DNA from: Croceibacterium mercuriale
Lineage (GTDB): Bacteria; Pseudomonadota; Alphaproteobacteria; Sphingomonadales; Sphingomonadaceae
Direction of reading: 5' to 3'
Assembly (NCBI RefSeq): GCF_000802385.1
Contig: NZ_JTDN01000002.1
Location: 930,001 to 994,000, forward strand
Length of the DNA: 64,000 nt
Position numbers and translations under genes: made by a program. Every line of letters begins with the position of its first letter. Position 1 is the stretch's first letter. The notes beneath the pieces were generated by a model. It was given only the letters and a program-made list of their open reading frames with translations. It ran no database searches and was not told the origin of the DNA. Below are positions 1-64,000 of this stretch, piece after piece.

Positions 1-493
1 TCCGCAGGAAGGCGTGCTGTTCGCCGCTAGCGCGCGGGACAACCTGCGCTACGGGCGCTGGGATGCCGACGAGGCCGACATCTGGCAGGCGGCAGAGGCG
101 GCCAATGCGGCCGGCTTCCTGCGCGACCTGCCGCAGGGGCTCGATACCTATCTGGGCGAGGGCGGCGCGCGCCTGTCCGGCGGGCAGCGGCAACGGCTGG
201 CGATCGCCCGCGCGCTGCTGCGTGATGCGCCGATCCTGCTGCTGGACGAGGCGACCAGCGCGCTTGACGCCGAAAGCGAGCGGCTGGTGCAGGACGCGCT
301 GGAGCATCTGATGCAGGGGCGCACCACGCTGGTCATCGCGCACCGCCTGGCCACCGTGCGTGCGGCCGACCGGATCGTGGTGATGGACGGCGGTCGCATC
401 GTGGAGCAGGGCACGCATGCGCAGCTGACCGCAGCAGGCGGCCTGTATGCGCGGCTGGCGGCCCTGCAGTTCGACGAGCGCACGGTCGCCTGA
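1..493 (+). CDS. ABC transporter ATP-binding domain (C-terminal part, 5' truncated)
   Basis: This is the 3' end of an ABC exporter gene whose start lies outside the window; the frame is already open at the left edge. The visible ~163 residues hold the second half of a nucleotide-binding domain: a Q-loop-like start (PQEGVLF), the ABC signature [15 protein letters not shown], the Walker B/catalytic glutamate stretch [12 protein letters not shown], and the switch histidine in IAHRLATV. Family knowledge: the order and the exporter-like D-loop fit a fused membrane-ATPase subunit of the MsbA/LmrA type, which moves lipids, drugs or peptides across the inner membrane. No transmembrane part is visible, so substrate and subfamily cannot be decided. 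Confidence 0.9.
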
Positions 494-588
494 GCGCCGC
501 CATACCGTACGTCGGCGTACGTCCGCGTCCGCAGGGGCTTGCCTAAGTGCAGGTTCATGCGAAAAGTATCAGGTGCAAATTGTTTTCC

Positions 589-609
589 CGCGCAAGCGAT
601 CGTTGCGCG
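589..609. repeat. inverted repeat upstream of the M13 peptidase
   Basis: CGCGCAA and TTGCGCG arms are separated by 7 bases, 27 bases before the ATG of the M13 metallopeptidase gene. It could be an operator or leader hairpin. No regulator can be assigned from the sequence. Confidence 0.35.
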
Positions 610-635
610 TTGTCGATTCTGCCAGAAAGGCTGTC

Positions 636-2759
636 ATGCTTCGTCGTCTTCTCGCCCTCTCCGTTTCCACCGCCGCCCTGACCCTGGCCGTTCCCGCACT
701 GTCGCAGGATGCGCCCGCCGAACGCCCGCCTGTCCCTTCCATGAGCTTCGGGACCTGGGGCGTGGACCCGGCCTTGCTGGACCCCGCAGTCGATCCGGGC
801 GATGACTTCAACGCCCACGTCAACGGCATCTGGCTGCGCGACAATCCGATCCCGCCGGAATATAGCCGCTTCGGCGCGTTCAACATCCTGGCGGAGAAGT
901 CGACCGCCGATGTCGAGAAGCTGGTCCAGGATCTCGCCGCGGCCAACCCCGCCGCCGGCACGCCCGAGCGGCGTATCGTCGATGCCTATACCGCGTTCAT
1001 GGATGTCGACGGGATCGAGGCCCGCGGGCTGGCGCCGGCACAGCCCATGCTGCAGCAGATCTACGGCGCCGGCAATCTCGAAGCGCTGGCCCGGCTCTTC
1101 CCGGTCGCGGGCATCCCCAGCCTGATCGGCGCGGGCGTGCGGGTCGATCCCAAGGATCCCAACAGCTACATCGTGGATGTCGGCTTCGACGGTCTGGGTC
1201 TGCCCAGCCGCGACTATTACCTCGACACCAATCCCCGCAATACGGAGATCCAGAACGCCTATCGCGAGTATCTGGCATTCGTGTTCGGCGAGCTGGGCTA
1301 TGCCGATCCGGACGCCGCGGCCCGGACCGTGTACGACTTCGAACATCAGGTGGCCCTGATCGAATGGGACCGCGCGGTGATGCGCAACCGTGACCTGACC
1401 TACAACAAGCTGACCCGGGCGGAGCTGGCGGCGCTGGCCCCGCAATTCCCGGTGAACAGCGTGCTGCAGGCGGCGGGCTTCACCGACGTGACCACCTTTC
1501 TTGCATCGCAGCTGCCGCCCACGGCGGACGAGACGCGTGAGGCCGGGCTGACTGCGGACCAGCTGAACTCCATCGGCGGCGGCCTGCCGGCGATGATGCA
1601 ACTGCTTGCCCGCACCGACCTCGCCACGCTGAAGGCGTTCATGGCGGCGCAGTTCATCTCCGGCCACTCGTCCGTGCTGCCGAAGCGGTTCGACGATGCC
1701 GCCTTTGCCATGTTCGGCAAGACGCTGAGCGGGCAGGAGGAGCAGCGCCCGCGCTGGAAGCGGGGCATCGGCGCCACCGAGGCGCAGCTGGGCGAGCAGC
1801 TGGGCGCCTTGTATGTGGAACGGTACTTCCCGCCCGAAAGCAAGGTGGCGATGGACGATCTGGTCGCCAATCTGCGTGGCGCGCTGGCCGTCAGCCTGTC
1901 GGAGAATGACTGGATGACGGAGGCGACCCGGCGCGAGGCGGTGGCCAAGCTGGAGGCCTTCACTCCCAAGATCGGCTACCCCGACGCGTTCGAGAGCTAT
2001 CCGGGGCTGGAGATCCGCGGTGACGATGCGCTGGGCAACCGCGTGCGCGCTATGGCCTGGCAGCAGGAGGATGACCGCGCCAAGCTGGGCCAGCCGGTCG
2101 ACCGTACCGAATGGGGCATGCTGCCGCAGACGGTGAACGCCTATTACAATTCGGTGTTCAACGAGATCGTGTTCCCGGCCGCCATCCTGCAGCCGCCATT
2201 CTTCAACGCGTCTGCCGATCCGGCGGTCAATTACGGCGGCATCGGCGCGGTCATCGGTCACGAGATGGGCCACGGCTTCGACGATCAGGGTGCCAAGAGC
2301 GACGGCAAGGGCGTGCTGCGCAACTGGTGGGCCGATACGGACCTCGCCCGTTTCACGCAGCTGGGCGACAAGCTGGTGGCGCAGTACAACCAGTATTGCC
2401 CGCTGGGCGCTGGCGAGCCGTGCGTGAACGGCCGGCTGACGCTGGGCGAGAATATCGGCGATGTCGGCGGCCTCAGCCTGGCCTACCGCGCCTATCGCAT
2501 GTCGCTGGACGGCAAGGAGGCGCCCGTGATCGACGGACTGACCGGCGACCAGCGCTTCTTCCTGTCCTGGGCGCAGGTGTGGCGGTCGATGAGCCGCGAT
2601 GCCGCCTTGCGCCAGCAGATGCTGACCGATCCGCACAGTCCCGAACAGTTCCGGGTCAACGGCGTCGTCCGCAACAATGACGACTGGTACAAGGCGTTCA
2701 ACGTGCAGCCGGGCGACGACCTGTACCTGGCGCCTGCGGATCGGGTCCACATCTGGTAA
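636..2759 (+). CDS. M13 family metalloendopeptidase (neprilysin/PepO-like), exported
   Basis: A 707-residue zinc metallopeptidase of family M13, the usual length for PepO-like bacterial members. The chosen ATG is preceded by AGAAAGG and gives a clear signal peptide (MLRRLLALSVSTAALTLAVP, cleavage near ALSQD), so the enzyme should act in the periplasm or be secreted. The zinc motif HEMGH lies at residues 542-546, and the third zinc ligand is Glu605 in ENIGDVGG, both diagnostic for M13. The protein ends in an aromatic VHIW tail, as family members do. The open frame extends upstream to 447, but that part overlaps the ABC gene and has no signal peptide. It is probably monocistronic. It likely degrades small peptides; the substrate is unknown. 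Confidence 0.93.
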   Translation: MLRRLLALSVSTAALTLAVPALSQDAPAERPPVPSMSFGTWGVDPALLDPAVDPGDDFNAHVNGIWLRDNPIPPEYSRFGAFNILAEKSTADVEKLVQDLAAANPAAGTPERRIVDAYTAFMDVDGIEARGLAPAQPMLQQIYGAGNLEALARLFPVAGIPSLIGAGVRVDPKDPNSYIVDVGFDGLGLPSRDYYLDTNPRNTEIQNAYREYLAFVFGELGYADPDAAARTVYDFEHQVALIEWDRAVMRNRDLTYNKLTRAELAALAPQFPVNSVLQAAGFTDVTTFLASQLPPTADETREAGLTADQLNSIGGGLPAMMQLLARTDLATLKAFMAAQFISGHSSVLPKRFDDAAFAMFGKTLSGQEEQRPRWKRGIGATEAQLGEQLGALYVERYFPPESKVAMDDLVANLRGALAVSLSENDWMTEATRREAVAKLEAFTPKIGYPDAFESYPGLEIRGDDALGNRVRAMAWQQEDDRAKLGQPVDRTEWGMLPQTVNAYYNSVFNEIVFPAAILQPPFFNASADPAVNYGGIGAVIGHEMGHGFDDQGAKSDGKGVLRNWWADTDLARFTQLGDKLVAQYNQYCPLGAGEPCVNGRLTLGENIGDVGGLSLAYRAYRMSLDGKEAPVIDGLTGDQRFFLSWAQVWRSMSRDAALRQQMLTDPHSPEQFRVNGVVRNNDDWYKAFNVQPGDDLYLAPADRVHIW

Positions 2760-2779
2760 GGCTGCGCCGATGGTGCGGT

Positions 2780-2811
2780 GCAGCACGGCGCGCTTGACTT
2801 CGCCGTGCTGC
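2780..2811. other. 11-bp perfect hairpin between M13 peptidase and uppP
   Basis: GCAGCACGGCG and CGCCGTGCTGC pair perfectly around a 10-base loop, 20 bases after the M13 stop and 19 before the uppP start. There is no T-run, so it is not a classical terminator. It may act as an mRNA 3' stabiliser or a weak attenuator. Confidence 0.5.
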
Positions 2812-2830
2812 CCGCTGACAGCCTCGCGCC

Positions 2831-3640
2831 ATGGACAACACGCTGACCGCCATCCTGCTCGGTATCCTGGAAGGACTGGCAGAGTTCCTGCCGATCTCCT
2901 CCACCGGGCACCTGATCCTGGCGCAGAGTTTCTTCGGCTTCGACCCGGGGCAATGGGCGCAATTCAACGTGGTGATCCAGCTGGGCGCGATCCTGGCGGT
3001 GGTGGTCACCTACTGGAAGCTGTTCCTGGATACCGGGCTGGGCCTGCTGCGCCGAGACGCGACCGCCTGGCGCTTCGCCCGCAACATCGTGCTGGGCTTC
3101 CTGCCGGCGGCGGTGATCGGCCTGATGGCCAAGGATGCGATCAGCGCCATGCTGGAAAGCCCGCTGGTGGTGGCATGGGCGCTGCTGGTGGGCGGCATCG
3201 CCATCCTGCTGCTGGAACGCACCGTGCGGCCAGGGCCGGATGAAGGCGTCGCCGCGCTGCCGATGCGCACCGCGCTGCTGATCGGTTTCGCGCAGTGCCT
3301 GGCGATGATCCCCGGCACCAGCCGCTCTGCCTCCTCCATCCTGGGTGCGCTGGCGATGGGTGTCGGGCGCAAGACGGCGGCGGAATTTTCCTTCTTCCTG
3401 GCGGTGCCGACCATGCTGGGCGCAGCGACCGTGAAGATCGCCGACGATCCGGCGCTGTTCACCGGCGGCGCGGTGATCGGCTGGGGCGAGATCGGGCTCG
3501 GCTTCACCGCCGCGTTCCTGACCGCGCTGGTCGTGATCCGCGCCTTTGTCGCCTATGTCAGCCGCTACGGTTTCGCGCCGTTCGCCTGGTATCGCATCGC
3601 GATCGGCGGCGGCACGCTGCTGTGGCTGGCCCTCGGTTGA
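2831..3640 (+). CDS. uppP: undecaprenyl-diphosphatase (UppP/BacA)
   Basis: An integral membrane enzyme of 269 residues that dephosphorylates undecaprenyl diphosphate, recycling the lipid carrier for peptidoglycan and other envelope polymers; its overproduction confers bacitracin resistance. The two BacA signatures are present: EGLAEFLPISSTGHL near residues 14-28, with the conserved glutamates, and PGTSRSASSI near residues 159-168. Several hydrophobic helices span the chain. Length and motif spacing match the family. It follows the M13 peptidase gene by 71 bases and a hairpin, so it may share a transcript or have its own promoter. Confidence 0.96.
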   Translation: MDNTLTAILLGILEGLAEFLPISSTGHLILAQSFFGFDPGQWAQFNVVIQLGAILAVVVTYWKLFLDTGLGLLRRDATAWRFARNIVLGFLPAAVIGLMAKDAISAMLESPLVVAWALLVGGIAILLLERTVRPGPDEGVAALPMRTALLIGFAQCLAMIPGTSRSASSILGALAMGVGRKTAAEFSFFLAVPTMLGAATVKIADDPALFTGGAVIGWGEIGLGFTAAFLTALVVIRAFVAYVSRYGFAPFAWYRIAIGGGTLLWLALG

Positions 3641-3713
3641 GCGCTACCGGACGGAACCAATTTGCCACTGCGCCGGTTTTGCCTGCTGACATAAAGCAAG
3701 AAGGGGACTTTTC

Positions 3714-3956
3714 ATGAAGAAGATCATTGCATTCGCCGCTGCCGCCACGCTGGGCCTGGGCGTTGCCGCCTGCGACAGCGCGCAGGAAAACGCAGCCGAG
3801 GACACGGCTGACGCCATCGAGGATCGCGCGGATGCGCTGGAAGATTCCGGCGTGATCAACGATGCGCAGGAAGAGGCGATGGACGACACCGCCGACGCCA
3901 TCGAGGATGCCGCCGAAGACGGCGCGATGACCACGACGACGACCACCGTCCGCTAA
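3714..3956 (+). CDS. small acidic lipoprotein, 80 aa
   Basis: A short exported protein with a lipoprotein signal peptide (MKKIIAFAAAATLGLGVAAC; lipobox VAAC with Cys20). The mature part is very acidic and contains two near-copies of DTADAIED separated by DRADALEDSG, suggesting short amphipathic helices or a flexible acidic tether. It ends in a run of threonines (TTTTTTVR). The start is supported by GAAGGGGA upstream. A strong terminator follows. No enzymatic motif is present and function is unknown; proteins of this look are common in Sphingomonadales. Two further small lipoproteins face it on the other strand. Confidence 0.8.
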   Translation: MKKIIAFAAAATLGLGVAACDSAQENAAEDTADAIEDRADALEDSGVINDAQEEAMDDTADAIEDAAEDGAMTTTTTTVR

Positions 3957-3983
3957 GCCGGGCGGACCACGACTGGTCCAAGG

Positions 3984-4020
3984 AAAAAGGCCGGTCCGGA
4001 GCGATCCGGGCCGGCCTTTT
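3984..4020. terminator. bidirectional rho-independent terminator
   Basis: AAAAGGCCGGTCCGG and CCGGGCCGGCCTTTT form a 15-bp stem with one G-U pair around a 6-base loop, with A and T tracts on both sides. It lies between the convergent small lipoprotein genes and directly abuts the stop codon of the minus-strand one, so it can end transcription from both directions. Confidence 0.9.
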
Positions 4021-4200
4021 CTATGGCTGGGTGCTGTCGGTGAGCGGCGGCGTCTCGGGGCGTTCCCGAAGCATCGCTTCGGCCCGTTCAAGCGTCCGCG
4101 CCTCGCCCTCCGGACGGGCGGGCGGGTCGTCGGGCGCACCACAGCCGCACAGCGCCGCTGCCAGCATGACGGCCGGAAGCAGCGCTGCACCACCGTTCAT
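4021..4200 (-). CDS. very small lipoprotein, 59 aa
   Basis: A short gene in the same direction as the 105-residue lipoprotein upstream, whose TAA stop is followed immediately by this ATG with no gap, which implies translational coupling. The product begins MNGGAALLPAVMLAAALCGC, a hydrophobic signal with a plausible lipobox LCGC (Cys20), followed by a proline- and charge-rich tail (APDDPPARPEGEARTLERAE) and ends in DSTQP. Its stop codon touches the bidirectional terminator. There is no recognisable domain and function is unknown. The clean coupling, signal peptide and terminator position argue for a real gene; expression is not proven. Confidence 0.65.
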   Translation of the reverse strand: MNGGAALLPAVMLAAALCGCGAPDDPPARPEGEARTLERAEAMLRERPETPPLTDSTQP

Positions 4201-4518
4201 TTACATGCTGCTTTCGGCGGTGCGGGTCGCGGCCTCGGCGGCGGCCGCTTCGGATTCGATGTCGGCCACGGCCTCTGCCGCCGCGTCCGCGGCTGCCGCG
4301 GTGGTGTCGACCGGTTCCGCTACCGGCTCGTTCGCCTCGACCGCGGGGGCGGTGGTCAGGCCGGCATCGGGCGCGGGCATCGGCGCTTCGGTCATGGCCT
4401 GGTCTGCCGGCATCTCCACGGTGTCGGCCATCGCATCCTCGCTCGCATCGTCGGAACTGCCGCAGGCGGCCAGCGCGAACAGCAGCGGGGCTGCGGCGGT
4501 CAGGGCGATCATCTTCAT
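4201..4518 (-). CDS. alanine-rich lipoprotein, 105 aa
   Basis: An exported lipoprotein with signal MKMIALTAAAPLLFALAAC (lipobox ALAAC, Cys19) and a Shine-Dalgarno AGAGGA upstream. The mature chain is low-complexity, rich in Ala, Glu, Asp, Thr and Pro (for example AAAADAAAEAVADIESEAAAAEAA), and lacks a recognised domain. It is acidic, like the lipoprotein at 3714-3956 on the other strand, and is followed without a gap by the 59-residue lipoprotein gene. It could be an envelope spacer or stress-related surface protein; this is a guess from composition only. Confidence 0.75.
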   Translation of the reverse strand: MKMIALTAAAPLLFALAACGSSDDASEDAMADTVEMPADQAMTEAPMPAPDAGLTTAPAVEANEPVAEPVDTTAAAADAAAEAVADIESEAAAAEAATRTAESSM

Positions 4519-4655
4519 GGGTCTTGGTCCTCTTCAAGCGCCTGCATCAGGCTTGGCCCCGGCCTTAGCCCAGCCGGGCCCTCAAGAAAACTCGTGTAAT
4601 GCGCACCCTTGCCGCTTGCCGCCGGACCCGGCGCCGTGCCACGGACACCCTTGCG

Positions 4656-6443
<1,788 letters not shown>

Positions 6444-6514
6444 CCGGTGATGGATGGCTGCTTGCGGGTGGAGAGCGTGTTCTGCGATCGGCCCCCGACA
6501 ACAGAGGATTTCCG

Positions 6515-7609
6515 ATGACATCAGCGCCCGTAGCGATCCTGTACCAGGCTTTGCCACCGCCGATCATCGATGGCTTGCGCAAGGATGCCAAGCCTGGCGG
6601 CTATTCCGATGGCGGAGCGGATATCGCTCATGCGCTGACCATGGCCGGGGAAGCAGTCATTACGCCGGTGCCTGCGCCGGATCCGGCCCGTGCCCTGGAC
6701 TGGGTGTTTCCCGACACACCCGAAGGCATCGGTGCCGCCATCGCTGCCGGGGCTGGGATCCTGTGGGCGAACACTGTCCTGTTCGCCGGACACCCGCTGG
6801 AAAACGCCTTGGCGAAGGTCGCGATCGTGGGGCAGTCGCCGGCCGCGATGCAGGCGTTCGACGACAAGTTCGATACCAACCGCCTGCTGGCGGACGCCGG
6901 ACTTCCGGTCGCCCGATCCTTCCTGCTGTCCGGCGCGGCGCGCGCAGGTGTCTGTGCCCTGGCCGACCTTGAACAGGCCTGCGCGGACCGTGGCATGACC
7001 TTCCCGCTGATCGTCAAACCCGTGCGTGGGCGGGGCAGTCAGGGGGTGACGCTGGTCCGTGACATCGACGCCCTCCGATCCTCGGCCGCAGCCCTGATCG
7101 CGGAGGCCAGGTTCGGCGACATGCTGATGGTGGAGGAATTCCTGGATGGCGACGAGATGACGGTGACCGTCATGCCGCCGGCTTCGCCGCGGCCGGACGG
7201 AACGCCGGCGGGATCGCGCTGGGCGTTGCGACCGGTGTACCGGTTCGATCAGCAAGGCGGGGTGGCCCCGTATAATGGGGATGTGCCGGTAACCGCGAAC
7301 AGCGTCGCCATCGACAAGGATCGGCTGAGTGATCCGGCAGTCGCGGGCATGCTGGCGGCGTGCTTGGCCGCGGCTGGCCTGGTCGATGCCCGCAGCGTCA
7401 TCTGTATCGATTGCCGGGCTGATCGCGCCGGCGTGTTCAAGCTGTTCGACCTGAACATGAAGCCCAACATGACCGGTCCGGGCCGCCCCGGCCGCGATGA
7501 TCAGGATTGCCTGTCGGCGATCGCGGCACGCGCCGACGGCTGGAGCTACACCGATCTTCTGCGTGCCATCCTGGCGGCGCAATGGGGGCACGGGACAGCA
7601 CAGGGGTAA
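6515..7609 (+). CDS. ATP-grasp ligase, D-Ala-D-Ala ligase-like, unknown substrate
   Basis: A 364-residue cytosolic protein with an ATP-grasp fold. An N-terminal Rossmann-like half (ILYQ, residues 1-110) is followed by the central ATP-binding segment FPLIVKPVRGRGSQGVTLV (near 165-183), an acidic lid (VEEFLDGDEMTV) and a C-terminal metal-binding stretch FDLNMKPNMTGPG. Known relatives join a carboxylate to an amine or thiol through an acyl phosphate, as in D-alanine-D-alanine ligase. AGAGGA precedes the start. The gene stands alone between recQ and the convergent ribA, so no pathway is implied. It is probably not the cell-wall Ddl, which normally sits in the division cluster. Confidence 0.75.
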   Translation: MTSAPVAILYQALPPPIIDGLRKDAKPGGYSDGGADIAHALTMAGEAVITPVPAPDPARALDWVFPDTPEGIGAAIAAGAGILWANTVLFAGHPLENALAKVAIVGQSPAAMQAFDDKFDTNRLLADAGLPVARSFLLSGAARAGVCALADLEQACADRGMTFPLIVKPVRGRGSQGVTLVRDIDALRSSAAALIAEARFGDMLMVEEFLDGDEMTVTVMPPASPRPDGTPAGSRWALRPVYRFDQQGGVAPYNGDVPVTANSVAIDKDRLSDPAVAGMLAACLAAAGLVDARSVICIDCRADRAGVFKLFDLNMKPNMTGPGRPGRDDQDCLSAIAARADGWSYTDLLRAILAAQWGHGTAQG

Positions 7610-7630
7610 GCCTGTCGCCCGGCCGTGCGC

Positions 7631-8656
7631 CTAGACCAGCAGGTGGCCCGCTGCGTCCCGCTTGGTGTCCAGGTATCGCTGGTTGTGCGGATTGGCCGGC
7701 AGCTGGTGCGGCACCCGCTCCGCCACCGTCACCCCTGCTGTGGCCAGCGCCGCAACCTTGGCGGGGTTGTTGGTCAGCAGCCGGATGGTCGGCGCGCCCA
7801 GCAGGTCCAGCATCCGCGCAGCGACGGGGAAATCGCGCGCCTCCGCCGGGAAGCCCAGGCGGTTGTTCGCCTCCAGCGTGTCGAAGCCCTGATCCTGCAG
7901 GCGGTAGGCGCGCATCTTGTTGACCAGGCCGATCCCGCGCCCCTCCTGCCGCAGATACAGCAGCACGCCCCAGCCACCATGCGCCGCCTCGTCCGCCATC
8001 GCGACCAGCGCGGCATCCAGCTGCGGCCCGCAATCGCAGCGCAGGGATCCCAGGATATCGCCGGTCAGGCATTCGGAATGCAGCCGCACCAGCGGCACCC
8101 GGTCGCTGCTCTGCCGCCCGATGATCAGCGCGACATGCTCCCGCAGATCGTCCGGCGCGCGGAACACCACGATCTGCGCTTCTTCCGCGCGCGCCACGGG
8201 CAGGTGTGTGCGGGTGGCGATGAACAGGCGTGCGGGGTCGGCCAGCGCGGCGACATCCGCGGGCGCCACCGGCACCGGCTCGCCCGCGGGCAGGGGATCG
8301 ACCAGGAAGGCGGGCAGGATGCCGGCGATCCGCGCCAGCTCCAGCGCCGCCGCCGCGGCATCGGCCCAGGGCAGCGGCTCGCTGGCGAAAGGGCCCTTCA
8401 GCGGGGTCGCCAGGTCCAGCACCGGGTCCGCGATCGCCCGCGCGGTCACCAGCTCGACCGGGGCGATGTCGCGGATCAGCACCGGGGCATGCGGGTCGGC
8501 CGCGTCGCGCTGGTTCGCCAGCTTCAGCGTGGCGGCGCGGGCGGCGCTTATCAGCAGGCGCGGTGCGGCGGCCAAGCCATCCGGCGCGGTTTCCACCGGC
8601 AGCAGTGGCGGCGCGCCGGGCAGCAGCAGCGGCCAGCCATGGCGCAGCGCATCCAC
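7631..8656 (-). CDS. ribA: GTP cyclohydrolase II with N-terminal extension (riboflavin synthesis)
   Basis: RibA opens and hydrolyses GTP to start riboflavin biosynthesis. The C-terminal ~200 residues carry the zinc cysteines ([18 protein letters not shown]), the catalytic region [11 protein letters not shown] and the NNPAKV loop. The N-terminal ~130 residues form an extension seen in many alphaproteobacterial RibA proteins, perhaps a degenerate RibB-like domain. The start is unsettled: GTG at 8656 is given, but the coding similarity seems to begin earlier ([15 protein letters not shown]), which would require a CTG at 8692 that overlaps the xthA stop. Either way it is coupled to xthA just upstream. 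Confidence 0.9.
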
Positions 8657-8688
8657 CGCCTGCGCCGCGCGCCTGCTGGAGCCTGCGG

Positions 8689-9486
8689 TCAGAGCGTGAA
8701 CTCCGTCACCAGCGGCACATGGTCGCTCGGCCGGTCCCAGGCGCGCGCGGGCTCCAGCACGCGGTGCGCGGTGGCCTGGGCGGCCAGCTCGGGACTGGCC
8801 CACATATGGTCCAGCCGTCGCCCGCGATCGTTGGTCTGCCAGTTGGCCGAACGATAGGACCACCAGCTGTAATAGCGTTGCGGCGCGGCGATGTGCTGCC
8901 GGCCGAGATCAGCCCAGCCATGCGCGTCCTGGAAGCGGGCAAGCGCCTCCACCTCGACCGGCGTGTGGCTGACGACCTTCAGCAGCTGCTTGTGGCTCCA
9001 GACGTCGCTTTCCAGCGGCGCGATGTTGAAGTCGCCCACGATCAGCGTCGGCCGGTCGACGGTGTCGGCCCAGCGGGTCATGCGCTCCAGAAAGTCCAGC
9101 TTCTGCCCGAACTTCACGTTCTGCGTCCGGTCGGGAATGTCGCCGCCCGCGGGCACATAGACATTCTCGACCACCATGCCCTGACCCTGCGGGCCAAGCA
9201 GCTCCACGCCCACATGGCGCGCCTCGCCATTGTCCTGCCAGTCGTGCCGCGACACTTCGCGCAAGGGAATGCGGCTGACCGTGGCCACTCCGTGATAGCC
9301 CTTCTGTCCGTGGACCACCTGATGTTCGTAGCCGAGCGCCGCCAGTTCGGCCGCGGGGAACAGCTCGGCGACCGTCTTGATCTCCTGCAGGCACAGCACG
9401 TCCGGCGCTTCCTCGCGCAGCAGCCGCTCCACCAGCGGCATGCGCAGACGGACGGAGTTGATGTTCCAGCTGGCGATCGTGACCAT
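8689..9486 (-). CDS. xthA: exodeoxyribonuclease III (AP endonuclease)
   Basis: A 265-residue exonuclease/AP endonuclease of the ExoIII/APE1 family, which cleaves at abasic sites during base excision repair. Family motifs are SWNINSVR at the N-terminus, the metal-binding glutamate in [20 protein letters not shown], and the catalytic SDHVPLV near the end. The ATG at 9486 puts the first beta-strand MVTIASWN at the right place; the longer frame adds only MHA. ribA follows directly on the same strand and overlaps or abuts its stop. The lipoprotein aminopeptidase gene diverges upstream. Confidence 0.95.
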
Positions 9487-9596
9487 GGCGTGCACCTAGT
9501 GACAGCCGGCAGACGCAGCAAGAGCCCCGCTTGCAAGGCAAAGGGGGTTGCGCCAATGACCGTTGCAATCGCAACTGATTGCCCGGAGTCTCCCCG

Positions 9597-12293
9597 TTGA
9601 AGCGCATTTTCGCCGCTGCCCTGTGCTCCATCGCCCCCGCCGCATTGCTGGCTGGCTGCGCCACCACCGCCACCTCGACCGGGGCTGACACTGCAGCCGT
9701 GGCCGGGCTGACCACGCAGCCGCTGCCGGCATCGGTCAATACCGACCTGCCGCGTACCGCCCGCCCGCTGCATTACACGATCGATGTGATCCCCGATGCG
9801 GCGAACCTGCGCTTCGTAGGCACGACCACCATCGACACCGAGGTGTTCGAGCGGACCAGCACGCTGGTGCTGCATGCGGTCGATCTGACCTTCTCCTCCG
9901 CCCGGCTGCTGCCCGCTGACGGCAGTGGCACGGCGATCCCGCTGCGCACCCGCGTCGACCCGCAGGCGCAGACCGTCACCCTGACCGCGCCGCGTGCCTT
10001 CGATCCGGGCCGCTATCGCGTGGACCTGAGCTATGCCGGGATCATCAACACGCAGGCAAACGGGCTGTTCGCGCTCGATTACCCGGACAAGCGCACCGGG
10101 CAGCAGGTGCGCGGCCTGTTCACCCAGTTCGAGGCGCCCGACGCCCGCCGCTTCGCGCCGATGTTCGACGAGCCGAGCTACAAGGCCACCTTCGACCTGG
10201 CTGCCACCGTACCGTCGAACCAGATGGCGCTCAGCAACATGCCCGTCGCCGGCGAGCAGGATCTGGGCAACGGCACCAAGCGGGTGACCTTCCGTACCAG
10301 CCCCAAGATGAGCAGCTACCTGCTGTTCTTCGGCCTAGGCGATTTCGAGCGGGTGGCCAAGCAGGCGGCCGCCGGCGTGGAGGTCGGCATCGTCGCCCCC
10401 ACCGGCAGCGGCACGCAATCCACCTATGCGCTGGACACGCTGGCGCCGATGATCGGCTTCTACAACGACTATTTCGGCGTGAACTACCCGCTGCCCAAGC
10501 TGGACAATATCGCCGGCCCGGGCGAGTCGCAGTTCTTCGGCGCGATGGAGAACTGGGGCGCGGTCTTCACCTTCGAACGCATCCTGCTGGAAGATCCCGC
10601 CGTCGCCAGCGCCGCCAGCCGGCAGCAGCTCTACACCACGCAGGCGCACGAAGTGGCGCACCAGTGGTTCGGCAACCTGGTCACCATGGCCTGGTGGGAC
10701 GATCTGTGGTTGAACGAAGGTTTCGCCAGCTGGATGGAAACCAAGGCGACCGACCATTTCAACCCGCAATGGCATGCGCTGCTCAGCCGGGTCGGCGGGC
10801 GTGAAGCGGCCATGAGCCTGGACAGCCTGGTCAGCACGCACCCGGTAGTGCAGCCGATCCGCACCGTCAGTGAAACCAACCAGGCCTTCGATGCCATCGC
10901 CTACCAGAAGGGCGAGGCGGTGATCGCCATGCTGGAAGCCTTCGCGGGCGAGGATGTGTGGCGCCAGGGCATCCGCGGCTACATGGCCGAACATCAGTAC
11001 GGCAACACGGTCAGCGACGACCTGTGGGCCGCGGTGGAAGGTGCCGGTGCCACCGGGCTGACCGACATCGCGCATGACTTCACCCGCCAGCCCGGCGTGC
11101 CGCTGGTGATGGCGGAAGCGGCGTGCGCCAACGGCCGCACCAGCCTGTCGCTGACGCAAGGCGAGTTCAGCCGCGACCGGCGCGAGGCGGTGGCGGCCAA
11201 TCCCACCCGCTGGCGCGTGCCGCTGAACGTGCAGGTCGGCACCGCCGCCCCGGTGCGCGAAGTGCTGCAGGGGCAGACCACCCTGGCGTTGCCCGGCTGC
11301 GGCCCGGTGATCGTCAACGGAGGGCAGCTGGGTTACTTCCGCACGCTGTATTCCGCACGGATGATTGCGGAACTGGCCCGCGGCATGGCGCGGCTGCAGC
11401 CGATCAACCAGCTCGGCCTGATGCGCGACAACTGGTCGCTGGCGCAGGCCGGCTATCAGCCGGTCGGCCCGGCGCTGGACCTGCTGGCCGCGATCCCCGC
11501 CGACGCCAATCCGGTCGTCACCGAAAGTGCGGTATCCCGCTGGGGTGCGGCGTATGACCTGCTGGAGACGGAGGCGGACAAGACCCGCCTGCGCAACCTG
11601 GCCATCGCCAAGTACCTGCCGGTGCTGCGCCGCATGGGCTGGCAGCAGCGCCCTGCCGACACGGTGGCGGAGGCCAACCTGCGGTCCGAGCTGATCGCCA
11701 CGCTGGGCAATATGGGCGAGCCGACCGTGCTGGCCGAAGGCAACCGCCTGTTCGCCGCCCTGGCGAGCGATCCCAAGGCGCTGGACGGTCCGCTCAAGTC
11801 CACCTGGCTGTCGCTGACCGCGCGCAACGCGACGCCCCAGCAGTGGGAGCGGCTGGCGCAGCTGGCTGCGACCTCCACCAGCACGGTGGAGCGGCAGACC
11901 TATTACCAGCGGCTGGGCGCCGTGGCGGACGAGGCGCTGGCGCGGCGTGCGCTGGCCCTGGCGCTGTCCGGCGAGGCGGGCACCTCCAGCGCGCGGATCA
12001 TCAGCGCAGTGGCGACCGAACATCCGGAGCTGGCCTACGACTTCGCGATCGAGAACCGCGCGGCGGTGGAGAAGCTGGTCGATAATTCGGCCCGTGCCCG
12101 CTACTTCGCCGGCCTTGCCTCCGCATCGCAGGATCCGGCGATCCTCGGCAAGCTGCGCACCCTGCGCGCCGCCACCCCGGCGGACGAGCAGGTACCGATC
12201 GACCGGGTGATCGGCGGCATCGAGCAGCAGCTGGAGGCGAACCCGCGCATGCGCGAGCAGATCGCCGGCTGGCTGCGGCTGGAGGCACGCTGA
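9597..12293 (+). CDS. M1 family zinc aminopeptidase, lipoprotein
   Basis: An 898-residue gluzincin aminopeptidase. A TTG start at 9597 is chosen because GGAG lies 8 bases upstream and it gives a lipoprotein signal MKRIFAAALCSIAPAALLAGC (Cys21), placing the enzyme on a periplasmic membrane face. The substrate-anchoring GAMENWG motif and the zinc motif HEVAHQW (residues about 351-357), followed by the third ligand in NEGFASW, are intact. The C-terminal half has the ERAP1-like helical domain. It releases N-terminal residues from peptides and, together with the other peptidases in the window (M13, M24B, S9), points to a peptide-scavenging lifestyle. Confidence 0.93.
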   Translation: MKRIFAAALCSIAPAALLAGCATTATSTGADTAAVAGLTTQPLPASVNTDLPRTARPLHYTIDVIPDAANLRFVGTTTIDTEVFERTSTLVLHAVDLTFSSARLLPADGSGTAIPLRTRVDPQAQTVTLTAPRAFDPGRYRVDLSYAGIINTQANGLFALDYPDKRTGQQVRGLFTQFEAPDARRFAPMFDEPSYKATFDLAATVPSNQMALSNMPVAGEQDLGNGTKRVTFRTSPKMSSYLLFFGLGDFERVAKQAAAGVEVGIVAPTGSGTQSTYALDTLAPMIGFYNDYFGVNYPLPKLDNIAGPGESQFFGAMENWGAVFTFERILLEDPAVASAASRQQLYTTQAHEVAHQWFGNLVTMAWWDDLWLNEGFASWMETKATDHFNPQWHALLSRVGGREAAMSLDSLVSTHPVVQPIRTVSETNQAFDAIAYQKGEAVIAMLEAFAGEDVWRQGIRGYMAEHQYGNTVSDDLWAAVEGAGATGLTDIAHDFTRQPGVPLVMAEAACANGRTSLSLTQGEFSRDRREAVAANPTRWRVPLNVQVGTAAPVREVLQGQTTLALPGCGPVIVNGGQLGYFRTLYSARMIAELARGMARLQPINQLGLMRDNWSLAQAGYQPVGPALDLLAAIPADANPVVTESAVSRWGAAYDLLETEADKTRLRNLAIAKYLPVLRRMGWQQRPADTVAEANLRSELIATLGNMGEPTVLAEGNRLFAALASDPKALDGPLKSTWLSLTARNATPQQWERLAQLAATSTSTVERQTYYQRLGAVADEALARRALALALSGEAGTSSARIISAVATEHPELAYDFAIENRAAVEKLVDNSARARYFAGLASASQDPAILGKLRTLRAATPADEQVPIDRVIGGIEQQLEANPRMREQIAGWLRLEAR

Positions 12294-12300
12294 CAGGAGC

Positions 12301-12324
12301 GCCCCTCCCCTGATGGGGACGGGC
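12301..12324. terminator. possible hairpin between convergent genes
   Basis: A 10-bp stem with one mismatch (GCCCCTCCCC / GGGGACGGGC, loop TGAT) fills the gap between the stops of the M1 aminopeptidase and the HerA-like ATPase. There is no T-run on either side, so termination efficiency is doubtful. Confidence 0.4.
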
Positions 12325-12325
12325 C

Positions 12326-13903
12326 TCAGCGCATCAGGCCACCGATCAGGTTGCGCACGAAGCGACCGGCCAGCGGCCCCATCAGGTCGCTGGCGATGGA
12401 GCCAAGCCCGCTGGTCGCGGCATTGCGCACCGGATTGGCGCGACTGCGGCGGCCGCTGACGGTGCCGGCCGCGATCGACCCGGCGGAACTGGCGGCTGCG
12501 CCTGCCGCGCTTTTCGCCGCCTTGCCCCAGATGGACGGCGACTTGCGTTCGCGTTTCATCACGGTGGCGCGCCCCTGTTCCTCGACCTCCTGCGCCGTGG
12601 CGGCGGCATCGGCGGCCTTGCGCGCGATCACCTCCGCTGCGCTGTCGCGGTCCACCCGCCGGTCGTAACAGCCGCCGATCGGGCTGGCCGCGCGGATCGC
12701 TGTGCGCTCGTCGGCGGTGAGGGGGCCCAGCCGGCTGCGCGGCGGCTTCACCTTCGTGCGCTGCACCATGGATGGCGCGCCATCCGGCAGCAGGGTGGAG
12801 ACCAGCGCCTCCCCGACCTTCAGTTCCGCGATGGCGGTCGTCACGTCCAGCGCCGGATTGGTGCGGAAGGTCTCCGCCGCAGCGCGGATCGCCTTCTGGT
12901 CGCGCGGGGTGAAGGCGCGCAGCGCGTGCTGTACCCGGTTGCCCAGCTGGCCTGCGACCTTCTCCGGAATGTCCACCGGGCTCTGCGTTACGAAGTAGAC
13001 GCCCACGCCTTTCGAGCGGATCAGCCGCACGACCTGTTCCACCGTCTGCAGCAGCGCGGGGTTCGCATCGGTGAACAGCAGGTGCGCCTCGTCGAAGAAG
13101 AACACCAGCTTGGGCCGGTCGAGATCGCCAACTTCGGGCAGCACCTCGAACAGCTCGGCCAGCAACCATAGCAGGAAGGTGGCATACAGGCGCGGGCTGC
13201 GCATCAGCCGGTCCGCCGCCAGCACGTTGACAATGCCGTGCCCGCGTCCGTCATGCGCGATGAAGTCCTCGATCTCCAGCGCCGGTTCGCCGAAGAACAT
13301 GTCACCGCCCTGCGATTCCAGGGCAAGCACCTGCCGCTGGATCGCTCCGACGCTGGCGCGGGTGACGTTGCCGTAACGGGCGGACAGATCCTTCGCATTG
13401 TCCGCCGCATGGGCCAGCATCGCCCGCAGGTCGGCCATGTCGATCAGCAGCAGGCCTTCCTCGTCGGCATAGCGGAACACGATGTTCAGCACGCCTTCCT
13501 GCGTATCGTTGAGGTCCAGCAGGCGGGCGAGCAGCAGCGGCCCCATCTCGCTGATGGTGGTACGCACCGGATGGCCCTGTTCGCCCCACAGGTCCCACAG
13601 CACGGCCGGTGCCGCTTCGTAGGCGTAATCGGCGATGCCGAGCTCGGCCGCGCGCGCCTCCAGCGCCGGGGCGCTGCGCGCCGTCGTACTGCCGGGCATG
13701 GCGATGCCGGACAGGTCGCCCTTCACGTCGGCCAGGAACACCGGCACACCCGCGCGGCTGAAATCCTCCGCCAGGCCCTGCAGCGTCACGGTCTTGCCGG
13801 TGCCGGTCGCTCCGGCGATCAGCCCGTGCCGATTGGCGCGCGACAGGTCCAGCACCTGCCGTTCGCCGCCGTCGGCCATGCCGATGAAGATGCTGTCCGT
13901 CAT
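12326..13903 (-). CDS. HerA/YjgR-like ATPase (DUF853)
   Basis: A 525-residue P-loop ATPase of the DUF853/YjgR group, related to HerA-FtsK translocases. The ATG at 13903 is preceded by GAAGGAG and starts MTDSIFIGMADG. Walker A is AGATGTGKTVTLQ (near residues 27-39); the Walker B-like FFFDEAHLLF lies mid-chain; the region VRLIRSKGVGVYFVTQSP is typical of HerA-type ATPases. The C-terminal ~100 residues are Ala/Ser/Arg-rich (AAGAAASSAGSIAAG) and may be a glycine-zipper-like or flexible tail. The cellular role of this family is poorly defined; a DNA- or protein-translocating function is only suggested by fold. pabB diverges upstream. Confidence 0.85.
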   Translation of the reverse strand: MTDSIFIGMADGGERQVLDLSRANRHGLIAGATGTGKTVTLQGLAEDFSRAGVPVFLADVKGDLSGIAMPGSTTARSAPALEARAAELGIADYAYEAAPAVLWDLWGEQGHPVRTTISEMGPLLLARLLDLNDTQEGVLNIVFRYADEEGLLLIDMADLRAMLAHAADNAKDLSARYGNVTRASVGAIQRQVLALESQGGDMFFGEPALEIEDFIAHDGRGHGIVNVLAADRLMRSPRLYATFLLWLLAELFEVLPEVGDLDRPKLVFFFDEAHLLFTDANPALLQTVEQVVRLIRSKGVGVYFVTQSPVDIPEKVAGQLGNRVQHALRAFTPRDQKAIRAAAETFRTNPALDVTTAIAELKVGEALVSTLLPDGAPSMVQRTKVKPPRSRLGPLTADERTAIRAASPIGGCYDRRVDRDSAAEVIARKAADAAATAQEVEEQGRATVMKRERKSPSIWGKAAKSAAGAAASSAGSIAAGTVSGRRSRANPVRNAATSGLGSIASDLMGPLAGRFVRNLIGGLMR

Positions 13904-13979
13904 GCTGTGTCGCTCCTTCTGCGGGGCCATGCCTGCCAGACGATAGACATGCGGGCAATTGCGGCTAGATCATCCGCCC

Positions 13980-15803
13980 ATGTCTGCACCTGCCCCATTC
14001 GTGCTGCTGGACGATGCCCGTGATGATGGCACGGGCGCGATGTTGCTGCGCGATCCCGCGCAGCTGTTCGTGGCGCGCACGTCGGACGAGGTGCTGCCGG
14101 TGCTGGCGGCGGCCGACGCCGCACGGCGGGAGCACGGCGGCACGCTGGCCGGCTATCTCGCCTACGAGGCCGGACTGGCGCTGGAGCCGCGCCTGGCCGA
14201 ACGCGCGGCGCCGCGCAGTGGTGCCACCGGGCCGCTGGTATGGTTCGGCCTGTTCGCGCAGGCCGAACCGATTGCCGACGTCCCCACATGGCTGGCCGCG
14301 CAGGATGGCGGCGCTGGCGGTGACATCGCCGCCAGCATCGGTCCGCTGGATCCCGCGCGCACCATCGGCGATTACCTCGGCGCATTCGACCGGCTGCAGG
14401 ATGCGATCAACGCCGGCGACATCTACCAGGCGAACCTGACCCTGCCACTGGCGGGCGGCGCCACAGGCGATCCCTTCGCGCTGTATGCCGCCATCCGCGA
14501 TGATGCGAAGGGCGGGCATGGCGCGCTGGTGTTCGACGGGTCGCACTGGCTGCTCAGCTTCAGCCCCGAACTGTTCTTCGCGCTGGACGGCGGCACCATC
14601 ACCACCCGGCCGATGAAGGGTACCCGTCCGCGCGGGGTCGACGCCGCCGAGGATGCCGTGCTGGCCGCCGAACTGGCCGCCTCCGCCAAGGAGCGGGCGG
14701 AGAACCTGATGATCGTGGACCTGCTGCGCAACGATCTGGCGCGGGTTGCGACCCCGGGCAGCGTGCGGGTGAGCGACGCCTTCACGGTGGAAACCTATCC
14801 CACCGTCCACGCCATGACCTCCACCGTCAGCGCCGACCTCGTGCCGGGCAAAGGCGCGATGGACGTGCTGCGGGCGCTGTTCCCCTGCGGTTCGATCACC
14901 GGTGCGCCCAAGATCCGCGCAATGGAGCTGATCGACGCGGTGGAGCCGGACGCACGCGGCCCCTATTGCGGGTCGATCGGGCGGATCGGCGCGGATGCCG
15001 GCGGGGCCGAGCAGGCCAGCTTCTCCGTCGCGATCCGCACCGTGCGCCTGGCTCCAGGCGAGAATGGCCGACACCAGGCGGTGATGGGCGTGGGCGGGGC
15101 GATCGTCGCCGACAGCGATGGTCTGGCCGAGTGGCGCGAAACGCAGGTCAAGGGAGGCTTCCTGCGCGGGCGTGCCGGCGGGCACGATCTGATCGAGACG
15201 ATGCATGCCACGCCCGACACCGGCATCGCGCTGCTGCGCCTGCATCTCGACCGGCTGGAGCGCAGCGCGGCTGCGCTTGGCTTCGCTTGCAACCGGACCG
15301 CCATTGCGGCGGCGATCGAGCAGGCGCTCGGCCACCTGTCCGCGCCGGCCCGGCTGCGGCTGGTGCTGGCGCGATCCGGCGCGATGGCGCTGGAGAGCAG
15401 CGCTCTGCCCGCAACCCTGGGCGGGCCTGTGCCGGTGCTGCCCGTGCCCCTGCCGGTCAGCGCGGGCGACTGGCGGCTGCGGCACAAGACCACCGAGCGC
15501 GCCTTCTATGCCGAGGCGCTGGATGTCGCGCACGCTGCCGGCGCGCAGGAGGCGGTGCTGGTGCGGCCGGACGGCTTCGTGACCGAAGGCAGCTTCACCT
15601 CCATCTTCGTGGAGCGGGCCGGTCGGCTTGTGACCCCGCCGCTGGCCCATGGCCTGCTGCCGGGTGTCGCCCGCCGCGCGCTGCTGGAAGAAGGCCGCGC
15701 GACCGAAGGCGCGCTGACGCTGGACGATCTCGCCGACGGTTTCCTGCTCGGCAATGCCTTGCGCGGGCTGATGCCGGCCCGGCTGATCGCATGCCGTATC
15801 TGA
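13980..15803 (+). CDS. pabB: aminodeoxychorismate synthase component I fused to aminodeoxychorismate lyase (PabB-PabC)
   Basis: A 607-residue bifunctional enzyme for 4-aminobenzoate, the folate precursor. The first ~390 residues are the chorismate-binding PabB domain with FSPELFF, TRPMKGTRPRG, the DLLRNDLARV metal-site stretch and PCGSITGAPKIRAMELI. The remaining ~210 residues are a class IV PLP enzyme domain (DLIETMHATPDTGIALLRLHLDRLERS ... TEGSFTSIF), matching 4-amino-4-deoxychorismate lyase. Such fusions are known in proteobacteria. The ATG at 13980 is chosen because the fold starts there. The following aminotransferase gene starts inside the last 13 bases, so the two are translated as a unit. 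Confidence 0.93.
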   Translation: MSAPAPFVLLDDARDDGTGAMLLRDPAQLFVARTSDEVLPVLAAADAARREHGGTLAGYLAYEAGLALEPRLAERAAPRSGATGPLVWFGLFAQAEPIADVPTWLAAQDGGAGGDIAASIGPLDPARTIGDYLGAFDRLQDAINAGDIYQANLTLPLAGGATGDPFALYAAIRDDAKGGHGALVFDGSHWLLSFSPELFFALDGGTITTRPMKGTRPRGVDAAEDAVLAAELAASAKERAENLMIVDLLRNDLARVATPGSVRVSDAFTVETYPTVHAMTSTVSADLVPGKGAMDVLRALFPCGSITGAPKIRAMELIDAVEPDARGPYCGSIGRIGADAGGAEQASFSVAIRTVRLAPGENGRHQAVMGVGGAIVADSDGLAEWRETQVKGGFLRGRAGGHDLIETMHATPDTGIALLRLHLDRLERSAAALGFACNRTAIAAAIEQALGHLSAPARLRLVLARSGAMALESSALPATLGGPVPVLPVPLPVSAGDWRLRHKTTERAFYAEALDVAHAAGAQEAVLVRPDGFVTEGSFTSIFVERAGRLVTPPLAHGLLPGVARRALLEEGRATEGALTLDDLADGFLLGNALRGLMPARLIACRI

Positions 15804-16963
15804 GCCCCGCGCTGCAGCGCATCGCCGCCAGTCCCACCACCGCCATGACCGACCGGGCCAGCGCGCTCCGGGCCGAGGGGCGCGACATCATCTCGCTCTC
15901 CGTGGGGGAGCCCGACTTTGCCACCCCGCCGCATGTGCTGGCCGCCGCCCATGCCGCACTGGATGCAGGTGACACGCGCTACACGCCGGTGACCGGCACC
16001 GCGACGCTCAAGGCCGCCGCCGCACTGCATTTCGCGCGCGATCTGGCGCTGCCGACCGACCCGGCGCAGGTGATCGTCACCGCCGGCGGCAAGCAGGCGA
16101 TCTTCGAGGCGCTGGCGGCCACGGTGGGGCCGGGCGACGAGGTCATCATTCCCGCGCCCTGGTGGGTATCCTACCCCCAGATGGTCCGCTTCGCCGGCGG
16201 CACCGTGGTCCCGCTGCAGACCAGCGCGGCCGACGGCTTCCGGTTCGATGCGGCGACACTGGAGGCGCTGATCACGCCGCGTACGCGCTGGCTACTGCTG
16301 AACAGCCCCGGCAATCCGACCGGTGCGGTGTTCCCGGCCGCGATGCTGGACGATATGGCCGCGGTATTGCGGCGCCATCCGCACGTGCTGGTCATGTCGG
16401 ACGATATCTATGCGCCGCTGATCTATACCGGCGCCCCGCATGTGACGCTGGCCGCGCGCCAGCCCGACTTGGCGCCGCGTGTGCTGACCGTGTCCGGCGT
16501 GTCCAAGAGCCATGCGATGACCGGCTTCCGCATCGGGGTCGCCACCGGTCCGGCCTGGCTGGTCGAGGCGCTGGGGCGATTGCAATCCAACGCCTGCGGC
16601 AATCCCGCCTCCATCAGCCAGGCAGCGGCGGTGGCGGCCTTTGCCGGACCGCAGGATTTCCTGGCCGACTGGCGGGAGACGTTCCGCCGCCGGCGCGATC
16701 AGGTGGTGGCGGCGGTGAACGCGGTACCCGGCCTGTCGACGCCGGTACCCGACGGCGCGTTCTATTGCCTGGTGGATGCCGCACCGTTGCAAGACCGGTT
16801 CGGCGGCGACGACAATGCGCTGGCGCTACACCTGCTCGAAGCTGGCGTAGCGGTGGTCGCGGCCAGTGCCTTTGGCGGCACGTTCGGCTTTCGTATCAGC
16901 TTCGCCGCGGACGAGGCAGTGCTGGCAGCGGCCATGACGCGGATTGCCGCTGCGCTGGTATAA
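15791..16963 (+). CDS. class I/II aspartate aminotransferase-like PLP enzyme
   Basis: A 390-residue fold-type I aminotransferase of the aspartate aminotransferase subgroup I-gamma. Conserved features are GEPDFATP near the start, NSPGNPTG in the middle, and the PLP-binding lysine Lys239 in SGVSKSHAMTGFRIG. It likely moves an amino group between aspartate (or an aromatic or branched amino acid) and 2-oxoglutarate in the cytosol; the exact donor cannot be read from sequence. It overlaps the pabBC stop by 13 bases and so shares its transcript. Confidence 0.9.
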   Translation: MPYLSPALQRIAASPTTAMTDRASALRAEGRDIISLSVGEPDFATPPHVLAAAHAALDAGDTRYTPVTGTATLKAAAALHFARDLALPTDPAQVIVTAGGKQAIFEALAATVGPGDEVIIPAPWWVSYPQMVRFAGGTVVPLQTSAADGFRFDAATLEALITPRTRWLLLNSPGNPTGAVFPAAMLDDMAAVLRRHPHVLVMSDDIYAPLIYTGAPHVTLAARQPDLAPRVLTVSGVSKSHAMTGFRIGVATGPAWLVEALGRLQSNACGNPASISQAAAVAAFAGPQDFLADWRETFRRRRDQVVAAVNAVPGLSTPVPDGAFYCLVDAAPLQDRFGGDDNALALHLLEAGVAVVAASAFGGTFGFRISFAADEAVLAAAMTRIAAALV

Positions 16964-16971
16964 CCACAATG

Positions 16972-16997
16972 GCGATGTTTCCCCGGGGAAACATCGC
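16972..16997. repeat. 26-bp perfect palindrome between convergent genes
   Basis: GCGATGTTTCCCC followed immediately by its exact reverse complement, with no spacer. It lies 8 bases after the aminotransferase stop and 2 bases before the uvsE stop. No T-run follows, so it may be a cruciform or mRNA-end hairpin, or a protein-binding dyad. Confidence 0.75.
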
Positions 16998-16999
16998 GA

Positions 17000-18112
17000 T
17001 CAGGTTTCTCCCTCATCCACATCCGGTTCGTCCTCCGCATTGGCGTTGGCCATCACCAGTGCCTCGTCCGCCAGGGCGGCATCGGTGACGCCGAAGCGGG
17101 CGGCGACGTCGGGGGCGTAGCGGACCAGGTCGCCGCGCAGGCGCAGCAGGGACAGGTCCTTGCTCTTGCCCTCCAGCATCACGTCGAACACCAGCCCTTC
17201 GGCCATGCGCATGAAGGTGGCGAATTCGAACGGATTGGTGAAGTCGCTGTGCCCGGTCCACACTGGCGGGCGCAGCACCGTCTTGATCCGCGCGCCGGGC
17301 TTGGGCTTGTTGAGCAGCAGTTCGCCCTTCTTCGGCTTCGCGCCGGCTACGATCTTCTGCTTGATCTCGCGCAGTTCGGTCCGGGGTGAGGAGAAGTGCA
17401 TCTTGGGCCGGCAGCCTTCCGGCCAGCTGTTCACGAACCGCTCGAACGTGTCGCGGATCTCCAGCCGTTCGGGATTGAGGCACCAGAAATGCTGGTAGTC
17501 GAATACCAGCCGCACCCCGGTCCGTTCGTGGATCCACAGCACATCGGCGGCGCTGAAGCGGATGTCGTCATTCTCCAGCACCAGCCGGCGCTGCACATGT
17601 TCGGGGCACTTGTTCCAGCCTTCGATCCAGCGCGCGCGCGATGCCTCCGGATCGCCGTAAACGCCGCCGACATGGGTGATCATCACCGCCTCGTCATCCA
17701 GTTCCATCCGGTCGAGCATCTCGGCCTGGGACGACAGGTCCCAGATGCTCTTGGCTGTCAGCTCCGGATCGGGCGAGTTCAGCAGCACATACTGGCTGGG
17801 GTGGAATGACAGGCGGATGCCCAGATCCTTCGCCTTGCGGCCGAAGGCGCGCAGCTCCGCATCGGAATCCGCCACCATCGAATGGAACTGCGGCATGTCG
17901 GGATGGGTGGCATAGGGCGCGATGTCGGATGACAGTCGGTACATGTCGATCCGCACCTTGGCGAGGTAATCGAGCACGCCGTCCAGCAGCTCCAGCGAGC
18001 ATCTGAGGTGCGGGTCCTTCTGCCAGCGGCGGGTGTCCTGGGTCTTCACGCCCGGGCGGCCCATGACCTTCACGGGAAAGCCCAGGCGCAGCGGATAGGT
18101 GGGATCAGTCAT
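17000..18112 (-). CDS. uvsE: UV damage endonuclease UvsE/UvdE
   Basis: A 370-residue TIM-barrel endonuclease that nicks 5' of UV photoproducts in an alternative excision repair pathway. Family-typical segments are RLGFPVKV, LSFHPSQYVLLNSP with metal-binding histidine, MITHVGGVYGD, LVLENDD, VFDYQHFWC and the C-terminal KMHFSSPR. The ATG at 18112 matches the family start (MTDPTYPLRLGF). At ~370 residues it is longer than the ~300-residue core, with an extra C-terminal segment ending in an acidic tail (EDEPDVDEGE). It diverges from the pseudouridine synthase gene and converges on the aminotransferase. Confidence 0.92.
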   Translation of the reverse strand: MTDPTYPLRLGFPVKVMGRPGVKTQDTRRWQKDPHLRCSLELLDGVLDYLAKVRIDMYRLSSDIAPYATHPDMPQFHSMVADSDAELRAFGRKAKDLGIRLSFHPSQYVLLNSPDPELTAKSIWDLSSQAEMLDRMELDDEAVMITHVGGVYGDPEASRARWIEGWNKCPEHVQRRLVLENDDIRFSAADVLWIHERTGVRLVFDYQHFWCLNPERLEIRDTFERFVNSWPEGCRPKMHFSSPRTELREIKQKIVAGAKPKKGELLLNKPKPGARIKTVLRPPVWTGHSDFTNPFEFATFMRMAEGLVFDVMLEGKSKDLSLLRLRGDLVRYAPDVAARFGVTDAALADEALVMANANAEDEPDVDEGET

Positions 18113-18173
18113 GCGCGGGCAACGCCGCTGCCTGCCATATCGGTCCTGCGAAAAGCCTGTTAAGGGCGCCGCC

Positions 18174-18842
18174 ATGACCCTGCCGATCCTGTACGAAGAC
18201 GCCGAAGCGCTGATCATCAACAAGCCCGCGGGGCTCTCGATCGATCGGCCGCGTGCCGGAGGGCCGGCCCTGACCGACCATCTGCCCGGCCTGCGGTTGG
18301 GATTTCAGCGGGAGCCGGCGGCGGTGCACCGGCTGGACACCGACACGTCCGGCTGCCTGCTGCTGGCGCGCAATCCCAAGGCGCTGAAGCGTTTCTCCGC
18401 CGCGTTTGAGGCGCGCCTGCCGGTGAAGCGCTACCTGGGCGTGCTGGCCGGCGTGCCGGCGGAGAGCGAGGGTGTGATCGAGCTGAACCTGTCCAAGATC
18501 AGCAGCGCGGATGATGGCTGGCGGATGATCCCGGCCAAGAAGGGCAAGCCCGCGCTGACCCGCTGGCGCGTGCTGGACGTGCAGAATGGGCGCGCGCTGG
18601 TGGAGTTCCTGCCGGAAACCGGCCGCACCCACCAGATCCGGGTCCATGCCGCCAGCGGCATCGGCATCCCGCTGCTGGGTGATCCGGTCTATGGCCAGAA
18701 GGCCGGCATCCGCCGCACCATGCTGCATGCCGCCGCGCTGACCATGCCGCGGGAAGGCAAGGATCCGGCCGCCGCGGTTGCGCCGATGCCGGCGGACTTC
18801 CTCGCGCTGGGTTTCGTGGATGACACCCCCGCCGATGAATGA
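18174..18842 (+). CDS. RluA-family pseudouridine synthase
   Basis: A 222-residue RNA pseudouridine synthase. The catalytic aspartate lies in the signature HRLDTDTSGCLLLA, and the C-terminal part has the conserved ETGRTHQIRVHAA and LLGDPVYG. It isomerises uridines in rRNA or tRNA; the target site is not predictable. There is no S4 domain. The start ATG at 18174 is followed directly by the core fold. Its stop overlaps the arfB start by 8 bases, which links two translation-related functions in one transcript. Confidence 0.92.
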   Translation: MTLPILYEDAEALIINKPAGLSIDRPRAGGPALTDHLPGLRLGFQREPAAVHRLDTDTSGCLLLARNPKALKRFSAAFEARLPVKRYLGVLAGVPAESEGVIELNLSKISSADDGWRMIPAKKGKPALTRWRVLDVQNGRALVEFLPETGRTHQIRVHAASGIGIPLLGDPVYGQKAGIRRTMLHAAALTMPREGKDPAAAVAPMPADFLALGFVDDTPADE

Positions 18843-19239
18843 GGTGATCGCCCGCGCACTGGCACTGGCGAGCGAAAGCTTCGTCACCGCCAGCGGCCCG
18901 GGCGGGCAGAACGTCAACAAGGTGGCGAGCGCGGTGCAGCTGCGCGTCAACATCTACCAGCTGCGCCTGACGCCGGAGGTGTTCCATCGCCTGAAGGGGC
19001 TGGCCGGCAGCCGCCTGAACGGACGGGGCGAGATCATGATCGATGCGCGGCGCCACCGCACGCAGGAAGCCAACCGGGCCGATGCGCGCGAGCGGCTGGC
19101 GGAGCTGATCACGGAAGCGCTGGTGGAACCGAAGACCCGCGCCAAGAGCCGGGTCAACCGGGTGGGCAAGGTGCAACGGCTGGCGGGCAAGAAGGTCCGC
19201 AGCACCGTAAAGGCCAATCGCGGCAAGGTCGACTGGTAG
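18835..19239 (+). CDS. arfB: alternative ribosome-rescue peptidyl-tRNA hydrolase ArfB (YaeJ)
   Basis: A 134-residue release-factor-like protein that frees ribosomes stalled on non-stop mRNA. It has the catalytic GGQ in SGPGGQNVNKVASAV and the basic C-terminal tail (KSRVNRVGKVQRLAGKKVRS) that enters the empty mRNA channel. There is no stop-codon recognition domain, which separates it from RF1/RF2. The ATG at 18835 overlaps the end of the pseudouridine synthase gene, so translation is coupled. Confidence 0.94.
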   Translation: MNEVIARALALASESFVTASGPGGQNVNKVASAVQLRVNIYQLRLTPEVFHRLKGLAGSRLNGRGEIMIDARRHRTQEANRADARERLAELITEALVEPKTRAKSRVNRVGKVQRLAGKKVRSTVKANRGKVDW

Positions 19240-19278
19240 GGTGCGATCCTGACTCCGGCTTGACTCCGGCGCGGGCCT

Positions 19279-19318
19279 GACGCACAGGCGCACCCGATGG
19301 GCGGCGCCGCTGTGCGTC
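19279..19318 (+). other. inverted repeat between arfB and rpmG
   Basis: GACGCACAG and CTGTGCGTC arms enclose 22 bases that contain further GCGC complementarity. It begins 39 bases after the arfB stop and ends 53 bases before the rpmG start. It could be an arfB mRNA end or a leader structure for rpmG. There is no T-run. Confidence 0.45.
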
Positions 19319-19371
19319 GCCCCTGTTGTTTCGGGCGTCTCGCCCCCTAACGTGATAGTGGAATTGGACCC

Positions 19372-19539
19372 ATGGCTAAGCCAGCAACCATCAAGATCCG
19401 GCTGAACTCCACGGCCGATACCGGCTTCTTCTATGTCACCAAGAAGAACCCGCGCAACACGACCGAGAAGATGACCTTCCGCAAGTACGATCCCGTCGTG
19501 CGCAAGCATGTCGAGTTCAAGGAAGGCAAGATCAAGTAA
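19372..19539 (+). CDS. rpmG: 50S ribosomal protein L33 (bL33)
   Basis: A 55-residue ribosomal protein found by its sequence ([20 protein letters not shown], then YVTKKNPRN and [14 protein letters not shown]). It matches the usual ~55-residue alphaproteobacterial L33 without the zinc-binding cysteines, that is, the C-minus form. It stands alone between arfB and the LolA-like gene, as is common for rpmG in this group. Confidence 0.97.
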
Positions 19540-19645
19540 GCTGGCGGTCCTGCCATTGCGCGCCGTCGCGAACACCCTTCCGGGGAACAGGCGCCGCGCG
19601 GCAGGATTAAGCTGCGGTTCAATGCCACGGGCACAGGGCCGCATC

Positions 19646-20308
19646 ATGATCTATACGAAATACCTTCTTTCCGCCGCCGCCTTCGCACTGGCGGCGCCGT
19701 CGGCGATGCTCGTGCCCGCCGCTCCGGCGCAGGCTCAGGCGCAAGCCCGAACACAAGCCCGGGGTGACCAGCTCGATCAGGTGGTGGGTGCGCTGCGCGC
19801 CATCAGCACGATGCAGGCCGACTTCACGCAGACCGACCGCAATGGCAGCACCGTCGGCGGCTCGCTGACGCTGAAGCGGCCGGGCCGCATCCGCTTCCAG
19901 TACAGCCGCGACGTGAACATGCTGGTCGTGTCGGACGGGCGCGCGCTGACGCTGATCGACTATGATGTGCGGCAGGTGCAGCGTTATCCGATCAGCAATT
20001 CGCCGCTGGGCGCGCTGCTGGATCCGAATCGCGACGTTCGCCGGTATGGCCGGCTGGTCCCCACCGGCAACCCCAACGTCATCAGCGTGGCGGTGCGCGA
20101 TCCGGGCAAGCCGGAATATGGCACGATCACCCTGGTGTTCACCCGCAACGCCGCGGCCCCTGGCGGGCTGGAGCTGACCAGCTGGGTGGCGCTGGATGCG
20201 CAGAACACGCGTACCACCGTGCGCCTGTCGAACCAGCGCTACGGCATGGCCGTGCCCGACCGGACCTTCACCTATACGGATCCGCGCCGGACCACGAACC
20301 GCCGCTGA
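19646..20308 (+). CDS. lolA: LolA-like outer-membrane lipoprotein carrier protein
   Basis: A 220-residue periplasmic protein with a signal peptide ending near AAPAQAQAQA. The mature part shows the LolA family pattern: MQADFTQTDRNGSTVGGSLTLKRPGRIRFQY, VVSDGRALTLIDYDVRQVQRYPI, then LELTSWVALDAQNTRTTVRLSN. LolA shuttles lipoproteins from the inner-membrane LolCDE complex to the outer membrane. The ATG at 19646 is used because the signal peptide starts there; an ATG 24 bases upstream is possible. The nearest terminator is 154 bases downstream, leaving a structured gap. Confidence 0.85.
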   Translation: MIYTKYLLSAAAFALAAPSAMLVPAAPAQAQAQARTQARGDQLDQVVGALRAISTMQADFTQTDRNGSTVGGSLTLKRPGRIRFQYSRDVNMLVVSDGRALTLIDYDVRQVQRYPISNSPLGALLDPNRDVRRYGRLVPTGNPNVISVAVRDPGKPEYGTITLVFTRNAAAPGGLELTSWVALDAQNTRTTVRLSNQRYGMAVPDRTFTYTDPRRTTNRR

Positions 20309-20461
20309 CACATACGGATACAAAAGCGGAGGGTGCTATTCATTCTGTAGCAAGCCCCTGCCGCATATACCGATGTCACAGGGTGCGGCGCAGCAGGTTT
20401 CCCCCCTGTTGCCCTGCTGCTTGCCATTGCGCCTTGTGAAGCGTGACGAACGCTCAAGAGG
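20309..20461 (+). other. structured intergenic stretch, possible small RNA
   Basis: This 153-base gap lies between the lolA stop and a strong terminator. It contains GCAGCAGG paired with CCTGCTGC around ~15 bases and a small GCGT/ACGC hairpin, and it opens no convincing reading frame. It could be a long lolA 3' UTR or an independent small RNA ending at the terminator. It does not match the tetraloop of SRP RNA or the central bubble of 6S RNA as far as can be judged by eye. Confidence 0.3.
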
Positions 20462-20497
20462 AACCCCCGTCCCACAGCCCCCGGGACGGGGGTTTTT
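20462..20497 (+). terminator. strong rho-independent terminator
   Basis: AACCCCCGTCCC and GGGACGGGGGTT pair as a 12-bp perfect stem around a 9-base loop and are followed by TTT, oriented for plus-strand transcripts from lolA or an RNA upstream. It precedes the convergent histidine kinase gene end. Confidence 0.92.
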
Positions 20498-20519
20498 CAT
20501 GTCCGGCGTGCAGGTGCGC

Positions 20520-21920
20520 TCAGCGGATCGGCAGATGAAGTTCGGCGGTCAGACCCTCTACCGTGCCATCGGCACCACGGCGGTTGACCAGATGCAGCGA
20601 TCCGCCATCCTGTTCGGCAATCGCGCGTGCCAGCGTCAGGCCCAGGCCCGCGCCGCCTGTGCCGCGATTGCGGGAGCTCTCGCCCCGGGCGAAGGGCAGC
20701 AGCATGGCCGCCTGCGCATCCTCGGCGATGCCGGGCCCGTCATCTTCCACCCGCACGATCGCCAGACCGGGCGTGCGATCCAGCGAAACGCGCGCGCCGC
20801 CGCCATAACGGATGGCATTGTCGACCAGGTTGCGCACTGCCCGGCGCAGCCATGATGCGCGCAGCATCATCGGCAGGCGGTCGCCGGGGCACATGACCAC
20901 CGGCTCGCCCATGTCCTCATATTCCTCGACCACCGCATCCAGCAGCGCGGACAGGTCGGTGCGCTCAGGCTCCTCCCCGGGGCGGCCCACGCGGGCGAGC
21001 GACAGGATGTCGTCCAGCGAGCGGACGATATCCTCGATCGTGGCGGCCATGCGGCCGCGCTCGGCGGTGTCGGGCACCGATTCGATGCGCACGCGCAGCG
21101 CGGTCAGCGGAGTCTTCAGGTCGTGACCGATCGCGCCCAGCATGACGTCCTTTTCGTCCAGCAGCGCGGCGATGCGTGCTTCCATGGCATTGTGGGCCAC
21201 GATCAGCCGGCGCATGTCCTGCGGCCCGGTCGGATCCAGCTGTCCGGCGGGGTCACGGGAGCGGGCGAAGCTTTCCACCCGCGCGGTCAGCGCCGCCAGC
21301 GGACGGGTGATCCGGCGCAACAGCAGCGCCAGACCACCGACCAGCACGACATAGAGCAGCAGCGTCTGCAGCACGAGGCGGCCGATCTGGCGGTTGCCAT
21401 CCTGCGGCACAGGGACGCGCGCGACTGTCCATTGCCCGTCACCGGCCCGTTTCATGGCCGCCAGCATGAAGGGGTAGTCCAGCCAGTCCTGCCGCAGCAG
21501 ATCACCGTCATCGGCCAGCTGGCCCATCACCCAGCGATCGCTCCGCCAGATGCGCGTGGTCACCAGCAATTGGGCGGGATTGATGCCCTGCTCGGCCATG
21601 ATGGTGCGCAGCGCGGCTTCCCGGGCGGTATCACGCTGCTCGCCGGGCAGGAGCGGGAAGGTTGCGGTGCGCTGGATGCGCAAGCGCCGCCAGCGCGAAG
21701 TGTCGCGATGGCGCGGCGGCTGGCCGAACTCCATCCGCGGTTCCGACACCAGCTGAAAGGCCAGCGTGCTGATTGCCCGCGCCTCCTGACGCTGCCGCGC
21801 CGCCTGCAATTGCAGCGCGGCGGAGATGCCCTGCGCCACCAGCAGCGCGGCGGCGACCGCCAGCAGCATCTGGCCCAGCAGGCTCTTGGGCAGCCAGTGT
21901 CGCGGGTGCAGCGGGCCCAT
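20520..21920 (-). CDS. sensor histidine kinase (EnvZ/OmpR type)
   Basis: A 466-residue membrane kinase. It has an N-terminal transmembrane helix (~residues 12-34), a ~150-residue periplasmic sensor region without a recognised domain, a second transmembrane helix (VLQTLLLYVVLVGGLALLL), a HAMP linker (RRITRPLAALTARVESF), the phospho-acceptor H-box GAIGHDLKTPLTALR, and the ATP-binding N, G1 and G2 boxes (RNLVDNAIRYG, EDDGPGIAE, GGAGLGLTLARAI). The ATG at 21920 lies 4 bases after the regulator stop. It is the last gene of an EF-hand protein/regulator/kinase operon. The signal is unknown; the EF-hand gene makes a calcium- or cation-related cue plausible. Confidence 0.93.
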   Translation of the reverse strand: MGPLHPRHWLPKSLLGQMLLAVAAALLVAQGISAALQLQAARQRQEARAISTLAFQLVSEPRMEFGQPPRHRDTSRWRRLRIQRTATFPLLPGEQRDTAREAALRTIMAEQGINPAQLLVTTRIWRSDRWVMGQLADDGDLLRQDWLDYPFMLAAMKRAGDGQWTVARVPVPQDGNRQIGRLVLQTLLLYVVLVGGLALLLRRITRPLAALTARVESFARSRDPAGQLDPTGPQDMRRLIVAHNAMEARIAALLDEKDVMLGAIGHDLKTPLTALRVRIESVPDTAERGRMAATIEDIVRSLDDILSLARVGRPGEEPERTDLSALLDAVVEEYEDMGEPVVMCPGDRLPMMLRASWLRRAVRNLVDNAIRYGGGARVSLDRTPGLAIVRVEDDGPGIAEDAQAAMLLPFARGESSRNRGTGGAGLGLTLARAIAEQDGGSLHLVNRRGADGTVEGLTAELHLPIR

Positions 21921-21924
21921 CGGC

Positions 21925-22683
<759 letters not shown>

Positions 22684-22686
22684 GGT

Positions 22687-23220
22687 TTACTGCATGGTCG
22701 CAGGCGGCGTGCCGCCCGCGCGGCTGGCGCGCTGCGGCCGGGCGGCGCGGCGTTCTTCCCGGGTCACGGTGCCGTTGCTGTCGGCATCGGCCCGGTCGAA
22801 CATCTCCAGCGCGGTGGCGACGAACTGGGCCTGCGTGGTGCCCTCGGCCGGCATTCCGTGCATCCGCATGCCTGCGCCGCGATCCCCGCGGCGGTCGGCG
22901 CGCTGACCGGGCTGGCCGCGCCCGGCCCGCTCGGGGCGGGCAGTGAACTCGGCCGGGCTCAGCTGGCCGTTGCCGTCGGTATCCAGCCGGTCGAAGCGCG
23001 CCTGCTGCTGCGCGGCGCGGTCGGCGGCATCCAGCGTGCCGTCGCCATTGGCGTCCATGCGGGCGAACATGGTGGTGGCGGTCTGTTCGGCCTGGGCGCG
23101 GGTGGTGTCAGCCATCATCCGGGCCGGGCGCGTGCCGGGGGCGGCGTCCTGCGCGATGGCGGGAATTGCCAGCAGCGCGGCGGCGGCCGAACCCAAGGCA
23201 AGCAGGGAAGTGATCTTCAT
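22687..23220 (-). CDS. exported EF-hand calcium-binding protein
   Basis: A 177-residue periplasmic protein with a signal peptide (MKITSLLALGSAAAALLAIP, cleavage near AIAQD). It has three recognisable EF-hand loops, DANGDGTLDAAD, DTDGNGQLSPAE and DADSNGTVTREE, with acidic residues at the calcium-coordinating positions. A Gly/Arg-rich spacer (GRGQPGQRADRRGDRGAG) separates the second and third loops. GGGAG precedes the start. It is first in an operon with an OmpR-type regulator and a histidine kinase, so it may sense or buffer divalent cations for that system; this link is inferred from order only. Confidence 0.88.
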   Translation of the reverse strand: MKITSLLALGSAAAALLAIPAIAQDAAPGTRPARMMADTTRAQAEQTATTMFARMDANGDGTLDAADRAAQQQARFDRLDTDGNGQLSPAEFTARPERAGRGQPGQRADRRGDRGAGMRMHGMPAEGTTQAQFVATALEMFDRADADSNGTVTREERRAARPQRASRAGGTPPATMQ

Positions 23221-23388
23221 GTCAGGTCTCCCGTAAGGGCAAGAGGGGCGAGACAGCGGTGCGCCGGTCAGGGGAGGGGGAGCCCGTCGCCCGCTGTCCA
23301 TGGTGGCCCTTCTAGAACCCGGTCGTAACAGGGCTTTGCCGGAAACCGGCAGAAGTGTCGCAGTTTGTCGTCCGGCGGCGGCTGCGTT

Positions 23389-23426
23389 CAGCGGGGTGCA
23401 AGCCTGTCACAGCGGGGTGCAAGCCT
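23389..23426. repeat. 21-bp tandem duplication at the end of pepP
   Basis: CAGCGGGGTGCAAGCCT occurs at 23389-23405 and again at 23410-23426, a unit of 21 bases. The second copy encodes the C-terminal ACTPL of the aminopeptidase plus the start of its stop region; the other copy lies just past the stop codon. It looks like a recent local duplication. Confidence 0.8.
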
Positions 23427-25212
23427 CCTCCAGCCAGGCCAGCGCCGGACCATCCAGCTGCGGTGCCAGCAGATCGCGCGTGCGGGCGTGATAGCTGTTC
23501 CACCAGGCGATCTCCTCCGGGCTGAGCAGCGCGGGTTCCACCAGCGTGCGGTCGATCGGGGCGAAGGTCAGCGTCTCGAAGCCGAGCCACTGGCCCGCAT
23601 CGTCGCGCGGAACGACCAGGATCAGGTTTTCCGTGCGGATGCCGTAGGCGCCCGCCTCGTAATAGCCGGGTTCGTTGGACAGGATCATGCCGGCGACCAG
23701 TTCCTCGGTCGTGCCGGCCTGCCCGCCCTTCAGCCGGGCGATCCGCTGCGGCCCTTCATGCACGGCCAGGAAGCTGCCGACCCCGTGGCCGGTGCCGTGC
23801 GCGTAATCGGCCTGGTTCGCCCACAGGAACTGGCGGGCAAGCACGTCCAGCTCCCCGCCGATCGTGCCGGCGGGGAAGGTCTGCCGGTCCAGCGCGATGT
23901 GCCCCTGCAGCACGCGGGTGAAGCGGTCGCGCTGCGCAGGCGTCGGCTGCGTGCCGGCGGCATCGGGGATCCACACGGTCCGGGTGATGTCGGTCGTGCC
24001 GTCACGGTACTGGCCACCGCTGTCGACCAGGAAGATGCTGCCGGGCCGGATCGGCAGGTTGCTGCCCTCGTCCACGCGATAATGCGGCAGGGCGGCATGC
24101 GGGCCGGCGGCGGAGATCGTGTCGAAGGAGGTGTCCACCAGCATCCCGGTCGCCTGCCGGAAGGCCAGCAGCCGGGCCGCCGCGCTCAGCTCCGTCTCGG
24201 CACCCTTGGGCACTTCCGTCGCCAGCCAGTGCAGGAAGCGCACGATCGCGGCGCCGTCGCGCGCCTGCGCCGCCCGGTGGCCGGCCTGTTCGGCCGGGTG
24301 CTTGACCGCCTTGGCGATGATCGTGGGATCACGCTCCGTCACGACGGTCGCGCCGGCCGCCTCCAGCGCCTGCGTGATGGCGGCGACACCGAACGCCGGA
24401 TCGACCAGCACCCGCCGGCCGGCCAGGTCGGTGAGCGCACCTTCGAAGGCGGTGCGCTCGCGCACGGTCACCGCATTGCCCAGATGGCGTTGCAGGTCCG
24501 GCCCGACCTTTTCGGGCGCGATGAACAGCTCCGCCGTACCGTCGGCGTGGGCGATGACGTAGGACAGCGCGACCGGCGTGTGGTTCACATCGGCGCCGCG
24601 GATGTTGAGCAGCCAGGCCACCGAATCCAGCGCGCTGACGATGGCGGCGTCCAGCTTGCGCGCCTTCAGCGCCTCGGCCAGCTCGGCCCGCTTGTCGGCG
24701 CTGCTGCGGCCGGCAAGCGCATCGTCATGGGGCACGGCCAGGGCGGGCGACGGCGCGGGGCGGTCCTGCCACACGGCATCGAGCGGATTGGCCGGCGTGG
24801 CGACCAGTTCCATGCCGGCCTCTGCCAGCAGGTCGGCGGCGTCCTTCGCCCAGCCGGCGGTGTGCAGCCACGGGTCGTAGCCGATGCGCGCGCCGGCCGG
24901 CGCGGTGGCGGTGATCCAGCGCAGCGGGTCGTCCTTGGGAGTACCCATATGGCGGAACAGGCCGCCATCCACCTGCTCGCGCACCTGGATGGTGTAGCGA
25001 CCATCGACGAACACCGCCGCATCGTCCGCCAGCACCACCGCGCTGCCCGCACTGCCGGCAAAGCCGGTCAGCCAGTGCAGCCGCTGGGCGTAGGCGCCGA
25101 CATACTCGCTCATGTGCTCGTCGGCGATGGGCACGATCCAGCCGGCCAGCTGCTGGCGTGCCATCTCGGCCCGCAGCGCCTGCAGGCGGTTCGCGTGTGT
25201 CTGGGTGGGCAT
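23407..25212 (-). CDS. pepP: Xaa-Pro aminopeptidase (aminopeptidase P, M24B)
   Basis: A 601-residue cytosolic metallopeptidase that removes N-terminal residues preceding proline. Two creatinase-like N-terminal domains (to ~residue 300) are followed by a pita-bread catalytic domain with the metal ligands in VDSGGQYRDGTTDITRT, the histidine in HGTGHGVGSFLAVHEGP, and glutamates in SNEPGYYE and in the following ENLILVV region. The ~600-residue length fits the three-domain eukaryote-like aminopeptidase P. The ATG at 25212 opens MPTQTHANRLQALRAEM, the family start. It diverges from the S9 oligopeptidase across a 52-base gap, and both act on proline- or oligopeptide substrates. Confidence 0.94.
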   Translation of the reverse strand: MPTQTHANRLQALRAEMARQQLAGWIVPIADEHMSEYVGAYAQRLHWLTGFAGSAGSAVVLADDAAVFVDGRYTIQVREQVDGGLFRHMGTPKDDPLRWITATAPAGARIGYDPWLHTAGWAKDAADLLAEAGMELVATPANPLDAVWQDRPAPSPALAVPHDDALAGRSSADKRAELAEALKARKLDAAIVSALDSVAWLLNIRGADVNHTPVALSYVIAHADGTAELFIAPEKVGPDLQRHLGNAVTVRERTAFEGALTDLAGRRVLVDPAFGVAAITQALEAAGATVVTERDPTIIAKAVKHPAEQAGHRAAQARDGAAIVRFLHWLATEVPKGAETELSAAARLLAFRQATGMLVDTSFDTISAAGPHAALPHYRVDEGSNLPIRPGSIFLVDSGGQYRDGTTDITRTVWIPDAAGTQPTPAQRDRFTRVLQGHIALDRQTFPAGTIGGELDVLARQFLWANQADYAHGTGHGVGSFLAVHEGPQRIARLKGGQAGTTEELVAGMILSNEPGYYEAGAYGIRTENLILVVPRDDAGQWLGFETLTFAPIDRTLVEPALLSPEEIAWWNSYHARTRDLLAPQLDGPALAWLEEACTPL

Positions 25213-25264
25213 CGAAAATCTGTCCTCGCTTGCGGTCGGTATGGGCCGGTCATAGATGCCCGTC

Positions 25265-27361
25265 ATGGATGATGCCAACACCAGCGGCGCGAACCCCGCC
25301 GCTTCTGCCGCCCCGACCAGCCCGCCGGTCGCCGCCAAGCGCCCCAGCAGCGTCACGCATCACGGCATCACCGTCGCTGACGATTATGCCTGGCTGCGCG
25401 ATCCCGGCTACCCGGAGGTGACCGATCCCGACGTGCTGGCGCACCTGGCGGCGGAGAATGCCTGGTTCGAGGCGCGGATGCAGCCGCATCGCGGTGCGGT
25501 GGACACGCTGTTCACGGAAATGCGCGCGCGCATCAAGGAAGCCGATCAGTCCGTGCCGCAGAAGGATGGCGACTGGCTGTACTGGATCGAGTTCGAGGAA
25601 GGCGCCGAATACAAGAAGTGGTGGCGCAAGCCCGTGGTCGGCGGCCCGGACGAACTGCTGCTGGACGAGGTCGCGCTCGCGGCGGGCAAGGACTACTTCC
25701 GGCTGGGCGCGATCAGCGTCAGCCATGACGGCACGCTGCTGGCCTATTCCATCGACGATGACGGTTCCGAACGGTTCGACGTGCGGATCAAGGTGCTGGC
25801 AACGGGCGAGCACCTGCCCGACACGATCGAAGGCACGCTGTCATCTCTGATCTGGGTCGCGGGCGATCGCGGGCTGGTCTATTCGCTGGCGAACGAGCAG
25901 TGGCGCACGGACAATGCCCGGCTGCACTGGCTGGGCCAGCCGAACGACACCGATGTCGAGCTGTATCACGAGGATGACGAAGGTTTCCGGGTCAGCGCCG
26001 GCCTGTCCGCCAACGAAAAGTGGCTGGTCATCGGCACCGGCGATCACGAGACCAGCGAGGTCCGCCTGATCCCCGCCGACGATCCGCTGGCCACCCCGCT
26101 GCTGGTGCGCGAACGGCAGGTGGGCGTGGAGTACGACGTCGACGAGCGCGACGGCGTGCTGTTCATCCACGCCAATGACGGTCACGAGAACTTCCGCCTG
26201 GCCACTGCACCGATCGACAATCCCGGCGAGTGGACCAGCCTGATCGAGGGCACCGACCAGTTCTACCTGACGGGCTTCGACCTGTTCCGCGATTTCTACG
26301 TGGTCGAGGGGCGGCTGGCCGGGCTCGACCGGCTGGAGGTCCGCTACTACGACGATCCCGCGCGGATCGAGGCGATCGAGTTCCCGGAGGACAGCTACTC
26401 CGCCGGCTTCGGCAACAACCCCGAATGGGCGATGGACAGCTTGCGGGTCGGCTATGAAAGCATGGTCAGCCCGTCCAGCACCTTCGACTACCATGTCGGC
26501 GAACGCCGGCTGGAGCTGCTGAAGGTGCAGGAGATCCCCAGCGGATATGACCGCGAGCTCTACACCACGGAGCGGCTGGAGATCACCGCGCGAGACGGCA
26601 CCGCGATCCCGGTCAGCGTCATGTACCGCCGCGACCGTGGCGCCGCCGACGCGCTGCACCTGTATGGCTACGGCGCTTACGGCATGGCGATCGAGCCGGG
26701 CTTCTCCACCACGCGCCTCAGCCTGGTGGATCGCGGCTTTGCCTATGCCATCGCGCATATCCGTGGCGGCGACGATCTGGGCCGCGCCTGGTACAAGGCC
26801 GGCAAGCTGGAGCGGCGGACCAACACCTTCAACGATTTCGTCGATGTGGCGAAGGGCCTGGTCGAGCAAGGCTACACGGTGCCGGGCCGGATCAGCATTT
26901 CGGGCGGCAGCGCCGGAGGCGAGCTGATGGGGGCGGTGATCAATTCCGACCCGGAGCTGTGGGGCGCGGTGGTGGCGCATGTGCCGTTCGTGGATGTGCT
27001 GGCGACCATGCTGGACCCGGACCTGCCGCTGACGCCGGGCGAATGGCCGGAATGGGGCAATCCGATCGAGGACCAGGCGGCGTTCGAGCTGATCCGCAGC
27101 TACAGCCCGTATGACCAGGTGCGCGCGCAGGCCTACCCGCCGCTGCTGGTGACCGCCGGCCTCAACGATCCGCGCGTCACCTATTGGGAGCCGGCCAAGT
27201 GGGTCGCCAGGCTGCGCGAGCTGAAGACTGACGGCAACGAGCTGCTGCTGAAGACCAACATGGGCGCGGGGCATGGCGGCAAGTCCGGCCGGTTCCAGAG
27301 CCTGGAGGAGACGGCGGAGGAGTTCGCCTTCATCCTGTGGCAGCTGGGAGTCGCCGTTTGA
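25265..27361 (+). CDS. S9 family oligopeptidase (oligopeptidase B-like)
   Basis: A 698-residue serine peptidase of the prolyl oligopeptidase family. It has an N-terminal beta-propeller (residues ~80-400) and a C-terminal alpha/beta hydrolase domain with the nucleophile Ser549 in ISGGSAGGELMG, the aspartate in VTAGLNDPRVTYWEP and the histidine in MGAGHGGKSGR. The sequence VMYRRDR...LYGYGAYG is typical of oligopeptidase B. There is no signal peptide. It shares a short divergent promoter region with pepP. The next gene, a thioesterase, overlaps its stop. Confidence 0.93.
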   Translation: MDDANTSGANPAASAAPTSPPVAAKRPSSVTHHGITVADDYAWLRDPGYPEVTDPDVLAHLAAENAWFEARMQPHRGAVDTLFTEMRARIKEADQSVPQKDGDWLYWIEFEEGAEYKKWWRKPVVGGPDELLLDEVALAAGKDYFRLGAISVSHDGTLLAYSIDDDGSERFDVRIKVLATGEHLPDTIEGTLSSLIWVAGDRGLVYSLANEQWRTDNARLHWLGQPNDTDVELYHEDDEGFRVSAGLSANEKWLVIGTGDHETSEVRLIPADDPLATPLLVRERQVGVEYDVDERDGVLFIHANDGHENFRLATAPIDNPGEWTSLIEGTDQFYLTGFDLFRDFYVVEGRLAGLDRLEVRYYDDPARIEAIEFPEDSYSAGFGNNPEWAMDSLRVGYESMVSPSSTFDYHVGERRLELLKVQEIPSGYDRELYTTERLEITARDGTAIPVSVMYRRDRGAADALHLYGYGAYGMAIEPGFSTTRLSLVDRGFAYAIAHIRGGDDLGRAWYKAGKLERRTNTFNDFVDVAKGLVEQGYTVPGRISISGGSAGGELMGAVINSDPELWGAVVAHVPFVDVLATMLDPDLPLTPGEWPEWGNPIEDQAAFELIRSYSPYDQVRAQAYPPLLVTAGLNDPRVTYWEPAKWVARLRELKTDGNELLLKTNMGAGHGGKSGRFQSLEETAEEFAFILWQLGVAV

Positions 27362-27759
27362 GCAACCGCTTCACCATGCAGTTCACCGCCGGGCCGGAGC
27401 ATATCGACGAGCTGGGCCATGTGAACAACGCCGTCTGGGTGCGCTGGATGGAGGAGGTCGCCACCGCGCACTGGATGGCGGATGGGCGGCCGGAGGACGT
27501 GGCGCGCTATGCCTGGGTCGTGACCCGGCACGAGATCGACTATCGCGGCAACGTCACGGCGGGCGAAGTGGTCACGGCGGTGACGGAGATCCGCGAAGGG
27601 CCGAGCGGCGCCCGGTTCGAGCGGTTCGTGACGTTCAGTGATGCAGCCGGCAAGGACCTGGTCCGTGCCCGCACCACCTGGGCGATGATCGATCGCGCCA
27701 GCGGGCGGCTGATGCGGGTGCCGGCGGAGGTGTCAGCCCCGTTCCTGCCGCCGGCCTGA
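27358..27759 (+). CDS. hot-dog fold acyl-CoA thioesterase (4HBT family)
   Basis: A 133-residue thioesterase of the YbgC/4-hydroxybenzoyl-CoA type. The conserved HIDELGHVNNAVWVRWMEE carries the usual catalytic-site asparagine and glutamate region, and HEIDYRGNVTAGE is the following strand pair. The start is a TTG sharing bases with the S9 peptidase stop (TTGA); an ATG at 27376 is a possible alternative but would lose SNRFT. It hydrolyses an acyl-CoA of unknown chain. Coupling to a peptidase gene does not indicate a pathway. Confidence 0.88.
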   Translation: MSNRFTMQFTAGPEHIDELGHVNNAVWVRWMEEVATAHWMADGRPEDVARYAWVVTRHEIDYRGNVTAGEVVTAVTEIREGPSGARFERFVTFSDAAGKDLVRARTTWAMIDRASGRLMRVPAEVSAPFLPPA

Positions 27760-27765
27760 GCGCGA

Positions 27766-28881
27766 TCAGCCCAGCGCATCTTCCAGCGTCAGTTCCTCGT
27801 AGCCCAGCTCCCGCGCAACGGCAGGGTAGGTGACGCGCCCGGCATGGACGTTGAGCCCGTTGGCGAGGTGCGGATCGCTGCGCAGCGCGTCGCGCCAGCC
27901 CAGTTCGGCCATGCGCAGCGCGTGGGGCAGGGTGACGTTGTTGAGCGCATAGGTGCTGGTCCGCGCCACCGCGCCGGGCATGTTGGCGACGCAGTAATGC
28001 ACGATGCCGTCCACGATGTAGGTCGGGTCGTCATGGGTGGTCGCGTGACTGGTCTCGAAACAGCCGCCCTGGTCAATGGCGACGTCCACCAGCACCGCGC
28101 CGGGCTTCATGCGCGGCAGCATGGCGCGGGTCACCAGTTTGGGCGCAGCGGCTCCGGGGATCAGCACCGCGCCGATCACCAGGTCCGCCTCCATCACGGC
28201 GTCTTCCACATTGGCGGTGTTTGCAAAGCGGGTCTTTGCGCGTGCCTCGAAATAGGTGCCGACACGCTCCAGCACTTCGGGGCTGCGATCCAGGATGGTG
28301 ACGTCGGCACCCAGTCCCGCAGCCATCTGCGCCGCGTTGAAGCCGACCACGCCGCCGCCGATCACCGCCACCTTGCCCGGTAGCACGCCCGGCACGCCGC
28401 CCAGCAGCACGCCGCGTCCGCCATGCGCCTTTTCCAGCGCGGTGGCGCCGGCCTGGATGCTCATGCGCCCCGCCACCTGGCTCATGGGCTTGAGCAGCGG
28501 CAGCGTGTTGCCGGCGCCGGTCACCGTCTCGTAGGCGATGCAGGTCGCGCCCGACTTCACCAGATCGGCGGTCTGTTCCGGATCGGGGGCGAGGTGGAGA
28601 TAGGTGTAGAGCAGCTGGCCCTCGCGCAGCATGGCGCGTTCCTCGGCCTGCGGTTCCTTGACCTTCACGATCATCTCGCATTCGGCGAAGATCGCTTGCG
28701 GGCCATCCACCACGCGGGCGCCGGCGGTGCGGTACTGAGCGTCATCGGCACCGATGCCGAGGCCGGCACCAGCCTCCACCCACACGTCATGCCCGTGGGA
28801 TACCAGTTCCTTGACGCTTTCGGGGGTGAGACCGACGCGATATTCGCGGTTCTTGATCTCCCGGGGGCAACCGATGCGCAT
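27766..28881 (-). CDS. ald: alanine dehydrogenase
   Basis: A 371-residue NAD-dependent enzyme that interconverts L-alanine and pyruvate plus ammonia. It starts [21 protein letters not shown] as the family does. The substrate-binding lysine lies in MIVKVKEP and the catalytic histidine in YTYLHLAPD. The nucleotide-binding glycine motif is [15 protein letters not shown], and the conserved [12 protein letters not shown] and [16 protein letters not shown] follow. Length and motifs are standard. It lies downstream of a terminator that separates it from the carbonic anhydrase gene. Confidence 0.96.
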
Positions 28882-28946
28882 GGGTGTTCCTCTCCACTCC
28901 GTTTGTTGCCCGCCATATAGCACCGGGTGCAGAGTCGCGGGATAAC

Positions 28947-28985
28947 AAAAAAACCCGGCGGCGCAATTTTCTGCGCCACCGGGTT
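28947..28985 (-). terminator. rho-independent terminator after carbonic anhydrase gene
   Basis: On the minus strand AACCCGGTGGCGCA and TGCGCCGCCGGGTT form a 14-bp stem (one G-U pair) with a 6-base loop followed by seven T residues. It closes the carbonic anhydrase transcript before ald. Confidence 0.93.
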
Positions 28986-29036
28986 CCATGTTCGGGGACA
29001 GCGCGCGATCAGGTCATCGCGGCGGCCGGTCCGGGA

Positions 29037-29720
29037 TCAGGCCGCTTCGGCAGCGGCCGCGCTGCCCTTGGGTTCGCGGCGGGGAACGGCGATCGGCATG
29101 TCGGGTCCGGCGTGGAAGTCCTGGAACGTGCCGGTGTGATCCAGCGCCTTGATCTTGCCGGTCTCGATGTCGAACACCCAGCCATGCAGCTGTAGCCGGC
29201 CAGCGGCGAGGCCTGCCGCGACAGAGGGGTGGTTCTGCAGGTGGACCAGCTGAATGGCGACGTTTTCCTGTGTCAGCGCCGCGACCTGGCCGTCCTTGTC
29301 CAAATGGCCATAGCATTCCTTGACCACTTCGAACGCCGGTTCCGCATGGGCGAGCCAAGCCTTCACGTTGGGCATGGCCTCCAGCGCGGCCGGATTGAAC
29401 ATGCCCTTCATGGCGCCGCAGTCGGAGTGGCCGCACACGATGATCTCGGTCACGCCCAGCGCCATTACGCCGAATTCCACAGTCGAGGACACGCCGCCAT
29501 TCTTCACCGCGAAGGGCGGCACGATGTTGCCGGCATTGCGGCACACGAACAGGTCGCCCGGGTCGGCCTGCGTGATCAGTTCGGGCACCACGCGCGAATC
29601 CGCGCAGCTGATCATCAGATATTTGGGGCTCTGCCCGTCCCGCGCCAGGGTGCGGAAAAGTTCCTGCTGCTGCTTGTGGACCTGGTCCTGAAAGCGCGCG
29701 ACGCCACTGCCGATTTCCAT
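29037..29720 (-). CDS. beta-class carbonic anhydrase
   Basis: A 227-residue zinc enzyme that interconverts CO2 and bicarbonate. The zinc ligands are Cys39 with the Asp41-Arg43 dyad (SCADSR), His98 and Cys101 (GHSDCGAMKG). The start at 29720 is supported by GGAG 8 bases upstream; two earlier in-frame ATGs have no such site. The C-terminal ~20 residues are Ala/Glu-rich. It is monocistronic, with its own terminator. Confidence 0.95.
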   Translation of the reverse strand: MEIGSGVARFQDQVHKQQQELFRTLARDGQSPKYLMISCADSRVVPELITQADPGDLFVCRNAGNIVPPFAVKNGGVSSTVEFGVMALGVTEIIVCGHSDCGAMKGMFNPAALEAMPNVKAWLAHAEPAFEVVKECYGHLDKDGQVAALTQENVAIQLVHLQNHPSVAAGLAAGRLQLHGWVFDIETGKIKALDHTGTFQDFHAGPDMPIAVPRREPKGSAAAAEAA

Positions 29721-29842
29721 GCGATCTGCTCCGTTCATGCGGTTGCCGCCGTTGCGGTCCATTCGACGCGTGCAAATGGATGGCCGCCATTGCTGCCGTG
29801 CATCGCCGTTGTAACAAAATATTGCGTGCTGTGCGCAGGCAT

Positions 29843-31192
29843 TCAATGCCCCAGCGGCAGGATCAGCTCCGCCAGCAATCCCGGTTCGGCGTTGGCCAGG
29901 TGCAGCCGGCCGCCATGCTGCTGCGCCACCCGCTCCACGACCGCCAAGCCCATGCCCATGCCGCTGGTGTCGCGCGCGCGCGCAACGTCGCCGCGGAAGA
30001 ACGGCACGGTGACCTGCGCCAGCTGGTCGTCCGCAATGCCCGGACCGTGATCACGCACGGCAATGATCGCCTGATCGCCGGTGACCGCCAGTGACACGGC
30101 CGCGTCGCCGGCATGGCGCAGCGCGTTCTCGACCAGATTGGTCACCGCCCGGCGGATCGCGCCGGCATCCACCACGGCGTGCAGCTGCGGCCGATCCAGC
30201 TCCAGCGTGACCTCCTCCGCCCCCACGGCCCGCGCATTGTGAACCACGGAGCGGACCAGTTCGGCCAGATCGGTGCGCACCCGCTCGCCGCCTTCCGCCC
30301 CGTCCGCCAGATAGGCGAGCAGCGAATCGAGCATTGCCTGCATTTCCGCGACGTCGGCCTGCAGTTCCTGCTGGTCGCCCTCGCGCAGGCGCCCGTGCAG
30401 CCGCAGCTTCAGCCGTGACAGCGGCGTGCGCAGATCGTGGCTGACAGCCAGCAGGGCCTCCGTACGGCTGTCGATCAGCTCGCCGATGCGCGCCTGCATG
30501 GCGTTGAACGCTTCGGCCAGCTGGCGCATTTCCTGCGGGCCGCCCGGCTCGATCAGGATCGGCTGCCGCCCCACCCCGATCCGGTCGGCCGCATCGGCCA
30601 GCGCGCGCAAGGGCGCGGCCATGGTCCGCACCAGCAGCACGGCGGCCAGCAGCACGGCGCCGGCCAGGAACACCAGCGATGCCAGCCATTGCAGCGAAGC
30701 ATGCCAGTGGCTGACCGGTTCGCGCAGGCGGAACAGGATCCATCCGCCATCGGCCGTGCGGATGCCGCCCTGCAGTCGCTGCGCGCCGAAGCTGCGGCCG
30801 GCCAGACCCACGCGCAGCGCATCCTCCTCCAGCGCAGGCTCCCATTGCAGCATGGCGGCGCGCGCCGCGCGGGTGATGTCGGACTGCCGCCCGGCCGCCG
30901 GCGGATTGTCGGATGCGGCGAACACGACATGGCGGGTCGACAGGCCGGGGGCGATCCGCTGCCGCATGTCGCGCGGCAGCTGGCCCAGCACCTGCTCCGC
31001 CGCGACCGCCTGCTCGGCCACGCGCTGCGCCTGCCCGGTCCGCAGCAGCAGCCGCTCGGCTTCCCCGAACACCAGCACGGTGCCGCCGAACTCCACCAGG
31101 ATGGCGACCAGCAGGACCAGCGTGACCCGCCCGGTCAGGCTGGCGGGCCAGAGATGGACGCGGCTGACCGGCCAGAGATGGACCCGGCTCAT
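29843..31192 (-). CDS. sensor histidine kinase (EnvZ/OmpR type) of the glycan-locus edge
   Basis: A 449-residue membrane kinase: transmembrane helix ~23-42, periplasmic sensor ~45-170, second helix (LVFLAGAVLLAAVLLV), HAMP linker, H-box AVSHDLRTPLSRLK, and ATP-binding boxes TNLVENALRHA, VRDHGPGIAD and SGMGMGLAVVERV. It starts 36 bases after its partner regulator. The N-terminus is odd: VHLWP is repeated (MSRVHLWPVSRVHLWPASL) because of a 24-bp tandem duplication in the DNA. The pair diverges from a TonB receptor and GH35 gene and may control them. Confidence 0.92.
   Translation of the reverse strand: MSRVHLWPVSRVHLWPASLTGRVTLVLLVAILVEFGGTVLVFGEAERLLLRTGQAQRVAEQAVAAEQVLGQLPRDMRQRIAPGLSTRHVVFAASDNPPAAGRQSDITRAARAAMLQWEPALEEDALRVGLAGRSFGAQRLQGGIRTADGGWILFRLREPVSHWHASLQWLASLVFLAGAVLLAAVLLVRTMAAPLRALADAADRIGVGRQPILIEPGGPQEMRQLAEAFNAMQARIGELIDSRTEALLAVSHDLRTPLSRLKLRLHGRLREGDQQELQADVAEMQAMLDSLLAYLADGAEGGERVRTDLAELVRSVVHNARAVGAEEVTLELDRPQLHAVVDAGAIRRAVTNLVENALRHAGDAAVSLAVTGDQAIIAVRDHGPGIADDQLAQVTVPFFRGDVARARDTSGMGMGLAVVERVAQQHGGRLHLANAEPGLLAELILPLGH
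31146..31192. repeat. 24-bp tandem duplication in the kinase start region
   Basis: GGCCAGAGATGGAC starts at 31146 and again at 31170; the second copy runs to the start codon at 31192 with few changes. It doubles the peptide SRVHLWP at the N-terminus of the kinase in the cytosolic segment before the first membrane helix. Confidence 0.85.
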
Positions 31193-31228
31193 GGACGGAT
31201 GCGCCCGGCCTTCATCGGCGACGGCTGC

Positions 31229-31933
31229 TCACTGGCGCTCGATACGGGGCGTGAACATGTAGCCGACGCCGCGCACCGTCTTGATCAGCGCGTCGCCGCC
31301 ATGTTCGCCCAGCTTGGAACGAAGGCGGCTGACCAGCACGTCGATGCTGCGGTCGGAGGCGCCCGACATGCGCTTGCGCGACTGTTCCAGCAGGTAGTCA
31401 CGGCTGACCACCCGCTGGGCGGAGCCGACCAGCGTGATCAGCAGATCGTATTCGGCGCCGGACAGCGGCACTTCGTGACCATCGGGCGCGTGCAGCTCCC
31501 GCCGTTCCTCCACGATGGTCCAGCCCTCGAAGGTGATCTGCCGCCGGCGATTGTCCGCCGGCGGGGCAACCGCGCCGCTGGTCCGGCGCAGCACGGCACG
31601 CACGCGGGCCACCAGCTCGTCCGCGCCGAAGGGCTTGGACAGGTAGTCGTCCGCGCCCAGCTCCAGCCCCACGATCCGGTCGGTCTGTTGCCCGCGGGCA
31701 CTGATGATGATGATGGGGATCGCGCTGGTCGCGCGCACCCGCCGGCAGATGTCGAGCCCGTTGGTGCCGGGCAGCATGATGTCCAGCACCAGCAGGTCGA
31801 AACCGTCGCTGTCCAGCAGCGGCTGCATCTCCGCCGCGGAACCCACGCCCACCGTCTCGAACCCGTAATCACGCAACGTCCGGCCAATCAGCAGGCGCAA
31901 GGGGCCGTCATCTTCAACAATCAGGATCTTCAT
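31229..31933 (-). CDS. OmpR-family response regulator
   Basis: A 234-residue regulator with a receiver domain (LIVEDDGPLRLLIGRTL; Asp in LLVLDIMLPGTNG; Lys in ADDYLSKPF) and a winged-helix DNA-binding domain (LSGAEYDLLITLV ... SDRSIDVLVSRLRSKLGE ... IKTVRGVGYMF). The ATG at 31933 is chosen because MKILIVEDD is the canonical receiver start. Its kinase partner follows. Upstream, 208 bases separate it from the divergent TonB receptor, including a 10-bp inverted repeat that could be its binding site. Confidence 0.93.
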   Translation of the reverse strand: MKILIVEDDGPLRLLIGRTLRDYGFETVGVGSAAEMQPLLDSDGFDLLVLDIMLPGTNGLDICRRVRATSAIPIIIISARGQQTDRIVGLELGADDYLSKPFGADELVARVRAVLRRTSGAVAPPADNRRRQITFEGWTIVEERRELHAPDGHEVPLSGAEYDLLITLVGSAQRVVSRDYLLEQSRKRMSGASDRSIDVLVSRLRSKLGEHGGDALIKTVRGVGYMFTPRIERQ

Positions 31934-32018
31934 CGCGCGCGCTGCTGCTGGCCTTTCCCGGTCCTGCCACCGGGCAGGGTGTGGCCGCCTTGTGCCTGTC
32001 CGGGACGAAGGCGGCAAG

Positions 32019-32044
32019 GGCGGCAGATACCGGCATCTGCCGCC
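32019..32044. promoter_or_regulatory. 10-bp inverted repeat between regulator and TonB receptor
   Basis: GGCGGCAGAT and ATCTGCCGCC pair perfectly around ACCGGC, just upstream of a promoter-like sequence for the TonB receptor gene. Candidate regulator site; assignment to the adjacent OmpR-type protein is inference, since such proteins often prefer direct repeats. Confidence 0.45.
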
Positions 32045-32053
32045 TCATTGTTA

Positions 32054-32082
32054 TTGTGCATACCCATCCACCGTTATATGAT
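32054..32082 (+). promoter_or_regulatory. sigma70-like promoter for the TonB receptor/GH35 genes
   Basis: TTGTGC, a 17-base spacer and TATGAT lie 60 bases before the receptor start. The -10 matches five of six consensus bases; the -35 is weak. Confidence 0.5.
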
Positions 32083-32141
32083 CTTCATCAAGCCGTCCCC
32101 CGCCATTGCGGCAGGTATGGGGTGGCATCAGGGAGAGAACA

Positions 32142-34541
32142 ATGATGCACCCGACAGGATACGTGTATCTTCGCCACGCGCTGCTGCTGGCCGCTGCCCC
32201 GCTTGCGCTGGTCGCGTCGCCGTCCGGGGCGCAGGACGTGCCCCGTCCGGAGAGCGCGACCGGACCTGCGCCCGCCACTGCCGAGATCCTGGTGACCGCC
32301 CGCCGGCGGGAGGAGACGCTGCAGGAAACCCCAATCGCTATCTCCGCCTTCAATGCGGAACAGCTGCAGGCGCGGCAGATCACCCAGACGCAGGATCTGG
32401 AGCGGATCACGCCCAGCCTGCAGTTCAAGCCCGCCGGGCAGCTGTCGGGCAACAGCGCGGCCAGCGTGGTGTTCATCCGCGGCATCGGCCAGGTGGATCC
32501 GGGCGCGGCGGTCGACCCCGGCGTCGGCATCTATATCGACGAGGTCTATGTCGGGCGTTCCGTCGGCGGCACGATCGAGTTCGGCGACATCGCATCGGTG
32601 GAGGTGCTGCGCGGACCGCAGGGCACGCTGTTCGGGCGCAACACGATCGGCGGCGCGATCCTGGTCCGCACGCGGATGCCGGAACTTGGCGAGACCAGCC
32701 TGAGCGGGCGGCTGCGCGTGGGATCGTACGATCTGCGCGAAGGCTTTGCCGTGGCCAACGTGCCGCTGGGCGACAATGCCGCGATGCGCGTGTCGGGCGG
32801 CTTCCGCGATCGCGACGGCTATGTGCTGCGGCTGGTGGACGGCCTCGACCTGGGCAATGACAATGTCCATACCTTCAGCGGATCGCTGCGCTGGGACGTG
32901 GCGCCCGGCCTCGATCTGGCGATCCGCGCCGACTACACCAAGCGGGAGGAGAACGGCGCACCGTTCACCTTTGCCGGCATCAACGAGAACGCGCCCGTGC
33001 CCGCCATCGCCAGCGTGGTGGCAGGTTGCCCCGGCGCGACCATCCCGTTTGCTCCGCTGGTGCCTGGCGACCGGCGGTTCGGTGCGCCCTTCGTGCCCAA
33101 CATCGACGATCCGCGTTGCGCCAACGACTTCCAGGCAACGGAGCCATACCGCAATGGCGGCACTGCCGACGTCAGCAGCATGTCGGAGGTATGGGGCGTC
33201 TCGGGCACGGCCAGCTACGACCTGACCGACCAGCTGACGCTGAAGAGCATCACAGCGTTCCGGTCCACGCAGTCGCGCGGCATCCGCGATGCGGACAACA
33301 CGCCGTTCCTGATCCTGACCACCGATGTTGGCGGCCGGGCCGAACAGTTCAGCCAGGAACTGCAGCTGCAATATGCCGGCGACGGGATCAGCGGCATCGT
33401 CGGCGGCTACTATTTCGACGAGGACACCAACGAGCGGTCGTCCATCCCGCTGTCCTTCCCGCCATCGCCGCCGGTGATCGCGCGGCTGCTGGCGGGCGGG
33501 CCGGGCACGCGCGACCTGCAGGTGGCGGAGCTGGAAACCCGCTCCCTCGCTGCCTTCGGCGAGGTGTCGGTCGAGGTGACGGACAGCGTGGAGCTGACCG
33601 GCGGGCTGCGCTACACCTCCGACCGCAAGAGCTTCACCGGCGTGGCCCTGTCGATCAACCCGCTGACCCTGCCCGACCCCGATCCGCTGCCGACCCTGTC
33701 GATCCCCGAAGGCGGCCCGTCGCTGATCTACACCGATCTGAACCGGCAGACCTTCTCCGCCCTGACCGGCTCCGCCACCGCGGCGTGGGAGGCGACGGAC
33801 TGGCTCAACCTGTATGCCTCCTACGCCCGCTCCTTCAAGTCGGGCGGCTTCAACACCCGCTACAATGCGGCGCCTCCTGGCAACCGGCCGATCCCGTTCG
33901 ACGAGGAAACGGTCGACAGCTACGAACTGGGCGCGAAGGCGGACTGGGGCGACCTCAGGCTGAACCTCGCCGCGTTCCAAGCCAGCTATACCGACATACA
34001 GCTGGTGTTCCGCCAGGGACCGGTGCCGCTGCTGTTCAATGCCGGCGAGGCGCGCATCCGCGGCTTCGAGGCGGAGGCGAACTGGCGGCACGACAGCGGG
34101 CTGACGGTGGATGCGGGGATGAGCCTGCTGGATGACGACATCCTGTCCGTAACCGCGATCCCGGGCGCCACCGCCACCGTGCAGCCGGGTGACGACCTGC
34201 CGCTGACCCCGTCCTTCCAGGGCAACGTCTCGGTCGCCTACGAATTCCCGCTAGGGCCGAACTACGCGCTGACACCCCGGTTCGACGGCAGCTACACGGC
34301 CAAGACCGTGTTCATCACCGGCAGCGTGCCGGAGATCGAGGAGAACGGATATTTCGTCGGCAGCGCGTCCCTGCGGCTGGTGAACGAGGACATGGGCTGG
34401 AACGTCACCGCCGGTGTCTCCAACCTGTTCGACGAACGCTATCTGATCCAGGGCAATGCCTCGCTGGCGACGCTGGGCTATGCCGAGCGGATCTTTGCCC
34501 GGCCGCGGGAATGGTTCGTGCAGCTGGGTTTCGCCTTCTGA
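32142..34541 (+). CDS. TonB-dependent outer-membrane receptor (arm A)
   Basis: A 799-residue outer-membrane transporter. The signal peptide ends near ASPSGAQD; the TonB-box region is EILVTARRREETLQ. A plug domain (ETPIAISAFNAEQLQ ... VFIRGIGQVDPG ... VEVLRGPQGTLFGRNTIGGAI) is followed by a ~600-residue beta-barrel ending in WFVQLGFAF with the terminal phenylalanine used for BAM insertion. AGGGAGA precedes the ATG. The plug resembles general iron-complex/oligosaccharide receptors, not the Caulobacter-type class seen in the other two. It is followed 59 bases later by a GH35 enzyme, so glycan import is more likely than siderophore import; this is inference from context. Confidence 0.93.
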   Translation: MMHPTGYVYLRHALLLAAAPLALVASPSGAQDVPRPESATGPAPATAEILVTARRREETLQETPIAISAFNAEQLQARQITQTQDLERITPSLQFKPAGQLSGNSAASVVFIRGIGQVDPGAAVDPGVGIYIDEVYVGRSVGGTIEFGDIASVEVLRGPQGTLFGRNTIGGAILVRTRMPELGETSLSGRLRVGSYDLREGFAVANVPLGDNAAMRVSGGFRDRDGYVLRLVDGLDLGNDNVHTFSGSLRWDVAPGLDLAIRADYTKREENGAPFTFAGINENAPVPAIASVVAGCPGATIPFAPLVPGDRRFGAPFVPNIDDPRCANDFQATEPYRNGGTADVSSMSEVWGVSGTASYDLTDQLTLKSITAFRSTQSRGIRDADNTPFLILTTDVGGRAEQFSQELQLQYAGDGISGIVGGYYFDEDTNERSSIPLSFPPSPPVIARLLAGGPGTRDLQVAELETRSLAAFGEVSVEVTDSVELTGGLRYTSDRKSFTGVALSINPLTLPDPDPLPTLSIPEGGPSLIYTDLNRQTFSALTGSATAAWEATDWLNLYASYARSFKSGGFNTRYNAAPPGNRPIPFDEETVDSYELGAKADWGDLRLNLAAFQASYTDIQLVFRQGPVPLLFNAGEARIRGFEAEANWRHDSGLTVDAGMSLLDDDILSVTAIPGATATVQPGDDLPLTPSFQGNVSVAYEFPLGPNYALTPRFDGSYTAKTVFITGSVPEIEENGYFVGSASLRLVNEDMGWNVTAGVSNLFDERYLIQGNASLATLGYAERIFARPREWFVQLGFAF

Positions 34542-34600
34542 CGATTGCGTAACCCGCGCGGGCACGGCAGACTGTTACCGATAACAAAGGACGGAACAGG

Positions 34601-36280
34601 ATGCGGAACCGGATCGGCATGGCGTTGGCGGGGCTTGCGCTCGCGCTGGGCATCAGCGGCACGGGCAGGGCGCAGGACCTGCCCCGGCTGGAGCAGCGCG
34701 GCGCGGCGACGCAGCTGATCGTCGATGGCGCGCCGTTCCTGATCCTGGGCGGGGAGACCGCCAATTCCAGCACCAGCGATGCCGCCTACATGGAACCGGT
34801 CTGGCCGCGGCTGAAGGCGATGCACCTCAACACCGTGCTGGTGCCGGTCGCGTGGGAGACGGTCGAGCCGGAGGAGAGCCGGTTCGACTGGCGCAACCTG
34901 GACGGCATGCTGGAACAGGCGCGGGCGCATGACATGCGGCTGGTGCTGCTATGGTTCGGATCGTGGAAGAACACCTTCTCCAGCTATGTGCCCAGTTGGG
35001 TCAAGCGGGACCAGGAGCGGTTTGCCCGGGTCGAGCTGAGCGACGGACGCGGGACGGAACGGCTGACCCCGTTCAGCACCGCGGCGCGCGATGCCGATGC
35101 GCGCACCTTTGCCGAGCTGATGCGCCATCTGCGCTCAGTGGATGGCGAGCGGCAGACCGTGCTGATGGTGCAGGTGGAGAACGAGGTCGGCACCATCCCG
35201 CAGTCGCGTGACCATTCGCCCGCGGCGGAGGCGGCCTTCGCCGGCCCGGTCCCGTCCGCACTGATGCAGCACCTGGCGGCCAACCGCCCCCGGCTGAACC
35301 GCGACCTGCGCGCCGCGTGGGAGGATGCCGGCGGCCTGACGGAAGGAAGCTGGCAACAGGTGTTCGGCAGCGGATCGATGACCGACAGCCTGTTCATGGC
35401 CTGGCATTATGCCACCTTCCTGGAAGGGGTGACTGCGGCGGGGAAGGCACAATATGCGCTGCCGATGTTCACCAATGCCGCGCTGATCCGGCCGAACTAC
35501 GAACCCGGGCAGTACAATTCCGGCGGGCCCCTGCCGCACGCGCTGGACATCTGGCGCGCAGGGGCGCCGAGCCTCGATTTCTTCTCGCCCGACATCTACT
35601 TCGACGATTTCGGCGGATGGGCGGCGCAATATGCGGTGCCGGGCAACCCGCTGTTCGTGCCGGAGGCGCGCGGCGGGCCGGAAGGTGCGGCCAATGCGCT
35701 GTATGCCTATGGCTCGTTGCGGGCGATCGGCTTCTCGCCCTTCGGCATCGATGGCGCCGCCGCACCGCCGGCGGCGGGCGATGCGAGCATCGGGGTGGGC
35801 ACCGGCAGTGCGGACGATACAGCGATCGCCGGCCTCTATGCGCGGCTGGCACCCCTGGCACCCCTGCTGCTGCAGAAGCAGGCAGAGGGTCAGGCCAGCA
35901 CGATCATCATGGAAGGCGCCGCGCAGCGCGCCGGGCGCTTGCGGGTCGGCGAATACACCGTGAACATGGTGCGGGCCGAAGGGCCGGACGGTCGCGTCGA
36001 CACGAGCAGCCGGGTGGCGGCCATGTTCCTGCAGACCGCCCCGGATGCCTTCACGGTGGTGGGCAGCGGCGATGCCGTCATCACCTTCACCGCCGATACG
36101 CCGGGCCCCGGGATCGTGGGGCTGGACAGTATCGACGAACTGGTGCTGCGCGATGGCCGGCTGGTGCGCGGGCGCCGGCTGAACGGCGACGAGAACGGGC
36201 AGGGGCAGGTGCTGCGCCTCCATACCAAGGACGCCGCCGAGGGACGGGTGCACGAGGTCAAGCTGTACCGCTACCGGTGA
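34601..36280 (+). CDS. GH35 beta-galactosidase-like glycoside hydrolase, exported
   Basis: A 559-residue secreted or periplasmic enzyme with signal peptide MRNRIGMALAGLALALGISG. The (beta/alpha)8 barrel has the GH35-type start FLILGGETANSS, the acid/base site VQVENEVG (Glu195 in the Asn-Glu pair) and the likely nucleophile Glu355 in FVPEARGG. The C-terminal ~170 residues match the DUF5597-type beta-domain found on this bacterial GH35 branch. GH35 enzymes remove terminal beta-galactose; galactan side chains of rhamnogalacturonan would fit the rest of the locus, but the linkage cannot be read from sequence. It follows the arm A TonB receptor. Confidence 0.85.
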   Translation: MRNRIGMALAGLALALGISGTGRAQDLPRLEQRGAATQLIVDGAPFLILGGETANSSTSDAAYMEPVWPRLKAMHLNTVLVPVAWETVEPEESRFDWRNLDGMLEQARAHDMRLVLLWFGSWKNTFSSYVPSWVKRDQERFARVELSDGRGTERLTPFSTAARDADARTFAELMRHLRSVDGERQTVLMVQVENEVGTIPQSRDHSPAAEAAFAGPVPSALMQHLAANRPRLNRDLRAAWEDAGGLTEGSWQQVFGSGSMTDSLFMAWHYATFLEGVTAAGKAQYALPMFTNAALIRPNYEPGQYNSGGPLPHALDIWRAGAPSLDFFSPDIYFDDFGGWAAQYAVPGNPLFVPEARGGPEGAANALYAYGSLRAIGFSPFGIDGAAAPPAAGDASIGVGTGSADDTAIAGLYARLAPLAPLLLQKQAEGQASTIIMEGAAQRAGRLRVGEYTVNMVRAEGPDGRVDTSSRVAAMFLQTAPDAFTVVGSGDAVITFTADTPGPGIVGLDSIDELVLRDGRLVRGRRLNGDENGQGQVLRLHTKDAAEGRVHEVKLYRYR

Positions 36281-36282
36281 GC

Positions 36283-36318
36283 AGGCCGGCTCACGCCGAG
36301 CGAGGTGGACCGGCCTTT
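36283..36318 (+). terminator. probable terminator after the GH35 gene
   Basis: AGGCCGG and CCGGCCT pair outside an inner CAC/GTG helix, followed by a short TTT. It lies 2 bases after the GH35 stop and before the convergent end of the arm B operon. Confidence 0.6.
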
Positions 36319-36363
36319 GTGCCAGCGAGCCCGCGAGCCCAGGCAGCAGTCTTGTGAGGCTTA

Positions 36364-37236
36364 TCAGGAGGACCGGACGGGTTCGATGACGGCGGCCATG
36401 TCGTCGTCCTGCCAGCCTGCCGCCGCGGCCGTTTCGAACCGGCGTCGCGCCACGCCGGCACTGGCAAGTTCGATACCCTCGGCGGCGAAGGCTTCCTGGG
36501 CGTAGGCCAGATCCTTGGCCATCAGCGGCAGGAAGAAGTTGGGGGTGTAGTCCCGTTCCAGCATGCGCCGCGACACCATCTTCAGCAACGGACTGCCCGG
36601 CGCGCCATCCGCCAGCAGCGCCACGGCGCGGCCGGCATCCAGGCCGCTGCGCTCCAGCATCGTCACCGCTTCTGCCAGGCTCGCCACCTGGACGCCGCAG
36701 AGGAAGTTGTTCACCAGCTTGAACAGGGCGCCGCTGCCGGCCGGTCCCAGATGCGCCGTATCCGTCCCCATCGCGGCGAGTACCGGGCCGGCGCGTTCCA
36801 GCACGGCAGCCTCTCCGCCGACCAGGAATCGCAGGCTGCCCTCCTGTGCCTGCAAGCGGCTGCCGGTCACCGGCGCGTCCAGCCAGGCAAGGCCGCGCGT
36901 TGCCGCCTCTGCCGCCAGCGTCTTCACCCATGCATGTGTAAGCGTGCTGCATTCGATGGCGATCGCGCCCGGCTGCATCGCCGACAGCGCACCGTCCGCA
37001 CCCAGCCAGGCGCTGCGGGACGCGTCATCATCGGCCAGCATGGCGATCACCACCTCGGCAGTGCCGGCGGCCTCCGCCGGGCTCGCGGCGCGGCGCGCAC
37101 CGGCAGCGACCAGCGGCTCCGCCCGGTCGGGCGAGCGGTTCCACACCGTCACATCGAAGCCGGCAGCGATCAGTTGCGCTGCCATGCCGGCGCCCATCGT
37201 GCCCAGACCCAGCACAGTCACCCGGAGAACCGTCAT
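36364..37236 (-). CDS. NAD(P)-dependent beta-hydroxyacid dehydrogenase (3-HIBDH family)
   Basis: A 290-residue dehydrogenase of the 3-hydroxyisobutyrate/tartronate-semialdehyde reductase family. The Rossmann motif GLGTMGAGMA occupies residues ~10-19 and is followed by the NRS motif of an NADP-type loop (VWNRSPDRAEPL). The family segments APVTGSRLQAQEGSL and the catalytic lysine region GSGALFKLVNNFL are present. It is the last gene of arm B, its ATG overlapping the dehydratase stop (ATGA). It probably reduces or oxidises a small hydroxyacid from the dehydratase product; the precise substrate is unknown. Confidence 0.88.
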   Translation of the reverse strand: MTVLRVTVLGLGTMGAGMAAQLIAAGFDVTVWNRSPDRAEPLVAAGARRAASPAEAAGTAEVVIAMLADDDASRSAWLGADGALSAMQPGAIAIECSTLTHAWVKTLAAEAATRGLAWLDAPVTGSRLQAQEGSLRFLVGGEAAVLERAGPVLAAMGTDTAHLGPAGSGALFKLVNNFLCGVQVASLAEAVTMLERSGLDAGRAVALLADGAPGSPLLKMVSRRMLERDYTPNFFLPLMAKDLAYAQEAFAAEGIELASAGVARRRFETAAAAGWQDDDMAAVIEPVRSS

Positions 37237-38411
37237 TCCGTCACCTCGAATTGCGTGATCGCCGCCTCGTCGATCTCCAGCCCCAGCCCCGGCACATCGT
37301 CGGACAGGCTGACATGGCCGTCCTCTGCCACCGGCTCGCCCTTGAAGATGTACCAGAACAGCTCGTTGCCGACCTCGACGGCCACCTTGGGGAAGTATTC
37401 CGCCATTGGCGAGTTCAGGCTGGCCATCACCACATGGTAATTGTGCATCTGACCGGCATGCGGGACCACCGGGATGGAATATGCCTCTGCCAGCGCCTGG
37501 ATCTTGCGGGCCGCGGTGATCCCGCCGACACGGTTGGTATCGAACTGGATGTAGTCCAGCGCGCGCGCCTCGATCAGCTGGCGGAAGCCGTAGCTGGTGA
37601 ACTCGTGCTCGCCCGCCGCGATCGGCGTGGTCCCGAACCGCCGCAGCTCGTGATAGCCATGGATGTCGTCGGGGACGATGGCCTCTTCCAGCCAGCGCAG
37701 GTTGAACGGCTCGATCAGCCGCATCATCCGCTTCGCGTAATCGAGGGTCCAGCCCATGTAGGCGTCGGCCATCACGTCGATCTCGTCACCCACCGCCGCG
37801 CGGACCGTGCGGAGCAGTTCGACATTGCGGGCCATGCCGGCGGCGCCGTCATCCGGGCCCCAGCCGAAGCGCAGCTTCACCGCCCGGAAGCCTTCCGCCT
37901 TGTAGCGGGACGCTTCGGCCGCAAGCTCCTCCAGCGGAACCGAATAAAGCCGGCTGGCATAGACCGGGATGCGCGGGCGGGTGCGACCGCCCAGCAGGCG
38001 GAAACATGGCTGCCGCGCATCCTTGCCCATCGCGTCCCACAGGGCGATGTCGATCGCGGAGATGGCCGCCATCGCCAGTCCCTTGCGCCCGAACGCCATC
38101 GTCTTGCGGTACATGTGCTGCCACAGGAACTCGGTATCCCATGGATCCTGCCCGATCAGCAGCGGCGCCAGGTGATGGTCGATCAGGTGCTTCACGGTGA
38201 GCGGGGCCAGCGCGGCATTGCCGATGCCGACGATCCCCTTGTCCGTGAACACCTCCACGATCAGCCAGCCATGGAAGGCGAAGCTGCCCATCGTCTCGGG
38301 CGACAGCATCGGTGACACCAGGTCCATCGGATTGGTGCAGAAATGCGGCGGCAGCGGCTGGGTGGCACCCTTCCACTGGACGACGCGCGTACGGACTTCG
38401 GTGATCTTCAA
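37233..38411 (-). CDS. enolase-superfamily acid-sugar dehydratase, L-rhamnonate dehydratase-like
   Basis: A 392-residue mandelate racemase/muconate lactonising enzyme homologue. The TTG start at 38411 is preceded by GGAGG 6 bases away and overlaps the transporter stop (TTGA). Metal ligands are Asp216 (MADAYMGW), Glu242 (WLEEA) and Glu268 (AGEHEF); the general-base histidine is His318 in VVPHAGQMHNYH; the N-terminal PPHFCTNPMDL resembles enzymes annotated as L-rhamnonate dehydratase, which make 2-keto-3-deoxy-L-rhamnonate. Family membership is sure; substrate is likely but not certain, since sister clades use other aldonates. Coupling to an ACS-family transporter supports an imported sugar acid. 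Confidence 0.85.
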   Translation of the reverse strand: MKITEVRTRVVQWKGATQPLPPHFCTNPMDLVSPMLSPETMGSFAFHGWLIVEVFTDKGIVGIGNAALAPLTVKHLIDHHLAPLLIGQDPWDTEFLWQHMYRKTMAFGRKGLAMAAISAIDIALWDAMGKDARQPCFRLLGGRTRPRIPVYASRLYSVPLEELAAEASRYKAEGFRAVKLRFGWGPDDGAAGMARNVELLRTVRAAVGDEIDVMADAYMGWTLDYAKRMMRLIEPFNLRWLEEAIVPDDIHGYHELRRFGTTPIAAGEHEFTSYGFRQLIEARALDYIQFDTNRVGGITAARKIQALAEAYSIPVVPHAGQMHNYHVVMASLNSPMAEYFPKVAVEVGNELFWYIFKGEPVAEDGHVSLSDDVPGLGLEIDEAAITQFEVTE

Positions 38412-39670
38412 GGTCGGCCTCCGCTGAGATCGAGTTGCTGTATTCTTGGAACCGCGATGCAGATCAGCCCGAAGGCGAGGACGTGGAGCGAGGCGGCCAC
38501 CACCAGCACCGGGCTGTAGCCATATCCCGCATCCAGCGCCCAGCCGGCGGCCTGGCCCATCAGGATGCCGCCAAACGCGCCACCCATCCCCACCAGGCCG
38601 GCGAGGCGGCCCAGCGCCGCGCGCGGGATCATGTCGGTGGGCAAGGTCATCACCAGCGTCGACCAGCCCTGCTGGCCGAAGAAGGCGAGGCTGAACAGGG
38701 CGAGCACCAGGCCGACGGACTGCGCCTGCGGCACGAACATCACCCACGGCATGCATGCCGCGCAGGCACCCAGCGCGATCTTGCGCGCGGCGTTCACGCT
38801 CATCCCCCGCGCCAGCAGCCGGCCGGATAGCCAGCCCGCCGCAACGCTGCCGACCCCGGCCGCGGCATAGGGGATCCAGCCCAGCGTGGCCGCCTGCTTC
38901 AGGTCGAAGGAATGTGCCTCGAACAGATACTTGGGCAGCCAGAACAGGTAGAAGTACCATGCCCCGTCGCTCAGGAACTTGGCGCCCACGATGCCCTGCA
39001 CCTCACGCCGTGCCAGCAGCGCGCGCAATGTCGCGCCACCGCCGTCCGCCGTCACCGTGTCTGCGGGGGGCGGATCGCGGTACAGCAGCGCCCACCAGAC
39101 GGCCCAGGCCAGCCCTACCGCACCGGTGACGAAGAACACCCAGCGCCAGCTCGCCAGACCGAACCAGTCGGCGTGCGTCAGGAGCAGCGCGATCAGCGGC
39201 GGCGCGATCACCGCACCGACGGAGGTGCCGGCATTGACGATCCCCATCGCCGTGGCACGGCTGGCGGGGGCGAACCGTTCGGCGATGGCGCGGGTGGCGG
39301 CCGGGAAGCCGCCGCCCTCGCCGACGCCCAGCAGCAGGCGGCTGACGATCAGGGCCGCCACGCCGCCGGCCAGACCATGGCTGGCACAGGCGAGCGACCA
39401 GAAGGCCATGATCGCGACAAACCCGCGGCGGGTGCCGATCCGGTCCAGCAGCCAGCCGCCACCCAGATACATCAGGCCGTATGTCGCCAGGAACGCCGAA
39501 TCGAGCAGCGCCTTGGTCTGGTTGCCGATCGGTATGTCCTGCTGGATATTGGCGATCGCCCAGGGCAATGTCTGCCGGTCGAGATAGCTGATCGCGATCG
39601 CCACCGCGACGATGAAGGCGATGCCCCAGCCGCGGCCCGCGCCACCAGCAGGGACGGCGTCAGCGCGCAT
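38408..39670 (-). CDS. MFS transporter, anion:cation symporter (ACS) family
   Basis: A 420-residue inner-membrane carrier with 12 predicted helices. The first helix motif SYLDRQTLPWAIANIQQD, GVGEGGGFPAATRAIAERF and the AGWLSGRLLARGMS loop are typical of ACS carriers for hexuronates, galactonate and similar sugar acids. The start overlaps the end of the GH39 gene by 11 bases and its stop overlaps the dehydratase start, so it is translated as part of the operon. It likely brings the glycosidase product, or the oxidised sugar acid, into the cytosol for the dehydratase. In Escherichia coli a related MFS carrier sits beside the L-rhamnonate dehydratase gene. Confidence 0.9.
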   Translation of the reverse strand: MRADAVPAGGAGRGWGIAFIVAVAIAISYLDRQTLPWAIANIQQDIPIGNQTKALLDSAFLATYGLMYLGGGWLLDRIGTRRGFVAIMAFWSLACASHGLAGGVAALIVSRLLLGVGEGGGFPAATRAIAERFAPASRATAMGIVNAGTSVGAVIAPPLIALLLTHADWFGLASWRWVFFVTGAVGLAWAVWWALLYRDPPPADTVTADGGGATLRALLARREVQGIVGAKFLSDGAWYFYLFWLPKYLFEAHSFDLKQAATLGWIPYAAAGVGSVAAGWLSGRLLARGMSVNAARKIALGACAACMPWVMFVPQAQSVGLVLALFSLAFFGQQGWSTLVMTLPTDMIPRAALGRLAGLVGMGGAFGGILMGQAAGWALDAGYGYSPVLVVAASLHVLAFGLICIAVPRIQQLDLSGGRP

Positions 39671-41369
39671 CCAGCACGACCAGCGCCACGCCCTGCCGCG
39701 GCAGGTCCAGCGTTGCCGTTGCCGTGCCGCCGGCGCCGGGCACGACCGCCAGGGTGCCAGGCTGCATCACGGATGCCTGTTCCATCTGGGCGTACTGTTC
39801 GGAGTCGGGCGCCTGCGGCGAACCCATCTTCTGCCAGGCGGTGAAGGCGTTGGCATTGTCCCCGTCCACCCGCCACAGCGCCGCGCTGGTCGGGGCCGGG
39901 CCGGTCAGGCCGTCGAAGGTGACGCTGACCCGTGCATGGGGGCCGGGCACGTCGTCATCATGGTAATGCCACACCAGCATGGCCAGCTTGCCGTCGGCAG
40001 TGCGGGTGGCGATCGTCCCCACATCCGCCTGCCCGCGCACACCATCGGCGATGATCGTGTCGAGCGGCACCTGCGCGTCACTGGTGGCGGCAAGCCGTTC
40101 CGTCCCCAGCTGCGCGAACAGGCGGAAGACGTTCAGCACCGGCAGGTCGACGCCGTTGGTGGACAGCTGGCGATAGCCGGCGAACCAGGGCTGGTCCTCG
40201 AACTCGAATGACCAGGACAGCACGCCTTCCAGGTTCACGTTGCGGCGCCTGGCGAGGTCCCAGATGCGCGCGAAGCTGGCAGCCGTGTAGCTGGAGTACA
40301 TGGTGCCGTTGCGATACGCGTTCTGCGGCCCGGGGCATGCGGCGCAGCCTTCCGGATCGCTTTCACCGATGATCACGGGCTTGTCGGCCAGCGCCGGAAT
40401 GGAGGTCGTCTTGACGAAGCCGCGGTCGACTTCGCGCAGATGCGTGTTGATCCCCATCCGCACATGACCGTCGACGAAGGTCGGTTGCCCCTTGGCATGG
40501 AAGGCCAGGAAATCCGTGGGCGTGCCGGTCTCTCCGGTGGCGTAGTTCGTCCCCGTCGTCACATGGCGCAGGAACCCGTCCATGAACGCGCCGCCGGCAC
40601 CCGCGGAATCCGGACCGCCGACCCTGGCACTGGGCAGAGCCCGGCGTACACCGTCGATGGCGTAGTCATGCGTCTTGTAGAATTCTTCAGGCGTGGCTTC
40701 CCAATAGGCGCCGTTCGCCTCGTTCCAGACCTCGAAGTACCAGCGCTCGACCTCCTCGCGGCCGTAGCGTTCGATGTTGTGGCGGGTCCACTGGTAGTTC
40801 AGTTCGCGCCACTTGTCGTAATCCTTGGGCGGGTAGGCCCAGCCGGTGATGATGTGGTCGTAGTCGAAGCCTGGTCGCCAGCTGTGCTGGTAGGGGGTGC
40901 CCGCGGGCGCGCTCGACATCGCTTCCGGCATAAAGCCAAGTTGCAGGTAAGGGCGCACACCGCGTGCCAGATAGGTGTCGATGATCCGGTCCACGACGGT
41001 CCAGTCGTAGACCGGCTGCCCATCCGGCGTCTCCGTGTAGATGTTGGTGCTGCCCCACTTGAATGAGGCGGTGCCGTCGCCGGTGTTGAGCAGGTTGTGC
41101 GCGCGGAAGAACACCTCGCCCGGCTTCAGTTCGCCAAGTTCGGTCAGCAGCTTGCGCCCGTCCTTCATGGTTGCGTAGTTCGGCTCGTCCGCGCCGAAGA
41201 AGCGCCAGACCGGCGGCAGCGCGCCGTCGCTGCGATCGGCGTGCACCTCGATCGATACCGGGCGCGGGGCTGCCTGCGCGGCGGCCGGATCGACTTGCTG
41301 CGCCAAGCTGGCGCCAGCTGTGCCGATCGCAAGGCTTGCCGCGGCGAATATGGCCGGAAAGCGGTTCAT
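39660..41369 (-). CDS. GH39 glycoside hydrolase, exported
   Basis: A 569-residue secreted or periplasmic enzyme with signal peptide MNRFPAIFAAASLAIGTAGA; AAAGGA supports the ATG at 41369. The (beta/alpha)8 catalytic domain carries the acid/base Glu217 in FEVWNEANGAYW and the nucleophile Glu336 in IIGESDPEGC, both in the GH39 arrangement; a beta-domain follows (~residues 430-560). GH39 members include beta-xylosidases, alpha-L-iduronidases and other exo-enzymes, so substrate is open. Its place between a TonB receptor and a sugar-acid transporter plus dehydratase suggests it frees the sugar that feeds this branch. Confidence 0.88.
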   Translation of the reverse strand: MNRFPAIFAAASLAIGTAGASLAQQVDPAAAQAAPRPVSIEVHADRSDGALPPVWRFFGADEPNYATMKDGRKLLTELGELKPGEVFFRAHNLLNTGDGTASFKWGSTNIYTETPDGQPVYDWTVVDRIIDTYLARGVRPYLQLGFMPEAMSSAPAGTPYQHSWRPGFDYDHIITGWAYPPKDYDKWRELNYQWTRHNIERYGREEVERWYFEVWNEANGAYWEATPEEFYKTHDYAIDGVRRALPSARVGGPDSAGAGGAFMDGFLRHVTTGTNYATGETGTPTDFLAFHAKGQPTFVDGHVRMGINTHLREVDRGFVKTTSIPALADKPVIIGESDPEGCAACPGPQNAYRNGTMYSSYTAASFARIWDLARRRNVNLEGVLSWSFEFEDQPWFAGYRQLSTNGVDLPVLNVFRLFAQLGTERLAATSDAQVPLDTIIADGVRGQADVGTIATRTADGKLAMLVWHYHDDDVPGPHARVSVTFDGLTGPAPTSAALWRVDGDNANAFTAWQKMGSPQAPDSEQYAQMEQASVMQPGTLAVVPGAGGTATATLDLPRQGVALVVLDAR

Positions 41370-41395
41370 GGGCAGGTCCTTTTCTGCGGGAAGTG

Positions 41396-44122
41396 TCAAA
41401 GCCGGGCGCGGAAGCCGAGGGCGAAGGTACGCGTGAAAAGCAGGGTGTCACGCGGGTACAGGTACTCGTCGCCGAAGTAGGTCCGGATGATGCTGTTGGT
41501 GAGGTTGGCGGCGTCGAACACCACGGTGAGGTCGGGATTGATGTCGTAGGCGATCGACAGGTCCAGGTTCTGCACCGCGCTCCGGCGGAAATCGTTCGGA
41601 TTGACCCCGGTGAAATGCAGCCCCGTGCTGTAGCCGTCGCGCCAGACATACGAGGCTCGCGCCGACAGCCCGTCCTTTTCGTAGATGAGCGTGCCGCTGG
41701 CCGAGTATTTCGAAACGTTGGCGAAGGGCAGCGTGAGGTATCCGGTGACGCCCGGCAGCGGCGCAAGGGCCCGGTTCTCGCCATCTATGAAGGTGCCGTT
41801 GGCGCTGACCCCGAACCCATCCAGGAACTCCGGGAAGTAGGTGAAGCCGCCTTCGATGCCCGTCAGCTTGCCGGTGCCCGAATTTTCCGGGCGCGAGATC
41901 TGGTAGGTGCCGTTGTCGGGCCCGAGATAGTCGATCTGGAAATTGCTGGTGACCGACTGGATGAAGCCGGTCACATCCCGGTGGAAGACGGTCGCCGTGA
42001 TCGAGCTGGACGCATCGATGTACCATTCCAGTGCCAGATCGTAATTGGTGGATTCGACCGGCTGCAGCTCGGCATTGCCGCTCGATCCGCGGCCGAATGG
42101 CTGCTGGCCGGGCACCGGCGGCGTCAGCGTCAGGGCAGGGTTCAGTTGCGCAAAGCTGGGCCGCGTGATCGTCTTGCTGGCAGCTGCCCGCAGGAACAGC
42201 CCGTCGGCCAGGCGATAGCGCAGGGCGATGTTGGGCAGCACATCCGTGCTGCTGCTGGCGATCCGCACCGGTTCGACCGCGGTTCCCAGCGCCCTGAACG
42301 CGTTGGAAACCGTGTCGACCTGCACGATCCGGATACCGGCCTGCCCGTCCAGGGCGCCCAGTTCGTAACTCGCCTGGGCGTAGCCGGCATAGCTTTTCTC
42401 CGTGATGTCGAAGAAGCGGCGATCCTCGAATTGCGGGTCGCCGGATGGCAGGCCGAAGCGTTCGCGCAGCACATCGATGTTGTCGAGCAGGTAGTCGGTC
42501 GACGGGGACACCCACGACTGGATGAACGGGCGCCGGTCTTCGAAGAAGCCGCCCGGTTTGCGCAGCAGCAGGCCGGGAATGCTGTCGGCCCGGACGGTCA
42601 GGCAAGGGACGGCCCCGGTGGCCGAGCAGTTCACGTTCTGCACGAAGGAACGCGACGTTGCGTCCCGCTGGTTCACGCGGGCGCCGATCGCCAGTTCGGT
42701 GAAGATCCACAGCGGGTCGCTGTAGGTCACGTCCCCGCGCCAGGTATATTCCTGACCCAGCGCCTCCGTCTCCGTCAGGTTCAGGCGTGCAAGATTGTAC
42801 CTAGAGAAATCCGCCGGATCGTCGAACGGCAGCACGAATGTCGGGGTGCCGTTCGAACGGTCGAAGACGCCGTCGGTCCGCCGGGCGAGGAAATCGATGT
42901 CGAGGATGTAGTCGCGGTCGGCCGCTTCGGAGCGGGTGTACGAGACCTCCGACGCGATCGACAGGCCGCCATCCTCCCACGCTCCGCCCAGCGCGCCCTG
43001 CAGCCGGTCGGCATGATTGTGGTAGGTGATGCCATAGTTCGCCACCCGGTTGTTGAGCAGGCTGATCCGCTCCACCAGCTTCGTGTCGTCCACGAAGGTC
43101 AGCGGCTCGGCCAGCCGGCCGTTCATCGACGTGAAGTTCTGGTCGCCGTTCCCCTTGTCCCGGAACCCGTAGAACAGGCCATCGAAGAACAGGGTCAGGC
43201 GGTCGTCGGGGGCCCATTGCAACGATGTGTTCACGGCCGGCCGCTCGCGCCGGCCGATCGCATCCACGCCGCCGATCACGTCGCTGTGGAAGACCCGCGG
43301 TTCGGCGGCACTGGTACCGCGCGGGTCCAGCGGAACGCCGGGCGTATAGGGTGCCCGGCTGTTGTCGGGATTGTACCCGAAATAGCCACCATTGAAGATC
43401 GTCTGGTCGCGATAGTCGGTCCGCTGGTACGACAGCGCCACCAGTGCGCCAATGTCGCCGATGCCCGTTGACCAGCGGTCCGACAGCAGCGCGCTGACGT
43501 AGGGATTGAACGAATCCGACTGCTCCGCATAGACGCCGCGCGCGGACACGGCGAAGCGCGCGCCTTCGAAGTCGAAGGGGCGGCGGGTGCGAACGTTGAT
43601 GAGCCCGGCGATGCCGCCTTCGATCTGGTCGGCCGAGCGCGACTTGTAGACGTCCACCCCGGCGACGAGATCGGCCGGCACGTCGGCCAGCGACAGCGAG
43701 CGGCCGGTGGTGCTGAAGATGTTGCGGCCGTTGATGACCGTCAGCACATCGGGCAGGCCGCGGACCAGCACCGTGCTGGATTCTCCGCGGAACCTTGGTG
43801 CCACCTGCACGCCGGGTACGCGCTGCAGCGCCTCCACCACATTGTTGTCCGGCAGCTTGCCGATGTCCTCAGCCACCACCGAGTCCACGATCTGCCGCGC
43901 GTTGCGCTTGATGGCCTGGGCGGAAGAAAGGCTGGCCCGGACGCCGGTCACGACGATCTCGGCAGCAGCGGAGGCCGACGTCGCGCCTGGACTCTCCGGC
44001 GCAGCCGGAGTGCCGGCAGCAACCGTGCCATCGCCCGCCCGCTGCGCCATCGTGGCTGGTGCCAGGGAAAAGCCGATGGCTAGTGCAGACACGCTGCCCA
44101 GCGTTCGATGAAGCCTGCTCAT
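41396..44122 (-). CDS. TonB-dependent receptor, Xanthomonas/Caulobacter carbohydrate class (arm B)
   Basis: A 908-residue outer-membrane transporter with signal peptide ending near APATMAQ, the TonB-box and class signature EIVVTGVRASLSSAQAIKR, VVAEDIGKLPDNNVVEALQRVPGV in the plug, and a long beta-barrel ending in FTRTFALGFRARL. The terminal residue is leucine, not the usual phenylalanine. The signature is that of the TonB-Xanth-Caul class, which imports oligosaccharides. It is the first gene of arm B, 26 bases ahead of the GH39 gene. Its promoter region contains the perfect GntR-type operator at 44176-44190. Confidence 0.94.
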   Translation of the reverse strand: MSRLHRTLGSVSALAIGFSLAPATMAQRAGDGTVAAGTPAAPESPGATSASAAAEIVVTGVRASLSSAQAIKRNARQIVDSVVAEDIGKLPDNNVVEALQRVPGVQVAPRFRGESSTVLVRGLPDVLTVINGRNIFSTTGRSLSLADVPADLVAGVDVYKSRSADQIEGGIAGLINVRTRRPFDFEGARFAVSARGVYAEQSDSFNPYVSALLSDRWSTGIGDIGALVALSYQRTDYRDQTIFNGGYFGYNPDNSRAPYTPGVPLDPRGTSAAEPRVFHSDVIGGVDAIGRRERPAVNTSLQWAPDDRLTLFFDGLFYGFRDKGNGDQNFTSMNGRLAEPLTFVDDTKLVERISLLNNRVANYGITYHNHADRLQGALGGAWEDGGLSIASEVSYTRSEAADRDYILDIDFLARRTDGVFDRSNGTPTFVLPFDDPADFSRYNLARLNLTETEALGQEYTWRGDVTYSDPLWIFTELAIGARVNQRDATSRSFVQNVNCSATGAVPCLTVRADSIPGLLLRKPGGFFEDRRPFIQSWVSPSTDYLLDNIDVLRERFGLPSGDPQFEDRRFFDITEKSYAGYAQASYELGALDGQAGIRIVQVDTVSNAFRALGTAVEPVRIASSSTDVLPNIALRYRLADGLFLRAAASKTITRPSFAQLNPALTLTPPVPGQQPFGRGSSGNAELQPVESTNYDLALEWYIDASSSITATVFHRDVTGFIQSVTSNFQIDYLGPDNGTYQISRPENSGTGKLTGIEGGFTYFPEFLDGFGVSANGTFIDGENRALAPLPGVTGYLTLPFANVSKYSASGTLIYEKDGLSARASYVWRDGYSTGLHFTGVNPNDFRRSAVQNLDLSIAYDINPDLTVVFDAANLTNSIIRTYFGDEYLYPRDTLLFTRTFALGFRARL

Positions 44123-44175
44123 CTTCCTGTCCTCTCCTGTCCACGGCTTTGCCGCATGTTGTTGCAGTCTGCTAA

Positions 44176-44190
44176 TCTGGTAGGACCAGA
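44176..44190. promoter_or_regulatory. FadR/GntR operator in the arm B promoter
   Basis: TCTGGT-AGG-ACCAGA is a perfect 6-3-6 palindrome fitting the FadR-subfamily pattern TNGTNNNACNA. On the minus strand a TTGCCA -35-like hexamer lies next to it (44192-44197), so the site sits in the spacer of the arm B promoter. The GntR gene is directly adjacent. Confidence 0.75.
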
Positions 44191-44240
44191 ATGGCAAGAG
44201 CCTGTCTGCGAGATGAGCTTTACCTGTTCATTAGCCAGCA

Positions 44241-44255
44241 TCTGGTACGACAGGA
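44241..44255. promoter_or_regulatory. second, imperfect GntR operator copy
   Basis: TCTGGT-ACG-ACAGGA matches the perfect operator at 12 of 15 positions and lies 50 bases downstream of the end of it, ahead of the GntR start. It may give autoregulation or cooperative binding. Spacing between centres is 65 bases. Confidence 0.5.
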
Positions 44256-44314
44256 TCATGCTGCGCCCGCATGGCCGCTTGACCTTTGCCGAGCTTGTCG
44301 AGCATTGTGCGGCG

Positions 44315-45043
44315 ATGACGGCGGACGAAGCCCATCCCAGCAGCAAGCGGCCGGCCGACATCCGCGGCAGGGTCACGCATGACCTGGGTGTGGCGATCGT
44401 GACGGGTCGGCTGGCGCCGGGCGCCGCGCTGATGAGCGAGGAGCGGTTCAGCGCGGAGAATGGCATCTCCCGCGGCGCCTATCGCGAGGCACTGAAGATC
44501 CTTGCCGCGAAGGGCCTGGTGCATCAGCGGGTCAAGAGCGCCACGCGCGTGAACGAGCGCATCAGGTGGAGCATGCTTGACCTGGATGTACTGGGATGGA
44601 TGTTCGAGGGCGGTGCCAGCCGGGACTTCATCAACGGCATCTTCGAACTGCGCCGGATCGTCGAGCCATCCGCGGCCGCGCTGGCCGCGCGGCGACGCGA
44701 CGATCGCCAGCTTGCCCGTATGGGGCATGCGCTGGAAGAGATGGAGCGCAACGGCCTTCACGCCAGCGCCGGGCGGCAGGCCGACCAGGCCTTCCACCTC
44801 GCCATTCTGGAAGCGACGCGCAACGAGCCGCTGATGACGCTGTCGAACTCGATCGCGGCCGCAGTGGAGTGGACCACCCGCTTCGCCCGTGACCAGCGCG
44901 GGCAGAAACGCGACCCCATGCCCGATCATCACGCGGTCTATTCCGCGATCGTCGCGGGCGATCACCAGGGCGCGCGCGCAGCGATGGAGACGCTGATCGA
45001 CAACGCCTTGCACGATGCCGACATGGTCCTCGCCAGCGGCTAG
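44315..45043 (+). CDS. GntR-family (FadR subfamily) transcriptional regulator
   Basis: A 242-residue regulator. The N-terminal winged helix reads RPADIRGRVTHDLGVAIVTGRLAPG, SEERFSAENGISRGAYREALKILAAKGLV; the C-terminal all-helical FCD/FadR effector domain has the metal-site pattern (FELRRIVEPSAAALAA ... DQAFHLAILEATRNEPL ... DHHAVYSAIVAGDHQGA). The ATG at 44315 (MTADEAHPSS) is chosen because it begins just before the conserved domain; in-frame ATGs at 44213 and 44258 would run through the operator region. It diverges from arm B and precedes arm C, so it likely represses arm B and is released by a sugar-acid effector. Confidence 0.9.
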   Translation: MTADEAHPSSKRPADIRGRVTHDLGVAIVTGRLAPGAALMSEERFSAENGISRGAYREALKILAAKGLVHQRVKSATRVNERIRWSMLDLDVLGWMFEGGASRDFINGIFELRRIVEPSAAALAARRRDDRQLARMGHALEEMERNGLHASAGRQADQAFHLAILEATRNEPLMTLSNSIAAAVEWTTRFARDQRGQKRDPMPDHHAVYSAIVAGDHQGARAAMETLIDNALHDADMVLASG

Positions 45044-45095
45044 TCCGCCGACAGGTTCTTCTGTTTGACAGGACGATCCGGCGGAGTCACAACCA

Positions 45096-45128
45096 TTGAC
45101 GGGACACCGGTGTCCGGATGCATCCGGA
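45096..45128 (+). promoter_or_regulatory. promoter with LacI-type operator and overlapping second palindrome (arm C)
   Basis: A -35-like TTGACG (45096-45101) is followed by the perfect 14-bp palindrome GGACACCGGTGTCC (45102-45115, central CG as in LacI operators) filling the spacer, and a weak -10-like TGCATC at 45119. A second perfect palindrome, TCCGGATGCATCCGGA (45113-45128), overlaps it by three bases. A LacI gene closes arm C, so repression by it is likely. Confidence 0.7.
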
Positions 45129-45160
45129 CTCAGAAGCCGGGACCATGGGAGGTTGTTGAA

Positions 45161-48049
45161 ATGCGCATTGCTCGTTCGCGGCTGCGGGCCGCGTCTGCCT
45201 TGCTGTCCGGAACCCTGACAGCCGCGCTGCCCCTTGCTGCCGCCGCGCAGGTGGCACCCGGGGCCGATCCGGCGGTACAGCTCCCCGATCCGGTGGAGCC
45301 GTCGATCGCGGACGAGGGCGCTGGCGAGATCGTCGTGACCGGTTTTCGTGGAAGCCTGGCGCGTGCGCTGGAGATCAAGCGCGAAAGCAACGCCGTGGTC
45401 GACTCCATCGTGGCGGAGGACATCGCCAAGTTCCCGGACAACAACCTGGCCGAATCCATCCAGCGCGTGCCCGGCGTGACCATTACCCGCGACGGCGGGG
45501 AAGGGCGCAACATCTCCGTCCGCGGGCTTGGCCCGGATTTCACCCGCGTGCGGATCAACGGGATCGAGGCGCAGGCGACCACCGGCTCCAATCGCGGCCG
45601 CGGCTTCGACTTCAACGTTTTCGCCTCGGAGCTGTTCAACCAGATCGACGTACGCAAGACGCCCTCCGCCAATGTGGAGGAAGGATCCCTGGGCGCGACG
45701 GTCGACCTGCATACCGGCCGGCCGTTCGACACCGCCGGTTCGGTGCTCGCCGCATCGGCGCAGGCCGGGTACAACGATCTGGCGGAAGCGGCCGATCCGC
45801 GCTTCGCCGTCCTGGGCAGCACGCGGTGGGATACCGGCATCGGCGAGCTCGGTGTCTCCGCCTCCGTCGCCTATTCCGAGAAGACGACGCTGCAGAACGG
45901 CGTGTCCACGGTGGGCTGGCAGCAGGGCAATGCCGATGGCGGGTTCTGCAATCCGGCAACCAACGCCGCACTGTGCGCCGGCACGAACCCGAGCGCCTAC
46001 CAGCTCGCCAGCCAGCCGACGACCCGGTACCCGCGCTTCCTGCGATACCAGGACTACAATCTGGAAACACAGCGCATCGGCGTCACCGGCTCGCTGCAAT
46101 GGCGTCCCCAGCCCGAAACCACCATCACCCTCGACGCGCTGTTCTCGCGTTTCGAAGGCGAGCGCAACGAACGGCAGCTGGAAGCGATCTCGCTCAGCCG
46201 TCCGGCATCGACCGGCGGCAAGCCGGAGGTGGTCGTCCGCGATATCGAGGTCGATGAGAACGGTACCGCGCTGTACATGCTGCTCGACAACATGGACATC
46301 CGGTCCGAAAACTACTTGGACCGGTACGACACCACGTTCCAGCAATATACGCTGGGCGTGGAGCACGAGTTCAGCGACCGGTTCCGGGCCAGCGTGCTTG
46401 CCGGATATGTGAACAACGATTTCAACAACGCGTACGACTACATCGCGCAAATGGATCGGCAGAACGTCGACGGCTACTCCTACGACATGCGCGAGACCGG
46501 GCAGAACTTCCCGGTGATCGACTACAATTTCGACGTCACCGACCCGAACCAGTGGTATATCGGCCCGACCCGCATCGCACCCGGCGGCGGCACCGGCCGC
46601 AGTGGGCCGGATATCCGCCTGCGCCCGAACTGGAACGAGAACACCTACAAGACCGCGCAGTTCGACGTGTCCTACGAGTTGAGCGACGCGCTGACGCTGA
46701 CGGGCGGGCTGCAGTACAAGACCTACGAATTCGTCGGCGAGGGGCAGCGCTTCGCCCTGGGCGAGGGCAACATTCCCGCGCTGCCCGCCGGCACCGGCGT
46801 GGCCGACGTGACCGAGCTGTATTGCGGGTTCGAAGGGCTGGACGTGCCGGCCGGCACCGACACCTGCTGGCTGACGCCAAACCTGCAGGCGATCGCCGAT
46901 GCGTATGGCGTGTTCGGCGGCAATGACCGCTTCGCCCTGTCCGGCACCACCGCCAGCGCACGGGGCGACAACCGCACGGTGGAGGAGAAGGATTTCGGCG
47001 GCTACATCCAGCTGCAGTTCAATTTCGATGCCTGGGGCGTGCCGGTCCGCGGTGATGTGGGCTACCGGCGGGTTCGCACCAGGCAGGAATCGGGCTTCTT
47101 CACCACGGTGCCCACCACGGTGAATCCGTCCGGGTTCGAATGGACGGTGGTCGGCCGGTCCTACAATGACGATCTGCCATCGCTGAACCTGGTGGTGGAG
47201 CCGGTCGATGACGTGCTGGTGCGGTTCGGCGCCGCCAAGGTGATGGCGCGCCCCGGACTGGGCAGCATCTCCGCGGCGACGAATGTGTCGGTGGCGGGTG
47301 CGTCCCGCTCCGTCTCCACCGGCAACCCGTTCCTGGAACCGTTCCGCGCCAAGACCTTCGACTTCGCGGTCGAATGGTACCCTTCGGCCGGTTCGATCCT
47401 GTCGGCCGGGTTCTTCTACAAGGACGTGTCGACTTATGTGCAGAGCGTGACGCGGGCGGCACCGTTCTCGTCCACCGGTCTGCCGGACTCGCTGCTGGCC
47501 GGCACAGGCGTGACCGCGGCGGACGAGTTCCAGATATCCAACGTGATCAACACGCCGGGCGGCCCGCTCAAGGGGCTGGAACTGAACTTCCAGCAGGCGC
47601 TGACCTTCCTGCCGGGCTTCCTGTCCAACCTGGGGCTGCTGGCGAACTACACCTATGTCGATTCCGACATCGACTACTTCGTGACCGCGCCGAACGGAAC
47701 GCAGATCACCGTCAGCCAGCCGCTGCTGAACCTGTCCAAGAACGCCTTCAACGCGACGATCTACTACGAAAGCGGGCCGTTCCAGGCGCGTGTATCGGGC
47801 ACTTATCGTGACGGATACCTGACGGCGGTGCCGGCGGCGTACAACACCGATGTCTCCGGCGTGGAGTCGACAACCTTTGTCGATTTCTCGCTGTCGTACC
47901 GCATCATCGAGAACCTGACGCTGAGCCTGGAAGGAATCAACCTGACCAACGAGCCGACGGTGTCGTACAACGACTCGGTGGCCCAGCGGGTCGGTGACTA
48001 TCTGCAGAGCGGGCGTCAGTTCTACGCCGGCGTCCGCTACAGCTTCTGA
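45161..48049 (+). CDS. TonB-dependent receptor, Xanthomonas/Caulobacter carbohydrate class (arm C)
   Basis: A 962-residue outer-membrane transporter. GGGAGG precedes the ATG. The signal peptide ends near LAAAAQ; the class signature EIVVTGFRGSLARALEIKR and the plug stretch VVAEDIAKFPDNNLAESIQRVPGVTITRDGGEGRNISVRGLG parts are textbook TonB-Xanth-Caul. The barrel ends QFYAGVRYSF with the terminal phenylalanine. It probably imports oligogalacturonides or rhamnogalacturonan fragments, judged from the GH28 genes that follow. The stop overlaps the ATG of the first GH28 gene by one base (TGATG). Confidence 0.95.
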   Translation: MRIARSRLRAASALLSGTLTAALPLAAAAQVAPGADPAVQLPDPVEPSIADEGAGEIVVTGFRGSLARALEIKRESNAVVDSIVAEDIAKFPDNNLAESIQRVPGVTITRDGGEGRNISVRGLGPDFTRVRINGIEAQATTGSNRGRGFDFNVFASELFNQIDVRKTPSANVEEGSLGATVDLHTGRPFDTAGSVLAASAQAGYNDLAEAADPRFAVLGSTRWDTGIGELGVSASVAYSEKTTLQNGVSTVGWQQGNADGGFCNPATNAALCAGTNPSAYQLASQPTTRYPRFLRYQDYNLETQRIGVTGSLQWRPQPETTITLDALFSRFEGERNERQLEAISLSRPASTGGKPEVVVRDIEVDENGTALYMLLDNMDIRSENYLDRYDTTFQQYTLGVEHEFSDRFRASVLAGYVNNDFNNAYDYIAQMDRQNVDGYSYDMRETGQNFPVIDYNFDVTDPNQWYIGPTRIAPGGGTGRSGPDIRLRPNWNENTYKTAQFDVSYELSDALTLTGGLQYKTYEFVGEGQRFALGEGNIPALPAGTGVADVTELYCGFEGLDVPAGTDTCWLTPNLQAIADAYGVFGGNDRFALSGTTASARGDNRTVEEKDFGGYIQLQFNFDAWGVPVRGDVGYRRVRTRQESGFFTTVPTTVNPSGFEWTVVGRSYNDDLPSLNLVVEPVDDVLVRFGAAKVMARPGLGSISAATNVSVAGASRSVSTGNPFLEPFRAKTFDFAVEWYPSAGSILSAGFFYKDVSTYVQSVTRAAPFSSTGLPDSLLAGTGVTAADEFQISNVINTPGGPLKGLELNFQQALTFLPGFLSNLGLLANYTYVDSDIDYFVTAPNGTQITVSQPLLNLSKNAFNATIYYESGPFQARVSGTYRDGYLTAVPAAYNTDVSGVESTTFVDFSLSYRIIENLTLSLEGINLTNEPTVSYNDSVAQRVGDYLQSGRQFYAGVRYSF

Positions 48050-49494
48050 TGCGCCACTCTGCCTCCCCGACACGCCGCCAGCTGCTGGGCGGCGGCTGCG
48101 CGGCCATGATAGTCACGGCCACCGCCGGACGGGCGCAGACGCCCGATCCGGCAGACCCCTGGGCAGAGGCGGCGCAGATCCGCCAGCGGATCGTGCCACC
48201 GCGCTTCCCCCATGCGAACAGCTTCACCCCGCAGCAGTTCGGCGGCGTGCCCGATGGCAGCACGCTGGCGACCGATGCCATCGCGCAGGCGATTGCGGCG
48301 GCGTCGGCCGCGCCCGGCGGCGGGCGCGTGGTGGTGGGTGGCGGCATCTGGCTGACCGGGCCGATCCGTCTGCTGTCCGGCGTGGAGCTGCATGTGGACC
48401 GGGACAGCACCTTGCGTTTCTCGCAGGATCCCGCGCTCTACTTCCCGCCGATCCTGACGCGGATGGAGGGGAACGAGCTGATGGGCATAGCGCCCTTCAT
48501 CCACGCGCTGGAGGCGGAGAACATCGCCATCACCGGCGGCGGCGTGCTGGACGGGCAGGCCGACGAACAGCATTGGTGGGACCGGGCGCGCCGGCCGGCA
48601 GATAACGGGGAAAGCGACGGGCGGCGGCTGCGCCGGCTGGCGGAGGAAGGCGTGCCGGTGGCCGAGCGGGTGTTCGGGCCAGATACCACCATCCGCCCGC
48701 AATTCATCCAGCCCTATCGCTGCCGCAACGTGCTGATCGAAGGGGTGACCATCATCCGTTCGCCCATGTGGGAGATCCACCCGGTGGAGTGCGAGAACGT
48801 GACCGTGCGGCGCGTCACCATCTCCAGCCACGGGCCGAACAATGATGGCTGCGATCCGGAAAGCTGCCGCGACGTGCTGATCGAGGATTGCCTGTTCGAT
48901 ACGGGCGACGATTGCATCGCCATCAAGTCGGGTCGCAACGCCGACGGGCGCCGCCTGAACCGCCCGACGGAAAACGTGATCGTGTCCGGCTGCACCATGC
49001 TGGACGGGCATGGCGGCGTGACGCTGGGGAGCGAGATCAGTGGCGGGGTGCGCAACGTCTTTGTCGAGAACTGCCGCATGGACAGCCCGCAGCTGAACAC
49101 CGCGATCCGGTTCAAGAACAATGCGGTGCGCGGCGGCACGCTGGAAAACATCCATGTGCGCGACGTGACCGTAGGGCAGGTTGGCCGTGCGGCGATCACC
49201 GTGGACTACAATTACGAAGAAGGCGCGGACGGCCCCTATACACCGGTGTTCGACGGCCTGACGGTGCAACGGATGCTGGTCGGCCGGTGCGAGCGGGTGC
49301 TGGACCTGCAAGGCTTCGCCCACGCGCCGATCCGCAACGTGCTGCTGCAGGACGTGACCGTCGTACGCGCGGCAGAACCCGACATCGTCGAGCATGTCGA
49401 AGGGCTGCACTATGCCAATGTCAGCCGCAACGGCGTGGCGGTGCGCGGGCCGACGCCGGGTGGAATGCCCCGGCGTGCCGGCCGGTCGGGCTGA
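48049..49494 (+). CDS. GH28 polygalacturonase-family hydrolase with intact catalytic motifs
   Basis: A 481-residue exported right-handed beta-helix enzyme with a twin-arginine-like signal (TRRQLLGGGCAA). The four GH28 motifs are present in order: NND at 264-266 (in NNDGCDP), DD at 287-288 (TGDDCIAIKSG), GHG at 320-322 (DGHGGVTLGSE) and R-F-K at 354-356 in place of R-I-K. These residues hydrolyse alpha-1,4 galacturonosyl linkages by inversion, typically exo-acting in bacterial enzymes of this size. It is translationally coupled to the TonB receptor. Exo-polygalacturonase is the best guess; activity on rhamnogalacturonan is possible. Confidence 0.92.
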   Translation: MRHSASPTRRQLLGGGCAAMIVTATAGRAQTPDPADPWAEAAQIRQRIVPPRFPHANSFTPQQFGGVPDGSTLATDAIAQAIAAASAAPGGGRVVVGGGIWLTGPIRLLSGVELHVDRDSTLRFSQDPALYFPPILTRMEGNELMGIAPFIHALEAENIAITGGGVLDGQADEQHWWDRARRPADNGESDGRRLRRLAEEGVPVAERVFGPDTTIRPQFIQPYRCRNVLIEGVTIIRSPMWEIHPVECENVTVRRVTISSHGPNNDGCDPESCRDVLIEDCLFDTGDDCIAIKSGRNADGRRLNRPTENVIVSGCTMLDGHGGVTLGSEISGGVRNVFVENCRMDSPQLNTAIRFKNNAVRGGTLENIHVRDVTVGQVGRAAITVDYNYEEGADGPYTPVFDGLTVQRMLVGRCERVLDLQGFAHAPIRNVLLQDVTVVRAAEPDIVEHVEGLHYANVSRNGVAVRGPTPGGMPRRAGRSG

Positions 49495-49505
49495 AGGAGG
49501 AATTC

Positions 49506-51548
49506 ATGCGCCACCACGCCCTTGCCGCCAGCCTGGCATGCGCCGCCACGCTGCTGCTGGTGCAGCCCGCCACCGCGCAAGAGATGGCGCGGGACCGGCT
49601 GATCGCGCATCTGACCGCGCAGGCTCGCGAACAGGCGGCAGAGCGTCGCGCGGTGGTACAGGCGATCACCACGCCCGAGCAGGCGCGGCTGCGGCAGGTG
49701 CGGGTGCGCGCCATGCTGGCCGAGCTGATCGGGCCGGAGCGTGCGGCCGGGCCGGTGCGGGCGGAGGTGACCGGGCGTAGCGACGGGGATGGCTTCGGCG
49801 TGGAAAGCCTGTGGTACGAAAGCGTGCCCGGCTACCGCGTCACCGCAAATCTTTATCGTCCGGGTCGCGGCAACGGTCCGTTTCCGGCGATCATCATGCA
49901 GCCGGGGCATGGGGTGGACGGCAAGCTGGGCAACCATGCCTTTGCCGCGAACCTGGCGCGTGCCGGCTTTATCGTGCTGTCGATCGACATCGTCGGAGAA
50001 GGCGAGCGGATCCAGCACTACGATCCGGAGATCGGCGCCTCCAAGGTCGGGCGGCCGACCGGCGAACATTCGGTGGCGTTCGGCCAGGCGCTGCCGACCG
50101 GCGGGCATGTCTCGCGCTGGTTCATCCAGGATGCAATGCGCGGCGTCGATTACCTGATGAGCCTGCCGGAGGTGGATGACCGCCGGATCGGCGCCTTCGG
50201 CTGTTCGGGCGGCGGCACGATCACGGCCTATCTCGCCGCACTCGACCCGCGCATCGCAGCCACCGCGACCGCCTGCTACGTCAACGACTACGACCATCTG
50301 CTGGCACCGGGCGGGCCGGGTCCGCAGGATGCGGAACAGTCGATCCCGTTCTTCCTGGAACGCGGCCTGGACCTGCCCGACTGGATCGAGGCGGCGGCAC
50401 CACGCCCCTACGCCGTGGTGTCCACCACCGGCGACATGTTCCCGATCGCGGGCGCCCGCGCCGCTCATGCGGAAGCGGCGCGGTTCTACGCGATCATGGG
50501 TGCGGCCGACCGGATCACGATGATCGAAGGACCGGGCGGGCATGGCAATCTGCAGCCGATCGCGCCGCACATCATCGGCTTTTTCAATCGCTGGCTGCGT
50601 GATGATCCGGCCCAGCCCGCCTTTGTGACCATCCCGACCGGCGATCCGGCGCACCTGCTGGCGACGCCTGCCGGGCAACTGACGACCGCCCCTGATGGCG
50701 GCGACACGTTGCGGCAGGTGATCGCACGCGAAGCCCCGGTCCCCGCCGTGGCCTCCGCCGATTCCGCCTCCTTGCGTCAGGCGATCCGGGATGTCGCGCG
50801 CGTGCATGTGCTGCCCGGCGATCCCGCACCTGCCATGCAGGAAGGCGCGCCGGTCGACACCGATGGTCTGCGCACCTTGCCGCTCAGCTTCGCGGCGGCG
50901 CCCGACCTGGCGGTGAACGCGCTCTACGCCCGGGCGAGCGGGCGCGGGCGAAGGCCGACGCTGCTGGTGCTGCAAGCCCGGCCACAGGCGATCATGGCCC
51001 GCTGGCATGCCGCCGGCTGGAACGTGCTGGCGCTGGAGCCGCGCGGCGCTGGCGGGACGGAGGAGGCGAAGTCGCCGCTGACCGGTGACTGGACGCTGCT
51101 GTCCCTGCGCGCACTGCTGGTGGGGCAGACGCCGGTCGGGATGCGCACCGACGATGCCGTGGCGGCGCTGAACTGGCTGGCCGGTCGGCCGGAGGTCGGC
51201 CGGATCGAAGTGCTGGGCACGGGCGCGCTGGCACCGGTCGCGCTGCATGTCGGCGTGCTGGACGACCGGGTGGACGGGGTGACAGCGGTAAACGGGATTC
51301 TGCGCTATCGTGACTTCGTGGAACGCCCGCTCAGCCGCGACATGGCGGAGGTGAACCTGCCGGGCGTGCTGGCGCGCTACGACCTGCCCGACCTGATCAC
51401 CGCACTCGGCAAGCGTGTGGTGCTGGTGAACCCCGTCAGCAGCGTGGGCGAGCCGCTGCGTGCCGAGCAGGTCGCCGCGATCCTGCCTGCCGCACCGCGG
51501 GTCATCTTCCAGAGCCCGCGCGATCCGATCCTGCCCTCCGCAAGGTAA
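49506..51548 (+). CDS. exported two-domain alpha/beta hydrolase (esterase-like)
   Basis: A 680-residue exported protein (signal ending near VQPATAQE; GGAGGA precedes the ATG). Residues ~90-385 form an alpha/beta hydrolase of the acetylxylan-esterase/dienelactone-hydrolase-like group with nucleophile Ser234 in FGCSGGGTITAY and a likely histidine in GPGGHGNLQP. The C-terminal ~270 residues look like a second hydrolase fold whose nucleophile elbow reads LGTGAL, with Thr572 where serine is expected, so it is probably inactive. Between two GH28 genes, removal of acetyl or methyl groups from pectin is a reasonable inference. Confidence 0.82.
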   Translation: MRHHALAASLACAATLLLVQPATAQEMARDRLIAHLTAQAREQAAERRAVVQAITTPEQARLRQVRVRAMLAELIGPERAAGPVRAEVTGRSDGDGFGVESLWYESVPGYRVTANLYRPGRGNGPFPAIIMQPGHGVDGKLGNHAFAANLARAGFIVLSIDIVGEGERIQHYDPEIGASKVGRPTGEHSVAFGQALPTGGHVSRWFIQDAMRGVDYLMSLPEVDDRRIGAFGCSGGGTITAYLAALDPRIAATATACYVNDYDHLLAPGGPGPQDAEQSIPFFLERGLDLPDWIEAAAPRPYAVVSTTGDMFPIAGARAAHAEAARFYAIMGAADRITMIEGPGGHGNLQPIAPHIIGFFNRWLRDDPAQPAFVTIPTGDPAHLLATPAGQLTTAPDGGDTLRQVIAREAPVPAVASADSASLRQAIRDVARVHVLPGDPAPAMQEGAPVDTDGLRTLPLSFAAAPDLAVNALYARASGRGRRPTLLVLQARPQAIMARWHAAGWNVLALEPRGAGGTEEAKSPLTGDWTLLSLRALLVGQTPVGMRTDDAVAALNWLAGRPEVGRIEVLGTGALAPVALHVGVLDDRVDGVTAVNGILRYRDFVERPLSRDMAEVNLPGVLARYDLPDLITALGKRVVLVNPVSSVGEPLRAEQVAAILPAAPRVIFQSPRDPILPSAR

Positions 51549-51554
51549 TCATCC

Positions 51555-52976
51555 ATGTCCCAGACCGACCGCCGTTCGTTCCTTGCTGCCACCGCCATCG
51601 GCACTGTCGCCGCCGCGCTTCCGGCGACGGCCTTCGCGCAGCCTTCCGCGGCACCGGCCGCCCCGCAACTGCCCCAGCCGATGCCGGCGCGCGACACCGG
51701 CCTCAGGATCGATCCGCGCGAATTCGGGGCGGTGGTGGACGGCACGACCAAGGATACCGCCGCCGTCCAGCAGGCGCTGGATCGCTGCGCGGTGCTGGGC
51801 GGGGGCGAGGTGGTGCTGGCCGGCGGCACGTGGCTGGTCGGGGCCATCCGCGTGGGATCGCACACCACCTTGCGCGTGGAGGAAGGCGCCACACTGCAGG
51901 GATCGCCTGACCTGGCCGACTATCCGGTGCTGCAGGTGCGCTGGGAAGGGCGCTGGGTGCCTGGCCATATCGGGCTGGTCTGGGCGCAGGAGGCGCAGAA
52001 TGTCAGCCTGACGGGCAAGGGCCGCATCCTTGCCTCCGACGCGATCCCGGGCCGCGTGGCGCAATCGGGGCTGCGCCATCCGGCGCTGCTGGAATTCGTG
52101 GACGTGCGCGGCCTGTCCGTCACCGATCTCCATACGCAGCAGAACGACATGTGGTCGATCCACCCGGTCTATTGCGAGGATGCCGTGTTCCGCGGCCTGA
52201 CCGTGCATGGCCGCGCCGACGGCATCGATGTCGACAGCTGCCGCCGGGTGGTGATCGATCGCTGCGACTTCGACACGGTGGACGATTGCATCTCCCTGAA
52301 ATCAGGCCGGGGTATGGAGGGCAACACCATCGCCCGGCCGACAGAGGACGTGACCATCACCGACTGCGTGTTCCGCGACCAGCGCTGGGCCTGCATCGGC
52401 ATCGGCAGCGAGACTTCCGCCGGCATCCGCCGCGTGCTGGTGGAACGGTGCCAGTGCCTGAAGGCGCACACCTTCGCCATCTACCTCAAGACCCGCCCCG
52501 GGCGCGGCGCCTTCATCCGGGACATCACCATGCGCGACCTGGATGTCTCCGGCGCGGGCTACGGCTTCCTGCGGCTCAACTTCCTCGACAGCGGCAAGCA
52601 GGACCAGTTCCCGGTGGGCGGGGCGGACGGGATTCCCGACGTGGGCGGCTTCATCTTCGAACGGATCCGCGTGAAGGATGTGCCCATCCTGGTGGAGGCG
52701 GTGAACATCCATCCCGACAAGCCGGTGGACGGCTTCGTGCTGCGCGATCTCAGCGGCACCTGCGGGCACGGCATCACCCTCGCCAACATGCGCGACGTGG
52801 TGGTGGAGAATGTCGACGTGAAGGTATTCTCCGGCCCGCTGCTGGCGGTCAACAACGTCACCGGGCGCGGGCTGGTGGACACCGCGGCGCCGCTGGTGCC
52901 GACGGTCCGTCCGCCAGATATCGTGGCGGCCGATCCCCCTTATCGCCTGGGAATGACGACCGGCCGCCCGAACTGA
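51555..52976 (+). CDS. GH28-family protein with altered catalytic motifs
   Basis: A 473-residue exported beta-helix protein with a twin-arginine-like signal (DRRSFLAATAIG). It aligns with GH28 but departs from the polygalacturonase motifs: NTD is replaced by A-D-G (Asp222, with Asp225 and Asp227 following), DD is kept (243-244, VDDCISLKSG), GHG becomes W-A-C (278-280) and R-I-K becomes Y-L-K (310-312). Rhamnogalacturonases and other non-polygalacturonase GH28 enzymes also lack GHG, so a different substrate, such as the rhamnogalacturonan backbone, is likely. It starts 6 bases after the esterase-like gene. Confidence 0.85.
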   Translation: MSQTDRRSFLAATAIGTVAAALPATAFAQPSAAPAAPQLPQPMPARDTGLRIDPREFGAVVDGTTKDTAAVQQALDRCAVLGGGEVVLAGGTWLVGAIRVGSHTTLRVEEGATLQGSPDLADYPVLQVRWEGRWVPGHIGLVWAQEAQNVSLTGKGRILASDAIPGRVAQSGLRHPALLEFVDVRGLSVTDLHTQQNDMWSIHPVYCEDAVFRGLTVHGRADGIDVDSCRRVVIDRCDFDTVDDCISLKSGRGMEGNTIARPTEDVTITDCVFRDQRWACIGIGSETSAGIRRVLVERCQCLKAHTFAIYLKTRPGRGAFIRDITMRDLDVSGAGYGFLRLNFLDSGKQDQFPVGGADGIPDVGGFIFERIRVKDVPILVEAVNIHPDKPVDGFVLRDLSGTCGHGITLANMRDVVVENVDVKVFSGPLLAVNNVTGRGLVDTAAPLVPTVRPPDIVAADPPYRLGMTTGRPN

Positions 52977-53101
52977 CCACCTCACCTGCCGTACGACATG
53001 CATGGCGATCTGCATGGTGCAGCCATGGTGCCGCCGCCGCTGGATGGTAGCGTCCGGCGCCGCCAGCCGTTAGAGTCGGCGCGCGAGACAAGGGAGAAGG
53101 G

Positions 53102-54160
53102 ATGGCGGCGCCATCAACCGACAGCACGGGGCCAGATCCCGGCGGCAGGCGGCCGACGATCAACGACGTCGCGCATGCCGCGCAGGTTTCCAAGAAGACC
53201 GTCTCGCGTGTCATCAACCAGGTCGCCACCGTGCATCCGGACATGCGCGCGCGCGTGGAGCGCGCGATCGCCGAACTGGGTTTCCGGCCCAACCCGCAGG
53301 CGCGCAGCCTGGCCTTCGGCCGCGCCTTCCTGCTGGGCCTGATCTACGACAATCCCAGCCCGACCTATGTGGTGAACATGCAGCATGGCCTGCTGGACGG
53401 CCTGCGCGGCACGGGCATGGAACTGGTGGTGCATCCGTGCCGGCATGCCGCGCCCACCCTGCTGGAGGAGATCCGCGAATTCGTGGAGCGGCAGAGGCTG
53501 GCCGGGGTCGTGCTGCTGCCACCCTTGTCGGAGGACGAGCGGGTGATCGCCCTGCTGCGTTCCATCGGCTGTTCCTATGTCCGGATTGCCGCGCTGGCGC
53601 TGGACGAGCCGGGATCGATGGTGACCACCAACGATCACCTGGGCGCGGCCGAGGCGGGCGATCACCTGGCCCGGCTCGGCCACCGGCGCATCGCTCTGCT
53701 GCGCGGGCCGCCCTCGTTCCGCTCCTGCACGGTGCGCGGGCACGGTTTCATCGGGGCGCTGGCCGCGCACGGGATCACGCTTGATCCGGCGCTGGACCGG
53801 GACGGGGCCTATACCTTCGAATCCGGCGTGGAGGCCGGGCACGCGTTGCTGGCGCTGGCCGACCCGCCCACCGCGATCTTCGCGCTGAACGACGACATGG
53901 CGATCGGCGTGATGCAGGCTGCGCGGGAACGCGGGCTGGAATTGCCGCGAGATCTTTCGGTCGTGGGCTTCGACGACCTGCCGATGGCAGCGCGGGTGTG
54001 GCCCAATCTCACATCCGTGCGGTTGCCGATCCGTGACATGGGGCAGATGGCGGCGGAGAAGCTGCTGGCCCGGGTCAACGGCGTCGACCCGGCCGCGCTC
54101 GATCAGCCCGCAGTGTGCCCGGCCCTGGTCTTGCGTCAATCCGCCATCGCGCTGCCATGA
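53102..54160 (+). CDS. LacI-family transcriptional regulator
   Basis: A 352-residue repressor with an N-terminal helix-turn-helix (TINDVAHAAQVSKKTVSRVIN) and hinge (RPNPQARSLA), followed by a periplasmic-binding-protein-like sugar-sensing domain (LLGLIYDNPSPTYV ... FALNDDMAIGVMQAARERG ... LSVVGFDDLPMAARVWPNLTSVRLP). GGAGAAGGG precedes the ATG. It lies 125 bases after the second GH28 gene and may be cotranscribed or separately controlled. It likely binds the palindrome at 45102-45115, with a pectic sugar as inducer. Confidence 0.93.
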   Translation: MAAPSTDSTGPDPGGRRPTINDVAHAAQVSKKTVSRVINQVATVHPDMRARVERAIAELGFRPNPQARSLAFGRAFLLGLIYDNPSPTYVVNMQHGLLDGLRGTGMELVVHPCRHAAPTLLEEIREFVERQRLAGVVLLPPLSEDERVIALLRSIGCSYVRIAALALDEPGSMVTTNDHLGAAEAGDHLARLGHRRIALLRGPPSFRSCTVRGHGFIGALAAHGITLDPALDRDGAYTFESGVEAGHALLALADPPTAIFALNDDMAIGVMQAARERGLELPRDLSVVGFDDLPMAARVWPNLTSVRLPIRDMGQMAAEKLLARVNGVDPAALDQPAVCPALVLRQSAIALP

Positions 54161-54207
54161 AAGCTGGTTGCTGCGGCTAGCGGGCCGCCGGCAGGTGGTC
54201 GCCGTCG

Positions 54208-55356
54208 TCAGACCAGCCCCTCCACCATCGGCCCTTCCTGCGCCTGCGGGAACAGGACCCGGCGCGTTTGTGCCGGATCGAGGGCGAAGTGTCCGGCAAT
54301 CGCCCCGGCGATGAAGCTGTCCAGATCGGTGGTCGGCCGCAGGTCGCGCCCGTCGTGCAGCGATCCGGCGGCCAGACCCGGCCAGTCGGCGATGACCCGC
54401 CCGCCCTTGACTGCGCCACCCAGCAGCATCGCGCTCGCCGCCGTGCCATGGTCGGTTCCGCCGGTACCGTTGATGGCCACAGTGCGCCCGAACTCGGTTG
54501 CGACCAGCACCATCGTGTTGGCCCATTCGGCGCCCAAGCCGGTTCGGATCGCGCCGATCATCGCATCGAGCCCGCGCAACTGCCCGGCAAGCCGCTGCCG
54601 CTGCCCGGCATGCGTGTCCCAGCCGCCGGTCTCGATCATCGCGATGCGGGCGCCTTCGGCCGGGGCCATCAGCCGTGCACACAGATCCCCGGTGGCGGCG
54701 GCGTTGCGGCCATTGTCGGCCGCCAGGTCGCCGGTCAGCAGCCGCGTCGCCAGCGCCTGATCCCACAAGCCATGCAGCTGCGCATCGTCCTGGTACAGCA
54801 TCGACACGCGTTCGATCAGATCGTCCGACGCCTGGGGCAGGTTCGACGGGGCGTAGCTTGCCACGTCGCGGGCGCCGCGCAGCGCCAGGGGGATCGCGGC
54901 GGCGATCGCCATCGCCCGCGCATCGTCCGGCGGCAACAGCGACAGCATCCGGTTCAGCCAGCCATCCTTGACGGTGTAGGGGCCGCTGCCCCCGCTTTCG
55001 AGCACGTTCTGCCCATCGAAGTGCGAGCGTTCGCGATAGGGCGAGGCGATGGCGTGGGCGAACAGCGCTTGGCCTGCGCCATACAACTGCCCGGTCTGCG
55101 CCAGCGCCGGATGCAGCGTGAATAGCGGATCGAGCTGCACGCCGCCCTCGGCCACGTCGGCCAGCATGCCGCGCTGGCCGGCAAAGGCGGGGTCACCCAC
55201 GGGGACGACAATGCCCAGACCATCGGCGGCGCCGCGCTGGATGATGAACACGAACCGCTTGTCGGTCGGCACCGCGGCAAAGGCAATCCGGGGTACGAAC
55301 AGCGTGGCCGCGGCCCCCAGCAGCCCGGTGCCGAGCAGGTTGCGTCGGTCGATCAT
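54208..55356 (-). CDS. DUF1501 family exported protein
   Basis: A 382-residue protein with a twin-arginine-like signal (DRRNLLGTGLLGAAATL) of the DUF1501 family, which has an alkaline-phosphatase/sulfatase-like fold. Conserved stretches include FIIQRGAADGLG, SHFDGQNVLESG, ETGGWDTHAGQ and the C-terminal TEFGRTVAINGTGGTDHGTA. Enzymatic activity has not been settled for the family. It follows the DUF1800 gene by 3 bases, the standard pairing of these two families, and is probably exported with it. Its relation to the glycan locus is only adjacency, and its transcript converges on the LacI gene. Confidence 0.9.
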   Translation of the reverse strand: MIDRRNLLGTGLLGAAATLFVPRIAFAAVPTDKRFVFIIQRGAADGLGIVVPVGDPAFAGQRGMLADVAEGGVQLDPLFTLHPALAQTGQLYGAGQALFAHAIASPYRERSHFDGQNVLESGGSGPYTVKDGWLNRMLSLLPPDDARAMAIAAAIPLALRGARDVASYAPSNLPQASDDLIERVSMLYQDDAQLHGLWDQALATRLLTGDLAADNGRNAAATGDLCARLMAPAEGARIAMIETGGWDTHAGQRQRLAGQLRGLDAMIGAIRTGLGAEWANTMVLVATEFGRTVAINGTGGTDHGTAASAMLLGGAVKGGRVIADWPGLAAGSLHDGRDLRPTTDLDSFIAGAIAGHFALDPAQTRRVLFPQAQEGPMVEGLV

Positions 55357-55359
55357 CAG

Positions 55360-56811
55360 CTATCTCCGCATGAAATCGGGTGAAACCAGCAGCAGCGCCA
55401 GCCCCTGTGTCGGGCTTTCGGCGCGGGCGATCGCGGTGGCCGTCTGCGCCGTCAGCGTGCCGCCGAACAAGGCGGCGGCGACGGCGCTTGTATCGCCCAT
55501 GCCCTGCGCGCGCGCCGCCAGCCGTTCGGCCACCTCGACCCGCCGCATCACGGCGTCGGGACCGGCCCAGCTGGCCGCGACATCATCGAACCCGGCGGGC
55601 GATCCCGGCCGCCACACCGCCTGCCCAAGCTGGGTGACGAAGCCCAGCACATTGGGCGTGGGGAAGGTCTCGGCACCCGTTGCCCGCAATGCCGACACGG
55701 CCCATTCCCATGGCGTCTTGAACTTGGCCGGCGTCGGCGACCATGCCTCCGGCGCATCGATCAGCGCACGGTAAAGCGTGGGCAAGTCTCCGTCTGCCTG
55801 CAGGAAGGCCTGTTCCAGGCGGCTGACGAGCGCCGGCGGCGGCGTGTCGGCGACGAAGTGGCGCGCTAGCTTTGTCGCGACATGGTGCGCGGTGGCCGCG
55901 TGGGCGGCCAGCATGTCCAGCACGGCCTGGCCCTGCTCCTCGCCACCTGCGTCGAATGTCCGGCCAAGGATGGTGCGGGTGCCGGGCTCATGCATCGCCG
56001 GCACAAAGGCGAACCCTCCCGGTGTTGCCGCAGCGGCCCGCCGGCGTGCGGGCCTGCGCGCCCCACCGGCCACGCTCCACCCGGTCAGGGCACGGGCAAA
56101 TTCACCGATGTCCGCCTGATCGTAACCCCCACGGACCCCCAGCGTATGCAGTTCCAAGATTTCGCGCGCCAGGTTCTCGTTCAGTCCACGGGTGCGGCCG
56201 TTGGCACCGGCGCGCTGCCCGGCGGGGCTGCCGGGACCGACCGATTGCGCCTGGTCCAGATAGGTCAGCATCGCGGGATGCCGCTCAACGGCCCGCAGCA
56301 TGTCGCCGAAGCTGCCCAGCACATGCGGCCGGATCGCATCGAATTCGAAGCTGCCCGCCATTGCGATCACCGGCGGCTTCTCGGCAGAGATCGCGAAATG
56401 GTTGGACCAGAAATGCACCAGCCGGTCCATGAACGGGGTCGGGGTGGTCAATGCGGAAATGCCGCGTGCGGCCACCGACTGTGCATAAAGGTCACGCAGG
56501 TTCCTGCGCTCGGTCCGGCGCGCCTGCATCGCCGGGTCGCGCATGGCGGGATCGGCATCGGCAGGCATGGAAGCGGCACCGGATGGCGCCGCGGTGGCAT
56601 TGCGCTGCATCCGACCCTCTCGTGCCGCCGCAGCATAGTCAGCCAGCGCGGCTGCGGCCTCTGGCTGCGACGGAGCTTCGGCTATCGCCGGTGGGCGGGG
56701 ATCATATCGGTCGAACTGGCCCAGCAGCCAGGCACGCGGATCGCCTGGCAATCCTTCGCCGGGGCGGGCACCCAGTCCAAAGCGGTTAACGGCGATTTCA
56801 GGCAGTTGCAT
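55360..56811 (-). CDS. DUF1800 family protein
   Basis: A 483-residue protein of the DUF1800 family. AGGAG 7 bases upstream supports the ATG at 56811 (MQLPEIAVNRFGLGARPGE, the canonical start). Family segments DRLVHFWSNHFAIS, NENLAREILELHTLG, FAFVPAMHEPGTRTILGR and RHFVADTPPP are present. Function is unknown; DUF1800 and DUF1501 are almost always neighbours, and secretion or surface-protein roles have been suggested. No signal peptide is obvious. A long stretch upstream (56812-57069) has no gene. Confidence 0.9.
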   Translation of the reverse strand: MQLPEIAVNRFGLGARPGEGLPGDPRAWLLGQFDRYDPRPPAIAEAPSQPEAAAALADYAAAAREGRMQRNATAAPSGAASMPADADPAMRDPAMQARRTERRNLRDLYAQSVAARGISALTTPTPFMDRLVHFWSNHFAISAEKPPVIAMAGSFEFDAIRPHVLGSFGDMLRAVERHPAMLTYLDQAQSVGPGSPAGQRAGANGRTRGLNENLAREILELHTLGVRGGYDQADIGEFARALTGWSVAGGARRPARRRAAAATPGGFAFVPAMHEPGTRTILGRTFDAGGEEQGQAVLDMLAAHAATAHHVATKLARHFVADTPPPALVSRLEQAFLQADGDLPTLYRALIDAPEAWSPTPAKFKTPWEWAVSALRATGAETFPTPNVLGFVTQLGQAVWRPGSPAGFDDVAASWAGPDAVMRRVEVAERLAARAQGMGDTSAVAAALFGGTLTAQTATAIARAESPTQGLALLLVSPDFMRR

Positions 56812-57069
56812 CAGCTTGCTCCTGTTGGAAGCAATAGTGCCGGCCACCTGTATCAGGACTTTGTCAGTATTGTCGTTCGACTTGCCCCACGGCCAGCCCG
56901 TCGCAAACAGGCTGGATCAATCCGCCGGTTTGCTCCGCGTCCCACAGGATCCAGCCCTATGAACACCTGATGCGATTGTTTCAGGCCGCTACCGACTCGC
57001 CGGGTTGCGGATCGAGAGCTCTCCTCTTCCTCTGCTTCCGCACGCGTCTGGATAGCGCCGTGTACGGTC
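56812..57069. other. intergenic region upstream of DUF1800
   Basis: This 258-base gap holds no convincing gene. It contains the small inverted repeat CCTG-TAT-CAGG and two similar TTGTCAGTATTGTCG-like stretches near its left end, probably part of the DUF1800 promoter. Confidence 0.5.
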
Positions 57070-57480
57070 TTACCGGCCGGACTCGGGTGCCGCCGGTTGC
57101 GCCTGCTGCTGCTGCTGGGCGGCGGCGACGTGCTGTTCGGCGGCCGCCTGGATGCGCTGTTGCAGGCCGGTGTCGCTCTCGCTGGCGAGGGCGATCTGGT
57201 TGAAGCGCTGCGGGTCGATCCCGGTCTGCTGCATCACGCCCATCATCGCGGCCTGCTGCTGTTCCTTGGCCAGCGTCGTGTCGCCGGCGACCTGCTCGAG
57301 CACCAGCGCAGTCAGGGCGAAGCGGGACACCTCTTCGTCGTCGATCTCGCCGGCTGGTGGAAGCTGGGACGGGGTGCCCGGCGCTGCGGCTGGTGGCTGG
57401 GCCGCGGCATTGTCCTGCGCCAGGGCGGTGCCGGTCAGCATGGCGGGTGCGCAGAACAGCGCGAGTGCGATCTTGATGAT
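57070..57480 (-). CDS. small exported DUF4168-like protein with non-canonical start
   Basis: A ~136-residue exported protein. The signal peptide (IKIALALFCAPAMLTGTALAQ) is complete, but the codon at the expected start is ATC (57480-57478), preceded by AGGAGG at 5 bases; no ATG, GTG or TTG is available before the signal core. The mature part FALTALVLEQVAGDTTLAKEQQQAAMMGVMQQTGIDPQRFNQIALASESD resembles the DUF4168 helical domain; a Gln/Ala-rich tail (AAAQQQQQAQPAAPESGR) ends it. Either a rare ATC start is used or a point change removed an ATG. Function is unknown. Confidence 0.65.
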   Translation of the reverse strand: MIKIALALFCAPAMLTGTALAQDNAAAQPPAAAPGTPSQLPPAGEIDDEEVSRFALTALVLEQVAGDTTLAKEQQQAAMMGVMQQTGIDPQRFNQIALASESDTGLQQRIQAAAEQHVAAAQQQQQAQPAAPESGR

Positions 57481-57604
57481 AAATGCCTCCTGGCGTTGCG
57501 TGGCACCGGGTATGGGTGCTTTTGCCGGCAGGGTAAGCGCAGACCTGACGGTGCGTGGCGCGGACGTGGCAGGCCGTTGCCGGTCACGCCTGCACGGATA
57601 GCGG

Positions 57605-60016
57605 TCAGAGCGGATTGCCGTCGCTGTCGCGGAAGATCTCGCGCCGGCCCAGATGGTTCGCCGGGCCGACGAAGCCGTCCTCCTCCATGCGCTCGATCCA
57701 CTTGGCGGCAGTGTTGTAGCCGACGCCCATCTGGCGCTGCAGCCACGATCCGCTGGCGCGCTGCGCCTCGAACACGACCTGGCAGGCCTGGCGGTACTTG
57801 CGCTCGTCCGGATCGTCGCTGGCGGTGAGCTCGTCGTCGAAGCCGAAGACGCCCTCCAGCGGTTCCTCCGTGACCGAATCGACATAGACCGGCTTGCCCT
57901 GCGCGCGCCAGTGGACCGCGACGCGTTCCACCTCCTCGTCCGACAGGAACGGGCCGTGCACGCGCTTCAGCGCCGCGCTGCCGGACTTGTAGAGCATGTC
58001 GCCCTTGCCCAGCAGCTGTTCGGCGCCGTGCTCGCCCAGGATGGTGCGGCTGTCGATACGGCTGGTGACGTTGAAGCTGATGCGGGTCGGCAGGTTGGCC
58101 TTGATCACGCCGGTGATGACGTCGACCGACGGGCGCTGCGTCGCCATGATCAGGTGGATGCCGGCGGCGCGACTCTTCTGGCTCAGGCGCTGGATCAGCA
58201 CCTCGACTTCCTTGCCCACGGTCACCATCAGGTCGGCCAGCTCGTCCACGATCAGCACGATCTGCGACAGCACGGCGTAGTCGAGCTGCTCTTCCTCGAA
58301 CAGTTCCTCGCCCGTGTCGGGGTCGAAGCCGGTCTGCACCCGGCGGCCCAGCGGCTTGCCCTTGGCGGCAGCGGCGCGGATGCGTTCGTTGAAGCCGGCC
58401 AGATTGCGCGCCCCGATGCTGGACATCATGCGGTAACGCCGCTCCATCTCCTCCACCGCCCATTTCAGCGCGCGGATCGCCTTCGGCGGATCGACCACCA
58501 CCGGCGACAGCAGGTGCGGGATGTCGTTGTAGACCGACAGTTCCAGCACCTTGGGATCGATCAGGATCAGCCGGCACTCGGCCGGTGTGAAGCGGTAAAG
58601 CAGCGAGATCAGGATGCCGTTGAGGCCGACCGACTTGCCGGACCCGGTCGTGCCCGCCACCAGCAGGTGGGGCATGGCGGCAAGATCGGCCACGACCGGT
58701 TCGCCGGCAATGTCCTTGCCCAGGATGATCGGCAGGTTGCCCTTGGCATCCGCGAATGCCTCGCTGGCGACCAGTTCCTTGAAGCTGACCATCTGCCGGT
58801 CGGCATTGGGCAGTTCGATGCCCATCACCGTGCGTCCGGGAATGGAGGACACGCGCGCGCTGATCGCGCTCATGTTGCGGGCGATATCCTCCGCCAGGCC
58901 GATCACGCGCACGGCCTTGGTACCGGGCGCGGGCTCCAGCTCGTACATCGTCACCACCGGGCCGGTGCGCACCGCGGTGATCTCGCCCTTCACGTTGAAG
59001 TCGTCGAGCACGTTTTCCAGCAGGCGGGCATTCCGCTCCAGCGCCAGCTTGTCGATCTTGTGGCCGGTATCGGGCGGCGGGTCGGCCAGCAGGTCCAGGC
59101 TGGGCAGGGCCAGATTGTCGAACAGGTCCTGCTGCTTGGCCACCTGCGGCTTGGTCGCGGGCGTGGGCGGACGGCTAGGGTCGGCGATCTCCGGCGCGCG
59201 GCGCGGCGTGTCGTCGTCGATGTCGGTATCGTCGATGTCGAGCTGCACGGGGGCGGGACGTTCACGCCGTCTGGCAGGGCGCGGGGCGGCATCCTCATCG
59301 TCCTCGCCGGTCTCGAACGCGTCCTCGGATGCGCGCCGCTTCGCCCGCGCGCGGCGCAGGGCACCCGGCAGGGTCAGCAATTGCTGCCAGTCAAAGGCGA
59401 AGACCCGCCCAGCCAGATAGAGCCCGCCGACGAGGCACAGCAGCGCGGCCGCCAGCACGGCCCAGCCGCGCGCGACCAGCGGCAGCAGGCCGGCCAGCCC
59501 CTCGATCCCCTTGGCGCCCAGCAGCCCGGCCATGCCGCCGGTGCTGGCGGGCAGTCCGTCCACCTGGCCGAAGCCGAGCGCGAGCACGGTGGCGAGCAGC
59601 ACGGTGGCGAGCAGCAGCAGCGCGACCGCCTGCCACCAGCGGCGGCCATGCGGCGTCTCCTCCGCCTCCGCATCGCGCCACAGCTTGGTGGCGAAGGCAT
59701 ACAGCAGTGGCAGCAGCAGCGCGGCGGCCAGGCCGAACAGCAGCAGCGCGCCGTCGGCGGCATAGGCACCCGGCACGCCCATCCAGTTGCCGACGCGGTC
59801 CGTGGCAGCGGCGGTGGAGAAGGAGGGGTCGGTCTGGTGATAGGAGACCAGCGCCAGCAGCAGGAAGGCCAGCGCGGCGAACAGCAGCCCGGCGCCCGCG
59901 AGCTGCCCGGCCCGCGCCACGGAGCGGCGGAAGGCCGCGCGCCAGTCCGCCGCCGGCGCGCCGCCGCGCGCCGTACGTGCCGGTGCGGCGCTTCCGCCGA
60001 TCGCCCGCGATGCCAT
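57605..60016 (-). CDS. ftsK: DNA translocase FtsK
   Basis: An 803-residue septum-bound ATPase that pumps the chromosome termini and activates XerCD recombination. The N-terminus has four to five membrane helices (to ~residue 200), a charged, proline-rich linker of modest length (~210-290) and the motor: alpha domain, Walker A GTTGSGKSVG (Lys461), Walker B LILIVDELADLM, and the region MATQRPSVDVITG. The C-terminal ~65 residues are the winged-helix gamma domain (YNTAAKWIERMEEDGFVGPANHLGRREI) that reads KOPS sequences. The start at 60016 has GGGGA upstream. The small DUF4168-like gene follows 124 bases later. Confidence 0.96.
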   Translation of the reverse strand: MASRAIGGSAAPARTARGGAPAADWRAAFRRSVARAGQLAGAGLLFAALAFLLLALVSYHQTDPSFSTAAATDRVGNWMGVPGAYAADGALLLFGLAAALLLPLLYAFATKLWRDAEAEETPHGRRWWQAVALLLLATVLLATVLALGFGQVDGLPASTGGMAGLLGAKGIEGLAGLLPLVARGWAVLAAALLCLVGGLYLAGRVFAFDWQQLLTLPGALRRARAKRRASEDAFETGEDDEDAAPRPARRRERPAPVQLDIDDTDIDDDTPRRAPEIADPSRPPTPATKPQVAKQQDLFDNLALPSLDLLADPPPDTGHKIDKLALERNARLLENVLDDFNVKGEITAVRTGPVVTMYELEPAPGTKAVRVIGLAEDIARNMSAISARVSSIPGRTVMGIELPNADRQMVSFKELVASEAFADAKGNLPIILGKDIAGEPVVADLAAMPHLLVAGTTGSGKSVGLNGILISLLYRFTPAECRLILIDPKVLELSVYNDIPHLLSPVVVDPPKAIRALKWAVEEMERRYRMMSSIGARNLAGFNERIRAAAAKGKPLGRRVQTGFDPDTGEELFEEEQLDYAVLSQIVLIVDELADLMVTVGKEVEVLIQRLSQKSRAAGIHLIMATQRPSVDVITGVIKANLPTRISFNVTSRIDSRTILGEHGAEQLLGKGDMLYKSGSAALKRVHGPFLSDEEVERVAVHWRAQGKPVYVDSVTEEPLEGVFGFDDELTASDDPDERKYRQACQVVFEAQRASGSWLQRQMGVGYNTAAKWIERMEEDGFVGPANHLGRREIFRDSDGNPL

Positions 60017-60081
60017 GGTCAATGTTCCCCTTTCGTGCGGACTATCCCAGCCGGGGCCAGCGCCGTCAAGCAGAGCAGGCC

Positions 60082-60603
60082 TCAGCTCAGCCCGTCGATC
60101 GCCGCCCAGCAGGGCCAGCGCAGGGCCAGCGCACGGCCCCGGTCCATGCCGCCCAGCGCGACCACCGGCACGGCAGACAGGCGTGCCAGCAGGCGGAAGC
60201 GCACCGGGCCCAGCGTGGCCGCGCCCGGGTGGGAGCGGGTGGGGAAGACCGGCGACAGCAGCACGGCATCGGCCCCGCGCAGGTTGGCGCGGGCGATCTC
60301 CCGCGCGGAGTGCGCCGTCGCCAGCCAGAGCCGGCCCATTATCTTGCGCCCGTAATGCCCGTCCGCCGGCCAGCGCGCCTCACCCGCCAGCACCGCGATG
60401 TGGCCGTGGGCGCGGCAAAGCCGGCGCACCTGCGCGAAGCGGGCGCGCCGCTCCGCCGGGGGCAGGTGATAATGGCGGAACACCAGCCCGCTGCCGCGCG
60501 GCAGGCGGGCGAGCGCCCGGCCCAGCACCGCATCGTTGCGTGCATCGGTGAGCAGCCACAGGCTGGGCAGAGGATCGCGGGAGAGGGTCTGGCGCGGGCG
60601 CAT
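60082..60603 (-). CDS. thiamine-phosphate-synthase-like protein (ThiE/TenI fold)
   Basis: A 173-residue TIM-barrel protein, shorter than normal ThiE (~210). LLSPVFPTRSHPGAATLGP matches the thiamine-phosphate-synthase phosphate/pyrophosphate loop, and VVALGGMDRGRALALR matches the C-terminal phosphate-binding strand. The N-terminal half (LTDARNDAVLGRALARLPRGSGLVFRHYHLP) fits the first strands. No other thiamine gene is nearby. It may be a TenI-like or degenerate ThiE protein. It diverges from the YggS gene with 22 bases between the starts. Confidence 0.72.
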   Translation of the reverse strand: MRPRQTLSRDPLPSLWLLTDARNDAVLGRALARLPRGSGLVFRHYHLPPAERRARFAQVRRLCRAHGHIAVLAGEARWPADGHYGRKIMGRLWLATAHSAREIARANLRGADAVLLSPVFPTRSHPGAATLGPVRFRLLARLSAVPVVALGGMDRGRALALRWPCWAAIDGLS

Positions 60604-60625
60604 GGCGCGGCTATAGGCACCGATC

Positions 60626-61288
60626 ATGCACGATCCCGCAACCCTTCTGGCCACCATCGACGCCCGCATAGAGCGCGCCTGCAGCATCGCCACCCGCGAG
60701 CGCCGCGATGTGACGCTGATCGCGATCAGCAAGACCCACCCCGCCGGGGCGATCGCGCCGTTGCTGGAAGCCGGCCAGCGCGCGTTCGGGGAGAACCGCG
60801 TGCAGGAGGCGCAGGGCAAGTGGCCCGGTCTGCGGGAGCAATGGCCGGATGTGCAGCTGCACCTGGTCGGCCAGCTGCAATCGAACAAGGCGGAGGATGC
60901 CGTGGCGCTGTTTGACGCGATCCATTCGCTTGACCGGCCCGGCCTGGTGACCGCGCTGGCCCGCGCGATGGACAAGGCCGGACGGCGGGTGCCGTGCTTC
61001 GTACAGGTCGATATCGGTGCGGAGGCCCAGAAGGGCGGTTGCCCGGTGGCCGAGCTGCCCGCGCTGGTCGCCGCCGCGCGCGATGCCGGCATCCCGCTGG
61101 CCGGGCTGATGTGCGTGCCGCCCTTCGGCATCGAGCCGACGCCGTTCTTCGCCCTGCTGGACAAGCTGGCCGGCGATCATGGACTGGATGGCCGCTCCAT
61201 GGGGATGAGCGGCGATTTCGAGACCGCGATCATGCTGGGCGCCACGCATGTGCGGGTCGGCACCGCGCTGTTCGGGCAGCGCGACTAG
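60626..61288 (+). CDS. PLP homeostasis protein (YggS/PROSC family)
   Basis: A 220-residue monodomain fold-type III PLP-binding protein that keeps free pyridoxal phosphate low. PLP lysine lies in LIAISKTHPAG, followed by the family motifs FGENRVQEAQGK, LHLVGQLQSNK, and MGMSGDFETAIMLGATHVRVGTALFG at the C-terminus, which binds phosphate. Its stop shares the palindromic CTAG with the stop of the convergent glnD. Confidence 0.95.
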   Translation: MHDPATLLATIDARIERACSIATRERRDVTLIAISKTHPAGAIAPLLEAGQRAFGENRVQEAQGKWPGLREQWPDVQLHLVGQLQSNKAEDAVALFDAIHSLDRPGLVTALARAMDKAGRRVPCFVQVDIGAEAQKGGCPVAELPALVAAARDAGIPLAGLMCVPPFGIEPTPFFALLDKLAGDHGLDGRSMGMSGDFETAIMLGATHVRVGTALFGQRD

Positions 61289-64000
61289 ACCGGCACCGGC
61301 TGGCTGGCGGCCGCCAGCAGCGCCTTCTCGATCTTTGCCAGCCGTTCGGGGTTGCGCAGCTTCGCGCCGGTCAGGTCCGTGACGTAGAAGGTGTCCACCG
61401 CGCGCTCGCCATAATGGGTGATGTGCGCGGAATTGACCATCAGCAGTTCCTCGAACAGCACGCGCGCCAGCCGGTTCAGCAAGGCGGGACGGTCCGCGGC
61501 GCTGACCTCCAGCACGGTGAAGCGGTCGGATGCGGCATGGTCCCAGGCGACCTGCGGATGCACATGGAAGCTGTCCGCGCGGGGGCGCGCCAACGGCCGG
61601 CGCGCCAGCTGCGGCGGCAGGTCGATCCGGCCGGCCAGGGCATCGCGGATCGCCTCTTCCAGCCGCTGCAGCTGGTACGGTTCGCGAAACGGGCTGCCCA
61701 GCGGGTCCTGCACCAGGAAATTGTCCACCGCCTTGCCCATCCGGGTGGTGTGGATGCGCGCATCGATCACATTGCCGCCCGACAGGTGGATCGCCCCGGC
61801 GATGCGGAAGAACAGGCCGGGATGGTCATCCCCGATCACCGTCACCAGCGTCGCACCGCGCGCGGCATAGTAATGCGCGTGGATCGACAGCGCATGCTGC
61901 AGGCGCTTGGCTTCCGCATAATGCGGCAGGTTCAGCGCGATGATGTCCTCCGGCTCGGCGATCCAGTAATTGTCGTCGAAGCGGTCGCCGATCTCCTCCA
62001 GCACGCCGGCCCCGTCGCCCAGCAGCTGGGCCACGCGCGCCTGCTTGGCGGCAACGCGCTGGCCGCCGGGCTTGCCGGGCGCTCCACGCATCCGTTCCTC
62101 GGCGAGGGTGTGCAGCTCCCCCAGCAGCTGGCGCTTCCAGCTGTTCCAGATGCCCGGGCCGACCGCGCGGATATCTACCACGGTCAGCACCAGCAGCTGG
62201 CGCAGGCGTTCGGCATCCTGCACCACGCCCACGAAGTCGGTGATGGTCTTGGGATCGGTCAGGTCGCGCTTGAAGGCGGTGTGGCTCATCAGCAGGTGAT
62301 GCAGCACCAGCCAGCTGACCAGCTGCGTCTCCACCTCGTCCAGCCCCAGCCGCGGGCACAGCCGCAGCGCGACCTCCGCCCCCAGCACCGAATGATCGCC
62401 ATCGCGACCCTTGGCGATATCGTGCAGCAAGGTGGCGACATACAGCACGCGGCGATGCGTCAGCCGCCCGATCAGCTCGCTGGCGAGCGGGTGGTCCTCC
62501 TCCAGCTCGCCACGTTCGATCCGGGACACCAGCCCGATGGCGCGAATGGTGTGCTCGTCCACCGTGTAATGGTGATACATGTCGAACTGCATCTGCGCGC
62601 CGACCCGCCCGAAATCGGGCACGAAGCGGCCGAACACGCCCGCCTCGTTCATCCAGCGCAGCACCGTCTCCGGATCGTTGTGCCCCGCCAGCACTGCCAG
62701 GAACAGCTCGTTGGCGCGGGGATCACGGCGGACCTCGCCCTTGATCAGCGCCGCATCGCGCAGGATCATGCGGGTGGTGGCCGGGTGGATCTCCAGCCCC
62801 TCGCGCTCGGCAATGGCGTAGATCTCCAGCAGGCGCACCGGGTCGCCCTGGAACCAGTCGTCGGCGGGCGCGGCGATGCGGCCGTTGACCACCGTATAGC
62901 CATCCGCCCGCTGCCGTCCGTCGCGCCGCAGCGCCGCCAGCAGGCGGGATGGCCGGCGGGGTGCGGTGCCTTCGTCGAAATGCGCCAGGAACACGCCGGT
63001 CAGGTGCCCGACCAGGCGCGCCTGCAGGAAATAGAACTGCATGAAGCGTTCCACGCTGCTCTTTCCCGGCCGCTCGGCAAAGCGCATCCGCGCCGCCACC
63101 TCGCGCTGCTGGTCGAAGGTCAGGCGGTCCTCCGCCCGGCCGGTGATCGTGTGCAGGTGGCAGCGCACCGCCAGCAGGAAGCCTTCCGCCCGGCGGAAGC
63201 TGCGATATTCGGGGGACGAGAGCAGGCCGACATCGACCAATTCGGCGGCGCGTTCCACCCGGTGCAGGTACTTGCCGATCCAGTACAGCGTCTGCAGGTC
63301 GCGCAGGCCGCCCTTGCCGTCCTTGACGTTGGGTTCCACGACGTAGCGGCTGTTGCCCATCCGCTTGTGCCGGGCGGCGCGCTCCGCCAGCTTTTCGGTC
63401 ACGAAGCGTGTCTCGGACCCGGGCACCACTTCCGCCCAGAACCGCTGGCTGGCCTCGGCATACAGCGCCTCGTCACCCCACAGGTAACGTCCTTCCAGCA
63501 GCGCGGTGCGGATGGTCAGGTCGGCGCGCGCCATGCGCACCATCTCGTCCAGCGACCGGCTGGAATGGCCGACCTTCAGGCCCAGGTCCCACAGGAAGTA
63601 CAGCAGCGCCTCGATCACCTGCTCGCACCAGGGCGCCTTCGATCCGGGCGTGATGCAGGCCAGGTCCACGTCCGAATGCGGCGCCATCTCCGCCCGGCCG
63701 TAGCCACCCACCGCGATCAACGTCAGCCGCTCCCCCGGTGCGCGGTCGGGCGCCGGATGGACATCCTCCACCACATGATCGTGCACCACGCGGATCAGCT
63801 GGTCGATCAGCCAGGCATGGCCGCGGGTGATCTCGTGCCCGGCGGAAGGTTTCTCCGCCAGCCGGCGCGCCAGCTCCGCCCGGCCGGTGTCCAGCGCCGC
63901 CCGCAGCAGCGCCACGATCCGGGGGCGTGCCCCGGCGGCGCCATGTTCGGCGACCAGCGCAGCCAGTGCGTCGGTCAGTTCCGCACGGTCGAGCACCTTG
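61285..64000 (-). CDS. glnD: [protein-PII] uridylyltransferase GlnD (5' end outside window)
   Basis: The visible 904 codons of GlnD, the nitrogen sensor that uridylylates PII proteins when glutamine is low and removes UMP when it is high. A nucleotidyltransferase domain carries GGYGRAEMAPHSDVDL (metal aspartates); a nucleotidyltransferase-associated region follows with VKDGKGGLRDLQ; the HD domain has the hydrolase motif LLHDIAKGRDGDHS; two ACT domains lie at the C-terminus (VTVIGDDHPGLFFRIAGAI and LEVSAADRPALLNRLARVL). The frame is open to the right edge; a GTG at 63996 is available, but GlnD homologues start earlier, so the gene is treated as truncated. Confidence 0.95.
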   Translation of the reverse strand, partial: KVLDRAELTDALAALVAEHGAAGARPRIVALLRAALDTGRAELARRLAEKPSAGHEITRGHAWLIDQLIRVVHDHVVEDVHPAPDRAPGERLTLIAVGGYGRAEMAPHSDVDLACITPGSKAPWCEQVIEALLYFLWDLGLKVGHSSRSLDEMVRMARADLTIRTALLEGRYLWGDEALYAEASQRFWAEVVPGSETRFVTEKLAERAARHKRMGNSRYVVEPNVKDGKGGLRDLQTLYWIGKYLHRVERAAELVDVGLLSSPEYRSFRRAEGFLLAVRCHLHTITGRAEDRLTFDQQREVAARMRFAERPGKSSVERFMQFYFLQARLVGHLTGVFLAHFDEGTAPRRPSRLLAALRRDGRQRADGYTVVNGRIAAPADDWFQGDPVRLLEIYAIAEREGLEIHPATTRMILRDAALIKGEVRRDPRANELFLAVLAGHNDPETVLRWMNEAGVFGRFVPDFGRVGAQMQFDMYHHYTVDEHTIRAIGLVSRIERGELEEDHPLASELIGRLTHRRVLYVATLLHDIAKGRDGDHSVLGAEVALRLCPRLGLDEVETQLVSWLVLHHLLMSHTAFKRDLTDPKTITDFVGVVQDAERLRQLLVLTVVDIRAVGPGIWNSWKRQLLGELHTLAEERMRGAPGKPGGQRVAAKQARVAQLLGDGAGVLEEIGDRFDDNYWIAEPEDIIALNLPHYAEAKRLQHALSIHAHYYAARGATLVTVIGDDHPGLFFRIAGAIHLSGGNVIDARIHTTRMGKAVDNFLVQDPLGSPFREPYQLQRLEEAIRDALAGRIDLPPQLARRPLARPRADSFHVHPQVAWDHAASDRFTVLEVSAADRPALLNRLARVLFEELLMVNSAHITHYGERAVDTFYVTDLTGAKLRNPERLAKIEKALLAAASQPVPV

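Follow-up and report, generated by a model that had tools for sequence, protein, structure and literature searches.

A predicted LacI-family operator ahead of a putative pectin-use operon of Croceibacterium mercuriale and the palindrome that overlaps it

The region ahead of a TonB-dependent receptor gene of Croceibacterium mercuriale contains two overlapping perfect palindromes, and the first of these, dyad 1 (GGACACCGGTGTCC, 45102-45115), is very probably an ordinary, well-supported predicted LacI operator. All positions without a contig name are those of the window, by which we mean the whole stretch of 64,000 nucleotides that was analysed. Our preferred reading, to which we give a probability of roughly 0.8, is that a KdgR-like LacI-family repressor of pectin use has dyad 1 as its operator and that the second palindrome, dyad 2 (GTCCGGATGCATCCGGAC, 45112-45129), stands outside this recurring switch. 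The evidence for dyad 1 as a predicted operator is its recurrence in relatives, not its symmetry. A preliminary description of this DNA had proposed a LacI operator here, and for dyad 1 this is supported by the gene of the regulator LacI 53102 (designated by its start position), which ends the operon behind the dyad, by the same arrangement in two relatives, and by the recurrence of the motif near related receptor genes as well as beside related lacI genes.

The genes concerned are listed in Table 1. No gap within the putative operon exceeds 11 bp as far as the second GH28 gene, and 125 bp lie ahead of lacI; judged from its gene content, the array receptor-GH28-esterase-GH28-lacI can be assumed to be a pectin/galacturonan operon. 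The genome G472 has the same operon order, and in S. parva two additional genes separate the operon from a lacI gene further downstream on the same strand, whose product is 74% identical to LacI 53102. On the upstream side, the window contains the FCD-type GntR gene and a divergent arm consisting of a receptor gene, a GH39 gene, an MFS transporter gene and an enolase-superfamily dehydratase-like gene.

Table 1. Window coordinates of the genes of the putative operon, of the adjacent regulator gene and of a candidate GntR site
Feature	Position	Strand	Remarks
TonB-dependent receptor gene (TIGR01782)	45161..48049	+	first gene of the putative operon
GH28 gene	48049..49494	+	Pfam match above cut-off; galacturonidase/polygalacturonase are the closest NCBIfam models, below cut-off
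Alpha/beta-hydrolase gene, acetyl xylan esterase-like (PF05448)	49506..51548	+	
Second GH28 gene	51555..52976	+	
LacI-family regulator gene	53102..54160	+	recognition helix VSKKTVSRVIN; last gene of the putative operon
FCD-type GntR regulator gene	44258..45043	+	directly upstream; reading frame open from 44108, start 44258 chosen
TCTGGTAGGACCAGA, candidate GntR operator	44176..44190		in the intergenic region of the divergent genes; no other exact copy in the genome

Both dyads are located in the 117-bp intergenic region between the end of the GntR gene at 45043 and the ATG of the receptor gene at 45161. Dyad 1 is an even perfect palindrome of 14 bp with a CG centre (GGACACC/GGTGTCC) at -59 to -46 relative to this start codon, dyad 2 is a perfect palindrome of 18 bp with a GC centre, and the two centres are 12 bp apart. 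Both palindromes named in the preliminary description are real. Dyad 2 was given there as 16 bp, and the overlap of three bases stated there holds for these inner 16 bp (45113-45128), whereas the full 18 bp of dyad 2 share four bases with dyad 1. Symmetry alone is little proof, since long palindromes are common by chance in a GC-rich window (GC content about 69%). In the window there are 16 perfect palindromes of at least 14 bp, whereas 100 dinucleotide shuffles have 13.5 on average, and for at least 18 bp the numbers are 2 and 1.28; with up to three mismatches, dyad 1 has 5 matches in the window against 5.1 expected by chance, and dyad 2 has one against 0.7. As these counts lie near the expectation and do not discriminate, palindrome statistics were rejected as a test of function. 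Overlapping pairs of palindromes with a summed length of at least 32 were found five times in all 100 shuffled windows together, and the dyad pair stands out within its 117 bp of intergenic DNA, but across a window of 64 kb it is nothing extraordinary.

A motif of the dyad 1 type, TGACACCGGTGTCA or in asymmetric form TGACACCGGTTWCC, recurs close to the start of TonB-dependent receptor genes that are related to this one. Our counts rest on a strict pattern, which with at most one mismatch and between -500 and +60 of the start was found at 18 of 80 receptor loci (the best 80 of 412 relatives) with 23 sites altogether; at these loci the reversed pattern gave no site, and an equal coding stretch gave none at up to one mismatch and two at two mismatches. 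At 30 further receptor loci, two of which are from this genome, a looser pattern detected 42 sites at 22 loci and its reversed control none, most of these loci encoding receptors of about 35-48% identity that are not orthologs. At the 80 loci, a motif looser than the strict pattern, which was used there for the spacings and for dyad 2, yielded 30 sites at 23 loci and 5 in the control, which was run without the CCGG filter used for the matches. Distances are estimates, since the position of each receptor start codon was obtained by extrapolation from the first residue in the match. The motif was absent from 62 of the best 80 of 412 loci with the strict pattern and from 8 of the 30 further loci with the looser one. 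The former are mostly betaproteobacterial with 37-45% identity, but also include three Caulobacterales loci with 57-59% (L051, L052, L056), and among the latter is the receptor of the same-genus genome G001 (L130, 55% identity). TGACACCGGTGTCA is present as exact copy in 7 of 397 family genomes, which were drawn from a larger group.

Sites of this type also occur in pairs. Ahead of the S. parva receptor gene (77% identity) TGACACCGGTGTCT and AGACACCGGTGTCT lie 32 bp apart, and that of G472 (also 77%) has two operators 35 bp apart, one with a mismatch to the looser pattern. Further pairs 30-32 bp apart occur at three loci (L069, L120, L144); elsewhere, spacings of at least 69 bp are found too, and one of 21 bp (L143). 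At the outer positions the operator of the window has G/C where many relatives show T/A. A literature search with the motif strings brought up no operator paper recognisable by title among the matches listed, and we do not claim that the motif is unpublished.

Within the window, dyad 1 is the sole strong match to the operator matrix, of which it is itself one of the sites, with 20.3 bits followed by 9.6 for the next; with a matrix of 130 sites from outside this genome, in which repeats from overlapping loci are possible, it scores 20.5. The sequence GACACCGGTGTC has exactly two copies in the genome, one at the dyad 1 locus and one inside a long reading frame. Exact copies of KGWMACCGGTKWCM are found at seven places including dyad 1, and with one mismatch the number rises to 47 compared to 8 for the reversed pattern. 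Three of the exact places are GGAAACCGGTGTCA/TGACACCGGTTTCC at C2:497797, 498955 and 502822, and these near-identical sites flank a second lacI gene, kduD with an adjacent sugar kinase gene, and a receptor gene followed by a pectin acetylesterase-like gene and a GH43 gene. This second pectin/KDG locus of the same genome (L046, 7798-12836; G000:C2:497.8-502.8 kb), with its three operators beside lacI, kduD and the receptor gene, is the probable core of the regulon. Moreover, TGACACCGGTGGCA (C2:81451) immediately precedes the matched part of a receptor behind a gene of the oligogalacturonate lyase family. The copies of KGWMACCGGTKWCM at C2:92340, 686180 and 720534 are situated within reading frames or at the end of one and were attributed to chance; the first is also just ahead of the next reading frame. 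Downstream of dyad 1, at a distance of 30 bp, which corresponds to the spacing of the operator pairs of relatives, the very weak operator-like sequence AGAAGCCGGGACCA (45132..45145) has a matrix score of -9.3, which is within the top 0.17% of window positions, and positions 45119 and 45109 score almost as well; to regard it as a possible decayed second operator is speculative, and it is suggestive at most. Elsewhere in the window, the LacI-like near-palindrome TGTTACCGATAACA (34573-34586) directly precedes the GH42/DUF5597 gene at 34601 and is maybe the operator of another LacI protein.

LacI 53102 has two orthologs in G472 with 66% and 65% identity, one of them encoded by the last gene of the matching operon. 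The second (65%; L199, 9008-10009) has no match to the receptor or GH28 proteins of the window within 19 kb, and the sole motif in its surroundings is one weak site with one mismatch, 5 kb away. In a tree that did not include S. parva, the LacI of the window and both G472 proteins group together (100/99), and the KdgR-like paralog of this genome, encoded at C2:497.9 kb, belongs to a separate clade; in this tree, the row L189 runs past its stop, and stop letters were dropped. The paralog is 51% identical to LacI 53102, and these two are the LacI proteins of this genome found at E 1e-70 or better, with 7 of 15 candidates scored. The core VSKKTVSR of the recognition helix is present in 36 of the 38 LacI proteins compared, and the remaining two, from Caulobacter, have VSLRTVSR together with the site TGACACCGGTATCA. 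Furthermore, the motif, mostly as asymmetric TGACACCGGTTWCC, is found within 1.5 kb of lacI at 27 of 30 LacI loci (53 sites, control 3), and it is present at 5 of 8 further LacI loci; within the same distance of the lacI genes of the window, of the G472 ortholog and of S. parva there is no motif. As a predicted operator, dyad 1 is best read as belonging to LacI 53102 in the first place and to the paralog in the second. Since both have the recognition helix in common, the regulator cannot be named with certainty.

That the operator is mainly served by the KdgR-like paralog and not by LacI 53102 would fit with this common helix and with the half-site that the paralog operators TGACACCGGTTTCC share with dyad 1. 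However, the sites beside paralog-type lacI genes mostly have the asymmetric form, whereas dyad 1 shares its symmetry with most sites of the orthologous operons, and in G472 and S. parva it is the ortholog of LacI 53102 that is encoded downstream of the operon, which makes this alternative rather unlikely.

With dyad 1 as operator of a pectin-use repressor, a LacI dimer would occupy 45102-45115 as long as no pectin-derived inducer is present, and would thereby block transcription of receptor-GH28-esterase-GH28-lacI. The repressor would most likely be LacI 53102, possibly also the paralog, and LacI 53102 would repress its own gene at the far end of the operon as well. A pectin breakdown product would then bind the repressor and lead to its release from the operator. 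The sequences, the recurrence of the motif, the gene order and the kinship of the proteins are direct observations, and what we infer in addition is binding by LacI, repression, the inducer and transcription as an operon, with repression and inducer being derived from gene content and knowledge of the family.

The promoter on which this repression would act was originally described as TTGACG and TGCATC with a spacer filled by the dyad. The two hexamers are at 45096-45101 and 45119-45124, dyad 1 covers 14 of the 17 bp between them, and the promoter itself is doubtful. TTGACG-N17-TGCATC agrees with the consensus at 5+2, i.e., 7 of 12 positions; TGCATC matches TATAAT at 2 of 6 positions and lacks A2 and T6 of the sigma-70 -10 hexamer, whereas an alternative, TTGACA-N17-CACAAC (45065-45093), reaches 6+3, i.e., 9 of 12, by hand count. 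A promoter scan of 44900-45200 accepted no promoter and rejected both candidates, and alphaproteobacterial promoters may deviate. In relatives such as S. parva, G472 and Phenylobacterium (L057) it is the left half of the operator itself that reads TTGACA; therefore, a -35-like sequence there is in part a by-product of the operator and should not be over-read in the window. Repression from dyad 1 would be possible with either promoter. GANTC, the CcrM-type methylation site, is found on both sides of the dyads (45084-45088 and 45127-45131) and 47 times in the window.

Dyad 2 has a GC centre and is not conserved, and in both respects it does not correspond to a LacI-family operator. A search for it elsewhere in the genome, as recommended in the preliminary description, gave no further copy within two mismatches, and at three mismatches there are two places compared to five for the reversed pattern. 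Its exact 16-mer TCCGGATGCATCCGGA is present in 3 of 397 family genomes including this one. The best match to this 16-mer has 4 mismatches in the 80 receptor promoters (best 80 of 412) and 5 in the other 29 of the 30 further promoters; in the related promoters listed, the best matches have 4-7 mismatches of 16, and those of G472 and S. parva contain no dyad 2-like palindrome. Loss of both dyads in close relatives had been named as a finding that would speak against the original proposal; dyad 1 recurs, and dyad 2 was not found in the promoters compared. The competition of two regulators or dimer-of-dimers site, which had been suggested because of the shared bases, is not supported, since dyad 2 is absent from these promoters and has a GC centre. 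Moreover, two LacI dimers with centres 12 bp apart would presumably clash, so that a dimer-of-dimers is unlikely, and the tight pairs of relatives are by contrast mostly spaced by 30-35 bp (one by 21). Among the copies compared, dyad 2 is a palindrome in that of this genome only, and chance is the most likely reading. As an 18-bp palindrome beside an operator is locally improbable by chance, dyad 2 may have a function.

One such function would be that of an RNA element, in which a GC-rich hairpin of 7 bp, close to the 5′ terminus of the receptor mRNA, would stabilise the transcript or tune translation. Dyad 2 alone folds at -10.5 kcal/mol, better than 200 of 200 shuffles, and the TTGACA-N17-CACAAC promoter would start at about 45100 and put the hairpin into the leader. 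However, the 76 nt from 45100 to 45175, taken together, do not exceed their shuffles in stability (z about 0, with 95 of the 200 folding equally well), no Rfam match up to E 1 was obtained in 44100-45300, and there is neither a T run nor a counterpart in related promoters, so this role is unlikely. The lack of a T run, together with the absence of any terminator found in 44900-45200, also led to the rejection of dyad 2 as intrinsic terminator. A 26-bp perfect palindrome at 16972-16997, GCGATGTTTCCCCGGGGAAACATCGC, lies between two convergent reading frames, whose ends are at 16963 and 17000, and is probably a two-way hairpin/terminator.

We consider it still less probable that dyad 2 is an operator for a different regulator, in competition with LacI for the common bases. 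It is an 18-bp perfect palindrome that overlaps the operator close to the start region, the GntR gene is directly upstream, and at the 80 receptor loci no reading frame was found to encode a relative of the GntR protein above 150 bits. Against this stand the absence of a second genomic copy within two mismatches and of dyad 2 from the related promoters compared, the rarity of its 16-mer in the family, its GC centre, which is not LacI-like, and the presence of relatives of the GntR protein with 48% identity in G472 and G001. Furthermore, a site at 44176, unique in the genome, is a better candidate for the GntR protein.

FCD GntR regulators bind sites of the TGGTNNNACCA type. No such core is present at 45044-45160, and dyad 2 does not conform to it; the window has three, at 16956, 44178 and 56399. 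The candidate at 44176-44190 is a perfect TCTGGTNNNACCAGA, and a weaker GntR-type site, TCTGGTACGACAGGA, is found at 44241-44255 between the divergent receptor gene and the FCD GntR gene; both are likely candidates for GntR operators of the left arm. With two mismatches the GntR-site pattern is not commoner in the genome than its reverse (97 versus 143). The GntR regulator as owner of dyad 2 is disfavoured by its own candidate site, and as dyad 2 does not have the features of a LacI operator either, no regulator is on offer for it. Very doubtful is finally the idea that dyad 2 is a recent strain-specific control element and took the place of the second LacI operator, which S. parva and G472 have at a distance of 32-35 bp, in which case LacI on dyad 1 and a private regulator or hairpin would exclude each other via the four common bases. 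Although the palindrome counts are near the shuffle expectation, it is highly improbable that both dyads are chance palindromes of GC-rich DNA, since dyad 1 recurs near related receptor starts and the reversed pattern does not.

In E. coli, the lac operator O1 is located in or beside the promoter core and repression occurs by occlusion. Dyad 1, read as a LacI operator, resembles O1 in its place in or next to a promoter core and in the occlusion that would result, but it is a CG-centred palindrome of 14 bp with no strong second operator in the window, and LacI 53102, with 352 aa, has no tetramerisation helix that we could see by eye. Most LacI-family sites are reported to be even palindromes with a CG centre, and the operators of carbohydrate regulons to lie 140-30 bp upstream of the first gene (PMC4052901). 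Dyad 1 agrees with both features, and it is conserved at orthologous genes with linkage to lacI in S. parva and G472. These regulons also resemble the locus studied here in a linked lacI gene and sugar-acid/pectin genes downstream; ExuR, KdgR, UxaR and UxuR are tabulated for glucuronate and galacturonate, and with the regulons named there the motif could not be matched (PMC4052901). The CUT loci of Xanthomonas with the LacI-type regulator SuxR likewise have genes for a receptor, for degradative enzymes and for a LacI/GalR repressor side by side, and a SuxR repressor mutant is reported to over-express the sux genes; there, however, the substrate is sucrose, whereas it is pectin/galacturonan by gene content here, and gene set and order differ (PMC1790865).

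Of two equally striking dyads, only one recurs in relatives, which underlines how little symmetry by itself can tell in DNA with a GC content of about 69%. The motif TGACACCGGTGTCA/TGACACCGGTTWCC provides an operator motif and a likely regulator for pectin-uptake operons in records of Sphingomonas, Caulobacter, Phenylobacterium and Asticcacaulis, and its assignment makes a scattered pectin regulon predictable from sequence.
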